Part shown: piece by piece, positions 1 through 64,000 of the stretch
How the letters are laid out: each line of letters opens with the position of its first letter
Position numbering within the stretch: the stretch's first letter is position 1
Source: Flexithrix dorotheae DSM 6795
GTDB lineage: Bacteria > Bacteroidota > Bacteroidia > Cytophagales > Flammeovirgaceae
Assembly (NCBI RefSeq): GCF_000379765.1
Contig: NZ_KB903476.1
Location: 372,204 to 436,203, forward strand
Length of the DNA stretch: 64,000 nucleotides
Direction: 5' to 3'
Made by a program: the position numbers and the translations under genes
The notes under the pieces: model-generated
Database searches by the model: none
Told to the model about the DNA's origin: nothing
Seen by the model: the letters and a program-made list of their open reading frames with translations, nothing else

Positions 1-1378
1 CTTTAATTAACTGAGCACTTGCAAGGTTAACTTTTCCTTCAGTAGACTCTTGTTTTTGAAGACTTAACTTGAAGTTAGAAATAGCTTTGTCAACTAAATC
101 CATTTTTTTGCTTTCACTTGATTCCTCAATAGCCATTGCCATATAAGTAGCACCTAAGTTATTGTAAGCAGAATAGTTGTCATCAAGTTTGATAGCAGCT
201 TCGTAAATTTTTTCTTTTTCTGCTAAGTCTGGAGTCATTGAAGCAGCATAAGCCATCATTTTTGAGTTCAAACCATCAACTTCTTCTCCGTTAGCTTGCT
301 TCTTAGTCATTACAGCAATCTCGGCATCAGTTGGCTCGTCTTTGATTTGAAGAATCTCCATTTTACCAGCTCTTAGAGGAGGATAGATATCTCTGAATAG
401 CACTCTATAAAAAGAAAGTGTTTGTAATTTTAGTTCTTTAGAAACAAAATCACCTGATCCGTTAAGAATATCCATTACTTCGCTCTTCTGACCATCAGAA
501 ATTTTATCGCTTGCCTGAACAGCATTTTTAAATGCATCCCAATCTTCAACTACTGGCTTCAACACAAAGTTGATGCTATCCATAGTAGATTCATAATCGA
601 ATTTTTTACCAAGAGTTTTGTAGTATTTTTCAACAACTGCAGCTCTATCGTTGGCAAGTTTACTGTTGATTTCAGTTGAACCTTCAGGAGAGTGCATACC
701 AGTGATATTTACAGTTCTGGTAGGCATGTTTGTAGAAACGTAATTTTCTAATTCTTTTCCTCTGTCACTTCTTCTTTCGCTGTATCTCAAATCAGATCTT
801 CCTTGTTGGAAGTAAAAATCAACATTAGTTGGGATATATTTCTCTGAATTATCGTATCCATGAGGCACATAGTTGGCACTGTAAGGAGCCTGAACTAACT
901 GAGAAGTAGTAATAACACCTTTACCAAGGTTATCAATAGTATAAAGTTCAGTTTCTTTTACTTTTTCTGGCTTAGATTTTTTATAAGCTCTTCCTTTAAA
1001 AGCTAATTGACCTTCTTTGTATTTTTCGTCATAATCAAAGCTTAAATCTTTTTCAACAGTTGGAGTAGGATTAGTTGCCAAAGCATCTCCATCATACACC
1101 AATGTTCCATTTTCTCCACCTATTGCTGTTTCTTCGTCAGTAGCGGTTTTGTAGAACACATCTAGTTCATACATTATTTTCGGTTTCAAAACCTTTTCAG
1201 GAACCTGAACCTTTACTGTAAACTCCACTTTATCTCCGTGCAACTCTAATGGGTTAGGAGTCACAGTAGATTGACCATTTTTAGCTGATTCAATCATTGG
1301 AGTTAGTGCATTACAGCTTGCAAATAACAATATACCTGATGTCAAAACACCAGATAATGCCCGTTTGTACATATTCAT
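1..1378 (-). CDS. OmpA-like/TPR lipoprotein, 3' end cut by window edge
   Basis: The reading frame runs from ATG at 1378 off the left edge without a stop, so about 459 codons are visible. The N-terminus is a lipoprotein signal peptide ending in LLFASC, predicting an outer-membrane lipoprotein. A middle block around residues 190-250 contains ITGMHSPEGSTEINSKLAND followed by RAAVV, which resembles the peptidoglycan-binding OmpA C-terminal fold. The visible C-terminal part (EKEKIYEAAIKLDDNYSAYN, then NLGATYMAMA) reads as tetratricopeptide repeats. A second ATG lies two codons downstream. A promoter-like pair lies just upstream. Function is inferred as an envelope-anchoring scaffold; I do not recognise a specific gene name. 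Confidence 0.8.
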   Translation of the reverse strand, partial: MNMYKRALSGVLTSGILLFASCNALTPMIESAKNGQSTVTPNPLELHGDKVEFTVKVQVPEKVLKPKIMYELDVFYKTATDEETAIGGENGTLVYDGDALATNPTPTVEKDLSFDYDEKYKEGQLAFKGRAYKKSKPEKVKETELYTIDNLGKGVITTSQLVQAPYSANYVPHGYDNSEKYIPTNVDFYFQQGRSDLRYSERRSDRGKELENYVSTNMPTRTVNITGMHSPEGSTEINSKLANDRAAVVEKYYKTLGKKFDYESTMDSINFVLKPVVEDWDAFKNAVQASDKISDGQKSEVMDILNGSGDFVSKELKLQTLSFYRVLFRDIYPPLRAGKMEILQIKDEPTDAEIAVMTKKQANGEEVDGLNSKMMAYAASMTPDLAEKEKIYEAAIKLDDNYSAYNNLGATYMAMAIEESSESKKMDLVDKAISNFKLSLQKQESTEGKVNLASAQLIK

Positions 1379-1714
1379 AACAGTTTTCTTAAGTTTAGTA
1401 TCTTGTTTGAAGCAAAAATATTTTTCTAAAATCATTATTCCAATAAATTATTAGATTTTATCTAATTCTTCACGGCATAATGGTGTGAAATTAATAATTA
1501 ATTTTAATAATTCACCAAAAATCACAATGTAATATAATCAGAGGACTTTGCCCAAAAACCTCAAATTTTAAACCAAATTACAAGATATTAACATTTCCAT
1601 TTCTAATTTTTATTATCTTTATAAAATATAGTGGGTCTAAATTTTCGACTTACTTTGTCTTGAGGGTTTGTGGAAATTTGTTGAAATATTTAAATCAAAA
1701 TAAGAATTGAATAT
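1379..1714. other. intergenic region between divergent genes
   Basis: These 336 bases are very AT-rich and separate the minus-strand lipoprotein from the plus-strand PspC-domain gene. Apart from the promoter-like boxes at 1413-1443 I see no ORF, RNA gene, repeat or strong hairpin. Confidence 0.5.
1413..1443 (-). promoter_or_regulatory. candidate promoter for the OmpA/TPR lipoprotein
   Basis: On the minus strand TTG (1443-1441), a 20-base spacer and TATTTTTG (1420-1413) fit the Bacteroidota pattern TTG-N17-23-TAnnTTTG. The -7 box lies about 35 bases before the ATG at 1378. Sequence match only; AT-rich DNA gives chance matches. Confidence 0.4.
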
Positions 1715-1933
1715 ATGAAACAATTACAGTTTTTCCTTGAGAAGCAGGCATTTGGTGTGTGCTCAAAACTTGGAGATACTTTCGGGATTCCAACTTATGT
1801 CATTAGAAGGTATTTTATTTATACCTCTTTTCTTGCCTTTGGCTCTCCTATCATTGTTTATCTTGCTTTGGCCTTTTGGCTTAATATTAAAAGCTACCTA
1901 AGAGCAGGGGCAACAGTGAAGAAATTTTTCTGA
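1715..1933 (+). CDS. small PspC-domain membrane protein
   Basis: A 72-residue protein that is essentially one PspC domain. The N-terminal half (residues 10-33, with FGVCSKLGDTFGIPTYVIRR) is the amphipathic PspC signature, followed by one hydrophobic segment of about 20 residues (FLAFGSPIIVYLALAFWLNI) and a short basic tail. PspC proteins in enterobacteria sense membrane stress. Bacteroidota carry many stand-alone short versions whose role is not established. It is a single gene facing away from its left neighbour, and the next gene converges on it. The ATG is the only plausible start. The domain assignment is confident; the function is not known. Confidence 0.75.
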   Translation: MKQLQFFLEKQAFGVCSKLGDTFGIPTYVIRRYFIYTSFLAFGSPIIVYLALAFWLNIKSYLRAGATVKKFF

Positions 1934-2036
1934 TGTTTTAAAGGTCAGGAAAAATGGGGGATTGCTTGGAAATTGATTAAAAATTCGATGAGGTTTTTGG
2001 AAAAAAAGTAATGTTCAGGTAGAGTTTAATTTGGAC

Positions 2037-3548
2037 TCAACCCAGTTTTAACTTTTGTCCAATTTTTAATTTACTTGATTTTAAATTGTTGAGTTTTTTA
2101 ATTTTTTCTACAGTCATTCCCTCATATTGTTGAGAAATTCCCCAAAGTGTTTCACCTGACTTCACTGTGTGGAATTTTCCTGCTGGATTTACCTTGGTAG
2201 TTGAACCAGAATTTAAGACAGGTTTTGCCGGGGCGTTTGAAGCAGTAATACTATTGGCCGGTGGTTTTGAGCCTTTACCATATATTACCAATTTCTGACC
2301 TGGGTAAATTTTATTTGAATAAATATTATTCCAGTTCCTTAAATCAGACAACCTAACTCCATTGCGTTGGGCAATTGTACCCAATACATCTCCCCTTTTC
2401 ACCGTATAAAAATACTTTCCGGTTTTAGGAGTACTTCTATTGGAAGCATAAGTTGGATTTGGCTTTGTGGTTACTTTTACATTGGCCAGAATGTCTTTTT
2501 GATTTTCCAGATACATACCCACTCTTGCACTTGGGATTTTTACAGGATAATTTTTCACGCCTTCAGGCACCATTTTGTATTTAAACTTGGGGTTAAGCAG
2601 AAACAGGTCATCCTCACAAACATTCAGTTCCTTAGCAAGTTTCCTCAAATCTACACTCTGATTCACAAAAATTTCCTCAGAAGGGATTTCGTAAAAAGGT
2701 TTATCCTGAATCAGGTTATGCTCCTCAGCATATTTCAAAACATACATCATAGCCACAAACTGAGGCAAATATGACCTGGTTTCTCTGGGAAGCCGCTCAT
2801 AAATATCCCAAAAATGAAATTTTCCTGTTCTTCTTTTTGCCTTATTCACATTCCCGGGGCCACAATTATAGGCAGCTATTGCTAGCTCCCAATCATTATA
2901 ATATTCATATAAATACTTCAGATATTTACAGGCAGCCTCAGTAGATTTTTCAGGATCCATCCTCTCATCCACATAATAGCTTTGTTTCAGACCGTAAACT
3001 TTTCCTGTGTATGACATAAACTGCCATAATCCTACTGCAGTGGCTCTTGATTTTGCATGGGGAATAAGAGCAGATTCTATAATTGACAAGTATTTCAATT
3101 CATCTGGCAAACCGTGTTCTTTCAGTTTTTCTTCGAATAATGGAAAATAAATATTTTTCCTTTGAAGTATTCTTAGTGTAAAATCCCGCTTCCTAACTGA
3201 AAAAAAATCAATAAATAACCTTACCCTTTCATGATAATTTAGAGGAATCTCATTTTCAATACAAGAAAGTCTGTCTTTGATTAATTCATCTGAAACCGAG
3301 GGGATGAAATCTCTATCATAAACAATTTCCTCCAACCCAATTGCTGCAGTAGTATCAAAATTTAAAACCCTTTCGGTAGCTTCCTCAGAGATATTAAGTG
3401 CAGTAACCACTTCATCATCCTCAATCCATGGTAAAATATATCCCTCAGGCATCTCCACAGTATAACTACTGTCCAAAACCTCTTGCGAATAGGCGATATT
3501 TACCACTGAAAACAGGAAAATAAATGGGATAAAATACTTAATAAGCAT
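2037..3548 (-). CDS. mltD: membrane-bound lytic murein transglycosylase D with LysM repeats
   Basis: A 503-residue exported peptidoglycan lytic transglycosylase that cleaves the MurNAc-GlcNAc bond to give 1,6-anhydro ends during wall turnover. The signal peptide covers residues 1-22 and ends IAYSQ. The SLT domain spans about 145-260, with the catalytic glutamate near residue 158 in LSIIESALIPHAKSRATAVG and the family motif AIAAYNCGPGNVNKA. Two LysM peptidoglycan-binding repeats follow, at about 380-425 (YTVKRGDVLGTIAQ) and 458-502 (HTVKSGETLWGISQ). The length is normal for the family. It is co-oriented with gatA, 103 bases downstream of it, so it could be read from its own promoter or as a second gene. 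Confidence 0.95.
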   Translation of the reverse strand: MLIKYFIPFIFLFSVVNIAYSQEVLDSSYTVEMPEGYILPWIEDDEVVTALNISEEATERVLNFDTTAAIGLEEIVYDRDFIPSVSDELIKDRLSCIENEIPLNYHERVRLFIDFFSVRKRDFTLRILQRKNIYFPLFEEKLKEHGLPDELKYLSIIESALIPHAKSRATAVGLWQFMSYTGKVYGLKQSYYVDERMDPEKSTEAACKYLKYLYEYYNDWELAIAAYNCGPGNVNKAKRRTGKFHFWDIYERLPRETRSYLPQFVAMMYVLKYAEEHNLIQDKPFYEIPSEEIFVNQSVDLRKLAKELNVCEDDLFLLNPKFKYKMVPEGVKNYPVKIPSARVGMYLENQKDILANVKVTTKPNPTYASNRSTPKTGKYFYTVKRGDVLGTIAQRNGVRLSDLRNWNNIYSNKIYPGQKLVIYGKGSKPPANSITASNAPAKPVLNSGSTTKVNPAGKFHTVKSGETLWGISQQYEGMTVEKIKKLNNLKSSKLKIGQKLKLG

Positions 3549-3651
3549 TATCGAGAAAGTTAACTTAAAAAAATTGACACAGTAAATATAAAAAAGTAAG
3601 CAATCGAATAAAACTGCTTTAGTAGAAATAACGGTTTATTAATCAATTCTA

Positions 3652-5082
3652 TTAAATCAAATCACTTATATATTTTGAAAAGGCAAGCAATTCTGCCTCT
3701 TTAAAAGAATCTCCCATTATTTGTAATCCAATAGGAAGACCTTCTTTATCCTTACCACAAGGAATGGAAATAGCAGGAATTCCTGCTACAGAAGCCTGGA
3801 CAGTACACAAATCAGCCAAATAGTATTCTACTAAATTGGATTCATCATATCGCCCAATTTTAAATGCAGTAGAAGGCGTAGTAGGCAATACTATAAAGTC
3901 GTATTCTTCAAAAAGCTTATGAGTTTGTTCTTTTATAATTCTCCTTACTTTTTGAGCTTTAGTAAAATAAGCATCATAATAACTTGCGCTTAATACAAAA
4001 GTACCCAGCATTATCCGCCTTTTCACTTCTTCTCCAAATCCCTCTGACCTGGATCTTTTATACATACTCAGCATATCAGTGGAAGCCTTGCTTCTGTATC
4101 CATAACGAACCCCATCAAATCTGGACAAATTGGTACTTGCTTCTGCCGTGGTTAATATATAATAAGTAGGCAAAGCATATTCCAGGAAAGGGAAATCAAC
4201 CGCATCTACCTGATGTCCCAGCTCCTCTAATTGCTGAATTTTTCCCTTTACACTTTCCCTAATTTCTTTATTTACCCCCTCACTATCAATAGTCTCTTTC
4301 AGGTAAGCAATTTTGTATTTAGATTTAGGTGTTAAAAGTTTGGAATAGGATGGCACCTCTGAATGGGATACAGTTGCATCATGGTCATCTGCTCCTGAAA
4401 CAATTTCCAAAATAAAAGCGGAATCCTCTACATTGTTGGCAATAATACCAATGGTGTCAAATGAAGAAGCGTAAGCAATCAGGCCATATCTTGAAATTCT
4501 GGAATATGTGGGTTTCATTCCTACTACTCCACAAAATGCAGCAGGTTGACGAACCGACCCTCCTGTATCTGAGCCAAGAGAAATTAGACACATATCTGCC
4601 GCTACAGCCACAGCAGAAGCTCCTGAGGATCCTCCAGGAACCCTGGTTTTATCAACAGAATTTTTTACCGGACCAAATGCCGAATTTTCATTGGAAGAAC
4701 CCATTGCAAACTCATCACAATTTTGTCGACCAATAATAATTGCGTCCTCTTCCAGGATTTTTTCAACTGCAGTGGCAGAAAACTGAGAAACAAAGCCATC
4801 CAAAATATGGCTTGCGGCCTGAAGTCCATGGTCTTTATAACAGATCACATCCTTTATGCCTATCACTACACCAGCCAGTTTACCAGCAGTACCATTTTTA
4901 ATTTTTTCATCTATTGTTTTAGCTCTTGAAAGTGCTTCATCGGCATAAACTTCCAAAAAAACATTCAGGTCTTTTTGGGAATCAATTTGATCTAAATAAT
5001 GGTTTACTAACTTTTCACAGCTGGTTTTCCCTTGTTCAATGGCTGTTTTTATTTCTTTTATTGAGGAGTACACAATTTCCAA
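3652..5082 (-). CDS. gatA: Asp-tRNA(Asn)/Glu-tRNA(Gln) amidotransferase subunit A
   Basis: A 476-residue amidase-signature protein. As GatA of the GatCAB complex it hydrolyses glutamine and supplies ammonia to convert misacylated Glu-tRNA(Gln) or Asp-tRNA(Asn). The Ser-cisSer-Lys triad is visible as Lys77 (IGIKDV), Ser152 (PGGSSGAS) and Ser176 (GSDTGGSVRQP). The length matches GatA rather than shorter generic amidases. gatB and gatC are not adjacent: upstream lies a terminator and tatA, downstream mltD. Separate gat genes are common in Bacteroidota. I keep the GatA name because the signature region and the C-terminal block (GIPAISIPCGKDKEGLPIGL) fit that family closely. Confidence 0.93.
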   Translation of the reverse strand: MEIVYSSIKEIKTAIEQGKTSCEKLVNHYLDQIDSQKDLNVFLEVYADEALSRAKTIDEKIKNGTAGKLAGVVIGIKDVICYKDHGLQAASHILDGFVSQFSATAVEKILEEDAIIIGRQNCDEFAMGSSNENSAFGPVKNSVDKTRVPGGSSGASAVAVAADMCLISLGSDTGGSVRQPAAFCGVVGMKPTYSRISRYGLIAYASSFDTIGIIANNVEDSAFILEIVSGADDHDATVSHSEVPSYSKLLTPKSKYKIAYLKETIDSEGVNKEIRESVKGKIQQLEELGHQVDAVDFPFLEYALPTYYILTTAEASTNLSRFDGVRYGYRSKASTDMLSMYKRSRSEGFGEEVKRRIMLGTFVLSASYYDAYFTKAQKVRRIIKEQTHKLFEEYDFIVLPTTPSTAFKIGRYDESNLVEYYLADLCTVQASVAGIPAISIPCGKDKEGLPIGLQIMGDSFKEAELLAFSKYISDLI

Positions 5083-5179
5083 ATAGTAAAATGTTTGTAC
5101 AAATACTAATGCCTACTTCTTCATAAGAGCAGGAGACATTATTGAAAAGCATTTTAATTTTAAAAATAATTCTTTTTGA

Positions 5180-5217
5180 AAAACAAAAACAGGTCCCGTG
5201 ACCTGTTTTTGTTTTTT
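5180..5217 (-). terminator. intrinsic terminator after tatA
   Basis: A perfect 16-bp inverted repeat (5180-5195 with 5200-5215) around a 4-base CCGT loop has A/T-rich flanks on both sides. It lies just past the tatA stop on the minus strand and also isolates gatA from it. Confidence 0.8.
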
Positions 5218-5280
5218 CCCGGAAAAAAATTCTTGGATTAAGCTTAAAATTAATCCAATAACTAAAAAGGCTTATTGCAA

Positions 5281-5499
5281 TTAGTTTTTTACGCTTTTAT
5301 TAATATTATCAGCCTCGTCTTCGATTTCTTTCTTGATATCTTTAGTGGCATCTTTAAATTCTCTAATACCTCTTCCCAATCCTCTGGCTAGTTCTGGAAT
5401 TTTCTTAGCTCCAAAAAGAAGAAGGATCACGAATATGATAATAAACATTTCCCAGCCACCTGGCATTCCAAATAATAATATCGATGCTATTGTATTCAT
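5281..5499 (-). CDS. tatA: Sec-independent (twin-arginine) translocase subunit TatA/E
   Basis: A 72-residue single-span protein. It has a short N-terminal membrane helix (MFIIIFVILLLFGAKKIPEL), the conserved FG hinge before the amphipathic helix (ARGLGRGIREFKDATKDIKK) and an acidic tail, the standard TatA layout. TatA forms the pore for export of folded proteins carrying RR signal peptides. One likely client is the oxidoreductase at 60091-61719, whose N-terminus has an RRDLIK motif. tatC is not adjacent. The gene is monocistronic, with a terminator directly downstream; a TATTTTTG box at 5529-5522 could be its -7 element, without a matching -33. Confidence 0.93.
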   Translation of the reverse strand: MNTIASILLFGMPGGWEMFIIIFVILLLFGAKKIPELARGLGRGIREFKDATKDIKKEIEDEADNINKSVKN

Positions 5500-5572
5500 A
5501 ACTTGTTATTTTTAATCTTTACAAAAATAGTTATTCCATTCTTAATTATAAAGGTAATCAATCTAAATTAAA

Positions 5573-7075
5573 ATGAAGATTCTTAATGCTGGCCAAATCA
5601 GAGCACTTGATCAGTACACCATCAAAAATGAACCCATTCCTTCAATTGAGCTTATGGAAAGGGCCTCAAATGCATTTGTGCACTGGTTTATCAATAATTT
5701 TGACCCATCGAACAAAATACTGATTTTTTGTGGCACAGGGAATAATGGAGGGGATGGATTAGCAATTGGGCGAATATTAATTAACATAGGATATTCGGTT
5801 GATTGCTACATAGTTAGATTTTCTGATAATGCAAGTCATGATTTCAGAATCAATGAAGCCAAATTGAAAAAAATCTCTGAACTGAGAGAAATTAGGGATG
5901 AAAATGCAATACCGAAAATTAGTGGAAATCAAATTATCATTGATGCTATTTTTGGTTCTGGATTATCCAGGCCAATAAATGGTTTTACAGCCAGGCTAGT
6001 TAAGCATTTAAATAACTCAGAAAACACTACTGTTTCGGTAGATATTCCTTCAGGCTTATATTGCGACTCATACAATAAGGATAAAAATATTATAAAAGCT
6101 GATTTCACCATTACTTTTCAATTGCCTAAATTATCCTTCCTTCTCCCACAAAATGAACAGTATGTTGGGGAATGGTTTCATGTGGATATTGGTTTGGACC
6201 AAAAATTTATTAATAAGGCCAAAACACCCTACCATTATGTTGAAAAAAGCGAGATCAAAAACCTATTTAAAGCAAGGAGGAAATTTTCCCATAAAGGTAC
6301 TTTTGGCCATGTGCTTTTGATTGCAGGGAGCTATGGAAAAATTGGCGCTGCCGTACTGGGAGGAAAAGCAGCTTTACGAACAGGATCAGGATTAGTTTCT
6401 CTTCATATTCCAAAATGCGGCTATGAAATTGTGCAGATCTCAGTTCCAGAAATTATGTGCCAGCTGGATAAGGATAAATCAAATATTTCAAAAATACCTA
6501 AACCTGAAAATTTTACATCAATTGGAATAGGCCCGGGAATCGGACAGGAAGAAAAAATTTTAAAAGCCCTTACTTCATTAATTAAAGAAGTAAAATTCCC
6601 AATAGTATTTGATGCAGATGCCATAAATTTAATTGGTGCGAATAAAAACCTGCTCAAAGATATTCCTGAGAATAGTATTTTCACTCCCCATCCAAAGGAA
6701 TTTGAAAGACTGGTTGGGAAATCCCAAAATAATTATGAAAGACTGGGTATGATTATCCATTTTTGCAAAAAATATAAGGTATTTTTAGTATTAAAAGGTG
6801 CTCATACGGCTATTGGAACACCTCAGGGTGATATTTTCTTCAACAGCACTGGAAATCCGGGAATGGCTACAGCGGGCTCCGGAGATGTTTTAACCGGGAT
6901 AATTTTATCCCTTCTAGGCCAGGGCTATCCCTCCCAAGAAGCAACAATTCTGGGCGTTTTTCTTCATGGCTTGGCAGGAGATTTGGGTTCTCAGAAAGAA
7001 TTTCCTTCTTCCTTAATAGCCAGTGACATTATTAAAAATATTGGAAATGCCTATAAAAAAATTATGGAGGATTAG
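5573..7075 (+). CDS. nnr: bifunctional NAD(P)H-hydrate epimerase/dehydratase
   Basis: A 500-residue fusion that repairs damaged nicotinamide cofactors. The N-terminal domain (about 1-215) is the NnrE/YjeF-type epimerase of NAD(P)HX, with NAGQIRALDQYTI and the phosphate-binding FCGTGNNGGDGLAIGR. The C-terminal domain (about 230-495) is the ADP- or ATP-dependent dehydratase NnrD, with HPKEFERL and the signature AGSGDVLTGIILSLLGQG. Both motif sets are intact and the length is typical. The lipoprotein gene follows after 30 bases and is probably co-transcribed; tatA is divergent upstream. Confidence 0.95.
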   Translation: MKILNAGQIRALDQYTIKNEPIPSIELMERASNAFVHWFINNFDPSNKILIFCGTGNNGGDGLAIGRILINIGYSVDCYIVRFSDNASHDFRINEAKLKKISELREIRDENAIPKISGNQIIIDAIFGSGLSRPINGFTARLVKHLNNSENTTVSVDIPSGLYCDSYNKDKNIIKADFTITFQLPKLSFLLPQNEQYVGEWFHVDIGLDQKFINKAKTPYHYVEKSEIKNLFKARRKFSHKGTFGHVLLIAGSYGKIGAAVLGGKAALRTGSGLVSLHIPKCGYEIVQISVPEIMCQLDKDKSNISKIPKPENFTSIGIGPGIGQEEKILKALTSLIKEVKFPIVFDADAINLIGANKNLLKDIPENSIFTPHPKEFERLVGKSQNNYERLGMIIHFCKKYKVFLVLKGAHTAIGTPQGDIFFNSTGNPGMATAGSGDVLTGIILSLLGQGYPSQEATILGVFLHGLAGDLGSQKEFPSSLIASDIIKNIGNAYKKIMED

Positions 7076-7105
7076 ATTAGATTTGCAAAAAAAGATTCCA
7101 CCAGG

Positions 7106-7897
7106 ATGACTCGAAAGATTAAACTATTTCATTTATATCTGATTTTTTCAATTTTCGCATTTTTTTCTTGCGAACAATTAAGTGAGGACACCTCTCCGCC
7201 AATTTTATCTGAAGAAACCTTCAGAATTCTTTTATTTAATGACAATACGAATCAATATGATTCAATCATTACCAACTTAGGGGGTATCAATAGTGACCCT
7301 GTTGAAGCTCCAAATGAGATAGTGCTAAAAGGTTTTTTTTCTGACAATGTCCTTTTGGACAGGCTTGAGTTTAAGGTAACCCCCCAAAGTCCTGTTGAAG
7401 ATGATGAAAATTTCCTTTATAGTAAAAGTACTTCAATTGAAGACTTTGCCTTACCAATCTTAGGCACCTCAACAAGTTCCTTTAAAACAATTGAAATACC
7501 AGGATCAGTAAGGTCAAATACTTATGACTATTTAATGACAGTTTATGATGAAAATGGAAATGTTTCTAAAGATTATTCCTGGAGTCTGATGGTGAAAAAC
7601 ACTAACCCCTTGATTAAAATCAATCAAATTGGAACAGAATACAATACAGGGGAAACACTGAATATTTTGGGGGAAATTAGCGCTAAAAACAGCAAGTTTT
7701 TAAAGGAAGCATCCATTAGTTTTAGGGATACTTTAATTGCAATTGATATAGGTGAAAACCAGTCAATAGCAGAAATAAATAATTCGATTACCTTCCAGGT
7801 ATCTGATGCAAGTGCGGACCTGCAAAACCTTGTGATTTCTGCAAAAGACAATACAGATAAGGTGGCAAATCTTGTAGTAAGCTTGTTAGTTCAATAA
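7106..7897 (+). CDS. lipoprotein of unknown function
   Basis: A 263-residue protein with a lipoprotein signal peptide ending FAFFSC. The rest is beta-rich and soluble. It seems to hold two Ig-like or DUF4625-like units: the first has the FFSDNVLLDRLEFKV pattern (residues 77-91) and the second starts near residue 165. The resemblance to DUF4625 is weak and I do not assign a function. It lies 30 bases after nnr in the same direction and probably shares its transcript, although the two functions have no evident link. The following gap of 175 bases shows no clear terminator. Confidence 0.7.
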   Translation: MTRKIKLFHLYLIFSIFAFFSCEQLSEDTSPPILSEETFRILLFNDNTNQYDSIITNLGGINSDPVEAPNEIVLKGFFSDNVLLDRLEFKVTPQSPVEDDENFLYSKSTSIEDFALPILGTSTSSFKTIEIPGSVRSNTYDYLMTVYDENGNVSKDYSWSLMVKNTNPLIKINQIGTEYNTGETLNILGEISAKNSKFLKEASISFRDTLIAIDIGENQSIAEINNSITFQVSDASADLQNLVISAKDNTDKVANLVVSLLVQ

Positions 7898-8072
7898 GCT
7901 TGAATTCAACTTTCTACAGCATTGGTTTCTGCATAAATTCTATTTTTTTCCGCATTGAAAATATTAATCTATACTTATTCTCGTTAAAGAACAAAAAAGG
8001 AGAAAAACACTCCATTCTTCTAAGGAAATTAAACCGGTTTTTTAATCAGAATTATAGAAATATTTTCCAACT

Positions 8073-8702
8073 ATGACATTAAATGCTAACATCACTAAAT
8101 CTGTCCTGACATTCTATCATGAAATGATGTCTAACGGTATCTCATTGGTTTACCTAGGAGAATTTAATCAGGAGATTACTAAGATGTTTACATCAATGGC
8201 AGAGGATGAAATGAAGCGCAAAAATACAGAGAGATCCACTAAGAAAAGGGTTTATCATGTAATGGTGGAAACACTTCAAAACATGAATAAACACTCTGAT
8301 GGAATTTCTGAGGACAATGTTGGAAAAGGATTATTTATGATTGGAAAAAAAGATGAATCTTATTACGTAATTACATCCAATAAAATTTCCAATCATAAAA
8401 TTGCCATGCTTCAAAATATGATTGAAGAAGTCAATGCTGCTTCTAAAGATGAATTAAAGCAAATGTATATGAAGCAAATTAAGGAAGGGAGATTGTCTGA
8501 CAAAGGAGGTGCAGGTTTGGGAATTATCGATATAGCCAGAAAAACCGGAGAAAAATATCAATACCAATTCTTACCAATTGATGATCAGTTTTGCTTTTTC
8601 ATTCTAAAAGTGGAGGTTCGTGCAAAGGATGATGAAAAAGACACCAAAGAAAAAGTTAAGACAAAAAATGAATCTGAAAAGAAAACCACTGAAGTAGTAT
8701 AA
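8073..8702 (+). CDS. SiaB-family protein kinase (DUF6272-like)
   Basis: A 209-residue GHKL-type ATPase of the SiaB family. In Pseudomonas, SiaB phosphorylates the small protein SiaC and so controls a diguanylate cyclase. An N-box-like segment (HVMVETLQNMNKHSDG, about residues 69-84) and a glycine-rich lid (DKGGAGLGIIDIARKTGEKY, about 145-164) are visible; as usual for this family there is no phospho-accepting histidine domain. The last 35 residues are a charged Lys/Glu tail. A SiaC/DUF1987 partner is absent nearby. The HAMP/GAF protein at 11020-12510 is a plausible relative in the same signalling class. It ends in a strong terminator. Confidence 0.8.
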   Translation: MTLNANITKSVLTFYHEMMSNGISLVYLGEFNQEITKMFTSMAEDEMKRKNTERSTKKRVYHVMVETLQNMNKHSDGISEDNVGKGLFMIGKKDESYYVITSNKISNHKIAMLQNMIEEVNAASKDELKQMYMKQIKEGRLSDKGGAGLGIIDIARKTGEKYQYQFLPIDDQFCFFILKVEVRAKDDEKDTKEKVKTKNESEKKTTEVV

Positions 8703-8720
8703 CTTCAGTTAAATGATAAT

Positions 8721-8762
8721 AAAAAAAGCTCCATTTTTGTTAACAAAAATGGAGCTTTTTTA
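8721..8762. terminator. bidirectional terminator between siaB-like gene and rplT
   Basis: A perfect palindrome of 19 bp per arm (8723-8741 with 8742-8760, GTTAAC at the centre) has A-runs on the left and T-runs on the right. The two genes converge here, so it can stop both transcripts. Confidence 0.85.
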
Positions 8763-8824
8763 TATTGAGAAATCTAAGTGTAAAACATAGTTTCTACGTT
8801 TTACACCCAAATTAAAAATTTCAT

Positions 8825-9169
8825 TTATTTTACTTTATCCACAATAGCTTTAAAAGCCTCAGGATGGTTCATTGCTAAATCTGCTAATACCTTTCGGTTT
8901 AGATTAATTTCAGCTTTATGAATTTTTCCAATAAATTGAGAATAGGATAAACCATTCGCTCTACTTGCAGCATTGATTCTTTGAATCCATAATCCTCTAA
9001 AACTTCTTTTCTTTTGCTTTCTATCCCTGTAAGAATATACTAACCCTTTTTCCACTGCATTTTTTGCAACGGTCCATACATTTTTCCTTCTCCCCCAGTA
9101 ACCTTTGGCTAACTTTAAGATTTTTTTTCTGCGGGCTCTAGAAGCAACATGATTAACTGATCTAGGCAT
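8825..9169 (-). CDS. rplT: 50S ribosomal protein L20
   Basis: A 114-residue basic protein with the L20 landmarks [35 protein letters not shown] and [20 protein letters not shown]20 is an early-assembling protein of the large subunit; in other bacteria it also represses its own operon. It is the last gene of the infC-rpmI-rplT cluster, 47 bases after rpmI, and is followed by the bidirectional terminator. Length and sequence are ordinary. Confidence 0.98.
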
Positions 9170-9216
9170 CTTAAAATAGTTTTAAATTGTAAATAATAAA
9201 TTAATTTTTTTGCAGA

Positions 9217-9411
9217 TTAGATATTAAGCATATCCTTTACTCTGCCAACATCAGTCTTATGAACCAATCCCATTTTGGTAAGGTTTCGCTTCTGTTTTGT
9301 TTCTTTTTTAGTCAGGATGTGACTTTTAAAAGCGTGCTTTCTTTTAATTTTACCTGTACCGGTAAGTTTAAATCGCTTTTTTGCCCCTGACTTAGTTTTT
9401 ACTTTTGGCAT
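9217..9411 (-). CDS. rpmI: 50S ribosomal protein L35
   Basis: A 64-residue basic protein starting [20 protein letters not shown], with the L35 pattern [14 protein letters not shown] and the end MLNI. It is a structural component of the large ribosomal subunit. It sits between infC and rplT, the order conserved across most bacteria. The 178-base gap from infC is longer than in many relatives but shows no terminator, so operon transcription is likely. Confidence 0.98.
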
Positions 9412-9589
9412 TTTTTAATAAAGTTTTTATAAACTATTATTTTCCAAAAAATCAACTCTGATTTTTTAGGTTTGCAAAAATAGTATTTAATTATAAAAAA
9501 TCACAGCAAAGTCACTGAATATCTTTTATAATTTCCAGATACCTTGCTGTGAATTATTTCTAAAAAAAATTTCCGGGAATAGAAAAGGG

Positions 9590-10126
9590 CTATTTATTTG
9601 GAGATAACATTAATATCATCCTTCTACCTTCTTGTTTGATAGGTTGTTCGATTTTAGCCACATCCTCTAATGAGGCGGCAAATTTTTCAAGTAAAGCCCT
9701 GCCTCTGTCTTTGTAAATAATAGTTCTACCATAAAACTGAACATATGCTTTCACTTTGTTCCCCTCTTTCAGGAAATTCTCTGCATGTTTGGTTTTGAAA
9801 TCCAAATCATGCTGATCCGTATTAGGTCCAAATCTTATTTCTTTAAGAACAGTTTTATGAGCTTTGGCCTTTAGTTCTTTCTGCTTTTTCTTTTGTTCAT
9901 ACTTGAACTTAGAGTAATCTATTATTTTACAAACAGGTGGCTTTGCAGTAGGAGAAATCTCTACTAAATCCAGGCCTTCCTCTCTTGCCAGTCTGAGGGC
10001 TTCCTGAGTTGGAAAAATTCCGGATTCAATATTTTCCCCTACAAGTCTAACCTCCCTCACTTTTATCCTTTCATTTATCCGGTATTGTAATTCGTTTGAA
10101 TTAGGTCTATTATACTTTTTGATAAT
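9590..10126 (-). CDS. infC: translation initiation factor IF-3, probable AUU (non-AUG) start
   Basis: IF-3 binds the 30S subunit, prevents premature 50S joining and checks the start codon. The conserved body is clear: VREVRLVGENIESGIFPTQE, LVEISPTAKPPVCKIIDYSK, the linker of K/Q residues and the C-domain ending MILMLSPNK. The first AUG-like codon is GTG at 10060, but that would cut into the family's conserved RINERIKVREVRL block. The frame stays open upstream to a stop at 10156-10154, encoding KKYNRPNSNELQYRINERIK. No ATG or GTG lies there, but ATT (10126-10124) and ATC (10123-10121) sit exactly where the family starts. I chose ATT, giving 178 residues. infC of Escherichia coli also starts at AUU and is autoregulated through it. 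The start could equally be the ATC. Confidence 0.93.
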   Translation of the reverse strand: MIKKYNRPNSNELQYRINERIKVREVRLVGENIESGIFPTQEALRLAREEGLDLVEISPTAKPPVCKIIDYSKFKYEQKKKQKELKAKAHKTVLKEIRFGPNTDQHDLDFKTKHAENFLKEGNKVKAYVQFYGRTIIYKDRGRALLEKFAASLEDVAKIEQPIKQEGRRMILMLSPNK

Positions 10127-10161
10127 GTTAAACTTTAAAGTGATACTATTAAATTAATTCG

Positions 10162-10195
10162 CAAATATATAATAAATATAACCTTATTTTTCCAA
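10162..10195 (-). promoter_or_regulatory. candidate promoter of the infC operon
   Basis: On the minus strand TTG (10195-10193), a 23-base spacer and TATATTTG (10169-10162) fit TTG-N17-23-TAnnTTTG. Transcription from here would begin roughly 30 bases before the proposed AUU start at 10126, consistent with the longer IF-3 reading. Match by eye only. Confidence 0.45.
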
Positions 10196-10313
10196 ATTGT
10201 AAATGGAGAAAGGCATATTTTATTCAAAAAATCATGGAAAAAGATCTTTGTTAATCATGTTATTCCCTAAGATTATATAGTTTATATCCAGAAAAAATTG
10301 CCATGTAATACTA

Positions 10314-10820
10314 TTAACTTAGGCCCTTTTGATATAGCTGGAAATTTTCTTCATCAAAACAAACAAAAATTACGCTGATCTGTTCAGACCTTTTTTTAAA
10401 AAATTTCTTAACTGTACTAATGGCAATTTCCATAGCTTCTTTTTTGGGGAAACGGTATATTCCTGTGCTAATGTTTGGAAAAGCAATTGATTCTACCTTA
10501 TGCTCAATAGCTAATTCCAAAGATGTCTCATAACAGCTTTTTAACAGCATGGACTCATTATTTTTCCCTCCATTCCAAACCGGACCAACAGTGTGAATCA
10601 CGAACTTTGCGGGTAATTTTCCTCCTGTGGTAATCACAGCCTCTCCAGTTTTGCAGCCTCCTTGTTTTGCCCTTATGGCATAACATTCTTCCAGAATGGC
10701 AGGTCCACCAGCCTTATGAATAGCACCATCTACACCACCGCCTCCTAGCAAAGAACTGTTTGCCGCATTTACAATTGCATCCACTTCTAGTTTGGTAATA
10801 TCACCCTTTATTAATTTCAT
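10314..10820 (-). CDS. macrodomain ADP-ribose hydrolase
   Basis: A 168-residue stand-alone macrodomain of the YmdB/MacroD type, which removes ADP-ribose from proteins or O-acetyl-ADP-ribose. The ligand-binding motifs are intact: [20 protein letters not shown] (about 14-33) with the Asn and Gly-rich loop, VIHTVGPVW, and the phosphate loop [16 protein letters not shown] (about 114-129). It stands as a single gene between the infC operon and a divergent HAMP/GAF gene. No ADP-ribosyltransferase is recognisable nearby, so it is probably general repair and not part of a toxin pair. Confidence 0.92.
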
Positions 10821-11019
10821 AATTTCTGATTTAGATGCCGGACTTAAGTCTACAAAATTGCCTTGTTTTACTTTCTATTTCTGATTATTAAAGTAAAATA
10901 AATCTTGGAACAACTTCAAGATAACATAAATAATCCTTTCTGAATTGCATTTATGAAAACATTCCTCAACTCCCTGATTTTAAGCTTACTAATTTTTATT
11001 TTCTGAAGGAAAAGCCCGT

Positions 11020-12510
11020 ATGTCTATCCGATTTTTTTATTTTAATATAAATGTTAATTTCAAAATATGGAATGCCGCCTTAAAGCATTTTGTAGAATAT
11101 TTTACTTTTTTCCGGGAATTTATAAAATTAAGCCCAACACACCCCGTTAGAGGATTATTAAAGTTAATCAGTCCAAATAATTTCTATCAAATAGCTATGA
11201 GAAATGCTATCATCCACACAAAACAGCCCCATTCAAGAAATAATACTCTATTTTTTTTATTTGGCGCAATAATTTTTTTACTGCTACTTGTTCCTGTTTC
11301 TTTATTTTACGGAAATAATTTCACCACCTATATTTCCATTGCAGGGACTATGTTTATAGTATGCTTTACCGCATGGTATTTTAATGCAAAATTTCTTAAT
11401 TCACTAAAAATTATCTCACAAAAGGCTAATGAAATTAGTAAAGGTAAATTAGATCCCATACCGGTTAATTTCAAGAACAACGAACTCAATCAAATTTCCA
11501 CGACATTTAATGATCTGCTATTTGATGAAAAAAATGCGCAACAGTTTATAAATGAAATTGGCAATGGAAATTTAGAAATAAAATACAACAATCTCGATCA
11601 AGGCCTTTCCAGGTTTGGTAACAGCCTCGCACAATCCCTTTTGAGAATGAGAGATAAAATGAAAGAAATTGCAGAAAAGGAAGAGGAAAGGTCATGGATT
11701 ACTACAGGATTAGCCAAATTTGCAGAAATTCTTAGGGAAAATAATCAAAGCCTTGAAGAATTGAGTAATAATATTCTGAGCAACCTGGTCAAATATATAG
11801 GAGCTGTTCAGGGAGGACTTTTCATTCTAAATGATCAGGTTGAAAATGAAGAGGATAATTTCCTTGAATTGAAAGCATGTTATGCTTACGACAGGAAAAA
11901 GTTTGTAGAGAAAACTGTCAGCTTAGGACAGGGGTTAATTGGCCAATGCTTTTTAGAAAGAGCGACTATTTACCTCACCGAAGTTCCAGATAATTATGTC
12001 AACATTACTTCCGGACTTGGTGAATCTAACCCACAAAACCTGATCCTTATTCCATTAAAAATTAATGAGGAGGTTTATGGTATAATTGAGCTGGCTTCCT
12101 TTGAAATTATTGATAAATACAAAATCGAATTCCTTGAAAAATTAGGAGAAAATATTGCTTCCTCAATTTCCAGTACAAAAACCAACGAACATACCAAAAC
12201 ACTTTTGGAAAGGCAGCAGGAACAAAGCGAAGAGCTCCGGGCACAAGAGGAAGAGATGCGCCAAAACCTGGAAGAACTTCAGGCTACACAGGAAAGTCAA
12301 ACCAGACTTCAAAAGGAATTGCAACAGAAAGTCAGTGTTTTGGAAATTGCAAAAAAGGAGATGAACAGGATTCGCAAAACTGAGGCAGCCAAAACTAAAA
12401 AGGAGATAGAAGCAAAAGACAAGTTGGTAAAAAGCCTGGAGGAGAAACTATCAGTTTTACAGCAAAAAATGGAGGAAAAAGATGCCGAGCTGGAAGCACT
12501 AAAAAATTAG
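11020..12510 (+). CDS. membrane HAMP-GAF protein with C-terminal coiled coil
   Basis: A 496-residue signalling protein. Two membrane helices lie at about 76-95 (FFLFGAIIFLLLLVPVSLFY) and 105-124. They are followed by a HAMP linker (about 125-175), a GAF domain (about 235-390, with FVEKTVSLGQGLIGQCFLER) and a long coiled coil to the end, including EELRAQEEEMRQNLEELQ, a segment common in Cytophagales signalling proteins. There is no kinase, cyclase or methyl-accepting domain, so the output must pass through the coiled coil to a partner. An ATG at 11197 (residue 60) would remove an unusual N-terminal stretch and may be the true start. It could feed the SiaB-like kinase, which is inference. Confidence 0.75.
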   Translation: MSIRFFYFNINVNFKIWNAALKHFVEYFTFFREFIKLSPTHPVRGLLKLISPNNFYQIAMRNAIIHTKQPHSRNNTLFFLFGAIIFLLLLVPVSLFYGNNFTTYISIAGTMFIVCFTAWYFNAKFLNSLKIISQKANEISKGKLDPIPVNFKNNELNQISTTFNDLLFDEKNAQQFINEIGNGNLEIKYNNLDQGLSRFGNSLAQSLLRMRDKMKEIAEKEEERSWITTGLAKFAEILRENNQSLEELSNNILSNLVKYIGAVQGGLFILNDQVENEEDNFLELKACYAYDRKKFVEKTVSLGQGLIGQCFLERATIYLTEVPDNYVNITSGLGESNPQNLILIPLKINEEVYGIIELASFEIIDKYKIEFLEKLGENIASSISSTKTNEHTKTLLERQQEQSEELRAQEEEMRQNLEELQATQESQTRLQKELQQKVSVLEIAKKEMNRIRKTEAAKTKKEIEAKDKLVKSLEEKLSVLQQKMEEKDAELEALKN

Positions 12511-12538
12511 AATACAATTGAATTTAATCATATGTTTG

Positions 12539-12576
12539 AACAGAAGGTAGAATAATTTTTGCCTTCTGTTTTTTTA
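12539..12576 (+). terminator. intrinsic terminator after the HAMP-GAF gene
   Basis: The 9-bp stem AACAGAAGG (12539-12547) pairs with CCTTCTGTT (12562-12570) and is followed by a T-run. It lies 29 bases past the stop of the plus-strand gene and just before the converging minus-strand gene ends. Confidence 0.75.
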
Positions 12577-12585
12577 TATAAAACC

Positions 12586-13215
12586 TTAAGCAAGACTGTA
12601 GAAGTCTTCCTTTTGAAAATCATGGAGAAACAAAAAGCCTTTATTAGCCAGGTCAATCAAATTTCTTTTTGCCCTTCTCTCTGAAATATTTACCAGTTTG
12701 GAAAATTGCTTTACTGTAATTCTTTCCTTTTCCTTTAAATAGGCGTAAAGTTTTTTCTCATTTGGAGTTAAATTTTTAGGAGCGCTTCCCGGACCAATCC
12801 CATCCAATTGTTTAATAGTTTGCTTCCCAGCCAAAATACTTTTATCATTTGCCCTTACATAAACATTCCAATTTCCACTTTTATCCAATGCAGAATGAGG
12901 CTTTTCATTACTGGAAGAAATTTTAACTATTAAAACTACCTTCCGTTCCTTATTTTCAAATTCAAAATACTCTAATTGAATGGGAGGTTTACATAAATAG
13001 GAGGCGGCTTCATCTAAACTAAACTTTTCTTCTTCAGGATCTATTCCCAAAATTTGCTTATCATCGGAAACTCCAACTAACAGCCGTCCACCTCTTGTAT
13101 TAGCAAAGGCCACCAGGGTTTTTGCAATTTTATATTTATGGGAGATTGTCCTCTTAAAATCAAGTGTTTGGGATTCTCCTTTGGCAATTATTTTTAAAAG
13201 TTGGTTGTATTTCAA
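12586..13215 (-). CDS. AlbA_2/Schlafen-type putative DNA-binding protein
   Basis: A 209-residue protein. Residues 10-120 form an AlbA_2 (divergent AAA-4) domain, recognisable from SQTLDFKRTISHKYKIAKTL, VAFANTRGGRLLVGVSDD and the ILGID strand. The C-terminal 70 residues (LTPNEKKLYAYLKEKERITV, VNISERRAKRNLIDLANKGF) look like a winged helix. This arrangement usually suggests a nucleic-acid-binding transcriptional regulator, though some AlbA_2 proteins are RNases. Targets are unknown. It is a single gene, convergent with the HAMP-GAF gene across a terminator. Confidence 0.8.
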   Translation of the reverse strand: MKYNQLLKIIAKGESQTLDFKRTISHKYKIAKTLVAFANTRGGRLLVGVSDDKQILGIDPEEEKFSLDEAASYLCKPPIQLEYFEFENKERKVVLIVKISSSNEKPHSALDKSGNWNVYVRANDKSILAGKQTIKQLDGIGPGSAPKNLTPNEKKLYAYLKEKERITVKQFSKLVNISERRAKRNLIDLANKGFLFLHDFQKEDFYSLA

Positions 13216-13560
13216 AGCGTTAATATTAAAACTTATGCTGAATCAAGCTTCCTTTAAACTACCTTACTGCAGCCCATTTCATATGAAGGGTATTTTTGGT
13301 TGAAATAATATCGCATAGGTATTTGATTTTTAAACTGGTTTTAAATTTAAAAAGTTTTCAAAGCCCCAGGATACCGGTACATACAGAGTTTCAAATATTT
13401 TATCAGACTAAACTTCCTTACTTGAATATTTTCTGTAGGCCATGAAAACAATATTGATTTAAATTCGGTCTTTTAACTGACATTTTAAAGGAAAAATTCA
13501 ATCCATTCTTAAGTTTGGTTATCTTATTTTAAATTTGCGTCAAAAAAATAAAAAAGTCTA
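13216..13560. other. intergenic region before the reductase
   Basis: These 345 AT-rich bases lie between divergent genes. The only element I can point to is TAAATTTG at 13530-13537, a match to the -7 consensus TAnnTTTG 23 bases before the reductase ATG, with no correctly spaced -33 box. No ORF or RNA is evident. Confidence 0.35.
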
Positions 13561-14616
13561 ATGAGGGATCATATTACGCTCAAAGTAAAAAAAGTTGAGC
13601 AGGAAACCAGCGATACAGTTACCATCCACTTCAAACAACCATTATTTAAAAAGGTCAAATATAAATCAGGCCAGTTTTTAACTCTTAATCTTGAGATAAA
13701 TGGTGAAAAGGTAAGCCGTTCCTACTCAATGTCTAGTGCTCCTTCATTGGACCCAACTGTAGCTGTAACTGTGAAAAGAGTGGATGGTGGGCTAGCCTCA
13801 AATTTTCTAAATGACAAAATAAAAGCAGGCGATAGTATAAAAATGTTACCACCCATGGGCCACTTTGTATTTGAGCCAAACAAGCAGGCCAAACGACACA
13901 TCGTCCTATTTGGGGCCGGAAGTGGAATTACTCCTTTAATGTCAATTCTAAAATCGGCACTCAACGGAGAGCCGGAAAGTACCGTTTCACTTATTTACGG
14001 AAACAGGAAACAGGATGCCATTATTTTTAAGAAAAACCTCGATGCTTTAAAAGAAAAGTTTGGTAATAAGCTCAATATTATTAACGTTTTGAGCCAACCA
14101 GAAAATGGTTGGTCAGGCTATAAAGGGCGAATTGACAGAACAATTACCCTAAATGCGCTTAATCTTTTACCCAAACTTGATCCGGAGGCAACAGAATACT
14201 ACATGTGTGGACCGGAAGGAATGATGGAAGAAGTGGAAGAAGGCTTAAAAAAATTAAAAGTACCTAAAAATAAAATTCATAAAGAAAGTTTTACCTCTTC
14301 AAATGAATCGGAGGAAGAACTCGAAAAACTTGGAAATTTAGAAGTAAGAGAAGTTACTGTAATTATTAACGAAGAACCGCACAAGTTTGAAGTTAAACCT
14401 GATCAGAGTATTTTAGATGCTGGTCTGGATGATGGTTTGGATATGCCTTTTTCCTGCCAAAGTGGTTTATGTACTGCATGTAGATGCCGAAAATTAGAAG
14501 GAGAGGTGAAGATGACAGAAAGTGATGGTTTATCTGAATCTGAAATTGAAGAAGGCTACATTCTAGCCTGTGTAGGACACCCTACAAGTGATGGAGTAGT
14601 GATTAGAGTAGAATAG
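13561..14616 (+). CDS. PaaE-like ferredoxin-NAD(P)H reductase
   Basis: A 351-residue electron-transfer protein in three parts. They are an FAD-binding barrel (about 1-105, RSYSMSSAP), an NAD(P)-binding domain (about 110-230, FGAGSGITPLMSILKS and YMCGPEGMMEEVEE) and a C-terminal plant-type [2Fe-2S] ferredoxin (about 265-351). All four cluster cysteines are present: CQSGLCTAC plus the later cysteine in ILACVGHP. The layout is that of PaaE of the phenylacetyl-CoA epoxidase, but paaABCD are absent nearby, so it more likely donates electrons to another oxygenase or desaturase. It is a single gene ending in a terminator. Confidence 0.9.
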   Translation: MRDHITLKVKKVEQETSDTVTIHFKQPLFKKVKYKSGQFLTLNLEINGEKVSRSYSMSSAPSLDPTVAVTVKRVDGGLASNFLNDKIKAGDSIKMLPPMGHFVFEPNKQAKRHIVLFGAGSGITPLMSILKSALNGEPESTVSLIYGNRKQDAIIFKKNLDALKEKFGNKLNIINVLSQPENGWSGYKGRIDRTITLNALNLLPKLDPEATEYYMCGPEGMMEEVEEGLKKLKVPKNKIHKESFTSSNESEEELEKLGNLEVREVTVIINEEPHKFEVKPDQSILDAGLDDGLDMPFSCQSGLCTACRCRKLEGEVKMTESDGLSESEIEEGYILACVGHPTSDGVVIRVE

Positions 14617-14666
14617 AAATTAATCAATTTGTGTTTAGGTATAAAAACAGAAAAGAATCATAAATT

Positions 14667-14703
14667 AAAAAGTCATTCTACAAAGAATGGCTTTTATTTT
14701 TTG
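14667..14703 (+). terminator. terminator between the reductase and agmatine deiminase
   Basis: A stem of about 12 bp with one G-U pair (AAAAGTCATTCT against AGAATGGCTTTT) is followed by a T-run ending at 14703. It ends only 10 bases before the agmatine deiminase ATG at 14714, leaving almost no room for a separate promoter. Confidence 0.7.
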
Positions 14704-14713
14704 AAGAACAATT

Positions 14714-15739
14714 ATGAAAACTTTAGCAAAAAGACTTCCGGCTGAGTGGGAAAAAGCAGATGCTATTCAAATAACATGGCCACATGATCATTCTATTTGG
14801 GAAGAGGAATTTGAGCATGTAACTGCCTGGTTTCAAAACTTTGCGCATCTGATAAGCGAAAGGGGAAACTTAATCCTGGTTTGCCAGAATAGAGATGTAG
14901 TGAAGACGAAGCTAAAAAGCTGTAATTGGAAAAATATTATTCTTATCGAATCGAAAACCAATGACATTTGGGCCAGAGACCATGGAGGTATTACCATTTT
15001 TGAAAATAGCAATCCTGTAGTTTTAGACTATACTTTTAACGGCTGGGGGTTAAAGTTTTCTGCTAATTTTGATAACCAAATTTCCAAAAACATAGCCAAT
15101 TCCGGATTTTTCAAACCTGGTATTCACAGGAAAATAAATTTGGTATTGGAAGGAGGAGCTATCGATTCTGATGGATTAGGAACAATTCTTACTACTTCAA
15201 ATTGCCTTTTATCCAACAACAGAAATGAACATTTATCCAAAGAAGAGATTGAAGCGAAATTAAAGGAGGACTTTGGCGCAAAAAAAATCCATTGGGTAGA
15301 TTATGGATTTTTGGAAGGGGACGATACCGACTCTCACATTGATATGCTGGCGAGATTTACTGATGAAAACACTATAGTTTATACTTCCTGTTCGGATAAA
15401 AATGATATTCATTATGCTGAATTAAAAAAAATGGAAGATCAGCTGAAAACTTTCCTTACCTCTAAAGGAAAGCCCTACAAATTGTATCCGCTTTACCTTG
15501 GAAGATGCTTGGGAAAAAAGGGTAACCGGATGCCATCAAGTTATACCAATTTCCTGATTTTCAACCAAACTGTTTTTGTTCCACAATATGGGTTGGAAGA
15601 AGATAAACCTGCACTTGAGACCCTGAAAATATGCTTTCCAGAAAAAGAGGTATTAGGAATTAATTGCCGTGCACTAATCACTCAGGGAGGATCGCTCCAT
15701 TGCGCCACTATGCAATATCCTGTGGGTGTATTAAAATAA
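14714..15739 (+). CDS. aguA: agmatine deiminase
   Basis: A 341-residue guanidino-group-modifying enzyme that converts agmatine to N-carbamoylputrescine and ammonia in polyamine synthesis from arginine. Family motifs are intact: PAEWEKADAIQITWPHD, DIWARDHGG, LEGGAIDSDGLGT, the catalytic-histidine region DDTDSHIDMLARF and the nucleophilic cysteine in TQGGSLHCATMQYP near the C-terminus. The usual partner, N-carbamoylputrescine amidohydrolase, is not adjacent. The start directly follows a terminator, so translation depends on read-through or on a promoter inside the preceding gene or hairpin region. A peptidyl-arginine deiminase is the alternative name for distant members; this length fits AguA. 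Confidence 0.93.
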   Translation: MKTLAKRLPAEWEKADAIQITWPHDHSIWEEEFEHVTAWFQNFAHLISERGNLILVCQNRDVVKTKLKSCNWKNIILIESKTNDIWARDHGGITIFENSNPVVLDYTFNGWGLKFSANFDNQISKNIANSGFFKPGIHRKINLVLEGGAIDSDGLGTILTTSNCLLSNNRNEHLSKEEIEAKLKEDFGAKKIHWVDYGFLEGDDTDSHIDMLARFTDENTIVYTSCSDKNDIHYAELKKMEDQLKTFLTSKGKPYKLYPLYLGRCLGKKGNRMPSSYTNFLIFNQTVFVPQYGLEEDKPALETLKICFPEKEVLGINCRALITQGGSLHCATMQYPVGVLK

Positions 15740-15929
15740 TATTTTATTTAGAGGGACTAAGCGACCTTTTATCAAAAACTTGATGGTTTTTCTAAATTTA
15801 TAACCTAAAATTAAGTAGGAAATGTTGGGATCTGTTTTACCAAAAAAATCCTGATTTAGAAAAGTTGATCCACCATTCTTCCATTTCCATGGCGGTTTTT
15901 TACCCAAGAAAAATATTAAAACTACTAGA

Positions 15930-17012
15930 ATGATGAAACTACCATTTACTTTTTCTATAGATAAGCACCTTCTGTACTGGATCTGTCAATTTAGTTTTTG
16001 GGGATTTGTTGGAATTTTCACCATACTCACCGAAGCTATTCAGGACAACCCAATTGATTTTCCATTAGTAGTTGATACAACTTTTACTATGGGTGGCTTG
16101 ATGTTGGTTTCCCATTTATACAGGTACATAATTTTAAAATATAGCTGGCTGAAATTACTGTTTTTTAAATTACTAATCAGAATTGTTGTCAGTACAATCA
16201 TTGTTTCCATTCTCGCTACCCCGATAAATTTACTTTCAATTTATATTTTTCGGAGGGAATCTTATTCACTCGATTCAAGTGCTATTATACAGAATGTAAT
16301 ATCCCTAATGATGTTTTACTTTTTTTGGGGATTAGGATATTTTCTTTACCATTATGTTTCAAGCTATAATAGAAATCTGAAATGGGAAGCATTAATTAAT
16401 GAATTTGAACTTAATCAGTTAAAATCCCAGCTCAATCCGCATTTTATTTTTAATGCCCTAAATTCTGTGAGAGCCCTAATTGGTGAAAACCCGGATAAAG
16501 CGAAGGAATCCATCAATCAACTTTCAAATATTTTGAGAAATTCCATGATGATGGATAGAAAAAAGGTGATTCCTTTCAATGAAGAACTGGCAATCGTACA
16601 GGATTATCTTGCCCTTGAAAGTACTCGGTATGAAGAGAGACTAAGGGTGAGGTATAATATTGATGTCAATTCCCCAAAATACAAAGTCCCTCCCATGATG
16701 ATCCAAACACTGGTGGAAAATGGCATAAAACACGGCATTGCCAAACTTAAAAATGGTGGGGAAATTGATATTGAAACCCAAATTCAAAATGATTGTCTGG
16801 TTCTCAATATCCGCAATACAGGAAAATATGAGCCGAAAATGGAAAGAAAGGAAGGCTATGGATTAAAAAGTACCAGGCAGCGATTAGATCTTCTTTACCA
16901 TCAAAAGGCAAAGTTTTCCATTTCAAATGTAGAAAATTCGAAGGTTTTAACAGAGATAATAATTCCCAAATGGGATGAGAGTGATTTGGTGGTTGCCCAG
17001 GGTGGAGATTAA
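15930..17012 (+). CDS. LytS-type sensor histidine kinase without adjacent regulator
   Basis: A 360-residue kinase. Four membrane helices cover about residues 13-150. The His_kinase domain (PF06580 type) follows, with the phospho-acceptor in QLNPHFIFNALNSVRALIGE (about 169-188), the N-box TLVENGIKHG and the glycine box GYGLKSTRQRL. This class normally works with a LytTR-domain response regulator encoded immediately downstream. Here the next gene converges after 19 bases and is a hydrolase, so the regulator must lie elsewhere. Length and motifs suggest an active enzyme. Confidence 0.93.
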   Translation: MMKLPFTFSIDKHLLYWICQFSFWGFVGIFTILTEAIQDNPIDFPLVVDTTFTMGGLMLVSHLYRYIILKYSWLKLLFFKLLIRIVVSTIIVSILATPINLLSIYIFRRESYSLDSSAIIQNVISLMMFYFFWGLGYFLYHYVSSYNRNLKWEALINEFELNQLKSQLNPHFIFNALNSVRALIGENPDKAKESINQLSNILRNSMMMDRKKVIPFNEELAIVQDYLALESTRYEERLRVRYNIDVNSPKYKVPPMMIQTLVENGIKHGIAKLKNGGEIDIETQIQNDCLVLNIRNTGKYEPKMERKEGYGLKSTRQRLDLLYHQKAKFSISNVENSKVLTEIIIPKWDESDLVVAQGGD

Positions 17013-17031
17013 CATCATTCCATGCAATATG

Positions 17032-17997
17032 TTAATTTGTCTCATTGAAGAAGTCCTTAACTAATTTCAGGTATTTATTTTTATAACTAGGGTGAGGATA
17101 AATATTTCCATGTTCATCACCATCAAAAAGCTCCAGTTTCACCCAATTATTTTCGTTGAGCTCCGAAAGCAGTAAATCTGTAGGAGTAATTTCATCTCCT
17201 ATATTTTGCAAAATCAGTACTTGCTGGTCTACTTGATCTAGCAAAGCTCCCAAGCGCATATAATCCAGATATCCCTCCACCCGATTATCAAAAAGGTAAA
17301 AAGCAACATTCTGAATTATTTCAGCATAAGCATTTCCATTTCTCTGGACTTGAGCCTTCACATTGCTGTAAGGACTATCCAGAATTAACGAGGTTACATA
17401 TACGTTTTTTTCCTGTAAATAACCTTGTAAATCTCTTCTTCTAACGGCAATAGCCGCACTAATGGCGCCCATTCCAACTCCATACAAAGTTACCTCTTCT
17501 ATCTTCAGTTGAGTATTCAGCAATCCAACCAGGGCAGTGATGTCTTCAGAAAACTTATAACCCATTAGGGTTTCCCCCTCTTCAGAATTTCCCGAGTTCC
17601 TTAAGTCTGGCAATACAATATGGTATTCGTTTTCTAATTTTATATCTTTTATTAACTGAAGATATTTCAGCATTTCGATACGATTCGATTCACGATCGTG
17701 AATTAATACTATACACTTTTTAGCATCTACCTTACTGCTTTTGATCAACCAGCCACTAAGCTGGGTTCCATCAAAAGAATTATATTTTATCTCAATAGAA
17801 TTGTTAAATCCATAATCGGATGGTGCTCCAACTCCAATTACCTTAAATTTTTCTTTGAATTCATTCCTGCTTTTTTCTAAGGAGACGGAATCATAGGTAG
17901 TAATTTCCTGAAGAAAAAGGTAGCTGGAATAAGCTCCCCAGGTAAAAAAAATCGCAAGAAAAGCACCTGAAAAAATTGCAGCCCGTTTTAAATTCAT
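17032..17997 (-). CDS. alpha/beta-hydrolase-fold protein lacking the nucleophile serine
   Basis: A 321-residue protein with an N-terminal membrane anchor (AAIFSGAFLAIFFTWGAYSS) and an extracytoplasmic alpha/beta-hydrolase domain (about 60-320). The fold markers are present: LPDLRNSGNSEEGE, LILDSPYSN, an Asp in QNIGDEITP and a His in DEHGNIYPH. The nucleophile elbow, however, reads LYGVGMGAIS, with glycine where the family has serine (GxSxG). That predicts a non-catalytic or altered protein. The codon is GGA, more than one substitution away from most serine codons. It is convergent with the LytS-like gene. The substrate or ligand is unknown. Confidence 0.8.
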   Translation of the reverse strand: MNLKRAAIFSGAFLAIFFTWGAYSSYLFLQEITTYDSVSLEKSRNEFKEKFKVIGVGAPSDYGFNNSIEIKYNSFDGTQLSGWLIKSSKVDAKKCIVLIHDRESNRIEMLKYLQLIKDIKLENEYHIVLPDLRNSGNSEEGETLMGYKFSEDITALVGLLNTQLKIEEVTLYGVGMGAISAAIAVRRRDLQGYLQEKNVYVTSLILDSPYSNVKAQVQRNGNAYAEIIQNVAFYLFDNRVEGYLDYMRLGALLDQVDQQVLILQNIGDEITPTDLLLSELNENNWVKLELFDGDEHGNIYPHPSYKNKYLKLVKDFFNETN

Positions 17998-18204
17998 ATA
18001 TTCTTGATGTGTTAATCAAAATGATAAATCAAATTATCATTTTCCTAAGCTCCACTACCAATTAGGTGGAATACAATATAAATATTGTTAGTAATCCTTT
18101 TAACTATCCTTGTACCACAGATAGTATCAGGCTTGTTGATTATTTATTAACATGGTAAGTTCCAGTACTTTAGTTATTGATAAATCTCCAAAAAGTAACC
18201 CATT

Positions 18205-18621
18205 TTATTTTCTGTCAATAATTGAAATGGTAATTCTACTTACACAAACCAGGTCATTACTTTCATTTCTTATTTCAATTTGCCAGACATGTGTACTCCT
18301 TCCCAAATGAAAAGGCGTAACCTTGCCTACCACAAAACCTGACCTTACACTTTTGAGGTGATTGGCATTAATTTCCAAACCAACCGCAGCTTTAGTTTCA
18401 TTATCAATACAACAGTTAGCCGCCACACTTCCCAGGGTTTCAGCTAATACCACAGATGCCCCCCCATGTAAAATTCCAAAAGGTTGTTGAGTTCGGTGAT
18501 CTACCGGCATTTTTGCAGAAATAAAGTCCTTTCCTACCTCGGTAAATTCGATACCCAAATGTGTCACCATATTTTTTTTCATTTTATTAATGTATTCCAG
18601 GGTAACATTTGAATTGAACAT
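18205..18621 (-). CDS. hotdog-fold acyl-CoA thioesterase (PaaI/MenI type)
   Basis: A 138-residue hotdog thioesterase. The catalytic segment is PFGILHGGASVVLAETLGSV, with the HGG motif and the acidic residue in LAETLGS, as in 1,4-dihydroxy-2-naphthoyl-CoA and related acyl-CoA thioesterases. The substrate cannot be read from the sequence; menaquinone synthesis (MenI role) or phenylacetate metabolism are both possible. It is a single gene, divergent from the phosphatase gene at 18848. Confidence 0.88.
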   Translation of the reverse strand: MFNSNVTLEYINKMKKNMVTHLGIEFTEVGKDFISAKMPVDHRTQQPFGILHGGASVVLAETLGSVAANCCIDNETKAAVGLEINANHLKSVRSGFVVGKVTPFHLGRSTHVWQIEIRNESNDLVCVSRITISIIDRK

Positions 18622-18697
18622 ATTAAAAAATTGTTTATCAGATTATAAAAAATTAATAATAAATAGAACTTTCTGAAGAAATAAAATATTTAAAAAG

Positions 18698-18705
18698 TAC
18701 TTTTG
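18698..18705 (+). promoter_or_regulatory. possible -7 box upstream of the phosphatase gene
   Basis: TACTTTTG matches the Bacteroidota -7 consensus TAnnTTTG. It lies about 143 bases before the TTG start at 18848 and has no clear -33 partner. Confidence 0.25.
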
Positions 18706-18847
18706 CGGAAAATTTAACGAGGAGATGCAAATAACTGCTTTTTTTTTCTTCTAAGCTAATATTTTTTGCAATTAGCTAGTTGTTAATCAGTTATTTACGT
18801 AAAAATTCAGTCTATAATCTCTTTTCAACCCTTTAAATTCAATTACA

Positions 18848-19489
18848 TTGGCCAGCAAAAAAATATATTTAATTCGACACGGAGAAACCGATTTCAATAA
18901 AAAGGGAATGGTTCAGGGCAGTGGGATTGATTCCAGCCTAAATCAGCTTGGAAATGCTCAGGCAAAGGCATTTTATGATCATTATGCTCATATTACTTTT
19001 GATAAAATCTATACTTCCAAATTAAAGAGAACCCATCAATCGGTTGATCAGTTTATCCAAAAAGGATTGCCTTGGCAACAACTTTGGGGGCTAAATGAAA
19101 TTAGCTGGGGACATAAAGAAGGGAGAAGAATTACTGACTCCGACAATGAACAATACATTAATATGCTCTTGGCCTGGCAGAATGGTGATTATTCGCAGAA
19201 AGTAATTGGAGGTGAAAGTCCTGCCGAAGTTCAGGAGAGGCAAAAAACCGCATGGAAGTATTTAATGGAAAATGACCATGAGAAAAACATCCTGGTATGC
19301 ATGCACGGAAGGGCCATTAGAATTTTACTTTGTCTTCTCCTTAATGTTGAATTGAAAGAAATGGACCAATTTGAACACCGGAATCTTTGTCTGTATTTAT
19401 TAAATTATGAAAATGGCAAATATTCCGTTGAAAAAAGAAATGACATAGCGCATTTGGAAAAAATTTCCGCTTTAGAAAAAGTTTCTTAA
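18848..19489 (+). CDS. histidine phosphatase family protein
   Basis: A 213-residue member of the phosphoglycerate-mutase-like branch. The phosphohistidine motif RHGETDFNKKG is at residues 9-19, and the second catalytic histidine is in LVCMHGRAIRILL (about 148-160). Such enzymes dephosphorylate small metabolites or proteins, and the substrate cannot be told. The start must be TTG at 18848, because no ATG precedes the conserved KKIYLIRHGE strand. It converges with the methylase gene with a gap of 26 bases. Confidence 0.88.
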   Translation: MASKKIYLIRHGETDFNKKGMVQGSGIDSSLNQLGNAQAKAFYDHYAHITFDKIYTSKLKRTHQSVDQFIQKGLPWQQLWGLNEISWGHKEGRRITDSDNEQYINMLLAWQNGDYSQKVIGGESPAEVQERQKTAWKYLMENDHEKNILVCMHGRAIRILLCLLLNVELKEMDQFEHRNLCLYLLNYENGKYSVEKRNDIAHLEKISALEKVS

Positions 19490-19515
19490 TTTCTATTTCA
19501 TGTAATTCCAGGATT

Positions 19516-20208
19516 TTAACCAATTAAAAAAATTGTTGGTTTTTTATTTAAGTCAACTTTTTCCTTTTTCCATTCAGAAAGGTTCTGGGTTTTGATCAAT
19601 TGGTGTGGTCCTGAAATATCACTAGCGATGCAAAGTCTTGTGGATGGATTTCCCACCTCTATCATGAGCTGAAATAAGGCATTATTGCGATAAGGAGTTT
19701 CCATAAATATTTGACTTTGTCCGCTTCTGTTTACCTCACTTTCCATCTTTTTTATGAAGGCAGTTCTAGGAGTTTTTTCTATTGGCAAATAGCCATGAAA
19801 AACAAAATTCTGCCCTGAGAATCCTGCTGACATCAACGCCAAAAATATAGAAGACGGGCCTGTAACAGGTTCTACTTCAATATTATGCTGATGGGCAAAC
19901 GCTACTGCCAGCGCTCCAGGATCAGCAATACCCGGACAACCTGCCTCCGAAATTACCCCAACATTTTCATCTTTGGGAATCTGACTAAAGTAAGTTGTTA
20001 TTTGAGCCGTTTTTGTATTTTTGTCCAGACGGAAAAATACCAATTCCCTTATATTAAGATTAAGGTTTAAACTGCTTATAAAACGTCTGGTGGTGCGTTC
20101 ATTTTCTACCAGGTAATATTTCGTTTCAGCAATAATTTTATGGACAATTGGTGGAAGTAAATCTGAATTATTCTCCCCAATCGGACTAGGAATAAGGTAT
20201 AATTTCAT
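19516..20208 (-). CDS. SAM-dependent methyltransferase of the RsmI/tetrapyrrole-methylase fold
   Basis: A 230-residue protein with the RsmI signature: MKLYLIPSPIGENN, VGVISEAGCPGIADPGA (about 93-109) and VTGPSSIFLALMSAGFSGQN (about 118-137). RsmI 2'-O-methylates cytidine 1402 of 16S rRNA. This shorter version, common in Bacteroidota, lacks the C-terminal part of the Escherichia coli protein, so the rRNA target is likely but not proven. Motifs look intact. It is divergent from the patatin gene. Confidence 0.85.
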   Translation of the reverse strand: MKLYLIPSPIGENNSDLLPPIVHKIIAETKYYLVENERTTRRFISSLNLNLNIRELVFFRLDKNTKTAQITTYFSQIPKDENVGVISEAGCPGIADPGALAVAFAHQHNIEVEPVTGPSSIFLALMSAGFSGQNFVFHGYLPIEKTPRTAFIKKMESEVNRSGQSQIFMETPYRNNALFQLMIEVGNPSTRLCIASDISGPHQLIKTQNLSEWKKEKVDLNKKPTIFLIG

Positions 20209-20295
20209 TTTTCAACTGGCTTAATAAGCATTAATTCGGGCAATTATAAAGGGTTGTAAAAAAGGGACAAAATAGAATCCTCAAATTTTTAAAAA

Positions 20296-21060
20296 ATGGA
20301 AAAGAAAATTGGAATTTGTTTGTGTGGTGGTGGAGCTAGGGGGATTGCCCATATAGGAGTACTTAATGCCCTGGAAGACGCTGGTATTAAACCTTCAATC
20401 ATTTCCGGATCGAGTATGGGGGCTATCGTTGGGACTATGTATGCAGCCGGAATTCCTCCTTTAAAAATGCTGGAAATAGTTTCCGAAACAAGTTTTGTGA
20501 AAATATTTGGCGGGTTCAGTCTTCCAAAGGGAGGCTTGTCTGAGTTAACCTTTTTGAGGAAAATGTTGATAAAGCACCTCAATATTTCCAGATTTGAAGA
20601 ATTAAACCTGCCCATGTTTATCTGCACTACTAACCTAAATACAGGGAAATTTCAAATTTTTTCGGAAGGCGATTTTATTGAACCTGTAGTTGCTTCTTCT
20701 GCAATTCCACTCATTTTTAATCCGGTAACCATCAATAATCAGGTCCATGTGGATGGAGGAGTTTTAAATAATCTGCCAGTAGAGCCACTCATGGGTAATT
20801 GTGATTACCTTATTGGGGTAAATGTAAATCCTTATGGAGAAGTTGAAAATGTGAAGGGATTAAAGGAGATTGGAGAAAGAGTATTTGACCTTACCATATG
20901 GAATAATGTTGAAAACCGACTAAAATGCTGTAACCTTGTAATAGAACCCCAGCAGGTCTTTTCCCACCATATTTTTGACTGGCCTAACGCCAAACAAATT
21001 TTTTACCATGGATATTTTTCAGCAAAAGAGAAGATTCATGCCATTAAAAATGCTCCATAA
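20296..21060 (+). CDS. patatin-like phospholipase
   Basis: A 254-residue cytoplasmic protein of the RssA/YchK-like patatin class. The oxyanion hole is in LCGGGARGIAHIGVL (about 8-22), the nucleophile Ser in SGSSMGAIVG (about 37-46) and the catalytic Asp in VDGGVLNNLPVEPL (about 153-166). The expected activity is hydrolysis of phospholipid acyl esters. All catalytic residues are present. It has no signal peptide, and the neighbours give no clue to substrate. It is followed by two envelope-protein genes in the same direction, each with its own gap. Confidence 0.9.
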   Translation: MEKKIGICLCGGGARGIAHIGVLNALEDAGIKPSIISGSSMGAIVGTMYAAGIPPLKMLEIVSETSFVKIFGGFSLPKGGLSELTFLRKMLIKHLNISRFEELNLPMFICTTNLNTGKFQIFSEGDFIEPVVASSAIPLIFNPVTINNQVHVDGGVLNNLPVEPLMGNCDYLIGVNVNPYGEVENVKGLKEIGERVFDLTIWNNVENRLKCCNLVIEPQQVFSHHIFDWPNAKQIFYHGYFSAKEKIHAIKNAP

Positions 21061-21274
21061 TAAGATTATACAAAAAACAGCTTAAAATTTAGTTTCATTA
21101 GGAGGAATTAAAATTAAAAGAAAGAAAATTTACAGCCAAAAGGTGGACTGCGATCAAAAGTTTTTAATTTAACATTATGGTGTTGTTTAAAGTTAAACCT
21201 TTCGGCTACGAATGGTCGATTTTGCTCCATACTTTTATAATTTTTTACCCTTTCAAATTAGTTGCCCACATTCC

Positions 21275-22045
21275 ATGAAACTTTTCTACCTAATTTTATC
21301 CATTTTTATATTATCCGTAAGTTTCAGTCAGGCTCAATCAGAGGATTCTATAAAAAGTAAAAACCCTTATGATTTAATGTCCAACTACTATGATCATGGC
21401 TTCAGTCCTTTTGCAAAAAAAAACTGGTATGTTGGTTTAGCATTTTCACTAACAGATGAAAAATTTGATAATACTCCAAAACTGCTCGAAAGGGTGATTG
21501 CAGGGAATGAATTAAATTATGATCTAACTTTTAAAGGAGGTTATTTCATTGGAAACTATGTAATGGTGGGGGCAAACTTCATCTATTCCCGGGACAGATT
21601 TTCCGGACAGGTAGTTCAACAAAGTACAGATACTTTAACCAGACAAAATATTTCGAGTTCAGGTAGAATTGTACCACTTATTAAGACCTATTTTCCTCTC
21701 ACTAAAAACCACAGGCTAAGCCTTTTTAATGAACTAGGGTTTGGTTTTGGCTTCGGAAATATACTTACCAGAAATATTAGAAACCAGGATGTAATAGAAA
21801 AAAGTTTTACCAATGAATTTAAATTTACTGCGGGCTTAAGCCCTGGAATTACCTTCTTTGCTATTGAAAACTTCTGTTTTGAAGTACAACTTAATAATTT
21901 AATTGGGTATGAACTCACTGTGCAAGACACAAAAACAAATGAAACGGAGTCATCCCGTACCACAAAAAATAATGTTAATTTCAGTATTAATCTTCTATCC
22001 CTAAATCTGGGACTGGCTTATTATTTTGGTGCGAAAAAACCATAA
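21275..22045 (+). CDS. outer-membrane beta-barrel protein (porin-like)
   Basis: A 256-residue exported protein. I start it at the ATG at 21275 because MKLFYLILSIFILSVSFSQA is a clear signal peptide; an upstream ATG at 21212 would bury it. The remainder alternates polar and aromatic residues in beta strands and ends with an aromatic-rich strand (LGLAYYF), typical of 8- to 10-strand barrels in Bacteroidota. The signal peptide cleavage site is SQAQS. The function is unknown. It lies 54 bases before the PCMD lipoprotein in the same direction and may be co-transcribed. Confidence 0.75.
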   Translation: MKLFYLILSIFILSVSFSQAQSEDSIKSKNPYDLMSNYYDHGFSPFAKKNWYVGLAFSLTDEKFDNTPKLLERVIAGNELNYDLTFKGGYFIGNYVMVGANFIYSRDRFSGQVVQQSTDTLTRQNISSSGRIVPLIKTYFPLTKNHRLSLFNELGFGFGFGNILTRNIRNQDVIEKSFTNEFKFTAGLSPGITFFAIENFCFEVQLNNLIGYELTVQDTKTNETESSRTTKNNVNFSINLLSLNLGLAYYFGAKKP

Positions 22046-22099
22046 CATTCATTGTATTTTCATTTTTTAATCTTCGAATAAACATTTTCCTAATAAAGT

Positions 22100-23212
22100 A
22101 TGACAGGCGATAATCATTTTTCGAAAATAATTTCAGTAAAATTAATTTCTTTGATCCTCATTACCGGAAGCATTGTTTTAAATGGATGTTTGGAAGAAGA
22201 TTTTTTTGGTTTGTCTTCTTTTGGTGAAATAAAAGAAATAGAAATAGAAAACCAGGCCAGCCAGGCAATTATAAAAAGCCAGTCCAAGGAGATCATCATT
22301 GAAATGCCAGGAGGGGTAGATATTTCAGAAGTCTCCATTCAAAAACTTACCCTTTCTTCCTTTGCCAAATCCGATAAAAATGTAGGTGATGAAATCAACC
22401 TTAATGACTCTATTACTTTTAATATCACCGCAGAGGATGGAACTTTAACAATCTGGAAAATTTTTTCAAATGTAGCTTCATCCACTCCACAAATTCCAAA
22501 CAGTGATTTTAATGTATGGTACAAAACCAGTGGGGGATACTATGAACCGGGAGAAAATGCAGAGACAACTGTTTGGGGAACAGGAAATCCGGGAACGAAT
22601 ATACTTGGATTATTGGCAACTACTCCAATTGAAATTTCTGATGGAAACCTGGCCGCAAACATGATTACGTTAGATAACGGTAAATTATCAGGTAGTTTTG
22701 GCGCTCCAATTTCAGCAGGTTCCATCTATACTGGAAAATTTAATCCCGATAAAATTGACCTTTCCAACCCTGCAGCTGCCATCGAATTTGGGACTCCTTT
22801 TTCCGGAAGGCCAAATAGTTTTAAATTAAAATATACTTATCAGCCGGGACCTGAAAATAAGGATAAAAACGGGAACTTATTGAATTTTGATGATCAATGC
22901 GATATTTATGCCTTATTGGAGGTACGCAAAAGCAATGAAGTGCAAAGGCTGGCTACAGCCTGGTTCAGAAGTGATGAAATAATAGAAAACCCAGAAGACT
23001 TAGAAGTTCAATTTATCTATGGTGAGCTTGATAATTCCTTCCCTGAATTTATGAAACCACCAAATGGAAAATATGTCACTGGAGATTCCGTAGGATTCAT
23101 TTTACCTACTCATATCACCTTTGTGGCATCTTCAAGTTTTAATGGAAATAACTTTGCGGGTGCCATTGATAGCCAGTTAATCATAGATGAACTGGAACTC
23201 AACTATAATTAA
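22100..23212 (+). CDS. PCMD-domain lipoprotein (putative carbohydrate-binding)
   Basis: A 370-residue lipoprotein with the signal peptide ending SIVLNGC (residue 30). Residues 35-125 look like the beta domain that often precedes PCMD (a DUF4493/Ig-like region). From about residue 133 the PCMD domain begins with PNSDFNVWYKTSGGYYEPGE and ends in IDSQLIIDELELNYN. PCMD (putative carbohydrate metabolism domain) proteins are surface lipoproteins in gut and marine Bacteroidota thought to bind or process glycans; the biochemistry is not firmly known. It is followed by a terminator that belongs to the opposite strand. Confidence 0.82.
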   Translation: MTGDNHFSKIISVKLISLILITGSIVLNGCLEEDFFGLSSFGEIKEIEIENQASQAIIKSQSKEIIIEMPGGVDISEVSIQKLTLSSFAKSDKNVGDEINLNDSITFNITAEDGTLTIWKIFSNVASSTPQIPNSDFNVWYKTSGGYYEPGENAETTVWGTGNPGTNILGLLATTPIEISDGNLAANMITLDNGKLSGSFGAPISAGSIYTGKFNPDKIDLSNPAAAIEFGTPFSGRPNSFKLKYTYQPGPENKDKNGNLLNFDDQCDIYALLEVRKSNEVQRLATAWFRSDEIIENPEDLEVQFIYGELDNSFPEFMKPPNGKYVTGDSVGFILPTHITFVASSSFNGNNFAGAIDSQLIIDELELNYN

Positions 23213-23254
23213 TACCAAAATCAAAGAGTAGAAATTAACTTATGATAAATGGAG

Positions 23255-23300
23255 GAAAAAAGAACTCCCAACCCCTCTGGTTTCAGAGGGATTGGGAGTT
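23255..23300 (-). terminator. terminator of the TPR-CHAT gene
   Basis: A 17-bp stem with one mismatch (23263-23279 with 23284-23300) has a T-run on the minus strand side (complement of 23257-23261). It lies 22 bases past the stop of the minus-strand gene and may also block read-through from the PCMD gene. Confidence 0.75.
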
Positions 23301-23321
23301 ATAATCTAAAATCAAAGTTTT

Positions 23322-26300
23322 TTATACTGAGCCAATCATAATAAAAGCCGCCCAGAATATGGGGTCCTTATATTCTTTTCTCAATTCTTTCTTGGCTTCT
23401 ATAAATGCGGTTCTTTTATCCATTTTCTTTTCAAGCCAGTTCTTGTAGAAATACAACATCAGTTTCTGTGTAGCCTCATCCGAAACTTTAAACAAGCTCA
23501 TTATAATAGAATTTGTCCCCGCCACAAGTAAAGCTCTTTGAAGACCGTATACCCCCTCACCTACTTTATTTTCTCCTCTACCAGTTTCACAAGCACTTAA
23601 AATCACCAACTCAGTATTATCCAGATTTAAACTCATAGCTTCATATGCGGTCAATACTCCATTTTCTTTATTGAAACTATAAACATTTCCATCCTCCATC
23701 AGATCTCCTGCATTCTTCAATAGTAATCCAGATCTTAACAAGGGATTATTCACCACTTTCTGATTATCAAGTATATTTTCTTTGTTGTCTTCAGTATCTG
23801 GCAGGAAAAATCCATGTGTGGCAATATGAAATATTTTTGGGCTTTTCAGCTCTTTCACCCTTTCCTCAGTGGCCTGCTTGTGCATATAAGAGACTGGCAC
23901 TTCTCCTGCATCCGACCTTAAGAATTCTTCCAGTTTTTTGACTTCAACCATTGTTCCCGGAAGCTGGGAAATTTTTCTATCATTATAAATATCAAATTCT
24001 TCTTCTTTTAAATCTTTATAAAAAACAGGATTTCCAAAAAGCGCTACTTCTTTACTTTGGACATTATCAACAGTACTTTCCTCCTCCTTCACCAAATCCC
24101 TGGTATTACTTACCAGCACAATATTATTATGATCGATTACAAAATTTCCATCTTCATGGACCATCGCTTCCAAATTTATCTGGTTAAAAACGCCCTCACT
24201 TGAAAGGTAAATTTTAGAGCTTTCCGGTAAAGCATCATGGATGGGTTTCCAGTAATTGGTATAAGAGTTTTCGTCTTTAATATTATAAATGATACAATAT
24301 CTATAATACCTTAAGTAATTAGTTTCCAATAAGTTACTATTTGGAAGAGATATTAATTCAGGCCTCTTGCTTTTAGGAGTAATAATTAAGGCTGAATAAA
24401 CAACAGAATCTGTGAACGATTTATCAAAATAATGATGCCTGATAATTTCTACAGCGGCTTCCCCCGGTTTCAAAGCTTTCTTTACATCCTCCCATGTGGT
24501 TTCCTTTTTCTTTTTCTCAAAAAAACCTGACTTGGCACTCAGCTCTTTTTCCACATCCTCAATTTCTTTCACCAGGTGCTTTATATCAATACTCCCTTCT
24601 TTCAGTTGGTCATTGTTCATCGCCAAAGCTTTTGTAAGATCTTCTTTTTTATCAATCCATGATTCATAATTCTTTATTAGTGTGGAGTCATTACTATTCA
24701 AAATCTGATTTCTCACTTTTATAGAAGAACTTAAAAGCAAAGATTTGGTCTCCAGCGTATTATTATAAACCTGGCCAATTAGTTTTTTTCCTTTTCTTTT
24801 TTCCGATTGTGAGAAAACAAGGTTGGAATAAAAGTCATAATCATGTTTCATTAATTGCCAGTATTTGGCTTTTTCTCTTTCACTTAATGCAGGGAAAAAT
24901 TCATGGATATTATTCCTGTATTTTTTCAGTACTTCATTCGTATACTTTTTGGACTTTTTAAAATCATCTAACAAATAATAAGACCGGCCCAATTTTGCCG
25001 TAGATTTGATGTAAGAAGGATGTTCGGTATTGAAAATCTTGGAAAATGATTTCCTGGAGTCTTCAAAGTACTCCTTTGCTCCTTTAAAATCCTCCCTCTT
25101 AATCTCAATATCTCCAATTAACATTTCAATTTCAGCACTATTGATATTCAGAGAAGTACCCAATTTTTGTTTCCAGATATTATCTGCTGTTTTTAATCTT
25201 GAAAAAGCCAGTTCCAATTTCTCGTTTTCCGTATTTACTAGTGCCAGATTTTTAAGGGATTCGGCATAGATCGGGTTGTTTTCCCCCAGATTGTCTGCGA
25301 TGATCTTGTTCGACCTTTCTAAAAGTTTCTCAATTTCATCAAGTTCCTCCCCATTATAAAATTTGGTAAGTGCCAGTTGAGTATAAGAATTTGCCAGTTC
25401 GATATGATGCTTCCCAAAAAGCTTTTCCTCAATACCAATCACTCTTTTTATATTTTCTTCAGCACCTTCATAATCACCAATTGCATTATCAATCACCGCT
25501 TTTATCAACAAACTCTCTGTCACTTGAAAAGAGGAATCGCCAAAAATATTTTCGGCAATTTTTTGAGCTTTATTTACCAACTCTTCAGCTTCTACATACT
25601 CCCCATGGATCTGAGCCAGCCTTGCCAGTTGATTATAAGGAGTAATTAAAAATCTTGATGAATCCCCATATCTTTCCAGTCGTACCTGCAATGCCTCATT
25701 AAGCATTTCTTCCGTTTGCTTAAATCTTTCTGTTTTTATATACAAATAGGCCAGCTCGTCCACAGCTGAAGAATTCGCCTTAGCATTTATAGATTTATTA
25801 TACAACTTGCTCGATTTAGACAGGAAAGATTGCGCCTGATCAAATAGCCCCATCATGGCGTAATACCTGGCTGAAGTTTCCAAAGCCTGAGAATATTCAT
25901 AGGTTTTTGTTTTCCTGTTATACTCATTTTTAAAAATTTCGAGCATTAAATTGATGTTTTTGTCTGCCTCTTTAAAATCCCCTACTTTTAAATCAAGATC
26001 AATCAATCGTTCCAGGCTTATGGCATAGTTGATGTGAGATTTACCAAATTTGCCTTCGTTTATACCTACATATTTTTCTATTAAATTCCTTGCCTTTTCG
26101 TACTGTCCGATTAATTCATAAAATCCTGCATATTGGTTTAAAAACTTTCCATAGTCCACATGGTTTTCGGAGATTTTATCGGATATAACGCCATAAAAAG
26201 TTTTATCGATCAGGCTATCTACAAGCTCAAACTTATTAGTATAATTCAGGTAGTAATCTGCCAAATCCATTACGGTATATTGATACTTAAGTGATTCTTC

Positions 26301-27563
26301 TCCATAAATCCCTTCTACAGTTTCCAGTTGTTTTTCCAGATAGAAATATGCTTCGTCATATTTTTCATTGGCAATGGAAACATCATACAATTGTTCCAAA
26401 AGATTTACCTTCTCTTTGTGATTAGCAGGTATTTTTCCTTCAGTTTCATATAAAACCTTCAGGTCATTTAAAGATGCTTCATAGTTTTGGTTGTAATAAT
26501 CCTTTTTGGCATCTAGTCTTACAGAAATTCCGTGTTGAGTTTTATCTTTCCCAAAATATTTTGAAGTATTTGTACGGAATTCCCATTGCTGAACCCTGCT
26601 TTTCCCATTATGGATGTTAATATAGTGGTCAATTAAGGTCTCGTGAATCTCCAGGAATGTTTTATGCACAAGACCAAGCCTTCTTTCTGCAAGAAAAATA
26701 TTTTTCTCAAGTGATTTTCTAATTTCAGTTTCATCATCCTCTCTGTCAATCATTAAAAGGGCAATGGCTTGCTGATTTTTAATGTAAGCCAGGTCTTTAT
26801 TATTCAAATGTGTCTTTATCCAGATAGAAGCCTCTGTGAGTAATTGGTTAGCCTTGTCATAGTTTCCAATTCGTCTTTGTAAATCACCAGCCAGCGTCAT
26901 AACTTCTGCATATTCCCGCTTTCTTCTTCGCTCCTTAAATGGATCCAGCTTTCTTTCCTCAAACCTGTTGGAAACTTCATTATAGTACTTTTCTTTACTT
27001 ACAATTCTTCTTTTTTTAGCTTCCAGTAATTCGGGAATTAATTTTTCTGCCTCCGCAAAATTTCCCCTTTCTATGTGAATGGAAGTTTCTATAAATGTCA
27101 TTTGGGAGGTAAAATAGTTATCCCAATTATTTCCGTCTTTATCTAATTCTCCACCATCTGGTGCCAGTATGTCCCTGGCTGATTTCAGAAAACTTTCAGC
27201 AGTTTTAATATCGGAATAAAGAAGATACAAATAGGCAGCATCCAACACCGCCTTACCATACAAAGTATTATGCTTTCCCTTGTAGGCTTTTTTCTTAAGG
27301 GTTACGGAAATGATACTTTCAAATTCACCATACTCTCCTAAAGCTTCAAGATATTTGGCCTTATATAAATTGGCTTTTGCTACAGCCAATCCTATTCTTC
27401 TCTTATTTAATTGCTGGATTGTGGCATCACATTTTTCAAAAGCCTTTTTATAATTCCCCTCTTCATAATATCGCTCGCAAATCTCTAAGGCTCGCTCGTA
27501 GTTTTGGGCTTGGGTATGACTGCAAAAAATGAATAAAAAAAATAAGTTTAAAAATATGCGCAT
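23322..27563 (-). CDS. exported TPR-CHAT (caspase-like) protein
   Basis: A protein of about 1413 residues. I start it at the ATG at 27563 because MRIFLNLFFLFIFCSHTQAQ is a signal peptide; the ATG-like start 45 bases upstream adds an unlikely leader. About 900 residues of tandem tetratricopeptide repeats follow (A-x-Y-G-x-Y-E-A patterns). The C-terminal 300 residues are a CHAT domain, a caspase-clan peptidase. The catalytic His is in IFHIATHGFFLPD (codon 23814-23816) and the Cys in LVILSACETGRGE (codon 23589-23591), so both are intact. CHAT proteases such as TPR-CHAT/Csx29 are switched on by partners. No partner gene is adjacent here. Its substrate and activator are unknown. Confidence 0.9.
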   Translation of the reverse strand: MRIFLNLFFLFIFCSHTQAQNYERALEICERYYEEGNYKKAFEKCDATIQQLNKRRIGLAVAKANLYKAKYLEALGEYGEFESIISVTLKKKAYKGKHNTLYGKAVLDAAYLYLLYSDIKTAESFLKSARDILAPDGGELDKDGNNWDNYFTSQMTFIETSIHIERGNFAEAEKLIPELLEAKKRRIVSKEKYYNEVSNRFEERKLDPFKERRRKREYAEVMTLAGDLQRRIGNYDKANQLLTEASIWIKTHLNNKDLAYIKNQQAIALLMIDREDDETEIRKSLEKNIFLAERRLGLVHKTFLEIHETLIDHYINIHNGKSRVQQWEFRTNTSKYFGKDKTQHGISVRLDAKKDYYNQNYEASLNDLKVLYETEGKIPANHKEKVNLLEQLYDVSIANEKYDEAYFYLEKQLETVEGIYGEESLKYQYTVMDLADYYLNYTNKFELVDSLIDKTFYGVISDKISENHVDYGKFLNQYAGFYELIGQYEKARNLIEKYVGINEGKFGKSHINYAISLERLIDLDLKVGDFKEADKNINLMLEIFKNEYNRKTKTYEYSQALETSARYYAMMGLFDQAQSFLSKSSKLYNKSINAKANSSAVDELAYLYIKTERFKQTEEMLNEALQVRLERYGDSSRFLITPYNQLARLAQIHGEYVEAEELVNKAQKIAENIFGDSSFQVTESLLIKAVIDNAIGDYEGAEENIKRVIGIEEKLFGKHHIELANSYTQLALTKFYNGEELDEIEKLLERSNKIIADNLGENNPIYAESLKNLALVNTENEKLELAFSRLKTADNIWKQKLGTSLNINSAEIEMLIGDIEIKREDFKGAKEYFEDSRKSFSKIFNTEHPSYIKSTAKLGRSYYLLDDFKKSKKYTNEVLKKYRNNIHEFFPALSEREKAKYWQLMKHDYDFYSNLVFSQSEKRKGKKLIGQVYNNTLETKSLLLSSSIKVRNQILNSNDSTLIKNYESWIDKKEDLTKALAMNNDQLKEGSIDIKHLVKEIEDVEKELSAKSGFFEKKKKETTWEDVKKALKPGEAAVEIIRHHYFDKSFTDSVVYSALIITPKSKRPELISLPNSNLLETNYLRYYRYCIIYNIKDENSYTNYWKPIHDALPESSKIYLSSEGVFNQINLEAMVHEDGNFVIDHNNIVLVSNTRDLVKEEESTVDNVQSKEVALFGNPVFYKDLKEEEFDIYNDRKISQLPGTMVEVKKLEEFLRSDAGEVPVSYMHKQATEERVKELKSPKIFHIATHGFFLPDTEDNKENILDNQKVVNNPLLRSGLLLKNAGDLMEDGNVYSFNKENGVLTAYEAMSLNLDNTELVILSACETGRGENKVGEGVYGLQRALLVAGTNSIIMSLFKVSDEATQKLMLYFYKNWLEKKMDKRTAFIEAKKELRKEYKDPIFWAAFIMIGSV

Positions 27564-27737
27564 GGAATTCGTGGTTAAGCAGCGGCCTTTTTGGCTGAAA
27601 CTGGCCACTTTTGTATGAACCTGGTACTGACCTCTCCCGAGAAAAAATCAATGCCACACCATTAACGCAATTATGTGGAAATTCGTAAGTGGATTTTTGA
27701 TTGGTTGAGAAAAAACAGGAAATAATGGAATATCAAT

Positions 27738-27776
27738 AAAAAATCCTTCCCTTTTTAGATCAGAGAAGGATTTTTT
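27738..27776 (-). terminator. terminator of the metallophosphoesterase gene
   Basis: A 12-bp perfect stem (27738-27749 with 27765-27776) has T-rich ends on both strands. It follows the minus-strand stop at 27786 by about ten bases. Confidence 0.75.
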
Positions 27777-27785
27777 GATTTTTAT

Positions 27786-29045
27786 TTATGCTTTTTTTAA
27801 TTCCATTATGGTAATTTCCGGAGGCATTCCTATCCTACCCGGAAAGCCCAGATATCCAAACCCCCTATTCACGTATAAATATTGTTCTCCTTTTTGGTAC
27901 AAACCCGCCCATTGATCATACATATATTTTACCGGACTCCATTGAAACCCTCCCACTTCAATTCCAAACTGCATTCCGTGGGTATGACCAGCAAACATAA
28001 TATCAATATCGGGATATTGGGGTCTCACCTCTGCATCCCAATGGCTGGGATCGTGAGATAAAAGCAATTTCACTGGCACATCTTCCGTTCCCAGGCAAGC
28101 TTCTTTCATTTTTCCATGCTTAGGGAATCTGGCTTTTGCCCCCCAATTCTCAATGCCTATAATGGCAAGTTTATCTCCATTTCTATCTAAAATTTTGTTT
28201 TCATTCATCAATAAATTCCAACCCATTATCCCATGAGAAGCTTTCAGGTTTTCCAGGTTTTTAATTTTGGCCTGGGGTGATTCCCACCTTACATAATCAC
28301 CGTAATCATGGTTACCTAATACTGAATAAACTCCCAACGGTGCAGTAACCTTTCCGAAAATATCAATATAGTCTTTTACTTCAGAGGCTTTATTATTCAC
28401 TAAATCACCGGTAAAAAAGATGATATCCGGTTTCTGATTTAATATCATTTCCACACCTCCCTTCACCGCTGTTTTATTGAAAAAACTTCCAGAATGTATA
28501 TCAGAAATTTGTGCAATTTTAATTCCATCGAAAGAAGATGGCAGGTTGGGAAGGTTTACGGTTTGCTTCCTCACCCGATAATCATGTGCACCGGAAATAA
28601 TTCCATAAGTCATTCCCACCACAGGAACTGACGACACAATTAAACCCGTTTTTGCCAGAAATTCTGATCGGGAAATTCCATTAGTGACTTCTGGTAAACT
28701 TTCCTTTGTTTCTTTTGATCCAATACTACTGATTATCCATTGACCCAGGCGAATCAAATCATCAATCAGTAAGAAGAAAACCATGAAAACTTTAGAGAAA
28801 TAATTCATAAAAATCCCCACCATGATAAATGTTCTTACATTCTTGCCAACCCACTCGGGACTGAGAAAATGATAAGTAAAAAATGCGCCTAAAGTAATTA
28901 CTGTAATTGACCAGTAGATATAATTAATGATCTTTTTATTGGAATCTGAAAGATCTTGCGCAACAGTTTTTATTCCCTGAAAAACATAATAGTCGATCGC
29001 CACAAAGAGAAGCGCTACTATCCCCAAAAACACAATTTTTGACAT
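27786..29045 (-). CDS. membrane-anchored metallophosphoesterase
   Basis: A 419-residue protein. Several membrane helices occupy about residues 1-115 (FLGIVALLFVAIDYYVFQGI and others), followed by a calcineurin-like phosphoesterase domain (about 150-415). The metal-binding motifs are all present: IAQISDIHSGSFF, FFTGDLVNNK, VLGNHDYGD, LLSHDP and FAGHTHGMQFG. The YaeI/YkoQ class cleaves phosphodiester or pyrophosphate bonds in lipids such as UDP-diacylglucosamine, but this specificity cannot be assigned. It lies 137 bases after nadD in the same direction and is likely a separate unit or a distal operon member. Confidence 0.9.
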   Translation of the reverse strand: MSKIVFLGIVALLFVAIDYYVFQGIKTVAQDLSDSNKKIINYIYWSITVITLGAFFTYHFLSPEWVGKNVRTFIMVGIFMNYFSKVFMVFFLLIDDLIRLGQWIISSIGSKETKESLPEVTNGISRSEFLAKTGLIVSSVPVVGMTYGIISGAHDYRVRKQTVNLPNLPSSFDGIKIAQISDIHSGSFFNKTAVKGGVEMILNQKPDIIFFTGDLVNNKASEVKDYIDIFGKVTAPLGVYSVLGNHDYGDYVRWESPQAKIKNLENLKASHGIMGWNLLMNENKILDRNGDKLAIIGIENWGAKARFPKHGKMKEACLGTEDVPVKLLLSHDPSHWDAEVRPQYPDIDIMFAGHTHGMQFGIEVGGFQWSPVKYMYDQWAGLYQKGEQYLYVNRGFGYLGFPGRIGMPPEITIMELKKA

Positions 29046-29182
29046 ACTTATTTAATTGATTTAGATAAGGCAACCTGATTTTTTCAAATTTTAAAAGCAA
29101 ATATTAAAACACTTTTCACGGTCAAAAGTTCTGCCTGGTTGTAATTCTTATATCAGCGGTAAATTTTCAATCTTAATTGCAG

Positions 29183-29758
29183 CTACTCCTGAAAAAATTT
29201 TTTTAGTTTGATAAGAGCTTCCACATCTTCGTGCACCAGATATTTCACCGATTTATTTTCCCTGATCATCCTCCTAATAAAAGTGGCGGAAATATCAATT
29301 TGAGGGGCATCAAAAAATTGGACATTTGGATGATCTTCCAAACCTGAAACTTCCGCATTCATTCTGGGATAAACCAGTAAGCCATAATGCTGCAAGATCA
29401 TTTCAGCATTTTTCCATTTTGGAAAATTTTTCAAATTATCTTCTCCAATGATAAGCTTGAAATCATGTTTAGGGTATTTATCAGTAAGATAGGTGAGCGT
29501 ATCTATAGTATAACTTGGTTTTGGCATCCCAAACTCTATATCCGTAACATTCATTTTAGGATTATCAGCAATCGCCTGCCTCACCATAATCAGGCGGTCC
29601 TGTTCATGTAATAGGTTACTGCTTTTTTTGAATGGATTTTGAGGAGAAACAACAAACCAAACCTGATCGAGATTTGCATACTCAACTACAGAATTAGCTA
29701 TTATTAAATGTCCTATATGAATAGGGTTAAAAGACCCAAAAAATAATCCTATTTTCAT
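29183..29758 (-). CDS. nadD: nicotinate-nucleotide adenylyltransferase
   Basis: A 191-residue enzyme that joins AMP to nicotinate mononucleotide in NAD synthesis. The nucleotidyltransferase motifs are clear: GLFFGSFNPIHIGHLIIANS at the N-terminus, FKLIIGEDNLKNFPKWKNAE in the centre and ISATFIRRMIRENKSVKYLV near the C-terminus (the ISxTxxR motif). The length is normal. It sits 127 bases after gmk, in a string with a sigma/anti-sigma pair. Confidence 0.95.
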   Translation of the reverse strand: MKIGLFFGSFNPIHIGHLIIANSVVEYANLDQVWFVVSPQNPFKKSSNLLHEQDRLIMVRQAIADNPKMNVTDIEFGMPKPSYTIDTLTYLTDKYPKHDFKLIIGEDNLKNFPKWKNAEMILQHYGLLVYPRMNAEVSGLEDHPNVQFFDAPQIDISATFIRRMIRENKSVKYLVHEDVEALIKLKKFFQE

Positions 29759-29885
29759 TTAGTGAATTTTCCCGGTTGATTAAAATTTTTTTGGAAACTA
29801 CCTGCAAATGCCCACCTTCATCCAAAATGATTAATCCATATGAGGGACAATTGAGCAACCTAAAAAAATCAAAGATGCAGAGAAC

Positions 29886-30455
29886 TTAAGATTCTAAAAA
29901 TTCATCTACCAGTTTTTGAGCATTTTCAAAAGCCAATTCCAGGGAATTGTTCACCAGTACTTTATCGAAATATTTTTCGAAACTCAACTCGTATTCGGCT
30001 TTATCTACCCTTTTCTTTAAGCTTTCTTCAGATTCAGTTTTCCTGAAAGTGAGCCTTTCAATTAAAACCTGGATACTTGGTGGTTTTACGAAAATAGCAA
30101 GCGCTTCATCTCCAAACGCCTTTTTTAAATTAAGGCCACCTTTTACATCCACATCTACAATTACATGCTTTCCTTCTTCCCAAATTCTTTCAATTTCCGC
30201 TCTAAGCGTGCCATAGTAAAGTCCATCATAAACCTCTTCATACTCTACGAATTCATTTCTGGCCAGTTTTTCCCTGAAATCATCAACAGTAAGGAAATAA
30301 TAATCGACTTTATCTGTTTCGTTGTGTCTTCTTTCTCTGGTAGTAGCAGAAATAGAAAAAGTCAGGCATTTATTATTGTCTAATAAATGCCTGACAATGG
30401 TTGTTTTTCCCGCCCCGGAAGGAGCGGAAAAAATCACAATTTTACCTTTACCCAT
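29886..30455 (-). CDS. gmk: guanylate kinase
   Basis: A 189-residue enzyme phosphorylating GMP to GDP. The P-loop FSAPSGAGKTTIVRHL is at residues 9-24, the GMP-binding segment includes ISATTRERRHNETDKVDYYF, and the lid motif is RLTFRKTESEESLKKRVDKA. The length is normal. It starts only 9 bases after the anti-sigma gene, so it is very probably co-transcribed with the sigma/anti-sigma pair. This ties GDP/GTP supply to that regulator, which is unusual. Confidence 0.97.
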   Translation of the reverse strand: MGKGKIVIFSAPSGAGKTTIVRHLLDNNKCLTFSISATTRERRHNETDKVDYYFLTVDDFREKLARNEFVEYEEVYDGLYYGTLRAEIERIWEEGKHVIVDVDVKGGLNLKKAFGDEALAIFVKPPSIQVLIERLTFRKTESEESLKKRVDKAEYELSFEKYFDKVLVNNSLELAFENAQKLVDEFLES

Positions 30456-30464
30456 CTCAATAAA

Positions 30465-30746
30465 TTAGGCCGTTTTTCCCAGTTTGGTTCTGATCTCGTT
30501 AGCCAGATCAACCGGTACAGTTACCTTTTCCTCCTCGATTTTTTTCTTTAAAAATTCAATAGTAGAAGATTCAATATTGTAGTAAGAAATGCAATCATTA
30601 CATTCCATATAATACTCATAGAACCTATCCTTGTGTTCTTTAGATGCTTCTCCATCTAAAATTAATTGAACAATTTCTACAAACTCTTTACAGAAACGTG
30701 AGCCACATCCCTGACCCTCTGATTTGGTAGAATTATCCTTTCCCAT
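30465..30746 (-). CDS. anti-sigma factor (zinc-finger-like)
   Basis: A 93-residue protein from the ATG at 30746 (a TTG six bases upstream would add two residues). The core GSRFCKEFVEIVQLILDGEA, then HKDRFYEYYMECNDC and a C-terminal helical region, matches the small zinc-finger anti-sigma proteins of Bacteroidota. The usual HxxxCxxC signature appears as YxxxCxxC: histidine is replaced by tyrosine, so metal binding may use other residues or be lost. There is no membrane segment, so it acts in the cytoplasm. It follows the sigma gene by 26 bases and precedes gmk by 9, which supports the pairing. Confidence 0.8.
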   Translation of the reverse strand: MGKDNSTKSEGQGCGSRFCKEFVEIVQLILDGEASKEHKDRFYEYYMECNDCISYYNIESSTIEFLKKKIEEEKVTVPVDLANEIRTKLGKTA

Positions 30747-30772
30747 GTGCAAAATAAGTTAAATTGATAGTT

Positions 30773-31378
30773 TTAATTATAACCCAGTGATTGTGCGTAT
30801 TTGTTCAGTTTTTCTTTAAGTAAATTCCGTGCTCTATGCAATCTGGACCTCACTGTTCCTATTGGAATATCCAATATCTTAGCCATCTCCTCGTAGGTAA
30901 AACCTTCAAGATCACATAAAATAATTACAATTCTAAAATCGACTCCCAGGGAATTTAATGCATTGGTAACTTCGTCACCAATTCTGTTTTGCATAGTCTC
31001 AGAACGCAAATCTATTGTAATATTTTGATCTGTGTTTTCTGAGTTGTAAAAAGTTTCTACTTCCTGGTAATCTACCTTAGCTGGTTGCTTGCTTTTCTTG
31101 CGGTAGTCGTTGATGAAGCTGTTCTTCAAAATCCTAAACAGCCAAGCTTTCGCATTTGTTCCTTTTTCAAAAGAACTTATGAATCTAAATGCTTTTAAGT
31201 AGGTATCCTGAACCAAATCTTTGGCATCTTCTTCATCAAATGTGAGCTTAAAGGCAAAATTATACATAGAGTCTATATGTGGCATAAACTCTGTGTCAAA
31301 AATTGCAACTTTTTCTCTTTCAGAATAATCTTTTTTCTTTGGGTCTATCATGGGTTGCGATACTATCATATAAGTCAT
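30773..31378 (-). CDS. ECF RNA polymerase sigma factor
   Basis: A 201-residue sigma-70 family protein of the extracytoplasmic-function class. Region 2 spans about 30-100 (FAFKLTFDEEDAKDLVQDTY then LKAFRF, and KAWLFRILKNSFINDYR). Region 4 spans about 140-195, with the DNA-binding helix YEEMAKILDIPIGTVRSRLH and RARNLLKEKL. Immediately downstream is its probable anti-sigma partner, then gmk and nadD. The first of several possible ATGs is used; ATGs at codons 4 and 10 are alternatives. The regulated stress is unknown. Confidence 0.93.
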   Translation of the reverse strand: MTYMIVSQPMIDPKKKDYSEREKVAIFDTEFMPHIDSMYNFAFKLTFDEEDAKDLVQDTYLKAFRFISSFEKGTNAKAWLFRILKNSFINDYRKKSKQPAKVDYQEVETFYNSENTDQNITIDLRSETMQNRIGDEVTNALNSLGVDFRIVIILCDLEGFTYEEMAKILDIPIGTVRSRLHRARNLLKEKLNKYAQSLGYN

Positions 31379-31544
31379 AACATTGGGAAATTAAAATTCT
31401 AACTCGGGCATAGATAAAGGAATTCGTTTTTTTTAAATGTCCTGTTAAGGACAAATTCCTTGATTTAACCTAAGTGCCTAACTAATAAGTAGATAAAAAA
31501 GTTAGAAACCCCTAAAGAAATGTACGACTACATATTTGATTCAG

Positions 31545-32531
31545 ATGTTAAAAAAAGTTATAATTAGTAGAACTGATAATTTGGGCGATGTCATTTTAAC
31601 CCTACCACTCACTGGATTTTTAAAGTTAAAATATCCTGAGTTAAAAATTTTATTTATAGGAAAAAAATATACTGAATCTGTAATTAACACCTGCCAAAAT
31701 GTGGACAGTTTTCTGGATAGAGAAAAAATAATAGATAAAGGGGAGCTTCCTGATGCTGATGCTATTATTTTTGTTTTCCCGGATAAAGAATTAGCTAAAA
31801 TTGCCAAAAAAAGCCACATAAAAATAAGAATTGGAACCAGTCACCGAATTTTTCACTGGTTATACTGTAACAAACTTGTTAATTTTTCCAGGAAAAAATC
31901 CCACTTACACGAAGCTCAATTGAACTTTAAACTATTGAAAGGTTTGAATCTTCACACAGAAGTTCAACAAAAAGACCTTGCCCAATATTATAATTTAAAA
32001 GCCAAACCACTGGGCAAACCGGAAATAGAAAATCTGATCAATTCCGATAAAATTAATCTTGTATTGCATCCGAAATCGAAAGGAAGTGCCAGAGAATGGC
32101 CCATGAAAAGCTACCAAAATCTGGCTGAACTTTTACCAAAAGAAAAATTCAATTTTTTTATATCAGGCACCAAAGAAGAAGGGCAAAAAATAAAAGATGA
32201 AAACACAGAGATTTTTAAACTGGAAAATGTGTTTGATGTCACAGGGAAGTTTTCTCTTAAAGAATTTATCAACTTTATCGATTTAACAAATGGCCTGATT
32301 GCCTGCAGTACTGGTCCACTACACATTGCCGCTGGTCTGGGTAAATTTGCTCTTGGGATTTATCCTTCCAACAGACCCATGCATCCGGGTAGATGGGCGC
32401 CCATAGGAGAAAAAGCAACATTTATTGAAGCAGATGAAGTAGTGGGAAAAGGGATGGAATCGGATGATGTAACTTTAATCACTCCGGAAATGGTAGCAAA
32501 AAAAATTATGGAATCCTTCAATTTTCACTGA
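31545..32531 (+). CDS. glycosyltransferase family 9 (heptosyltransferase-like)
   Basis: A 328-residue GT-B enzyme of the ADP-heptose:LPS heptosyltransferase family. I use the ATG at 31545, because the TTG at 31536 only adds three residues before the canonical start LKKVIISRTDNLGDVILTLP. The donor-binding C-terminal half shows LVLHPKSKGSAREWP and CSTGPLHIAAGLGKFALGIY. It probably transfers heptose or a related sugar in lipopolysaccharide core synthesis. No other LPS gene is adjacent. Its stop overlaps the convergent recO stop by 7 bases. Confidence 0.9.
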   Translation: MLKKVIISRTDNLGDVILTLPLTGFLKLKYPELKILFIGKKYTESVINTCQNVDSFLDREKIIDKGELPDADAIIFVFPDKELAKIAKKSHIKIRIGTSHRIFHWLYCNKLVNFSRKKSHLHEAQLNFKLLKGLNLHTEVQQKDLAQYYNLKAKPLGKPEIENLINSDKINLVLHPKSKGSAREWPMKSYQNLAELLPKEKFNFFISGTKEEGQKIKDENTEIFKLENVFDVTGKFSLKEFINFIDLTNGLIACSTGPLHIAAGLGKFALGIYPSNRPMHPGRWAPIGEKATFIEADEVVGKGMESDDVTLITPEMVAKKIMESFNFH

Positions 32532-33208
32532 TGAATTAATTCCCTTAATATTTCATGTGATTTTACTTCCTTAAAATTTTCGAAGTGAAATTGGTAAAAC
32601 CCAAGCAATTTGTCCAGAATAAGGTTCCTTGTTTTATAATTTGTGAGAATTTTACCCGTATAGGGCATCTGAAGCATTTGATCAATAATCTCACTACTCC
32701 CAAAGTGATCTGAGTGTTGTATTCTCTGGTGAGTAAGGTCGTGGTGGGTGTCAATGGTAAAACCGAGGTAGCGGGAAAGTTTTAGCATAAACTGCAAATG
32801 GAAATTCTCAAAGTCAGCTGGCAGATGGTCAAAAGTTTGTAAACTGGTTGACAAAAACTCGAATAATGCTGTATTTTTCTCTTCTTCTTTTAAAGTTTTG
32901 CTCAGCACCTCTGTAAGAAAAATAGAGATGGTAATTTTTTTAAAATCGAAAATAATGGACTGATAGGGATAATGAATCTTTGCTTCGGAAATTCTGTTAA
33001 TATCACGTCTTTCTTTATTATAAATTACCAGATCCAATAAAGTAAGTGGCTGATACAATGCTATTTTATTCACTTTCGATCGCTTACTCCTCACTCCATT
33101 AATGATATAGGATTTTAACCCAAATTCTTCCGTATAGATTCTGGCAATTATGGATGTTTCCTTATATTTCACAAAATTCAGGACTAAACCTCTTGTTTTA
33201 AAAAGCAT
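32525..33208 (-). CDS. recO: DNA repair protein RecO
   Basis: A 227-residue protein that loads RecA with RecR and anneals strands in gap repair. The N-terminal OB fold reads LFKTRGLVLNFVKYKETSII, ARIYTEEFGLKSYIINGVRS and QPLTLLDLVIYNKE. The C-terminal helical half resembles other Bacteroidota RecO proteins, which lack the zinc-binding cysteines; I see none here either. It is adjacent to the divergent helicase gene, but RecO is a housekeeping repair gene and the pairing may be fortuitous. Confidence 0.92.
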   Translation of the reverse strand: MLFKTRGLVLNFVKYKETSIIARIYTEEFGLKSYIINGVRSKRSKVNKIALYQPLTLLDLVIYNKERRDINRISEAKIHYPYQSIIFDFKKITISIFLTEVLSKTLKEEEKNTALFEFLSTSLQTFDHLPADFENFHLQFMLKLSRYLGFTIDTHHDLTHQRIQHSDHFGSSEIIDQMLQMPYTGKILTNYKTRNLILDKLLGFYQFHFENFKEVKSHEILRELIHQ

Positions 33209-33350
33209 TATTTTTCAAAAAAATGGGGGAACAAAAGAATTTTCCCAATTTCTTATTGGTATAAATTGCAAAACTAAATAATGTATAAATATCACCTTCT
33301 TTTTTCTAACTTATGGTAATTGGCCTGCTTTTTTCAAATAGTAAAATTCT

Positions 33351-33358
33351 TATATTTG
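33351..33358 (+). promoter_or_regulatory. possible -7 box upstream of the helicase gene
   Basis: TATATTTG matches TAnnTTTG, about 147 bases before the TTG start at 33505. The nearest TTG upstream is 28 bases away, outside the usual spacing. Confidence 0.25.
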
Positions 33359-33504
33359 TTTAAAGTCAAGGTGGATTTAACCTAATCATTTATACTTAGA
33401 AAAGGAGCTGAATCTTTTTACTGATGGAAATTGTCTTCCTTTCAAAATGAAGTTGTAGTTTTTATTTTAGTAAATCGAGTCCACCTTTTTAACATCCATA
33501 GAAA

Positions 33505-36500
33505 TTGCACGAAACACTCAAAATATATCAGAAAAGACTGACAAACCTAACTGCTAAAAACAGATCTCTGTTGCTGCTCAGGTTAATTAAAAGTCAGTTT
33601 ATTGATCTTCATGATTTTGATTTTCTGGATAACCGGCCCTCGTTCGATCTGATTGAAGACCTGATTTCTTCTAAAAAGAAAACAAAACTTTGTAGTACGA
33701 TTGACAGCCGTGATAAAGATTCCAATACCACCAGTCATCAGCTAAGGAATATTTTTCGTACCGATAAATTTATATTTGAGGAACGAGGAGCAAAAGATTT
33801 ATATGTTGGTTATCCCTTCGTGCATGGTAAAATGCTGGACGATTCTCTAATTCGTTGCCCTCTTTTATTTTTTCCGGTAGAATTAAAAATTGAAAACAAT
33901 TCCTGGGTAATTGCTATTAGAAAAGATGTGGGCGTGTCATTTAACAAAACCTTTCTACTGGCTTTTTCCCACTATAATCATGTGAATTTTGATGAAAGTT
34001 TTCTTGATTATGACTTTAACTACTCTGCCATTGACAGCCAGGACTTCCGAACCGAACTTTACAACCTCTTAAAGAATTCCCCCTTAGAACTAAATTTTAG
34101 CCAGAAAACTTTTGAAGATACACTCACCGCTTTCACTAATTATTCAAAGGCGGACTTTAAAAACCAGACTGAGACAGGTGAATTAATCCTAATGCAGGAG
34201 GCTGTATTGGGGATTTTCCCCGAAGCAGGTTCTTATCTCATGCCTGATTACGATTTCCTGATCAAATCCGAAAGGATAAAAGATCTGGAAGATTTCTTCC
34301 TTTCGGCTGATGAATTAAAAAATCAACCGATGGTTCACGATACCTTTGTGGGTAAGGCTTCACACGAAGAGGAGTTAATTACCCCATACCCTATTGATGC
34401 TTCCCAAGAAAAAGCCATTAAAGCGGTGAAAGGTGGAGAGTCTCTGGTTATTCAGGGTCCTCCGGGAAGCGGGAAATCCCAGCTGATTTGCAATTTAATT
34501 GTAGATCAGATTGCTAAGGGTAAAAATGTGTTGGTCGTTTGCCAAAAAAAGGCAGCCTTGGATGTAGTTTACCAGAGGTTGGGCCTGAAAAAGTTTGACG
34601 ATTTTGCTGCTTTAATTCACGATTTTAAAAATGACAGGAAATTAATTTATGAAAAAATTAACCGGCAAATCGAACTTTTAGAAAGATTCCAGACTGAAAA
34701 CAATAGTCTCGATACCATTTATCTGGAAAGAAACTTTCTGAAAGTAAGCCGAGAGATCGACCAAATAGTAGAGGAGCTTGACGAATTTAAATCGGCACTT
34801 TTTGATATTGCAGAATGCGGCATTTCCATAAAAGAATTATACCTCACCAGTGATATAAATTTCCCGACTATCAGTCTGAGAAGGGAATATCCCAACTTTC
34901 CTTTTTCCAATCATCATGAGGTGATGCGAAAAATTGATAATTATGCCACTTACTACAGTAAGCTGGATATTTCGAGTTATTTCTGGGCAAACAGGGTATC
35001 TTTCAAAGACTTTCAAATTGATGATCAACGATTGATCATTGAAAAAATCAATTCCATAAAACCTTATTTTGAGGAGGTGACTCAGCAGGTGGAGGAGATC
35101 ATTAGCATGAAACTGGAACTCGATGAATTTGACTGGATTCATCATAGAAAAGAGGATTTCCTGAAACTACTTGAAATATTAGAAGAACCAGTGGTGTTCA
35201 ACTATTTTAAAAATGATCTGAAGTATTCAAATACAGACTTTTTATGGTTAGCCAATATGAAAAAAAACACCCTCAATACTTTTGGGGTGGAAGGTATTGA
35301 GGCCACTGTTGACCGAAAAGAAATTGGAAATGTGCAGGGATTATTGCAGCGTGCCAAACAAGCTAACCGACAATGGTTTAGAAAAATAATATATAACCTG
35401 TTTTCAAAAGAAAAAGCAAAAGTTGATGAATTGATAAAAGCCAATGGGTTAGAAGATACCCGCAAGCCTATAAATACATTAATTATAAAACTGGACAACA
35501 GGATGAATCTCGAACATTATTTATCTTCATTGTCCGATTCCCCCTGGCTGATAGACATTCCTGAAAACAGAAATTTAGAAGAACTACAAAAATGGTTTGA
35601 TCTGCACCTGAAAGCTGTAAATGCCAAACAGATTTATAATTCTCTGAGAAATGGTATAAAATACCTTGAACTGGAAGAGGCAAGTTTCGATGAGATTTAT
35701 AAAAAAATTAACCGTTTGCTGAATATAGTTCAAAACCACCTTTTGGTAAAAGAAGACTGGTCCAGGTTTCTTTCTATAAAGCAAATAAATGGAATTCTAA
35801 ACGGAAGTATTCCCACAGATAAATTAATAGCATCCCTTGAGGAAGACTTCGATTCTTTATGCGAATTTGATAAACTCAAAGAAAATCTCAACTCTGATGA
35901 AAACCTGATTATAAATAGACTGCTGGAAGATTTCGGAAAACTGGAAAAGGGAAGATCAGCCAGTATTTATGACAATAGTATCCGAATTGCCTGGATAAAT
36001 CATATTGAGGCTAAATATCCTGTATTGCGTTCGGTTTCTTCCGAAAAGCTGGTGCAACTTGAAGAAAAGCTCAAAGAAAACATCAACATTAAAATTGACC
36101 TGAGTAGCGAAATTGCCCTATTAAAAGTGAGGGAAAGAACTTATAAAGAGGTGGAGTATAACCGTCTGAACAATATGGTAACTTATCGGGATTTGAAACA
36201 TCAGGTAAGTAAAAAGCGAAATATTTGGCCAATAAGAAAACTCATACAAAACTTTTCCCACGAATTACTAAACCTTGTTCCCTGCTGGATGGCCTCACCC
36301 GAATCGGTATCTGCCGTTTTCCCAATGGAGGAATTTTTTGATCTGGTAATTTTCGATGAAGCATCCCAGTGTTTTGCAGAAAGAGGTATTCCGGCCATGT
36401 ATCGGGGAAAACAAGTGGTGATTACCGGAGATGATAAGCAACTGGCCCCATATGACCTTTACCAACCCCGATGGGAAGAAGAAATGGATGGGGAAACCGC

Positions 36501-37473
36501 TCTGGAAGTAGATTCACTTTTGGATTTGGGCAAACAATATGTTCAGCAAATTCCCCTATTAGGCCATTATAGAAGTAAATCTTTAGATTTGATCGATTTT
36601 TCAAATCAGAATTTTTACCAGGGAGAATTAAGATTAATCCCGGATTATAATGAGTTTTTAAAGCAGGAATCTGCCATTTCCTACATCAAAATGGATGGGG
36701 TATGGGAGAATAACATAAATTTGGCAGAGGCCCAAAAAGTAGTGGAATTGATAAAAAGTTATGCTGAAAATAATGTAGAAAATATAGGTGTAATTACTTT
36801 CAATTTCAAACAACAGGAATTAATTCAGGATTTACTCGAGGAAGCTCAGGTAAATTATGGGAGCGAACTTTTTGTAAAAAACATTGAAAATGTACAGGGA
36901 GATGAAAGGGATATTATCATATTTTCGATTGGCTACGCCCCCTCTCCTACGGGAAAATTTAGACTTCAGTTTGGTAGCCTGAATCAGGAAAAAGGGGAAA
37001 ACAGACTTAATGTAGCCGTAACGAGGGCAAGAGAGAAAGTAATAATTGTGAGTAGTATATATCCTTCTCAACTAAAGGTGGATGATTTGAAAAATGAAGG
37101 TCCAAAACTTTTAAAAGATTATTTACAATATGCCTTAAATATTCATGAGGGGAAATACAGTCCGACAATCAAACCTGATGGGAACAATCGCTCCGAATGG
37201 TTTTTGAAGAATAAGATTCAGACTATTTTTGGCAATCTTTCACTTTCTTCAACCTTGCCATTTGCCGATCTTAATCTGGATAAATCGAATGAAATAAGAT
37301 TACTTCTTACTGATGATAATTACTATTTCCAAAGTATTTCCACTAAAGATGCTCACGGCTATTCCCAGATTACTTTAAGAGATAAAAACTGGACTTACCG
37401 AAGATTCTATAGTCGCCACTTTTGGAAAAACAAGGAAAACTTCCTTAGTGAAATGGAGAAGTATCTTGGGTAA
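33505..37473 (+). CDS. DUF4011-like superfamily 1 helicase, possible nuclease-fold C-terminus
   Basis: A 1322-residue protein. The start is TTG, since a stop codon lies two codons upstream. Residues 1-190 resemble DUF4011 (LTNLTAKNRSLLLLRLIK, EERGAKDLYVGYPFVHGK, CPLLFFPVELK). The SF1 (Upf1/Dna2-like) core has Walker A GPPGSGKSQ near 318, Walker B VIFDEASQC near 950, GDDKQLAP near 975, VQGDERDIIIFSIGYA near 1130 and LNVAVTRAREKVII near 1170. About 600 residues of coiled or helical insertion separate Walker A and B. The last 90 residues (FADLNLDKSNEIRLLLTDDN, then WTYRRFYSRHFWKN) recall the Vsr-like nuclease tail of this family but with uncertain catalytic residues. It is probably a DNA-processing or defence helicase. 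Confidence 0.85.
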   Translation: MHETLKIYQKRLTNLTAKNRSLLLLRLIKSQFIDLHDFDFLDNRPSFDLIEDLISSKKKTKLCSTIDSRDKDSNTTSHQLRNIFRTDKFIFEERGAKDLYVGYPFVHGKMLDDSLIRCPLLFFPVELKIENNSWVIAIRKDVGVSFNKTFLLAFSHYNHVNFDESFLDYDFNYSAIDSQDFRTELYNLLKNSPLELNFSQKTFEDTLTAFTNYSKADFKNQTETGELILMQEAVLGIFPEAGSYLMPDYDFLIKSERIKDLEDFFLSADELKNQPMVHDTFVGKASHEEELITPYPIDASQEKAIKAVKGGESLVIQGPPGSGKSQLICNLIVDQIAKGKNVLVVCQKKAALDVVYQRLGLKKFDDFAALIHDFKNDRKLIYEKINRQIELLERFQTENNSLDTIYLERNFLKVSREIDQIVEELDEFKSALFDIAECGISIKELYLTSDINFPTISLRREYPNFPFSNHHEVMRKIDNYATYYSKLDISSYFWANRVSFKDFQIDDQRLIIEKINSIKPYFEEVTQQVEEIISMKLELDEFDWIHHRKEDFLKLLEILEEPVVFNYFKNDLKYSNTDFLWLANMKKNTLNTFGVEGIEATVDRKEIGNVQGLLQRAKQANRQWFRKIIYNLFSKEKAKVDELIKANGLEDTRKPINTLIIKLDNRMNLEHYLSSLSDSPWLIDIPENRNLEELQKWFDLHLKAVNAKQIYNSLRNGIKYLELEEASFDEIYKKINRLLNIVQNHLLVKEDWSRFLSIKQINGILNGSIPTDKLIASLEEDFDSLCEFDKLKENLNSDENLIINRLLEDFGKLEKGRSASIYDNSIRIAWINHIEAKYPVLRSVSSEKLVQLEEKLKENINIKIDLSSEIALLKVRERTYKEVEYNRLNNMVTYRDLKHQVSKKRNIWPIRKLIQNFSHELLNLVPCWMASPESVSAVFPMEEFFDLVIFDEASQCFAERGIPAMYRGKQVVITGDDKQLAPYDLYQPRWEEEMDGETALEVDSLLDLGKQYVQQIPLLGHYRSKSLDLIDFSNQNFYQGELRLIPDYNEFLKQESAISYIKMDGVWENNINLAEAQKVVELIKSYAENNVENIGVITFNFKQQELIQDLLEEAQVNYGSELFVKNIENVQGDERDIIIFSIGYAPSPTGKFRLQFGSLNQEKGENRLNVAVTRAREKVIIVSSIYPSQLKVDDLKNEGPKLLKDYLQYALNIHEGKYSPTIKPDGNNRSEWFLKNKIQTIFGNLSLSSTLPFADLNLDKSNEIRLLLTDDNYYFQSISTKDAHGYSQITLRDKNWTYRRFYSRHFWKNKENFLSEMEKYLG

Positions 37474-37497
37474 TAGTTATTTTGTAGATTTGTGGAA

Positions 37498-37531
37498 ATA
37501 AAAAAGGCTGAAATGATTGTACATTTCAGCC
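37498..37531 (-). terminator. terminator of the sigma/fecR unit
   Basis: A perfect 10-bp stem GGCTGAAATG (37506-37515) with CATTTCAGCC (37522-37531) has a T-run on the minus strand (complement of 37500-37505). It lies 25 bases past the fecR stop. Confidence 0.75.
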
Positions 37532-37555
37532 CTCTAAAAAACTTGAAAAATATTT

Positions 37556-38582
37556 TTATTGATTGTGTGATCGCCTTAATAACACCCTTTTCCCTTTCTT
37601 TTCATATTTGGCGTCTACCACCGGTGATATCATTTTAAGCACATGGTCAACCGTTTTATCACTAAACTCTGCGGTTAATGTTCTTTCCAAAATTTCCCTA
37701 TCAGTAACAGTAATTTCCACATCATACCATCTTTCCAAAACTTTCACCACTTCATACATCTTTGTATTCTTAAATACTAACCTTCTGTTTTTCCAGGCAA
37801 TATCCTGTTCACTTTCTATTTTGGAAGAAGTCTCCACCTTTTTAGAGGAAACATTATACCTGATTAGGATTAAGTAAATAAATATCTTCCTTTGGAGATT
37901 TCGATTGAGAATTGGTAAGAAAACCTACTCTTCCGGAAGCTACAGTAAGGGTAATATTCTCCTCATTAGGATAAGCATTCAGGTTGAATGAGGTTCCCAA
38001 AACTTTTGTAATAGTTTTCCCGGCAATCACCACAAATGGCCTGGCAGAATCTTCAGCAACCTCAAAATACGCTTCACCTACCAATTCTACCTGACGATTA
38101 TTCCCTGTAAAATTACTTGGATACCCCAATTTACTATCTACATTAAGCCAAACCTTGGTTCCATCAGAAAGTGTAATTCTTTCCATTTCACCTCTATCCG
38201 TTGTTTTATGAATGTAGGAAAACTCTCTGTTATTATTTGGGGTAGTGTAAAAGTAAATTCCACTAAATATTCCCAAAAGGATAATAACAGATGCAGCAAT
38301 TCTGGAAGGTTTAAAAGGTAGAAGTTTTCTCCTTTTCTGTTCAATGGGTTTGTCAATTAAACCCATCATTTTTTCAATGCGGACATCAATTTCAGGCTCA
38401 GATTTATAATATTGGTTTGCATCCAATAGGTGATCTGATTCTTCCCAAACTTGAGCGGCTTTATAATAAGATTCTTTAAATTCCTGATCAGAGTCCACAA
38501 GGCTAATAAATTTATCCTTTTCATCCTTTGAACAGGCACCGGTCAAATACTGGGCGATTAGTGTCCAGTCTAACTTACTCAT
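37556..38582 (-). pseudogene. fecR: FecR-family anti-sigma factor split by a frameshift
   Basis: Two overlapping-in-function frames make one FecR. The first (38582 to 37854, 242 residues) has the cytoplasmic anti-sigma part, one membrane helix (IAASVIILLGIFSGIYFYTT) and the FecR domain (DGTKVWLNVDSKLGYPSNF, VELVGEAYFEVAEDSARPFV), ending LLNPNQV-stop. The remainder is read in another frame from about 37858 and encodes YNVSSKKVETSSKIE, IAWKNRRLVFKNTKMYEVVK and the DUF4974-like tail to 37556. The sequence around the shift is CAGGTATAATG; one inserted base or two deleted bases would restore a normal FecR of about 342 residues. No slippery heptamer is present. It may be a real inactivation or a sequencing error. 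FecR spans the inner membrane and controls the sigma factor encoded upstream. Confidence 0.85.
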
Positions 38583-38804
38583 AACTTATTCATTTGTAAA
38601 GTTCAAATCATATATTCTTTTTTATATTAAAAGTTGAAAAAATTACTAAGGTTCGGTTATAAAATACACAGCAGTATTAAATTTAAAACAAACATTAGTA
38701 AGTCTCAATTTAAGGAAAATAACCCAAATTTGCTTAACTAATGCTCTTGTTAATTAGTTCAACTATACCTAGTATTATATAGGACAATCTAAAATCAGAT
38801 TAAG

Positions 38805-39434
38805 TCAAATTTTATCCATAATATTTATAAAGTTACAAATTATAAAGAATAAAATAACAGGGATAAAATCATCATTTAATAATCCTTTTAATTTAATCTT
38901 CAATTCCTTGAGGGCAATTCCAATTTGATAATGAACTCTTCTTACAGGAATATTTAAGGATTCTGCAATTTCTTTATAAGTCAATTCTTCAAACCGGCTC
39001 AACTTAAATATTTCCTGGCATTGTGCAGGAAGGGCTTCAATAGCTTCATGAAGCTTCTTGCTTAATTCAGAATAATTGTATTTGTCTTCGGTATCATTAT
39101 GGAAATTAATTGAGGTTTGAGCGAGTTTTTTTTGATACTCCTTTTCAAACTTTCGTCTTTTAAGGTAATTCAAGGTGTGATTTCTGGAGGATCTGTACAG
39201 GTAGGCTTTTAATGAACTGTTTATTTGAATGGATTCTCTTTTTTGCCAAAAATTCACAAAAATATCCTGAACCAATTCTTCAGCAAGATCTTCAATCTTC
39301 ACCATTCCAAGGATATACACATAAAGAGGATTATAATACCTTTTCACAATTTCTTTCCAGGCCTTCTGATCACCCTGTTGTACTTTGGCAATCAGTTCCT
39401 CTTCTTTATACGCTTTCAATCTTAGGGATGTCAA
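38805..39434 (-). CDS. ECF RNA polymerase sigma-70 factor, FecI-like
   Basis: A 209-residue ECF sigma factor. Region 2 spans about 10-95 (ELIAKVQQGDQKAWKEIVKR, EDLAEELVQDIFVNFWQKRE, SLKAYLYRSSRNHTLNYLKR). Region 4 spans about 125-185 (LPAQCQEIFKLSRFEELTYK then EIAESLNIP). It starts at TTG (39434), because no in-frame ATG precedes the conserved N-terminus and the frame is closed at 39455-39453. It precedes fecR by 222 bases in the same direction, the standard sigma/FecR order. A TATTTTTG box at 39494-39487 may be its -7 element. The cognate outer-membrane receptor is not adjacent. Confidence 0.92.
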   Translation of the reverse strand: MTSLRLKAYKEEELIAKVQQGDQKAWKEIVKRYYNPLYVYILGMVKIEDLAEELVQDIFVNFWQKRESIQINSSLKAYLYRSSRNHTLNYLKRRKFEKEYQKKLAQTSINFHNDTEDKYNYSELSKKLHEAIEALPAQCQEIFKLSRFEELTYKEIAESLNIPVRRVHYQIGIALKELKIKLKGLLNDDFIPVILFFIICNFINIMDKI

Positions 39435-39871
39435 TGGAAAATCAATTTCTATTTATATCAAAATAAATGCATAATAAGCATTTGAACAAAAATAGTACGA
39501 TACTATAAGTATGAGCATCAAACAGGAATATTGGTTTAAATTTCTGAAATTCCCGCTTATAATTAAAGTCACCAGTTGTTAAAAAAGCCCAAAATTAAAA
39601 TAAACGAAAAATTTCGAATGAATAAAATTTTATCCTTTCCTCAAGATAGGGTAAAACCTGATGACCTCAGTTTTTTCAGGGAAATAATTATAAATATTTG
39701 GTTTTCCCTGAGGATTCAAATCAAGTTTTGCTATTCTAATTCTTATTCGGAATAAACCTCTATAATCCCGAAAAATAAAAATTAAAATTGGTTATTGGAA
39801 ACAATTCGAATATCAAATTTAGAAGACAGGTAAATCTTTCTTATTCCAGCAAAATTTTTATTACCTCATTG
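39435..39871. other. long non-coding gap between the sigma gene and rodA
   Basis: These 437 bases are AT-rich and run from the sigma-gene promoter side to the 3' end of rodA. I see no ORF with recognisable protein, no RNA gene and no strong terminator hairpin. A weak -7 box (39494-39487, minus strand) is the only regulatory candidate. Confidence 0.4.
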
Positions 39872-41167
39872 TTAAGATCTGGCAAGTATTTGCATTCTGT
39901 GCGCATCCAGCTTTATCAAAATAAATAAAAGAATTGTGAAAGACCATAGTGAGGACCCCCCATAGCTAAAGAATGGCAAGGGAATACCGATTACGGGAAA
40001 AAGACCAATAGTCATCCCGATATTCACCATGAAATGGAAAAAGAATATTCCCAACACAGAATAGCCGTAAATTCTGGTAAACCGGGACTTTTGCCTTTCT
40101 GCGATAAACATGATCCTAAAAAACAAAGCTATGAATAATCCTATCACAATAAGACTCCCTATCCATCCTCTTTCTTCCCCTACTGTACAAAAAATAAAAT
40201 CAGTACTCTGATCCGGTACAAAATCAAATTTGGTTTGAGTACCTTTTAAAAACCCTTTACCTATTAGTCCACCTGAACCAATGGCAATTTTGGATTGGGT
40301 AACCTGCCAGCCAATTCCCATCGGATCAATATCAGGATCTACCAAAAACTCTATCCGCTTACTCTGGTGAGGCTTTAGTACATTTTTCATGACATAATCC
40401 ACACTATAGGCCATTCCAATTAATAAAAAGGACACCAATACAGAGAATAATGCCTTTTGTAATTTCTTTTTCTTGGAGAGCAGGAATAATGCCGCTCCAA
40501 TAATTAATCCCAATGCCACAATCGACCAGATTAATATATTAAAATCTTCTCCCCTGAAAAACAAAGTAATGATGAAAAAGACTACGAACATCAATCCAAG
40601 CGCAATGATAAAACCGGGAAACCCTTCTCTGTAAAACACAATTATAAATGAGGCAAAAACCAATGCCGAGCCTGTGTCTCCCTGAAGGATAATTAAAGCA
40701 GCGGGAAATGAAATTAAAGCCAGCATGGTGAGAAAAGTGGGAATATTGTCCAGCTTTTTACCAGAATAGCTTAAAAGCTTGGCGATAGCAAGGCCTGTAG
40801 CCAATTTTGCAAATTCTGCCGGCTGTATTCTAATTCCTCCCAAATCAAACCATGATTTAGAACCTGCTACTTCCCGTCCAAAAAGCAATACTAATATAAG
40901 GGAAAGCATGACCACTCCATAAATTGGAAGTGCAAAGGTATCATAGAACTTAAAGTCCATCACCAGAACAGCGATAATCAAAACAAGACTAAGACTAAAC
41001 CAAACGAATTGTTTACCAGCATTGTAATTGGTATTAAAAATACCCTGCTGAATATCCGGATCATAAACAGCAGCATAAATATTTATCCAGCCAAAGAAAA
41101 CCATTGCCAGATAAATAAGTATTGTAGGCCAGTCAATTGTTTGGGATAATCTATTTTGAGATCGCAT
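39872..41167 (-). CDS. rodA: peptidoglycan glycosyltransferase RodA (SEDS)
   Basis: A 431-residue polytopic SEDS protein that polymerises glycan strands for rod-shape elongation together with a class B penicillin-binding protein. About ten membrane helices are visible. Conserved features include WFDLGGIRIQPAEFAKLATG, the long periplasmic loop with DPDIDPMGIGWQVTQSKIAI and GSGGLIGKGFLKGTQTKFDF, then VPDQSTDFIFCTVGEERGW, and the last-loop segment VIGIPLPFFSYGGSSLW. The usual neighbours mreBCD and pbp2 are absent in the window. It lies 253 bases after accD in the same direction, across an accD terminator. Confidence 0.96.
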   Translation of the reverse strand: MRSQNRLSQTIDWPTILIYLAMVFFGWINIYAAVYDPDIQQGIFNTNYNAGKQFVWFSLSLVLIIAVLVMDFKFYDTFALPIYGVVMLSLILVLLFGREVAGSKSWFDLGGIRIQPAEFAKLATGLAIAKLLSYSGKKLDNIPTFLTMLALISFPAALIILQGDTGSALVFASFIIVFYREGFPGFIIALGLMFVVFFIITLFFRGEDFNILIWSIVALGLIIGAALFLLSKKKKLQKALFSVLVSFLLIGMAYSVDYVMKNVLKPHQSKRIEFLVDPDIDPMGIGWQVTQSKIAIGSGGLIGKGFLKGTQTKFDFVPDQSTDFIFCTVGEERGWIGSLIVIGLFIALFFRIMFIAERQKSRFTRIYGYSVLGIFFFHFMVNIGMTIGLFPVIGIPLPFFSYGGSSLWSFTILLFILIKLDAHRMQILARS

Positions 41168-41278
41168 TAATCAAAGCTAAAAAAATGGAAAATATTAGAT
41201 GTTTCTATCATTCCAATACAAAAACTACCCTGCTCCGGACGCTAAAAAATTTTATCATCAACTTTTCCTAACAGGGAT

Positions 41279-41306
41279 AAAAAAGCAACGCCTGACTAGC
41301 AGGCGT
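41279..41306 (-). terminator. terminator of accD
   Basis: A 7-bp GC-rich stem ACGCCTG (41288-41294) with CAGGCGT (41300-41306) has TTGCTTTTTTATC following on the minus strand. It lies 115 bases past the accD stop. Confidence 0.6.
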
Positions 41307-41420
41307 AGTATTTTGAAAGTCAGCACATATTTAAATTACCAAACCTTCGCTTATTTTCAGTCAAGTTTTATTCCAAAAAATCAGTTGATGAGCGCAACTG
41401 CTCAGCAACAGGATTCCTTT

Positions 41421-42263
41421 TTAGTTTGCCAGTAATTGCAATAAAGTGGTAATTTTAGTTTTTAATTCTACTCTGTTTACTATAAAATCAATAAATCCAT
41501 GCTCAAGTAAAAATTCAGCACTTTGAAATCCTTTTGGCAAATCTTTCCCAATGGTCTCTCTAATTACCCTCGGCCCGGCAAAACCAATTAGGGCACCTGG
41601 TTCGGCAATATTAAAATCCCCCAGCATGGCAAAAGAGGCAGTGACTCCACCTGTAGTAGGATCTGTCATCAAGGAAATATAGGGAACTTTAGCTTCAGAA
41701 AGTAAGGCCAGCTTAGCCGAAGTTTTTGCCATTTGCATTAAGGATAAACCCGCTTCCATCATTCTGGCTCCTCCAGATTTAGAAATCATCAGAAAAGGAG
41801 TTTTGGTTTTTAAGGCATAATCAATAGCTCTGGCAACTTTTTCTCCAACTACAGAACCCATTGATCCCCCAATAAAGGAAAAATCCATACAACAAACTAC
41901 TAATGGCAATCCATTTATTTTTCCATGAGCCGTTCTTGCCGCATCCTTCAATCCCGTTTTCTTCTGGCTATCCTTTATTCTTTCAGGGTAGGATTTGGAA
42001 TCTGTAAATTTGAGTGGATCATTCGAAGTAAGATTCGCATCCAGCTCAGTAAATTCATTATTATCGAATAGAATTTCAAAATATTCTGTAGACCCAATTC
42101 TTTTATGGTAGTTATCATCAGGATACACATAGGCATTTTCCTTTAGTTGTTTCTTATGGATGATTTTACCACTTGGCATTTTTTCCCATAATCCATCAGG
42201 AGAATCTTTTTTTTCATTGGTAGGGGTAGTAATTCCTTTTTCCTTTCTTTTAAACCACGACAT
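41421..42263 (-). CDS. accD: acetyl-CoA carboxylase carboxyltransferase subunit beta, no zinc ribbon
   Basis: A 280-residue carboxyltransferase subunit acting with AccA to transfer CO2 from biotin to acetyl-CoA, the first step of fatty-acid synthesis. The crotonase-like core is intact: [57 protein letters not shown] and [14 protein letters not shown]. In Escherichia coli the N-terminus carries a four-cysteine zinc ribbon that contacts DNA and mRNA. Here the matching segment ([18 protein letters not shown] then [14 protein letters not shown]) keeps its outline but all four cysteines are replaced (M, G, Y, N). From memory of relatives this loss is common in Bacteroidota. Confidence 0.95.
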
Positions 42264-42440
42264 AATTTATTATTAATTATACAGATTCACGATCAATAAA
42301 ACACGATATTTTTTCCCCAAATTCGCTTGGAGAATAGAGGGCAAAGATATTTAATTATTTGAGAATTAAGTAGTTGAGAAAAGTTATATTTATGTTCATT
42401 TCCCACAACTATTTGATTCTGAGAGCAAAACTATTTAAAC

Positions 42441-42471
42441 AAAAAAAGCACAGCCTTCCCAGCTATGCTTT
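42441..42471 (-). terminator. terminator of the PKD lipoprotein gene
   Basis: The stem AAAGCACAGC (42446-42455) pairs with GCTATGCTTT (42462-42471) with one G-U pair and is followed on the minus strand by a seven-base T-run. It lies 25 bases past the minus-strand stop at 42496. Confidence 0.7.
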
Positions 42472-42495
42472 CATTGTCAAATTATATTGGTAAAA

Positions 42496-43308
42496 CTACC
42501 TGATTTCAAAGTTCATAAAGCCAATACCCAAATCAAGTTGATTTGGATCATTTCCAATTAAAACGGCCCCTTCACCTGTATCAGGGTTTTTCCCTGTAAT
42601 AAACTGTCCTGCCGAATTTTCGTGTAAAGTAAGGTTTGGGTTTAAAGGATTAAGTGATTGGTTTCGAACTACGATAATATCAATACTATCGGCATTATTC
42701 ACATCATCTACATCCACAATAGCCACTGTATATAGGGAATTAGCTAACAAATAATCTCCAGTAATATCAATTACCACAGGTCCAGTGGTAACATCAGCCA
42801 CCGGATTAGCCCTGGTATCAATATCCCCAATACCCTCTGGTCCAAAAACTACCCAGGAGATATCCGGCCCTGACCCATCTTCATCCCATGGTCCCCAAAC
42901 AATGGTATCATCCACTATATCCACAATATTGGAATCAGCCCAACTTAGCAATTCCAGGCTTTTCAGATATCTTCTCCCTACTCTAACATTTTGTTCAACC
43001 ATTTCAGAAGCACCCATTTCGGAAGTCACTTTTAAGGTTACCACATAAGTTCCTGTATCACTATAAAAGTGAGTCGGACTTTCCTTTTCGCTTAAATCCC
43101 CATCTCCAAAATTCCACTCAAATGTTGGAGTTCCACTTTCCACTGTGCTATTGTTAGTAAAAGCTAATAACTCTCCGATTTCTGCCACTTTTGCTGATAC
43201 TTCGAAATCAACCACAGGCGGTGGTCCCAAATCCGGCTCGTCTTCACAAGAAAAGAAAAAGGCAGACAGGCCCAATAACAATAAAGGTATTCTGAATAAA
43301 TTCTTCAT
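42496..43308 (-). CDS. PKD-domain lipoprotein
   Basis: A 270-residue surface lipoprotein with the signal peptide ending LSAFFFSC (residue 21). A PKD/Ig-like domain covers about 33-112, shown by FEWNFGDGDLSEKESPTHFY and DTGTYVVTLKVTSEMGASE. The C-terminal half (about 113-270), with acid-rich strands (DISWVVFGPEGIGDIDTRAN), has no family I recognise. PKD domains usually mediate binding between surface proteins or to polysaccharides. It is divergent from the SusC operon across a 960-base gap, and may belong to the same import function, by position only. Confidence 0.8.
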   Translation of the reverse strand: MKNLFRIPLLLLGLSAFFFSCEDEPDLGPPPVVDFEVSAKVAEIGELLAFTNNSTVESGTPTFEWNFGDGDLSEKESPTHFYSDTGTYVVTLKVTSEMGASEMVEQNVRVGRRYLKSLELLSWADSNIVDIVDDTIVWGPWDEDGSGPDISWVVFGPEGIGDIDTRANPVADVTTGPVVIDITGDYLLANSLYTVAIVDVDDVNNADSIDIIVVRNQSLNPLNPNLTLHENSAGQFITGKNPDTGEGAVLIGNDPNQLDLGIGFMNFEIR

Positions 43309-43372
43309 ATGATTTAATTTAAAAAGGTAAACGCTTAAAAATAACTACCCAACCCTGAGTAAAAAATGAATA

Positions 43373-43396
43373 AAAACGAAAAATCAGAATTAGGTT
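43373..43396. repeat. direct repeat copy 1
   Basis: The 24-base segment AAAACGAAAAATCAGAATTA plus GGTT matches the copy at 43600-43623 at 21 of 24 positions. CAGGCAG follows 17 bases after this copy and 15 bases after the other. Confidence 0.55.
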
Positions 43397-43599
43397 CAGC
43401 GCATTTTGACGAACAGGCAGAAATGCTATCAGTAGAAGGTTTTGGTTAATTCAATCAGCAATTAGGGAATAAATATATTATAATAATTTATATTTTTTTA
43501 ACATCTTTTATTTATTTCTCTCAAAATCAGGGCATTTTTTAATATTTAGTTTTTTTTCGAAGAAAAAGTAGGGTAAAATTTAGAATAAATGTATTAGTG

Positions 43600-43623
43600 A
43601 AAACGAGAAATCAGCATCAGGTT
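43600..43623. repeat. direct repeat copy 2
   Basis: The second copy, AAAACGAGAAATCAGCATCA plus GGTT, lies 227 bases downstream of copy 1. In the frame of the small ORF over copy 1 this copy reads ENEKSASG and then a stop, so any coding origin is broken here. Confidence 0.55.
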
Positions 43624-44202
43624 AGTTAATTAGATTTTCAGGCAGGTTTACTGTCTTAAATAATTGTTTTAATTAAATTTCTTTTTACTAAAAAAATCAG
43701 TTACAACTACCAGAATTTTGATTTTTTTTATGATTTATTTGTAGTGAACCTCTCCTTACACTTTTTCTGTTAAGGAATTAATTATTCTATTGGTTTATAG
43801 CAAAATAGGCCATAAGTTCATCAATTTTTGGCATGGATATTATTTCGTAAAAAAATTAAATTTTAACATAACAAATTCAATGTTTGGGCATTGTATTTAA
43901 AGATTCGATTTTTTTATTGAATTATTTTTTAAACTGATTTTTTACTTTAAACTTCCCGGAAATAACTCCGGGGAACCAAACTTCAACCCAAACTCTAAGG
44001 TTGACTTTTTAAGTTGAGTTTCATCAAAAATTATTGGGATAGATTACAAAATTTACTTGTTTTAAATTCGCTTAATTTAGGCTGATAAATGTGTGCATTA
44101 TAGATTTGAATAACGCATAGTTCAAATGTTTTTTAGCTTAAATTCAAGAGGTTTTTCCCTGTCTTTTTAATGTCTCTCTAATCACAAAAGTTTCCCTTTC
44201 AA

Positions 44203-44240
44203 TTCATCTGGAATTTTTGAGAAACCAGATGAAAAATTCC
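44203..44240 (+). promoter_or_regulatory. two interlocking 9-bp hairpins in the susC leader
   Basis: Stem A pairs TTCATCTGG (44203-44211) with CCAGATGAA (44225-44233). Stem B pairs GGAATTTTT (44210-44218) with AAAAATTCC (44232-44240). Both are perfect. They share bases 44210-44211 and 44232-44233, so they compete or form a pseudoknot-like fold. The region ends 28 bases before the susC ATG. Confidence 0.5.
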
Positions 44241-44268
44241 ATCAATTTATTAAGATATAATACTTAAA

Positions 44269-47200
44269 ATGTCTAAAAATTTAATTTCCAGTGTTCGCTT
44301 GTTATTAAGTCTGGCAATAGTTCTTATCACCCTTTCCAATGCCCTGTCCCAGGATCAAGGCACTATATCAGGAACAGTGGTGGATGCGGACAAACTTCCA
44401 CTCCCGGGTGTTTCTGTAGTGGTAGAAGGAACCAGTAAGGGAACCGTTACAAATTTTGACGGCCAATTCAAAATACAGGCAGAGCCAGGCACAACCCTGA
44501 TTTTCAGCATGGTAGGCATGCAGTCCATTTCCCAAAAAATTGGAAATGAAACCAACCTTTCTGTTACCATGGCCGAAGAATCCGAAATTCTTGAAGAAGT
44601 AGTTGTGACCGGATTTCAGGAGGTAAACAGGAAACTTTTTACAGGCTCAGCCGAGATGGTAAAAATGAAGGATATTCAAATGGCAGGATCTACTGATGTA
44701 GGAAAAATGCTTGATGGACAGGTTGCTGGTGTTTCAGTGGAAAATCCTTCAGGATCATTTGGATCTTCTCCTAAAATTAGAATAAGGGGAAACGCCTCTA
44801 TTAATGGAAATAACCAACCCTTATTTGTGATTGATGGAGTTATTCTGGAAGACCTTGTGAATGTAAGTGCTGAGGATATTGTTTCCGGAAATTCCAGTTC
44901 TCTTATCAGTTCATCTACGGCTAATCTCAACCCAAGTGATATTGAATCTGTACAGGTATTGAAAGATGCCTCTGCTACTGCCCTTTACGGAGCCAGAGCA
45001 GCGAATGGGGTCATAGTCATCAGTACAAAAAAAGGGAAAAGTGGTAAGCTGAGGGTAAATTATTCAGGTAACTTTTCTGTAAAACTAAGGCCTACTTATA
45101 ACCAGTTTAATTTTCTCAATTCTGGAGAAGAAATGTCTGTTTATAGGGAATTGGTGGATAAAGGACATATTGATATTGGAACTTCTGTAAGGGCTCAAAA
45201 CTATGGAGCAATTGGCAAAATGTTTTCTAAAATAGCCAATCACGAAATTCCCTGGGGAGCCTATGGCGAACTCAATGAAGACTTTTTAAACCAATATGAA
45301 AATGCCAATACCGATTGGTTTGATGAATTGTTCAGAGATTTTGGGTTACAACAACAACATTCTCTAAGTTTTTCTTCTGGTACTGAAAAGGTGAATAATT
45401 ATTATTCTATCAGTTACCTCACCGACCAGGGGCAAACCATTGCTGACGATGTAAAAAGAATTACAGGTACTGCAAAAAATACATACTTCATTTCCGATGC
45501 TTTTACCTTCGGTTTAAAACTTTCTGGTAGTTACAGGGATCAAAAAGCGCCTGGAACCAGAAACAGGGAACTGGATCCACTTTCTGGAAGATATGTGAGG
45601 GGATTTGACATCAACCCTTTCAGCTTTGCTTTGAATACCAGCAGGTCGATCCGGCCCCGGGATGAAAATGGAGATTTGGAATATTTCAGAAGAAATTATG
45701 CCCCATTCAACATCCTGGAGGAATTGGAGTACAATTACATGAAAATAAATGTAGCGGATATTTCTGCCCAAGCCGATTTTGAAGTCCGACCTGTAAACAA
45801 TCTTTCTATAAAAAGTGTAATTCAGGGAAGATATGCCAGCACCAACCGGGAACACATTGTTCATGAGAGATCCAATCAGGCAGAAGCCTATAGAGCAGAT
45901 GGAACACAGTTTATTCAGGAAAGCAACCAATTATTGTATAGAGATCCGGACAATCCCGGGTTGAACCCAGTGGTTGTGTTACCCCAGGGAGGATTCAATT
46001 ACAGAGATCAAAATGACCTCCTGAACATGTATGGTAGAATAAGTGCCGACTGGAATAAAAAAATAGGAGATACACACGAATTTAATGCCCTCGGTGGTGC
46101 TGAATTAAGGTATACTGACAGAAATGCAACCAGTACTACTGGAATTGGTGTGCTTTATGAAAATGGTGGAATTGTAATAACCGATCCTAATATCATTGAA
46201 TTTTTCAATGCTCAAAACATTGATTATTATTCGTTAAATGAAGAAAGAGATCGTTTTTTTGGAGCGTTTTTAAATGGTGGATATTCTTATAAATCCAGAT
46301 ATATAGCCAATTTTACCGTAAGGTATGATGGTTCAAACCAATTGGGAAATAGTCAGCAAGCAAGGTATCTGCCCACCTGGAATGTGAGTGGTGCCTGGAA
46401 TGCACACAATGAAAACTTCATGTCGGACTTTGATTTTATCAGTGACTTAAAATTGAGAGCCACTTACGGTCTATCCGGAAATCTTCCCCCAGGAACCAGT
46501 GCCCTGCTTGATTTAAGAGCAGACGTAACGGTTCGCCCAACGGATATTGAACCTTATTTATATATTGCCAGCCTTACCAATACCGATCTTACCTGGGAAA
46601 AATTGAAAGAGTTTAATGTAGGATTGGATGTAGGACTTTTCGATGGTAGAATATATACCACTTTAAATTATTACCAAAGGCTTGGTTTTGACCTGGTTGG
46701 GATAGTACAAACTAGTGGTATTGGAGGTGAGACCTTCAAATTTGGAAACTTTGCCGATTTGGAAGCTGAAGGATATGAAATTGCCATTTCCACCACCAAC
46801 ATTCGGAAAAAGGACTTTACCTGGACATCTAATTTCAACTTAGGATATACCCGGGATGAAGTAACCAGATTAGACTTTGGACCAAGATTGGTAGATGCCA
46901 TGGTTCAGTCTGGAGCAGCTGTGTTAGGTAGTCCAAAATCCAGTTTATATTCTGCCAAGTTTGCCGGACTTGACAATCAGGGAATTCCACAATTCTTTAA
47001 TGAAGATGGGGAAAAAGTGTATGACATTGACCTTCAACAAAGAAATAATTTAACTGAAATTCTTAAATATGAAGGTCCTGCAGAACCAAGAGGAGCCGGA
47101 GGATTTACCAACACCTTCACCTACAAAGGGCTTTCACTTAATGTATTACTCACCTACAAATACGATTATAAAATCAGACTAAATGATGCCTTTTACCCAT

Positions 47201-47601
47201 CTTATACTGATTTTGATGCCTTACCAAGAGAATTGATCAACAGATGGTCAGTTCCAGGAGATGAAAATATTACTGATATTCCGGCAATTGTCAATCAAGA
47301 TTTACTGGCTTTTAACGGTGAATATAGTAATGCCTATAATTTATATAATAAAAGTGATGTGAGAATTGTGGATGGAGACCACATTCGACTTAAACTGGTT
47401 CGCTTGTCTTATTCATTCCCCCCCAAAATTGTAGATGCCTTAAAATTAGGCAGCCTGGGATTATCTGCTGAAGGCCAAAACCTGGCACTGCTCTATTCTG
47501 ATCCCGCTCTGAACGGCCAGGACCCTGAGTTTATTTCAGCTGGTGGTGTGGCCTTGCCTACCCCAAGATTAGTAACCTTTTCTTTAAATATTGGGCTTTA
47601 A
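44269..47601 (+). CDS. SusC/RagA-family TonB-dependent outer-membrane transporter
   Basis: A 1110-residue outer-membrane transporter that works with a SusD lid to take up glycans, peptides or other large nutrients using TonB energy. After the signal peptide (to about residue 28) comes a CarboxypepD-regulatory-like domain (30-105, TISGTVVDADKLPLPGVSVV), a TonB-box-like EEVVVTGFQ, the plug (about 120-255, MLDGQVAGVSVENPSGSFGS, IRIRGNASI, ALYGARAANGVIVISTKKGK) and the 22-strand barrel ending RLVTFSLNIGL. There is no N-terminal STN signalling domain, so it should not itself signal to a FecR/sigma pair. It is the first gene of a four-gene operon. Confidence 0.96.
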   Translation: MSKNLISSVRLLLSLAIVLITLSNALSQDQGTISGTVVDADKLPLPGVSVVVEGTSKGTVTNFDGQFKIQAEPGTTLIFSMVGMQSISQKIGNETNLSVTMAEESEILEEVVVTGFQEVNRKLFTGSAEMVKMKDIQMAGSTDVGKMLDGQVAGVSVENPSGSFGSSPKIRIRGNASINGNNQPLFVIDGVILEDLVNVSAEDIVSGNSSSLISSSTANLNPSDIESVQVLKDASATALYGARAANGVIVISTKKGKSGKLRVNYSGNFSVKLRPTYNQFNFLNSGEEMSVYRELVDKGHIDIGTSVRAQNYGAIGKMFSKIANHEIPWGAYGELNEDFLNQYENANTDWFDELFRDFGLQQQHSLSFSSGTEKVNNYYSISYLTDQGQTIADDVKRITGTAKNTYFISDAFTFGLKLSGSYRDQKAPGTRNRELDPLSGRYVRGFDINPFSFALNTSRSIRPRDENGDLEYFRRNYAPFNILEELEYNYMKINVADISAQADFEVRPVNNLSIKSVIQGRYASTNREHIVHERSNQAEAYRADGTQFIQESNQLLYRDPDNPGLNPVVVLPQGGFNYRDQNDLLNMYGRISADWNKKIGDTHEFNALGGAELRYTDRNATSTTGIGVLYENGGIVITDPNIIEFFNAQNIDYYSLNEERDRFFGAFLNGGYSYKSRYIANFTVRYDGSNQLGNSQQARYLPTWNVSGAWNAHNENFMSDFDFISDLKLRATYGLSGNLPPGTSALLDLRADVTVRPTDIEPYLYIASLTNTDLTWEKLKEFNVGLDVGLFDGRIYTTLNYYQRLGFDLVGIVQTSGIGGETFKFGNFADLEAEGYEIAISTTNIRKKDFTWTSNFNLGYTRDEVTRLDFGPRLVDAMVQSGAAVLGSPKSSLYSAKFAGLDNQGIPQFFNEDGEKVYDIDLQQRNNLTEILKYEGPAEPRGAGGFTNTFTYKGLSLNVLLTYKYDYKIRLNDAFYPSYTDFDALPRELINRWSVPGDENITDIPAIVNQDLLAFNGEYSNAYNLYNKSDVRIVDGDHIRLKLVRLSYSFPPKIVDALKLGSLGLSAEGQNLALLYSDPALNGQDPEFISAGGVALPTPRLVTFSLNIGL

Positions 47602-47619
47602 TTTTTATTTCGATTAAGA

Positions 47620-49185
47620 ATGAAAAAACTTGATTTTTTTCCAATGAAAATATACAGTAAAAAATATATTAGTTATTTCGCCTTAATAATCCTCTTGCTC
47701 ACAGTTGTTTCCTGTGATGATTATCTTGATGAAATTCCGGACAACAGGGTAGCCCTTGATAACCTTGAAAAGTCTGCGCAGTTATTGACTAATGCTTATC
47801 CTGCTGCAAGTTATGCTTTTACTGACTGGATGACAGATGATGTGAACTTCACCAGGGGAACGAGCTTGAGAAATGAATATGAGCAAATATATTCCTGGGA
47901 GGAAGTTACGGTTGATCCCACAAACCAGGATACTCCTGTATTCTATTGGTATAATGCTTATGAATCCGTAGCACATGCCAATGAGGTTTTAGCTGCACTT
48001 GAAAACTTGCCTGCCAAAACAGAAGATGAATTATCCAGAAAAAGTGCGGTAAAATCTGAAGCTTTACTCACGAGAGCTTATGCTCATTTTATTTTGGTGA
48101 ATTTATTCGCCAAACATTATGATGCAGAATCTGCAGACAGTGACCTGGGTGTACCCTATGTAGAAGAGCCAGAAACTGTTTTTCTGAAAACTTATACGCG
48201 AAATACAGTAGAAGAAGTATATGCTAAAGTAGAAAAAGATATGCTGGAAGGAATAGAGCTGGTAAATGAAAGCTTCTTTGAGAATTCGGGAAAATATCAT
48301 TTCAACAGAAATGCAGCTTTAGCTTTTGCTTCCAGGTTTTATTTATACAAAGGAGATTTTGTAAAATGTGAAGAGTATAGCAATACATTATTGGGAAGTA
48401 GTGCAACTTCTTTTGTGAGAGATTTTAACTCCGAAGAATACAGAAATGCAAGTTCCTCCATTGAAGATTACCCAAGGTTATATTCCTCTCCTGAAGAAAA
48501 GGCTAATCTGCTATTAATTAGGAAAATATCTAATTTCCACAGAACTTTTGAATCATACGGACCAACTGAAGAACTTTATGGAAACCTGTTTAGTAACAGA
48601 CCCTTTTCCAATACTGACCAAAGGGAAAATCCAGCATTTGTGAAAGGAGATAATGCTTTATTTCCAGTTCGGTATGAAAGTCTTTTCGAAAGAAGTAGTA
48701 TTAACTCCAATTTTGGTCTTCCTTATCATATTGCACTTGGGTTTAGAGGAGAAGAAGTTTTACTGAACAGGGCAGAATCCTATATTTATCAGGGTAAATT
48801 AAACCTTGCACTTGCGGATCTTGAAACATTGGTAAAAAAGAGATATTTAGGCCGCCCCGATTTAGATATGGAAGTTTTGAGGGAATTTTATGGTGTACCC
48901 ACCTCTGATTCCTCAGTGGATAGAATTATATTATTTCTGTATGTCCATTTAGAAAGAAGGAAAGAATTTATCATGCAGGGTTTAAGATGGTTTGACCTAA
49001 AAAGACTGACCAAAATCAGAGATCTATTAGGCGTTAATCCCCAGTTTTTCTCTACAACCGTAACCCATGATCTTAATATCGATGGTTCCATTTCCATCAC
49101 GCTTGAAGAGGATGACCCCAGAAAAGTTATTCTTATTCCACAGTCTGCCATAGATGTGGGAGGCTTAAAACAAAACGAAAGGTAA
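47620..49185 (+). CDS. SusD/RagB-family nutrient-binding lipoprotein
   Basis: A 521-residue surface lipoprotein forming the hinged lid of the SusC transporter. An internal ATG at 47644 gives a better signal peptide (KYISYFALIILLLTVVSC) and may be the true start. The SusD fold is marked by YAHFILVNLFAKHY, the TPR-like helices and the late motifs LNRAESYIYQGKLNLALADL and RRKEFIMQGLRWFDLKRLTK. It starts 18 bases after susC, so translation is probably coupled. The ligand is unknown. The metallohydrolase gene that follows suggests a protein or peptide substrate, not a plain sugar. Confidence 0.95.
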   Translation: MKKLDFFPMKIYSKKYISYFALIILLLTVVSCDDYLDEIPDNRVALDNLEKSAQLLTNAYPAASYAFTDWMTDDVNFTRGTSLRNEYEQIYSWEEVTVDPTNQDTPVFYWYNAYESVAHANEVLAALENLPAKTEDELSRKSAVKSEALLTRAYAHFILVNLFAKHYDAESADSDLGVPYVEEPETVFLKTYTRNTVEEVYAKVEKDMLEGIELVNESFFENSGKYHFNRNAALAFASRFYLYKGDFVKCEEYSNTLLGSSATSFVRDFNSEEYRNASSSIEDYPRLYSSPEEKANLLLIRKISNFHRTFESYGPTEELYGNLFSNRPFSNTDQRENPAFVKGDNALFPVRYESLFERSSINSNFGLPYHIALGFRGEEVLLNRAESYIYQGKLNLALADLETLVKKRYLGRPDLDMEVLREFYGVPTSDSSVDRIILFLYVHLERRKEFIMQGLRWFDLKRLTKIRDLLGVNPQFFSTTVTHDLNIDGSISITLEEDDPRKVILIPQSAIDVGGLKQNER

Positions 49186-49232
49186 AAAGCAAAAAAATCA
49201 TTTTTGAATTCGAATTAATTCAAATAAGAAAT

Positions 49233-50102
49233 ATGAAAACATCAAATATAATATTCCTGGCGGCTTCGCTATTCCTGGTTTTTCTTTCAGGATGCTATCC
49301 TGAGGATAGTATTAATGTGCCCAAAACTGATGTAGAGGATGATTTGAACCCCACGGAACTGGATCAATATATAGAGGATAATTTCACTAAAGAATATGGG
49401 GTAGCTATTCGATATAAATTTGTAGACAGGTACGTAAGCCCGGGGCAAAGGGTAACTCCTCCCAGGTTGGAAAATGTAAAACCAATGCTGGACTTTATTG
49501 ATAAATATTGGGTTGGTCCCTACCTGGCTGTGGAAAATGGCAATGAATTTTTCAGAGATCATGTTCCTGCAGAATTTATCCTTTTAGGCGGGGTAATTTA
49601 TACTTCAAGGGGAATTTTATTAGGAACTGCGGATGCAGGTGCCAGAATCACTTTATTGAATGTAAATAGTATTGACCCGGAAGATGAAGAATGGTTAGAC
49701 CAGCAACTAGGTACAATTTATCACGAATTTGCCCATATAGTTCACCAATTATACAAGCTTCCAACTGACTACGAAAAAATTTCTCCACAAGGATATAGCA
49801 GTTCTGGATCATGGTTCAATGTCTCTGAAAATGAAGCTATTGCCAGAGGCTTTGTTTCACCATATGCCACCAGTAGCCCAAATGAGGATTTTGCCGAGTT
49901 GGTAGCCTTTTATGTGTATTTCACAGATTTTGAGGAAAAATATTTAACCCCTGAAGAAAATTGTAATACAGCCGAATGTGAAAGAATGAATGAGGGAAAA
50001 GAAAAAATCAATCAAAAGCTGGTGGCTATCAAAGAACACTACCTCAATGTTACCGGTTTAGATTTGGATGAGCTTAGAAAAGAATTGCAAAAGCTATTAT
50101 AA
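49233..50102 (+). CDS. substrate import-associated zinc metallohydrolase lipoprotein
   Basis: A 289-residue lipoprotein with the signal peptide ending FLVFLSGC. The zinc-binding motif HEFAH occurs in GTIYHEFAHIVHQLYKL (about residues 160-176) and the likely third ligand glutamate in NEDFAELVAFYVYF (about 217-230), the gluzincin pattern. It fits the family of HExxH lipoproteins found next to SusC/SusD pairs (TIGR04549, from memory). It probably trims imported proteins or peptides at the cell surface. The gap to susD is 47 bases, consistent with one transcript. Confidence 0.9.
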   Translation: MKTSNIIFLAASLFLVFLSGCYPEDSINVPKTDVEDDLNPTELDQYIEDNFTKEYGVAIRYKFVDRYVSPGQRVTPPRLENVKPMLDFIDKYWVGPYLAVENGNEFFRDHVPAEFILLGGVIYTSRGILLGTADAGARITLLNVNSIDPEDEEWLDQQLGTIYHEFAHIVHQLYKLPTDYEKISPQGYSSSGSWFNVSENEAIARGFVSPYATSSPNEDFAELVAFYVYFTDFEEKYLTPEENCNTAECERMNEGKEKINQKLVAIKEHYLNVTGLDLDELRKELQKLL

Positions 50103-50209
50103 TTATTTCAAAAATAATTCAATGCTTATTTCCATCAATACTTTCAGGAATTAAAGCATTTGAAGAAAATTTTACAGATAACTTCTTATCATCTTTTTAA
50201 GTAAGAATT

Positions 50210-51664
50210 ATGATCAACAGAATCTTTATTTTTTTAGTTATCTCTTTTGTACTCACCTTAAGCGCATGCGAGGAGGATAAATCCAATGAGGACATTGAAA
50301 CAGTAGAAAGTCGCCAAAAGGCAGCAAAAACCGAATTAATTAATGAATTAATTGCCCCGGCTGATGGATGGAGAATTTCCTATGTTCCGGCTGATTTAAC
50401 CGGTGTTTACACTGTCTTACTGAAATTTGATGCCAATGGCCAGGTAACTATCCAATCGGATGTATCCACGGACGATCAGGATTTCTTTAATCAGACCATT
50501 CCTTATAGAATTGACATCCTTAATGAAACAAAATTAGTATTTGAAACTTATGCAGTATTTCATTACTTATTTGAGCTGAACCAGGCTACATTCGGTGGAG
50601 AATTCCAATTTGTATTCAAATTAAAAGATACTACTAATAATACACTGGTTTTCGAAAGTGCTTCCGATACTGGAGTGCCTTCAGTAATTACTTTTGAAAG
50701 AGCGAATCCCGGAGACGACCAACTTTTAGCCAAAGATGTATCAACAATGTTGAATAAAATGGCTGGTCCAACACCTTTTGGGATTTATGATCCGGGTTCT
50801 GGTCAATTTATTTTAGGAGGAGAACCTATCGTTCAACATATTTTGGCACCTGGGGCAGTAAATGGGGAAGACCTTTCTGTCTTCTTCGGATTTTACACAG
50901 GAAGTCGGATTGTGGAAGCCAGATTTGCCGGGGTTGGGACTACCGAAGAAGAAGTTTTGGAAGGACAAACCGTAAACCTTGATAGAGAATTTTATGCTTA
51001 TTCCTTACAAAACAATTCCATAATTTTTGAGACTCCGGTTTCTTTTAGTGTAGGAGGAAAGGCTTTTGAAATTACATCTATTGCACTTACGGATTTTGCG
51101 GAGGCCACAGTTGATTTTTGTATGACGGAACCTGAAGATGGGGTAAAATACACCGGTTCCATTCCCGGAATTGGTAACATCACCATGGAAACAAGCCTTG
51201 CGGATGACAAAGGGGCTACTTTTGTTCCACAAGCTGACGATTTTTACTCAGTGAATCCGCTCTTTATTTCTACAGGTGGAAATGGTGCTTCAGGTGAGGC
51301 CTCATTTGAAGAAAAGTTTAATGACCTTGGAGGATTCATCTTCTATTATGGCTATGAAGTAGAAGGAGAACCACTTTATGCAATGGGTTTCTCACTTATC
51401 GATAGTGAAGGAAATTCCAGACTTGTAATGAGAAAATTTGAACCAACTACCACAGTTGGAAATAAAATTACCATTAATTTACTGGATGAATACTACTTCG
51501 ATAAAACACCTGACGAAGGGGATGATGAGAAGATAAAGGAAATTACAGATGAGCTTTTTGATGGTGGAAATGATCTTTATGCCATTGATATCCCGATAGA
51601 TGATTTAACAGTTTACAGGCTATTTAATCCTTGCAATTTCAATGAAATTATTTTAGTGAAATAA
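50210..51664 (+). CDS. DUF4302-type lipoprotein of the import operon
   Basis: A 484-residue lipoprotein with the signal peptide ending VLTLSAC. The N-terminal region with SRQKAAKTELINELIAPADG and WRISYVPADLTGVYTVLLKF matches the DUF4302 family, which accompanies SusC/SusD/HExxH operons in Bacteroidota. It is beta-rich, with a long acidic C-terminal part. The function is unknown; a surface ligand-binding role fits the context. It ends at a clear terminator, which closes the operon. Confidence 0.85.
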   Translation: MINRIFIFLVISFVLTLSACEEDKSNEDIETVESRQKAAKTELINELIAPADGWRISYVPADLTGVYTVLLKFDANGQVTIQSDVSTDDQDFFNQTIPYRIDILNETKLVFETYAVFHYLFELNQATFGGEFQFVFKLKDTTNNTLVFESASDTGVPSVITFERANPGDDQLLAKDVSTMLNKMAGPTPFGIYDPGSGQFILGGEPIVQHILAPGAVNGEDLSVFFGFYTGSRIVEARFAGVGTTEEEVLEGQTVNLDREFYAYSLQNNSIIFETPVSFSVGGKAFEITSIALTDFAEATVDFCMTEPEDGVKYTGSIPGIGNITMETSLADDKGATFVPQADDFYSVNPLFISTGGNGASGEASFEEKFNDLGGFIFYYGYEVEGEPLYAMGFSLIDSEGNSRLVMRKFEPTTTVGNKITINLLDEYYFDKTPDEGDDEKIKEITDELFDGGNDLYAIDIPIDDLTVYRLFNPCNFNEIILVK

Positions 51665-51689
51665 TAAAAAAAATACCCACAGTTTCAAG

Positions 51690-51725
51690 AACACCGTCAC
51701 TTTTACTGGCGGTGTTTTTATTTTT
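51690..51725 (+). terminator. terminator of the SusC/SusD operon
   Basis: The stem ACACCGTCA (51691-51699) with TGGCGGTGT (51707-51715), containing one G-U pair, is followed by TTTTATTTTT. It lies 27 bases past the DUF4302 gene stop. Confidence 0.85.
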
Positions 51726-51761
51726 ACGAGATATTTTAATTTTATTTCTACTACTTATGGT

Positions 51762-51769
51762 TACTTTTG
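51762..51769 (+). promoter_or_regulatory. possible -7 box for the type ISP-like gene
   Basis: TACTTTTG matches TAnnTTTG, about 100 bases before the ATG at 51869 and just after the operon terminator. No well-placed -33 TTG is present. Confidence 0.3.
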
Positions 51770-51868
51770 CGATCCACAATTGATAGGGTAAAGTAATTGG
51801 CGAAAAGCAATTTATTGGTGCCATGAATGATTGGTATCCTAATTTATTGCTTTATATAAGTTCTTAAT

Positions 51869-54800
51869 ATGTCAAGAAAAATAGTAAAATACTTTGCCTC
51901 TAAAATTCAGGAAAATCCCGATAATTTTTCTACTACACTTAAAGGCCTGATTTCCGTTTTAGCGGCTTACCATTCCGTAGTTTTCATTGAGGATTCCAAA
52001 AACAAATCACAAGGTTATCTATTTCAAAAAACCGGCTTTCAAATCGGAAGTTTTTCGATTAATACTGACACAAACGCAGAGCACCAATTTGAAAATTCTG
52101 ATGTAAATCAACTCATTTTTAGCTTAGACCGGTTTTGCCTATTTCAAAAAAATGAGGCCATCCTCTCAGGATCATATGCCGAAAAATTCCTTTTTTTTAA
52201 AGCACTCAAATATTTTTTCAATTTTGAGTCCGAACAATTCATTGAGGCAAAAGCACAAAAAACCAATATTGTCCGGCATTTGGAACAATTTAAATCTGAA
52301 TTATTGCTGGAAATAGAAAAAAAGGCAAAAAGTGAACGGGTATTCCGGAATAAAAGAAATGAGCTGGTGAATAGACTGCGAAACCTACTTCATCCTAAAA
52401 TTACTCCAGTATTTGTCCACAATCTTCTTATTCAACACCTAATTCTTTCTAATTTTATCGATCAGCTCAATTTACCCAAACAAAGACTTGAAAAGGACTT
52501 CATTTTCAGGGATTTTCAGGAAGTATGGAAGGATCAGGAAGTTGAGGTTCAAAGAAAATACACGCTCTGGGAAAACCTGAAGAGCTATTTCAACGAAGTG
52601 GCAAAATCTTTAAATAGAATTGAGGACAAAATTTTAAAAGGAAAGTTTCTCAGGGACTTTATAAATGAATTTTATGGTGTTTTTTTCCTGGAAAAGTCAC
52701 AAAAAAGACAGGAGGAAATCCCTAATGAAATTCTGGAGTTTTGTGCCAAGGCATTGGATAATTTAATAATAAAAGAAATACATACACAATTTCTAAATCT
52801 TTCACCTGATCTGATTAATGAGAAAAAGTTATTGGGTAATAAGGCTAAATTTTCCCGATTCCAATCCAGTCTGGCTCCTTATTATATTCATCTCCTAACT
52901 AATGAAAATCCAACTGAATTCTTAAACCCCCTCTCTATGTCAGGTTCCTCTGACAATAGCTTGCAGACAAATTTATTTGGAGGAAATGGGGAAGTTTTTA
53001 ATTCAGTGTCTTTAGGCAAAAATAAATTTGATTTCATTGCTTTTAGTGGCAATTCTCTTTCACTGCCAGAAAATGAGTTTCTCCATTTCGAATATTTCCA
53101 AAAAGATAAAAAAGGAGTAGATGACAAGATTAAGGACACTTATTATTTCCATAGTCAGGAACCTTCCAATTCACTATTTGATTCAGGCTTGAAATTCATC
53201 AGGTGGGCTACTGACCAACTTACAGATAAAGGATTGATTTTAGCACTTTTACCTTCTAAATATTTCACTGAAAAAAAATACGATGGATTTAGAATTTCAT
53301 TGGAAAAGGAATTTGCAAAAATCAACCTGATTGACCTGGGGAAAATCGAATTTCAGGATAATTCAGCACCAGCATCTGTTTGGACAAATACAACCTTGTG
53401 CTTTTTGCAGAAAAGTCCAAAAAACACCAAAAAAGCTTTAATTGAATATTATCAATTGCCTTCATGCGATTCTTTTTTCGAAAAACAGACTTTAGTTAAA
53501 TCACTGATTTTTGAGCAGATTGATTTTCAAACAGTTAAACCTCAAAATGGCAATTGGTTTTCGCAGAAATTCTTTGATTTTTTGCCATTGATTGCAGAAG
53601 CAGCAGCTCCGGGAAAATGTATTTTCAAGACCTATTCAAAAGGCATATTCCCACAGGATAGTCAATACCTGATCAAATTTCATCAGGATGATTTGGAGAA
53701 AAAGTATAAGCTTTTTCAAATTCAACAAAATGGTGAACAAAAGGATTTTGCTGTCCGAACCGGATATTACAAACCATTTGTAAAAAGAGAAATGGTTTAT
53801 TCAAAAGATTTGGGAAAGGAATTACAAGAGTTTCCTTCTATTTTCCCTATTGAAAAGGATGATTTTGCCAATCAGCTAATTTGTACTTCTGGCCCGGGCA
53901 GTCAAAACCCTTTTCAGGTATTAGCAACAGATGCAATTACTACTTTTGATTTTCTTGAAAAAACCATTTGCTTCCCTCAATTTTTATGGAGAAATCCAGA
54001 AAAGACTGAAGAAAACATCACAGATTGGTGCTTAAAACAGTTTAAAGAATTTTATATTCCTATCATTACAACACAGATTAAGGAAGCTAAAAACAAGTCT
54101 GTTTTTTTACAGGAAATGACAGAAAAAATTTCCGTTTTTTCCAAAAATCTACCTGTACTTCACAAATTTACTTTAAAAATAGCAGCTATTTTAAAAGCCA
54201 ATAAGAATGATCTTATTGATCCTGAAATGGCACGTGAAATTGTAGACATTATTTTGAGTTTTGAAAAAAAACTCCTGATTTTAGGCAAAGATGCGAAAGA
54301 GCGAAAAAAAATGATTACCACTCTCAAAAATTATCTTTCAGAAACAAAAACTGAATTGCTAAACATTGGGAAAAAGATAGAAGAACTAAAGCAAAAACAA
54401 ACCTGGCTTACCAAACAGAACATTTTCTATTACATTTATGGTATATTGCTCGATCCTGATTTTCAGGGGGAGTTTCAGGAGGAATTAAAAAATAATTTCC
54501 CCAGAATTCCCTTAAAACAAGACTTTTGGAGATATAGTAGTAATGGTAAAAAACTAATGGATCTCCATTTGAATTACAGTGAAATTCCAGGCTTCCCAAT
54601 TAGTAAAAATGAGGAAATTTCAACCCAGGACGTTTCGGAAAAACCGGTATTAAAAGTTAATAAAAACCTTGGTAGCATTTTGGTGGATAGCCATCTTGAA
54701 TTGGGGAATATTCCTCCAAAAGCCTGGGAATTTAAATTGGGAAATTATTCAGTTCTTGAAATTCTGGTAAGAAACTATAAAAAAAAGGGAATCAGGAAAA

Positions 54801-54925
54801 ACACCAATTGGAAGCCCCTTTATCATTATGATTTCTCCTTGTTGAAAGCCCAATTAATCAACGATGTTTCAAGGTTATCTGCACTTAGTATAGAAACTCA
54901 AAAAATTTTGAATAACCAGAAATAG
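51869..54925 (+). CDS. type ISP restriction-methylase-like protein without methylase motifs
   Basis: A 1018-residue protein that aligns by eye with the methylase-specificity half of type ISP (LlaBIII-like) restriction enzymes. Shared blocks: the helical LRNLLHPKITPVFVHNLLIQ-like region (170-190), FYGVFFLEKSQKRQEEIPNE then ILEFCAKALDNLI (268-300), FIRWATDQLTDKGLILALLP (443-462), DGFRISLEKEFAKINLIDLG (472-491), ENITDWCLKQFKEFY (715-729), NIFYYIYGILLDPDFQ (851-866), and DFWRYSSNGKKLMDLHLNYS (885-904). Missing: the SAM-binding DPxxGTG motif and the NPPY motif, where FDFIAFSGNS (387-396) stands. There is no helicase or nuclease. About 115 extra helical residues sit at 731-848. Single gene; role unknown. 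Confidence 0.7.
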   Translation: MSRKIVKYFASKIQENPDNFSTTLKGLISVLAAYHSVVFIEDSKNKSQGYLFQKTGFQIGSFSINTDTNAEHQFENSDVNQLIFSLDRFCLFQKNEAILSGSYAEKFLFFKALKYFFNFESEQFIEAKAQKTNIVRHLEQFKSELLLEIEKKAKSERVFRNKRNELVNRLRNLLHPKITPVFVHNLLIQHLILSNFIDQLNLPKQRLEKDFIFRDFQEVWKDQEVEVQRKYTLWENLKSYFNEVAKSLNRIEDKILKGKFLRDFINEFYGVFFLEKSQKRQEEIPNEILEFCAKALDNLIIKEIHTQFLNLSPDLINEKKLLGNKAKFSRFQSSLAPYYIHLLTNENPTEFLNPLSMSGSSDNSLQTNLFGGNGEVFNSVSLGKNKFDFIAFSGNSLSLPENEFLHFEYFQKDKKGVDDKIKDTYYFHSQEPSNSLFDSGLKFIRWATDQLTDKGLILALLPSKYFTEKKYDGFRISLEKEFAKINLIDLGKIEFQDNSAPASVWTNTTLCFLQKSPKNTKKALIEYYQLPSCDSFFEKQTLVKSLIFEQIDFQTVKPQNGNWFSQKFFDFLPLIAEAAAPGKCIFKTYSKGIFPQDSQYLIKFHQDDLEKKYKLFQIQQNGEQKDFAVRTGYYKPFVKREMVYSKDLGKELQEFPSIFPIEKDDFANQLICTSGPGSQNPFQVLATDAITTFDFLEKTICFPQFLWRNPEKTEENITDWCLKQFKEFYIPIITTQIKEAKNKSVFLQEMTEKISVFSKNLPVLHKFTLKIAAILKANKNDLIDPEMAREIVDIILSFEKKLLILGKDAKERKKMITTLKNYLSETKTELLNIGKKIEELKQKQTWLTKQNIFYYIYGILLDPDFQGEFQEELKNNFPRIPLKQDFWRYSSNGKKLMDLHLNYSEIPGFPISKNEEISTQDVSEKPVLKVNKNLGSILVDSHLELGNIPPKAWEFKLGNYSVLEILVRNYKKKGIRKNTNWKPLYHYDFSLLKAQLINDVSRLSALSIETQKILNNQK

Positions 54926-55048
54926 CCACAGCTTCCCAAAATGGGAATAATTCTACCTTTTATTATTTTTGGTATTTTATATTTGGTATAATCATTGTCA
55001 GAAGTTTGTTAAAAACACCTTAATGCTGTTTTTTCCATACTAACTACC

Positions 55049-55450
55049 ATGCAAAAACTACCCAAAAAGCAATTATTGATTGTCGATGACAATAGGATAG
55101 ATAATCTTATTATATCCAAGTTTGTGGAGAAAATCACAGATGAAATCAATATACAATTCGAGTTTAATGGCGCCTCAGCCATAACTTATCTTAAAAACTC
55201 CCTTCATTTACCACCATTAATTTTTTTGGATTTACATATGCCTCTTGTAAATGGGTTTGATTTCTTGGATAAATTCGAAAAAGAATTCAGTGAAAAGTTA
55301 CCTCATACCAAGGTAATTGTAATTTCTTCCTCTATCAATCCAGCAGATAAAGCAAAAGCCTTATCCTTCAGGTCAGTAGAAAGTTTTATTTCAAAACCAG
55401 TGGATAAAAAAATTGTATCCCGATTATTAAATATGATTGAAGTCAATTAA
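55049..55450 (+). CDS. stand-alone response regulator (CheY-like receiver)
   Basis: A 133-residue single receiver domain. The acidic pocket is at VDDNRIDN (about 12-19), the phospho-acceptor aspartate in PLIFLDLHMPLVNGF (about 56-70), the conserved serine/threonine in KVIVISSSINP and the lysine in FISKPVD. There is no output domain, so it acts by binding a partner. No kinase is adjacent; the LytS-like kinase at 15930 is far away and of another class. It lies 123 bases after the type ISP-like gene and is probably separate. Confidence 0.92.
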   Translation: MQKLPKKQLLIVDDNRIDNLIISKFVEKITDEINIQFEFNGASAITYLKNSLHLPPLIFLDLHMPLVNGFDFLDKFEKEFSEKLPHTKVIVISSSINPADKAKALSFRSVESFISKPVDKKIVSRLLNMIEVN

Positions 55451-55644
55451 AATTTTCTTTTCAATTAACGCTTCCCGTTTAAATTTCCATCAATTTGTGA
55501 ATAAGATTAAAATTAGAAGTTGAAATTTTTTGCTTTCCCGTAATAAATAGAACTTTGCTGTTGAATATACAATAATTTTTTCAGGCCTTATTTTGATTAT
55601 TGACAGCTTATTTTTTCTGGAAAATTTAATTTTTAACTTTCGAT

Positions 55645-56667
55645 TTGAAAACACAAGTTTTATCTGGCTATCAACCAATTAAAGGATTGAAGTTTTTGGC
55701 CTTCGTTTCTTTGGGATTTGTATTACTTTATCTTGCCTTTAAGGACCAGGATCTTTCCGAGGTTTTCAACCAACTGAAATCTGCCAATTATTTTTGGGCT
55801 ATTCCTGTATTTGTTGTTTCTCTTTTTAGTCATATTATCAGGACCATCAGGTGGCAAATGCTCATGAAACCACTTGGCTACAGGCCCGGAATAAAAAACA
55901 GTTTATATGCCTTAATGTGTGGATACCTGGTAAATTATGCTGTACCCAGACTTGGGGAAGTAACAAGATGTGCACTGCTCAACAAAACCAATAATGTCCC
56001 TTTCAAACCACTTTTTGGGACTGTGGTCACTGAAAGAGCTATAGACATATTATGCCTGTTAATATTGATTTTCATTGTTACTCTTATGGAATTCAGTACC
56101 ATTTCAGGGTATTGCTATGAAATTATCTTTCTACCACTTTACTCCCATTTCCTTTCCACTTTACCTGGAATTACCACCATTTTAATCTTAGGTCTACTTT
56201 CCAGCATCATGTTATTTGCAGTCTTTTTAATTTTTAAAAACAGGATCAAAACCAGTCCTGTTTTTAAAAGAATCATACAATTTCTGCAACAAATATGGAT
56301 AGGGATAGCCTCTGTTGCCAAAGTAGAAAAAAAGTGGTTGTTCATCACTATTACCATTACCATCTGGGTAACCTATCTTTTAACTACATACCTGTGGTTT
56401 TTTGCTTTTGAAGAAACAAAAGGGCTTACCCTTGGAGCCGGGCTATTTTTTATGGTAATGGGCAGTATAGGGAAATCTCTGCCAATCCAAGGTGGAGGCA
56501 TGGGCGCCTATCATTATTTGATTACCCAGGCAGTTTTGCTTTATGGGGTCGGAGAGGTTTATGGCAATGCATTATCCATAGTCGTACATGGATTCCAGAC
56601 CGCTTTCTACCTGGTGCTCGGAGGAATAAGTTTTTTTATAATTTCACTTAAAAAACAGACCATATAA
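55645..56667 (+). CDS. flippase-like/lysylphosphatidylglycerol synthase TM-region protein
   Basis: A 340-residue polytopic membrane protein (about eight helices) of the UPF0104/AglD-like family. Landmarks are NYFWAIPVFVVSLFSHIIRT, RWQMLMKPLGYRPGIKNSLY, GYLVNYAVPRLGEVTRCALL and FFMVMGSIGKSLPIQGGGMG then AYHYL. It lacks the C-terminal lysyl-transferase domain of MprF, so it more likely moves lipids or lipid-linked sugars. The start is TTG at 55645; no ATG precedes the first helix. It ends at a bidirectional terminator. Confidence 0.88.
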   Translation: MKTQVLSGYQPIKGLKFLAFVSLGFVLLYLAFKDQDLSEVFNQLKSANYFWAIPVFVVSLFSHIIRTIRWQMLMKPLGYRPGIKNSLYALMCGYLVNYAVPRLGEVTRCALLNKTNNVPFKPLFGTVVTERAIDILCLLILIFIVTLMEFSTISGYCYEIIFLPLYSHFLSTLPGITTILILGLLSSIMLFAVFLIFKNRIKTSPVFKRIIQFLQQIWIGIASVAKVEKKWLFITITITIWVTYLLTTYLWFFAFEETKGLTLGAGLFFMVMGSIGKSLPIQGGGMGAYHYLITQAVLLYGVGEVYGNALSIVVHGFQTAFYLVLGGISFFIISLKKQTI

Positions 56668-56668
56668 A

Positions 56669-56703
56669 AAAACGGACTTACCGATAGTCGATAAGTCCGT
56701 TTT
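56669..56703. terminator. bidirectional terminator
   Basis: A perfect 12-bp stem AAAACGGACTTA (56669-56680) with TAAGTCCGTTTT (56692-56703) lies between the convergent flippase-like gene and the small minus-strand gene. Confidence 0.85.
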
Positions 56704-56734
56704 GGTAATAAAGAAGTTAATATATATCGTGTTT

Positions 56735-56920
56735 TTAGTTAGCTCTTACAAAGTGGTAACTTAATTCCTGATAGTGACCAAAAAAATTGGTTTCACACCA
56801 AATTTTCAGATCTTTAACTTCCTCCCCGATCAGATGATCAATTGCTTTTACTAATTCTCTTTCAAATAATTTCACATCAAAACTAACTTTTTCGAGGATT
56901 GTTTTACTGTATTCGAGCAT
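56735..56920 (-). CDS. small conserved protein of unknown function
   Basis: A 61-residue soluble protein beginning MLEYSKTILEKVSFDVKLFE, continuing with acidic helices (RELVKAIDHLIGEEVKDLK) and an aromatic C-terminus (CETNFFGHYQEL). I recognise the pattern EYSKTxLxKVSFDxxLFxKELxKA from short proteins widespread in Cytophagales, which supports it as a real gene despite its size; this is from memory, not a search. It has its own terminator downstream. No function is known. Confidence 0.65.
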   Translation of the reverse strand: MLEYSKTILEKVSFDVKLFERELVKAIDHLIGEEVKDLKIWCETNFFGHYQELSYHFVRAN

Positions 56921-57054
56921 AGGGCTGGTTTAATTTGTTGGTAAAAAAAAATTAATTTAGTTTACGGGTGCCTAAGGCAAAAGTTGGGCAATTTTATGTT
57001 AAAAATTCACAAATTTCGATCAGAAGTATCTGTTCCATTGGACTAAATTATTTT

Positions 57055-58647
57055 ATGATGATCAGGCTGACGCTACTTATCTTTTTTTCAAGCTTTGTCT
57101 TTACTTTGTTTGCACAATCTTCAGAAGTGCCCAAATCTCCTGAAAGAGCAGAAGGCAGTGGTCCGTATAAGCAGCTCATCATCCAGGGAGTAACCTTAAT
57201 AAATGGAGCAGGTTCACCGCCAATTGGTCCAGTTGATGTGATCGTTGAACAGAATAAGATTAAGGATATAAAAGTGGTGGGATATCCCGGAGTACCAATT
57301 GACGAAAAAAAACGGGAGAAATACGATAGTGATGCCGAAATTCTGGAGGCCGAAGGGATGTATTTATTACCTGGGTTTATTGATATGCACGGTCATATTG
57401 GTGGCAAGAGCCAGGGCACAAGTGCAGAATATGTTTTTAAATTGTGGATGGCTCACGGGATCACCACCATCAGGGATCCCTCTGCAGGAAATGGATTGGA
57501 ATGGACCCTCGAACATAAAAAGAAAAGTGAGCAGAATACCATCACAGCTCCAAGAATAGAAGCTTATTCTTATTTTGGCCAGGGCAGTAAAAGTGCCATT
57601 TCAAATCCGAAAATGGCCAGGGCCTGGGTACAGGAGATTGCGAAAAAAGGAGCCGATGGAATTAAGTTTTTTGGGGCCCGTCCGGATATTATGGAAGCGG
57701 CCCTTTCAGAGGCAAAAATATTAGGATTAAGATCGGCTTGTCACCATGCACAAACTGATGTGGCCTGGCTGAATGTGCTTAATACCGCTAAAATGGGATT
57801 AACTTCCATGGAACACTGGTATGGATTGCCTGAGGCGCTTTTTACAGATAAAACTATTCAAAATTATCCCCTGGATTATAACTACCAAAACGAACAACAC
57901 AGGTTTGGCGAAGCAGGTAAACTATGGAAGCAGGCAGCCCCTCCTTATTCTGAAAAATGGAATAAAGTGATGGATGAATTAATCTCACTCGATTTTACCA
58001 TCGATCCGACTTTTAATATTTACGAAGCGAACAGAGACCTGATGAGAGCAAGGTTGGCAGAATGGCACTCTGATTATACTTTACCTTCGCTTTGGAGATT
58101 TTATCAACCCAGTAGAATCTCACATGGGTCTCACTGGCACTATTGGGGCACTGAAGAGGAGGTAACCTGGAAAGAAAATTACAAGCTTTGGATGACTTTT
58201 GTAAATGAGTATAAAAACAGAGGAGGAAGAGTAACCACAGGCTCGGATTCCGGGTTTATTTTTCAATTATATGGTTTCGCTTATATAAGGGAATTAGAAC
58301 TGCTTCGGGAAGCAGGTTTTCATCCATTGGAGGTTATCAGGGCTGCCACTTTAAAAGGAGCAGAAGCGTTGGGAAGAGACCAGGAAATCGGATCTATTGA
58401 AATTGGAAAACTTGCGGATATGATCATTATAGAGGAGAATCCTTTGCAAAACTTAAAAGTTTTATATGGAACTGGTGCCATTAAGTTGAATGAAAATAAT
58501 GAAGTAACAAGAGTTGGAGGGGTAAAATACACAATTAAAGATGGAATTATTTACGATGCAAAAAAATTACTTTCGGATGTAAAAAAAATAGTAGATCAGG
58601 CAAAAGAAGAAGAAGAATTCATTTTAAAGCAACCGGGTATAAAATAA
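57055..58647 (+). CDS. exported amidohydrolase-family metalloenzyme
   Basis: A 530-residue protein. I start at the ATG at 57055 because MIRLTLLIFFSSFVFTLFAQ is a signal peptide; an upstream ATG at 56968 would add 29 unlikely residues. The metal site is formed by HxH in GFIDMHGHIGG (about residues 112-122), a lysine in GADGIKFFG, histidines in ACHHAQTD and MEHWYG, and the aspartate in TTGSDSGF, the amidohydrolase superfamily pattern. The substrate is unknown; imidazolonepropionase- or dipeptidase-like members occur in this group. It is a single gene. Confidence 0.88.
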   Translation: MMIRLTLLIFFSSFVFTLFAQSSEVPKSPERAEGSGPYKQLIIQGVTLINGAGSPPIGPVDVIVEQNKIKDIKVVGYPGVPIDEKKREKYDSDAEILEAEGMYLLPGFIDMHGHIGGKSQGTSAEYVFKLWMAHGITTIRDPSAGNGLEWTLEHKKKSEQNTITAPRIEAYSYFGQGSKSAISNPKMARAWVQEIAKKGADGIKFFGARPDIMEAALSEAKILGLRSACHHAQTDVAWLNVLNTAKMGLTSMEHWYGLPEALFTDKTIQNYPLDYNYQNEQHRFGEAGKLWKQAAPPYSEKWNKVMDELISLDFTIDPTFNIYEANRDLMRARLAEWHSDYTLPSLWRFYQPSRISHGSHWHYWGTEEEVTWKENYKLWMTFVNEYKNRGGRVTTGSDSGFIFQLYGFAYIRELELLREAGFHPLEVIRAATLKGAEALGRDQEIGSIEIGKLADMIIIEENPLQNLKVLYGTGAIKLNENNEVTRVGGVKYTIKDGIIYDAKKLLSDVKKIVDQAKEEEEFILKQPGIK

Positions 58648-58750
58648 AAAAATGTTAAATTAGAACGATTTTATTAATAATGGTTTTAATGGCATTGGTA
58701 CTCAATCTATTGAAATAGCAACCAAAATCAAATTCCAATAATTTCCACGG

Positions 58751-60028
58751 ATGGAATCAGTAAAGAACTCGATAATAGAAGACGCTAAAACATTTGCACT
58801 TCGTATTTTACAGGACGAAACGCCTAAAAATCTCGAATATCACAATGCGGAACACACGGAAGAAGTCGTAACCGCTGCGATTGAAATTGGGAATGCAAAC
58901 GGCTTGAATGAAGAGGAGATGGAAATTTTGCAACTTGCAGCTTGGTTTCACGATACGGGTCATAGCAAAAGGGTGAACGGACATGAGGAAGAAAGCCAGA
59001 CCATTGCAGAAAATTTCCTTCAATCTACCAGCTATCCAGTAGAAAAGCTATCAAGGGTAAAAAGTGCGATTAAAGCCACAAAAATGCCTCAATCTCCTCA
59101 AAATTTAGTGGAAGAGGTACTTTGTGATGCAGACTTGGCTCACCTGGGGAAAAAAGGGTTTATGGGTAAGATGGCCTCCTTAAGAAATGAATGGCATTCT
59201 CTGGGCAGCATAGATTTTAATGACGAGGAGTGGTACAATTACAATCTAAAATTTATTGATGAACATAATTATTTTACTGAATACGGTAAAACCAACTTAC
59301 AACCCAGAAAGAAAAAGAACTCCAAGAAAATAAAAAAGAAACTAAAGGAGCTGAATGAAAAAAAGGACGATTTCCTTGTACAGGAATTAGGGGTAGACGC
59401 CCGGGAGTTGAAAACTTTGAAGAAGAAGCTTCAAAAAGTACAGGGCAGGCCTGAGAGAGGGATAGAAACCATGTTCAGAACCACTTCACGAAATCATGTA
59501 GATTTTAGTTCAATGGCTGATAGTAAAGCCAATATCATGATTTCAGTGAATTCTATTATTATCACCATTATTATTGGTGTACTCATGAGAAAACTGGATA
59601 GTAATCCGCACCTTATTATCCCTACTGTTATTCTTCTTATAGTTTGTTTAACCTCCATTGTATTTGCCATTTTAGCCACCAGACCAAATGTAACTTCGGG
59701 AAAGTTTAAAGAGGAAGATATTCGGAATAAAAAGGCAAACCTGCTATTTTTTGGAAACTTTCACAAAATGAAACTTTCGGATTTTGAATGGGGAATGCGG
59801 GAATTGATAAATGACAGCGATTATTTATACGGAAGCATGATTCGTGACATTTATTTTCTTGGGGCAGTTCTGGGTAAAAAATATCATTATCTACGAATAG
59901 CTTATACCATATTTATGTTTGGGCTAATCATTGCTTCCATTGCCTTTGTAGTGGCTACTTTTATGTACAATCAGGGACTTACCACCCCTCCTATTGACCC
60001 CTCTGATATTATTGAAGACACGTTCTAA
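58751..60028 (+). CDS. HD-domain hydrolase fused to a Pycsar-effector (PycTM) membrane domain
   Basis: A 425-residue fusion. Residues 10-150 are an HD phosphohydrolase with all ligands: the leading His in EYHNAEHTEEVV, HD in AAWFHDTGHSKR, NGHEEES, and the last Asp in CDADLAHLG. A highly basic, helical linker (about 185-230) leads into a domain matching PycTM (DUF5706, PF18967 from memory). Its parts are FSSMADSKANIMISVNSIII, three hydrophobic segments, NLLFFGNFHKM and VLGKKYHYLRIAYTIFMFGL. PycTM domains are the membrane-damaging effectors of cyclic-pyrimidine antiphage systems. No pyrimidine cyclase gene is adjacent. It ends at a terminator. The HD half could degrade the signalling nucleotide; this is inference. 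Confidence 0.85.
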   Translation: MESVKNSIIEDAKTFALRILQDETPKNLEYHNAEHTEEVVTAAIEIGNANGLNEEEMEILQLAAWFHDTGHSKRVNGHEEESQTIAENFLQSTSYPVEKLSRVKSAIKATKMPQSPQNLVEEVLCDADLAHLGKKGFMGKMASLRNEWHSLGSIDFNDEEWYNYNLKFIDEHNYFTEYGKTNLQPRKKKNSKKIKKKLKELNEKKDDFLVQELGVDARELKTLKKKLQKVQGRPERGIETMFRTTSRNHVDFSSMADSKANIMISVNSIIITIIIGVLMRKLDSNPHLIIPTVILLIVCLTSIVFAILATRPNVTSGKFKEEDIRNKKANLLFFGNFHKMKLSDFEWGMRELINDSDYLYGSMIRDIYFLGAVLGKKYHYLRIAYTIFMFGLIIASIAFVVATFMYNQGLTTPPIDPSDIIEDTF

Positions 60029-60041
60029 CTCTTATAAAATA

Positions 60042-60072
60042 AAAAGCTACACTAAAAATTAGCGTAGCTTTT
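60042..60072. terminator. bidirectional terminator
   Basis: A 14-bp stem with one mismatch (60042-60055 with 60059-60072), with A- and T-rich ends, separates the convergent HD-PycTM and oxidoreductase genes. Confidence 0.8.
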
Positions 60073-60090
60073 ATGGTATTAACCTCAAAA

Positions 60091-61719
60091 TTAAATTGTA
60101 ATAAAATCACATTGGTTGATTTCCTCTTCCGTTACATTTATTATTTTTTTGGCATCAGCATCCCACTCTATTTTCCTTCCTAATTTAAATGCCAATGTAG
60201 TCATGTGGGCTGAAATGGCTTCTTCAAATCCCTCCTCAATTCCGCAACTTACTTTAGTCCCATTTCGAATACCACTTAACCACTCTCTGATATGCAGGTG
60301 AGTAGAATCAACTCTTTTTCCATTTCTATAAGTAAATAACAATCCCTTATTAGCAAAATATTTGGCTGTGGCAGAGGTTACGCCATCAACTCCATTTGCC
60401 ATTGGATTATAAGAATATAATGGCACTTCCGGATCAATCATTTTATCCTTAATCATTTCTTTATACCTGGTAGATCTTGGATCGGCATGAACAGTAATTG
60501 TATTTCCAAGAAGCTCCAGAGTAGCATCATGGCCCATTAAGAGGGTATTCCTTCCTCCAAACTGATTGCCCAAAGTGGCACTATACATAAAAGTAAAACC
60601 TTTTTCTTTTCCCTTTTCCTGTGAAGTACCCATTTGGAAATCTGGATATTCCATTACCACATGATAAACATCCGGTACATCCCGGCCATCTTTATGCGTA
60701 TAAATTCCTCCCGAGGCAGTGGCAGATTTAGGGATTCCCATTCTGAAAAGACAGTTGATCCTGTCGTAATCATGGGTTAATAAATCTCCAGCCAAACCAG
60801 AGCCATATTCCCACCACTTTCTCCATCGGAAGAAATGTTCTTTATTAAAAGGAATTTGAGGGGCATTTCCTAAAAACTGCTGCCAGTCGATGGTTTCAGG
60901 GCTGGCCTTCTCATGAATATTGTATTGCCAGGCACCATTATCGGAATTTCTGTTGGTACATGCCTGAACGAGGGAAACGTGCCCCAGAACATTTTTCCTC
61001 AACACATCCCGAGCCGTCACAAAACTCTGGGTCTGCCGATGCTGATGACCAACCTGAAATACAATTCCGGAAGTTTTTACAGCATCATAAAGTTCATAAG
61101 TTTCATTTACTTTATGTGTCATACATTTTTCCACATAAACATGTTTACCAGCCCTTGCGGCATCTATGGAAATCGGGGCATGCCAGTGGTCGGGTGTTGC
61201 AATGATTACTCCGTCAATATCCGGACTGGCAAGCATTTCCTGATAGGTTCCAAAACGTTTGGGTTTATTGTCATCTGTTGTCACCGTATCCAAAGCTTCT
61301 TCTGCACGGACATCAAAAAGATCACACACACCAGTAAATCTCACATTTAGATTTTCCTGTTCCATAAAATCTTTTAACCTGGTATCATTGGGATTTTCTA
61401 GGGCAGACTTTTGCAGTTTTTCTTTTTCTGATCTGGCCATAAAACCAGCCGCCTTCACCAATTGCTTTCCTCTAATTCCATAACCTATAATCCCAAGTCG
61501 GACAGGATCACCTGCCATTGGCCCCGTTGGGGGTGGAGTAGAAGCATCAATATTGAGTTCTCTAAGGATGCTGTTTTTTAAATTTTGATCGTAAGCATTT
61601 TTTTTAGAAGTACTGAAAGCCAAAGCACCCAATACTGGAACCGCAGCCAATCCTTTGATCAGGTCTCTTCTGCCAATTCCCTTTTTTTCACTATTATTTA
61701 AATTATTATTATTTTCCAT
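60091..61719 (-). CDS. Tat-exported Gfo/Idh/MocA-family oxidoreductase
   Basis: A 542-residue NAD(P)-dependent oxidoreductase. The N-terminus IGRRDLIKGLAAVPVLGALA is a twin-arginine signal (RRDLIK then a hydrophobic stretch), so it is probably folded with its cofactor and exported. The Rossmann part includes RLGIIGYGIRGKQLVKAAGF and DIDGVIIATPDHWHAPISID then AARAGKHVYVEKCM, with the catalytic-type Lys in EKCMTHK. The substrate is probably a sugar or sugar acid. It is followed upstream in the operon order by the DoxX gene (91 bases away), a pairing common in Bacteroidota. Confidence 0.92.
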   Translation of the reverse strand: MENNNNLNNSEKKGIGRRDLIKGLAAVPVLGALAFSTSKKNAYDQNLKNSILRELNIDASTPPPTGPMAGDPVRLGIIGYGIRGKQLVKAAGFMARSEKEKLQKSALENPNDTRLKDFMEQENLNVRFTGVCDLFDVRAEEALDTVTTDDNKPKRFGTYQEMLASPDIDGVIIATPDHWHAPISIDAARAGKHVYVEKCMTHKVNETYELYDAVKTSGIVFQVGHQHRQTQSFVTARDVLRKNVLGHVSLVQACTNRNSDNGAWQYNIHEKASPETIDWQQFLGNAPQIPFNKEHFFRWRKWWEYGSGLAGDLLTHDYDRINCLFRMGIPKSATASGGIYTHKDGRDVPDVYHVVMEYPDFQMGTSQEKGKEKGFTFMYSATLGNQFGGRNTLLMGHDATLELLGNTITVHADPRSTRYKEMIKDKMIDPEVPLYSYNPMANGVDGVTSATAKYFANKGLLFTYRNGKRVDSTHLHIREWLSGIRNGTKVSCGIEEGFEEAISAHMTTLAFKLGRKIEWDADAKKIINVTEEEINQCDFITI

Positions 61720-61810
61720 GATTAGTCGGTAGTTGATTTTTTTTTTAATCGAAATTTTAAAATGATAATCTCTCAGGTTTGAAAAAATCCAAACTGAATT
61801 AACCTAGTGG

Positions 61811-62359
61811 CTAGGCAGCTTCTTTTTCTAACTCTTCATTTTCAACCGGTTCTACAGATTTTCCCCTGGACAATGCAATTAACCTGTCCAGACCAATTTG
61901 TAATCCGGTAGGGAATACTGCCAAAACAATTAGCGCAAAAATTTCAATTAAGTTTTTGTTTACAATGAGGTAACTACCTTCGCTGGGAAGAGCATACTTT
62001 AATCCGATAAACGGAGGATGTGAAAGGTAATACAAACTTAGCAGTATTGCTCCTGCAATTGCAGCTACCTTATTGAATAACCCAAGAATTAATCCGAGGC
62101 CAATGGCAATTAGTCCCCATATATTTAGAAAATCAACAACATTAAGCACAGCGGGATTGCTGGCGAGATCGAAGAAAAACTGGGAAAAAATTCCTTTAGA
62201 ATCCATGAGGAATGGACCAGCCGACCAGGATGGATTATATAATTTGACTACACCTTCGTACAACAGATGCCAGCCTATCAGCATCCTTAAAATTACTAAT
62301 GCGGTAACCTGACCATTGGTATAATTTAAAGTTGCCGCTTTCTTTAATTCTGTTTTCAT
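61811..62359 (-). CDS. DoxX-family membrane protein
   Basis: A 182-residue protein with four membrane helices. DoxX features include ILRMLIGWHLLYEGVVKLYN near the N-terminus, IWGLIAIGLGLILGLFNKVA in the third helix region and an acidic tail (VENEELEKEAA). DoxX relatives act in thiosulfate:quinone oxidoreduction or in unclear redox roles. It is the first gene of a two-gene unit with the exported oxidoreductase, suggesting that it links that enzyme to the respiratory membrane. This is inference from position. Confidence 0.88.
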   Translation of the reverse strand: MKTELKKAATLNYTNGQVTALVILRMLIGWHLLYEGVVKLYNPSWSAGPFLMDSKGIFSQFFFDLASNPAVLNVVDFLNIWGLIAIGLGLILGLFNKVAAIAGAILLSLYYLSHPPFIGLKYALPSEGSYLIVNKNLIEIFALIVLAVFPTGLQIGLDRLIALSRGKSVEPVENEELEKEAA

Positions 62360-62737
62360 AGAATTGGGAGTTTTGTTTTATTGGTAATAATTTGAGATTT
62401 TCTAAGGCAGAAAATGCTAGTGAAATTAGAAATGAATAAGAAACTGAACTCAGGTAAAATTCAGTAATACTCCTTTAAAAAAGGATGACTGGCGTCATGA
62501 AAGATTTTGATACTAATCAAATATAAAAATTTTAATGATACTTTTCTAATATAAAATTGAATTTCTTAAAGAAATATTCTGTAAAACAGCCTCAATACTT
62601 TAAGAATAAATAAAAATAAAAAAGTCATTTTCTGAAAATTAATTTCAGAAAATGACTTTTCAAGCAACACTTCCTTTGCCTTTGAGGGAAAATCAATATT
62701 TCAGATCAATTCATACGAAAGAAAAACAATTTATTTC
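62360..62737. other. intergenic region before doxX and after hisC
   Basis: These 378 bases contain the hisC terminator at 62620-62660 and, closer to doxX, two short inverted repeats (CCTTT/AAAGG at 62472-62484 and ATGAC/GTCAT at 62485-62498) that could be an operator. The rest is AT-rich with no ORF or RNA I can support. Confidence 0.4.
62620..62660 (-). terminator. terminator of hisC
   Basis: A perfect 18-bp stem (62620-62637 with 62643-62660) with a 5-base loop and A/T-rich arms. It lies about 78 bases past the hisC stop on the minus strand and can also act on the opposite strand. Confidence 0.8.
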
Positions 62738-63847
62738 CTACAAGTTAATTAACACCATAACTTCTTCTAATTTTTCTACCAATAGTTCACATTCTTCTGG
62801 TGTTCCTATTGAAATTCTAAGGCAATGAGGCAATTGGAAAAACTTTAGAGGCCTCACAAACACTCCTCTCTGTAAAAGCTGTTCAAAAACCTGCCCCGCA
62901 GCTGCTTCCGTCCCAAAATCTACCATTACAAAGTTGCCAAAGGAGGGTGTAAACTTTAAGCCCATTGCTGCAAATTTTTCCTTATAAAAACGCATCCCAT
63001 TCAGGTTATTGGCAATGGTTTTTTGCAAAAATTCATCATCATCCAAAGCTCCAATTCCCGCTGCCTGCGCCACTATTGAAGGATCGAAAGTAAGTTTTAC
63101 CTTTAGCAGGGTAGCAACAATTTCCTCATGGGCAATGCCGTAACCTAATCGGACTCCAGCCAGTCCGTAGGCTTTTGAAAAGGTTCTTAGTGTGATGAGA
63201 TTTGGTAAATTATATTGAGTACTGTCGGGAAAATTATCAGTAAGGCTATTGGCAAACTCCGAATAAGCTTCGTCAACAATTATCAGAATATGGTCTGGAA
63301 CTTTTTTTACAAAATTATCCAGAGCATTCTGGCTGATAATAGTTCCGGTTGGGTTATTAGGATTACAAAGATAGATTGCCTTGGTTTTCGGGTTAATTTT
63401 TTCGGCAATGGCATCCAAATCAAATTTATATCCATCCCGCATTTCAGTCTGAATATATGGGATGTTATTTAATTTGGTCATCACATTAACTGCCACAAAT
63501 GAACCCTTAGAAGAAATCAGTTCATCTCCTGAGGAAAAAAAGGCCTTGAATATGGTGGATAAAATTCCATCAGAACCATTCCCTATAATGAGGTTTTCCG
63601 GCTGAGTATTTAGTCGCTTTGCTAATTTTATCCTAAGCGATACACTACTTGGTTCAGGGTAAAGATTAACTTTCCCCATAGCCTCTGTCATAGCTTCCAA
63701 TGCCTTTGGAGAAGGGCCAAAGTTATTTTCATTACTGCTAAGAATTGCTGTTCTTTTCAAATTTAATCCTTCAAATACATTATTGACGGACTTGCCTGGT
63801 TTATAGCTTTCTACAGCAGCTATGTTTTCAGGTAATTTTATCTTCAT
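62738..63847 (-). CDS. hisC: histidinol-phosphate aminotransferase
   Basis: A 369-residue fold-type I PLP enzyme that transaminates imidazole acetol phosphate in histidine synthesis. I start at the ATG at 63847; a TTG nine bases upstream adds three residues. Motifs: SSNENNFGPSPKALEAM (substrate and N-terminal arm), LIIGNGSDGILSTIFKAF, AIYLCNPNNPTGTIIS, IVDEAYSEFANSL, the PLP lysine in LRTFSKAYGLAGVRLGYGIA and the C-terminal arginine in LPHCLRISIGTPEE. Other his genes are not in the window. A broader aromatic aminotransferase role is possible. Confidence 0.88.
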   Translation of the reverse strand: MKIKLPENIAAVESYKPGKSVNNVFEGLNLKRTAILSSNENNFGPSPKALEAMTEAMGKVNLYPEPSSVSLRIKLAKRLNTQPENLIIGNGSDGILSTIFKAFFSSGDELISSKGSFVAVNVMTKLNNIPYIQTEMRDGYKFDLDAIAEKINPKTKAIYLCNPNNPTGTIISQNALDNFVKKVPDHILIIVDEAYSEFANSLTDNFPDSTQYNLPNLITLRTFSKAYGLAGVRLGYGIAHEEIVATLLKVKLTFDPSIVAQAAGIGALDDDEFLQKTIANNLNGMRFYKEKFAAMGLKFTPSFGNFVMVDFGTEAAAGQVFEQLLQRGVFVRPLKFFQLPHCLRISIGTPEECELLVEKLEEVMVLINL

Positions 63848-64000
63848 TACACTCAAATTATGCCCTAAAAAAAGAGTTTTTGTTAGACGGGAATAAAATT
63901 GTCTTTTCAGAATTTATCTCTCCAAATCCCTTCCAAAACTGCCATCTTTTTCCATTGTCTGACAATTCAGTAAAAATTCAACCTAAATAAGTCCCACTTG

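Follow-up and report, generated by a model that had tools for sequence, protein, structure and literature searches.

We analysed a window of 64,000 nucleotides (the whole stretch of DNA under study) from Flexithrix dorotheae DSM 6795, in which an open reading frame at 51869..54925 on the plus strand encodes a protein of 1018 amino acids that we describe as a pseudo-restriction-modification gene product on the grounds of the reading frame, Pfam, phmmer and a survey of its family, the Flammeovirgaceae. The frame is intact over all 1018 codons, as a first-pass annotation of the sequence had stated. Further downstream, and of interest as context only, a gene of the LPG_synthase_TM family (55645..56667, plus strand; Pfam and neighbour listing) follows after an intervening receiver-domain gene, and an HD-PycTM gene with a second domain of the Pycsar-effector type lies 3.8 kb downstream and is present in the sister genome as well.

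The only Pfam family recovered above cut-off in the protein was Type_ISP_C (PF18135; E 8.1e-49, best stretch residues 838-979); the same scan gave no helicase family, an NCBIfam scan gave nothing, a PHROGs scan gave only families without a named function, and the PADLOC models of IIG enzymes matched. Among the solved structures, the best sequence match was the restriction-modification enzyme DrdV (7lo5; phmmer E 8.7e-63), with four collinear pieces spread over residues 81 to 1015, followed by the type ISP enzymes LlaBIII (1e-19) and LlaGI (4e-18). The blocks are collinear with those of all three enzymes, and the claim that the non-catalytic blocks of the type ISP methylase/specificity half are kept in order is thus borne out by the alignment and by Type_ISP_C (E 8e-49).

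An AlphaFold2 model built from 15 sequences was of moderate quality (mean pLDDT 72, pTM 0.55) and aligned from residue 1 to 1018 with the DrdV chain 2-1025 (Z 34.9, rmsd 11.3, 842 residues aligned); the scores were Z 28.7 (rmsd 6.2) against LlaBIII, which aligned only from its residue 713 on, and Z 27.8 against LlaGI. A model of the Flammeovirga pacifica protein, likewise moderate (pLDDT 68.9, pTM 0.51), aligned with DrdV residues 160-1029 (Z 23.3, rmsd 9.8, 653 aligned), contained an alternating strand-helix core that aligned with M.TaqI (Z 14.6, rmsd 6.0), and, among viral structures, came closest to an ordinary adenine methylase from an uncultured phage. The models therefore resemble the enzymes named, and a lack of such resemblance would have counted against the relationship proposed in the first-pass annotation.

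The protein can be divided into the following parts, all on the plus strand: a degenerate nuclease domain that has lost PD...ExK (residues 1-110, 51869..52198; alignment with intact relatives, and the model against DrdV 2-1025); a helical connector or coupler (111-283, 52199..52717; DrdV alignment, with Pfam ISP_coupler found below cut-off in the homologues L023 and L027); the former SAM-binding half of the methylase core (284-410, 52718..53098; alignments, the model being of low confidence here); the rest of the methylase fold, with the former base-flipping loop at about 491-507 (411-560, 53099..53548; DrdV and LlaGI alignments); the target-recognition core (561-712, 53549..54004; alignment with DrdV and LlaBIII, and Pfam Type_ISP_C); a helical insertion common to the dead family (731-848, 54059..54412; alignments, insertion profile and model); and the C-terminal helices and guide (849-1018, 54413..54922; Pfam Type_ISP_C best stretch 838-979). 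Within the SAM-binding half, HTQFLNLSPD occupies the place of motif I (305-314, 52781..52810) and SGNS that of NPPY (393-396, 53045..53056), both as placed by alignment.

The loss of the catalytic residues was read from a main alignment of 44 proteins, picked from the search hits and not at random, that consisted of 28 insertion-bearing rows and 16 others. Both DxxTGTG and NPPY are present in 15 intact relatives; against these, the protein has N310 at the D of DxxTGTG with nothing TGTG-like after it, and S393-G394-N395-S396 at the NPPY place, within FDFIAFSGNS, so the absence of the two motifs that had been noted from the single sequence holds in the comparison with intact relatives. Both motifs are absent in 28/28 insertion-bearing rows and present in 15 of the 16 other rows, the exception (L126) being degenerate. 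Pfam N6_Mtase and Eco57I, which were matched in 5/5 intact relatives scanned as a positive control, gave no match in the 1018-aa protein, L023, L024, L169 or L126.

In the nuclease region, intact relatives (e.g. L116, L117 and L130) have RPDG...GYWES followed by K, versus QG...GSFSINT here. Because the first 110 residues or so align with the nuclease domain that intact relatives carry and the model matches DrdV from DrdV residue 2 onwards, the protein retains a dead nuclease remnant, and the earlier statement that the protein has neither helicase nor nuclease stands for the helicase and has to be amended for the nuclease. The nuclease residues are lost in those copies that keep the domain, among the copies listed; copies of the genera g3 (Flammeovirga), g4 and g5 start downstream of it, and the nuclease part is absent from the Flammeovirga model, whose match starts at DrdV 160. 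In LlaGI, the residues F1133, R1119 and R1138 keep the flipped adenine in place or occupy the gap that it leaves (PMC4872093), and by alignment R1119, F1133 and R1138 correspond to E494, W505 and N507 in the 1018-aa protein (the LlaGI numbering uses an offset of 164 derived from the alignment, and the letters at those numbers agree). The aligned base-flipping loop is 20 residues long in this protein and in L023, the remaining 14 family copies having 7-12.

The insertion is predicted to consist of helices at residues 719-741, 744-758, 762-777, 785-805 and 810-845. That a helical insert separates two normally near-adjacent blocks turned out to be partly right: the insert is real, the stretch 738-850 counting 113 residues in the 1018-aa protein versus 7-9 in 8 of 15 intact relatives, but the other seven have 89-105 residues there, without the LPVL motif, and form a clade of their own in the tree (100/99). 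Since linkers of that length occur in intact enzymes, a long linker alone does not mark an enzyme as catalytically dead, and the insertion identifies the family rather than proving that activity is lost. It was also not gained by this protein, as had been supposed, for the same insertion is found in 16/16 family copies. Across these, P762 (within LPVLHKFT, residues 761-768, 54149..54172, plus strand) and K801 are invariant, and L747, V763, L764, K766 and L805 nearly so. Run against solved structures, the insertion profile gave matches that were mostly weak and of the coiled-coil or helical-bundle type, the best of them to a designed protein (E 5e-4), a result that does not mark its fold as new.

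A profile of the insertion only, run over 390 genomes of the order, matched 24 genomes. Of these, 16 are Flammeovirgaceae, all with E 3.4e-34 or better; G751, G490 and G535 are members from other families, with E between 1e-17 and 3e-8; and the remaining five matched weakly. The last five (G021, G069, G681, G720 and G635) were set aside, as they have only helical or coiled-coil character in common with the insertion; this was judged by eye, for four of them from the proteins (L108 of G069 from its start only) and for G635 from the match pattern. With a wider profile G529 was gained as well, and a divergent subtype emerged in genera g28 (family f2) and g11 (f4) and in G047 (f15), so that insertion-bearing dead copies occur, among those read, in the Flammeovirgaceae (f1) and in five other families of the order (f2, f4, f15, f19 and f22). 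Candidate g28 hits were seen in G066 and G510:C377, and a fragment in G547 (L180). At the level of the class (395 genomes), a match to the whole insertion was found in the genome of origin only; weak matches over insertion columns were observed in G1004, G810 and G360, and later-starting ones in G980 and G881.

Within the Flammeovirgaceae, 17 of the 18 genomes gave a match, one of which (G007; 63 positions, E 4e-4) is not this protein, leaving 16 genomes, our own included, with one copy each of the motif-less, insertion-bearing protein. The two genomes without it are the small ones (2.8 and 3.0 Mb). Both motifs are absent and the insertion is present in all 16 copies, and no intact copy was found within the 18 genomes; decay of a single copy beside motif-carrying orthologues, which the first-pass annotation had named as the finding that would speak against it, is not what the family contains. 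The genome of origin has one Eco57I-type gene above cut-off elsewhere and no second Type_ISP_C protein was found in it; hence the scans gave no intact paralogue of its own kind that could serve as a partner. Matching records of plasmids (210) and phages (2) were all partial, none covering 80% of the query. The open-access literature searched for inactive, domesticated or pseudoenzyme relatives, DrdV, type ISP and Flammeovirga/Flammeovirgaceae contained nothing on this dead family among the matches listed.

The profile search for orthologues did recover relatives with the same missing motifs and the same insertion, which the first-pass annotation had put forward as a check, but that they form one clade is allowed rather than established. 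The free tree separates the dead rows, uniting neither the 16 family copies nor the 28 insertion-bearing rows; holding the 28 together is not rejected (p-AU 0.331, lnL 6.0 lower), nor is holding the 16 together (p-AU 0.169, lnL 5.3 lower). A single common origin is allowed by the tree and, for the family copies, probable, and there may instead have been several domestications or transfers.

The neighbourhood survey showed that the place of the gene is fixed within genera and that its neighbours differ between genera. In Flammeovirga the gene is flanked by polA, which is divergent, and a HIRAN-type gene, which is convergent, in 9/9 genomes (Pfam was run on L027 only, the others being recognised by the likeness of the listed protein starts); in our own genus and g8 the LPG_synthase_TM gene lies downstream in 4/4 loci (the present one, L023, L024 and L026); in g11 the gene precedes ligA in 3/3 loci, and in g28 it adjoins clpP in 5/5 (Pfam on one locus of each). 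A functional link through HIRAN/polA (Flammeovirga) or ligA (g11) was considered and dropped, as the neighbours change between genera, the gene standing beside clpP in g28. Vertical descent is well supported within genera and between g8 and our own genus. For the family as a whole it is presumed, as the gene stands in different places and the tree allows such descent without establishing it. The genes brxC, pglZ and others are the BREX partners that stand beside PglX/BrxX methylases, and none of these was recognised among the neighbours listed, some of which were scanned for families.

Selection was assessed from dN/dS ratios calculated with our own Nei-Gojobori code, the synonymous sites being saturated in many pairs. 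Six Flammeovirga pairs gave 0.021-0.105 (neighbouring genes 0.016-0.128 where computable); in our own genus, the comparison with L023 gave 0.228 at 59% identity (five neighbours, 85-94% identical, 0.02-0.06); ten g28 pairs gave 0.18-0.31; and the g8 pair gave 0.44 at 26% identity with dS saturated. The gene is under purifying selection, as judged by the dN/dS comparison across orthologues that the first-pass annotation had proposed, and usually changes faster than the genes beside it, a fast divergence that also fits weak constraint in some lineages. When nine Flammeovirga genomes were pooled, conservation was highest, among the regions measured, in the one aligned to motif I-NPPY (84% mean identity, dN/dS 0.049), followed by residues 411-560 (78%, 0.057), and the connector, the recognition core and the insertion had 52-56% identity and dN/dS 0.20-0.22 (core 0.20, insertion 0.22); in our own genus, the former pocket was instead the least constrained region (0.457). 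The starts of the Flammeovirga copies are TTG under a mechanical ORF rule, which makes the invariant M1 uninformative. The frames are open in 16/16 family copies, and a coordinate check placed the listed stops of three rows outside the frames.

Taken together, it is well supported that the protein is a catalytically dead derivative of a DrdV-like enzyme that is under selection and kept family-wide, and the original description of a methylase-type protein without catalysis, not in simple decay and possibly a one-gene system, is supported as far as the lost catalysis, the selection and the single gene go. As to its function, the retained fold and the invariant insertion lead us to propose, at about even chances, a domesticated enzyme of DrdV/type ISP stock without its cleavage, SAM and methylation residues that now serves as a putative non-catalytic DNA clamp or scaffold with a partner-docking helical module. 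A single-chain restriction-modification enzyme of that stock would have been domesticated before the family diversified and the gene passed down vertically afterwards, with loss of the residues for DNA cleavage, SAM binding, adenine flipping and methylation; the remaining methylase-like, target-recognition and guide fold would hold duplex DNA, and a partner would dock on the helical module (LPVLxK...K...ERK) that separates the target-recognition core from the C-terminal guide, in a role that is presumably housekeeping rather than defence. The stricter version, in which the family ancestor converted the enzyme into a non-enzymatic housekeeping clamp or chromosome-maintenance scaffold with a docking module that is now a core gene, we hold to be possible, at somewhat short of even chances. 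The recognition fold is retained and the known DNA contacts are retained in part: of the LlaGI guide contacts, K1479 corresponds to K932 and the other two to P926 and Y960 (1/3 basic), the guide-contact part is shortened in Flammeovirga, and the charge is not consistently basic (pI 6.1-9.2). DNA binding is accordingly putative.

These eroded contacts and the inconsistent charge also speak for a rather unlikely alternative, in which the methylase fold was re-used away from DNA, as a scaffold for protein, RNA or a ligand centred on the former catalytic pocket. The conservation of that pocket in the nine Flammeovirga genomes speaks for it, but the reversed pattern in our own genus means that it is no family-wide rule, and the protein has kept its recognition core and some of the guide. 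A one-gene defence or counter-defence protein, be it a decoy, a sensor of DNA modification or a blocker of phage DNA, would suit the descent from a defence enzyme, the PADLOC matches, the divergence faster than that of the neighbours and the HD-PycTM gene nearby; we regard it as distinctly unlikely, given one copy per genome at places fixed within genera and beside core genes, strong purifying selection in Flammeovirga, and a whole-length form not seen on plasmids or phages, some of the neighbours having been scanned for defence families. The modification sensor and the anti-phage decoy suggested by the first-pass annotation are for the same reasons of copy number and place not favoured.

That the protein is still an enzyme, binding SAM and adenine with unconventional residues, finds an argument in the strand-helix core of the F. 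pacifica model and its likeness to M.TaqI, but is very improbable in view of the loss of both motifs in every insertion-bearing row, of the nuclease residues in the domain-keeping copies listed and of the base-flipping loop in 14/16 family copies. Simple decay into a pseudogene, to which the low constraint in g8 and in the former pocket of our own genus could be ascribed, is scarcely credible against open frames in 16 copies, purifying selection and family-wide retention, which agrees with the earlier argument from the intact frame.

Restriction-modification genes are usually mobile, patchy in their occurrence and catalytic. Here every catalytic site that can be judged from sequence is lost, yet the gene is retained in single copy throughout a family, which opens the possible fates of a restriction enzyme to direct testing, and the relatives, which range from intact forms through a degenerate one that lacks the insertion to dead ones that bear it, allow the change from enzyme to pseudoenzyme to be followed. 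Family models label such proteins as restriction enzymes, as PADLOC does here, and the residues say otherwise.

With respect to known systems, DrdV (PDB 7lo5/7lvv) is the nearest. Two papers (PMC11997821, PMC10201449) describe it as a type IIG enzyme that combines nuclease, methylase and recognition domain in a single chain; it agrees with our protein in length, and its domains follow in the same order (nuclease fold at the N-terminus, then helical connector, methylase fold, target-recognition core and C-terminal helices). The 1018-aa protein differs from it in the lost nuclease, SAM and NPPY residues, in the helical insertion of about 115 residues between recognition core and C-terminal helices, and in its single copy, the place of which is fixed within genera. 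As described in PMC4872093, type ISP enzymes are type IIL-like with a helicase-like motor inserted; LlaBIII (4xqk) and LlaGI (5ffj) have the Type_ISP_C specificity domain and fold in common with our protein, which has no helicase and no catalytic motifs and bears the insertion. The absence of the helicase makes its plan DrdV-like, and the initial designation as type ISP-like is therefore right for domain and fold and not for the plan, which is that of type IIG. L126 (Bacteroidetes bacterium UBA2364, 939 aa) is also without an intact motif I (LNPFMRTG), NPPY (TPPG) or nuclease ExK, but it lacks the insertion and has ISP_coupler above the Pfam cut-off, and the BREX PglX/BrxX methylases stand lower in the fold lists (Z 12.1 or less against the model). 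Of the defining features compared, the single-chain five-domain order of about 1000 residues of type IIG is present, with the nuclease as a fold remnant only, and the helicase-like ATPase given for type ISP in PMC4872093, the SAM motif DxxTGTG and NPPY of the gamma-class adenine methylases of both types and the PD...(D/E)xK nuclease residues of type IIG are all missing; the protein belongs to neither type on these features and is a pseudoenzyme offshoot of their stock.

In the window, the gene for the DrdV-like pseudo-restriction-modification protein (51869-54925, + strand), which lacks the catalytic residues, is separated from the LPG_synthase_TM gene (55645-56667, + strand) by a stand-alone response-regulator receiver gene (55049-55450, + strand; Pfam PF00072). 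The sister genome, from the same genus, has no more than some 160 bases of gap (L023 3325-3488) at the equivalent site, where the window has the receiver gene. Further downstream lies a gene (58751-60028, + strand) whose product joins an HD domain to a Pycsar-effector transmembrane domain (PycTM, 2e-39); its counterpart in the sister genome is syntenic and 92% identical. The gene order at locus L119 matches that of genus g8; its genome carries the bin name Thalassovita sp. (MAG NP30), a label that looks wrong, and was grouped with the family of the window, the Flammeovirgaceae.

Two subtypes of the dead enzyme were found in other genera. In three genomes of genus g11 (L111, L112 and L179) the protein is shortened to 534-536 aa and its gene is immediately followed by ligA. 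In genus g28, which belongs to family f2, five genomes (L169, L170, L171, L172 and L182) have a divergent subtype adjoining clpP, and motif loss was seen in four of these five copies (L169, L171, L172 and L182), the alignment having taken in these and not L170.

A relative without the helical insertion (residues 731-848 of the protein in the window) is encoded by a Bacteroidetes metagenome-assembled genome, UBA2364 (L126, 7497-10316). When aligned with its relatives, this protein proves degenerate at motif I, at NPPY and at the nuclease residues, and it may represent a separate or an intermediate case of domestication.
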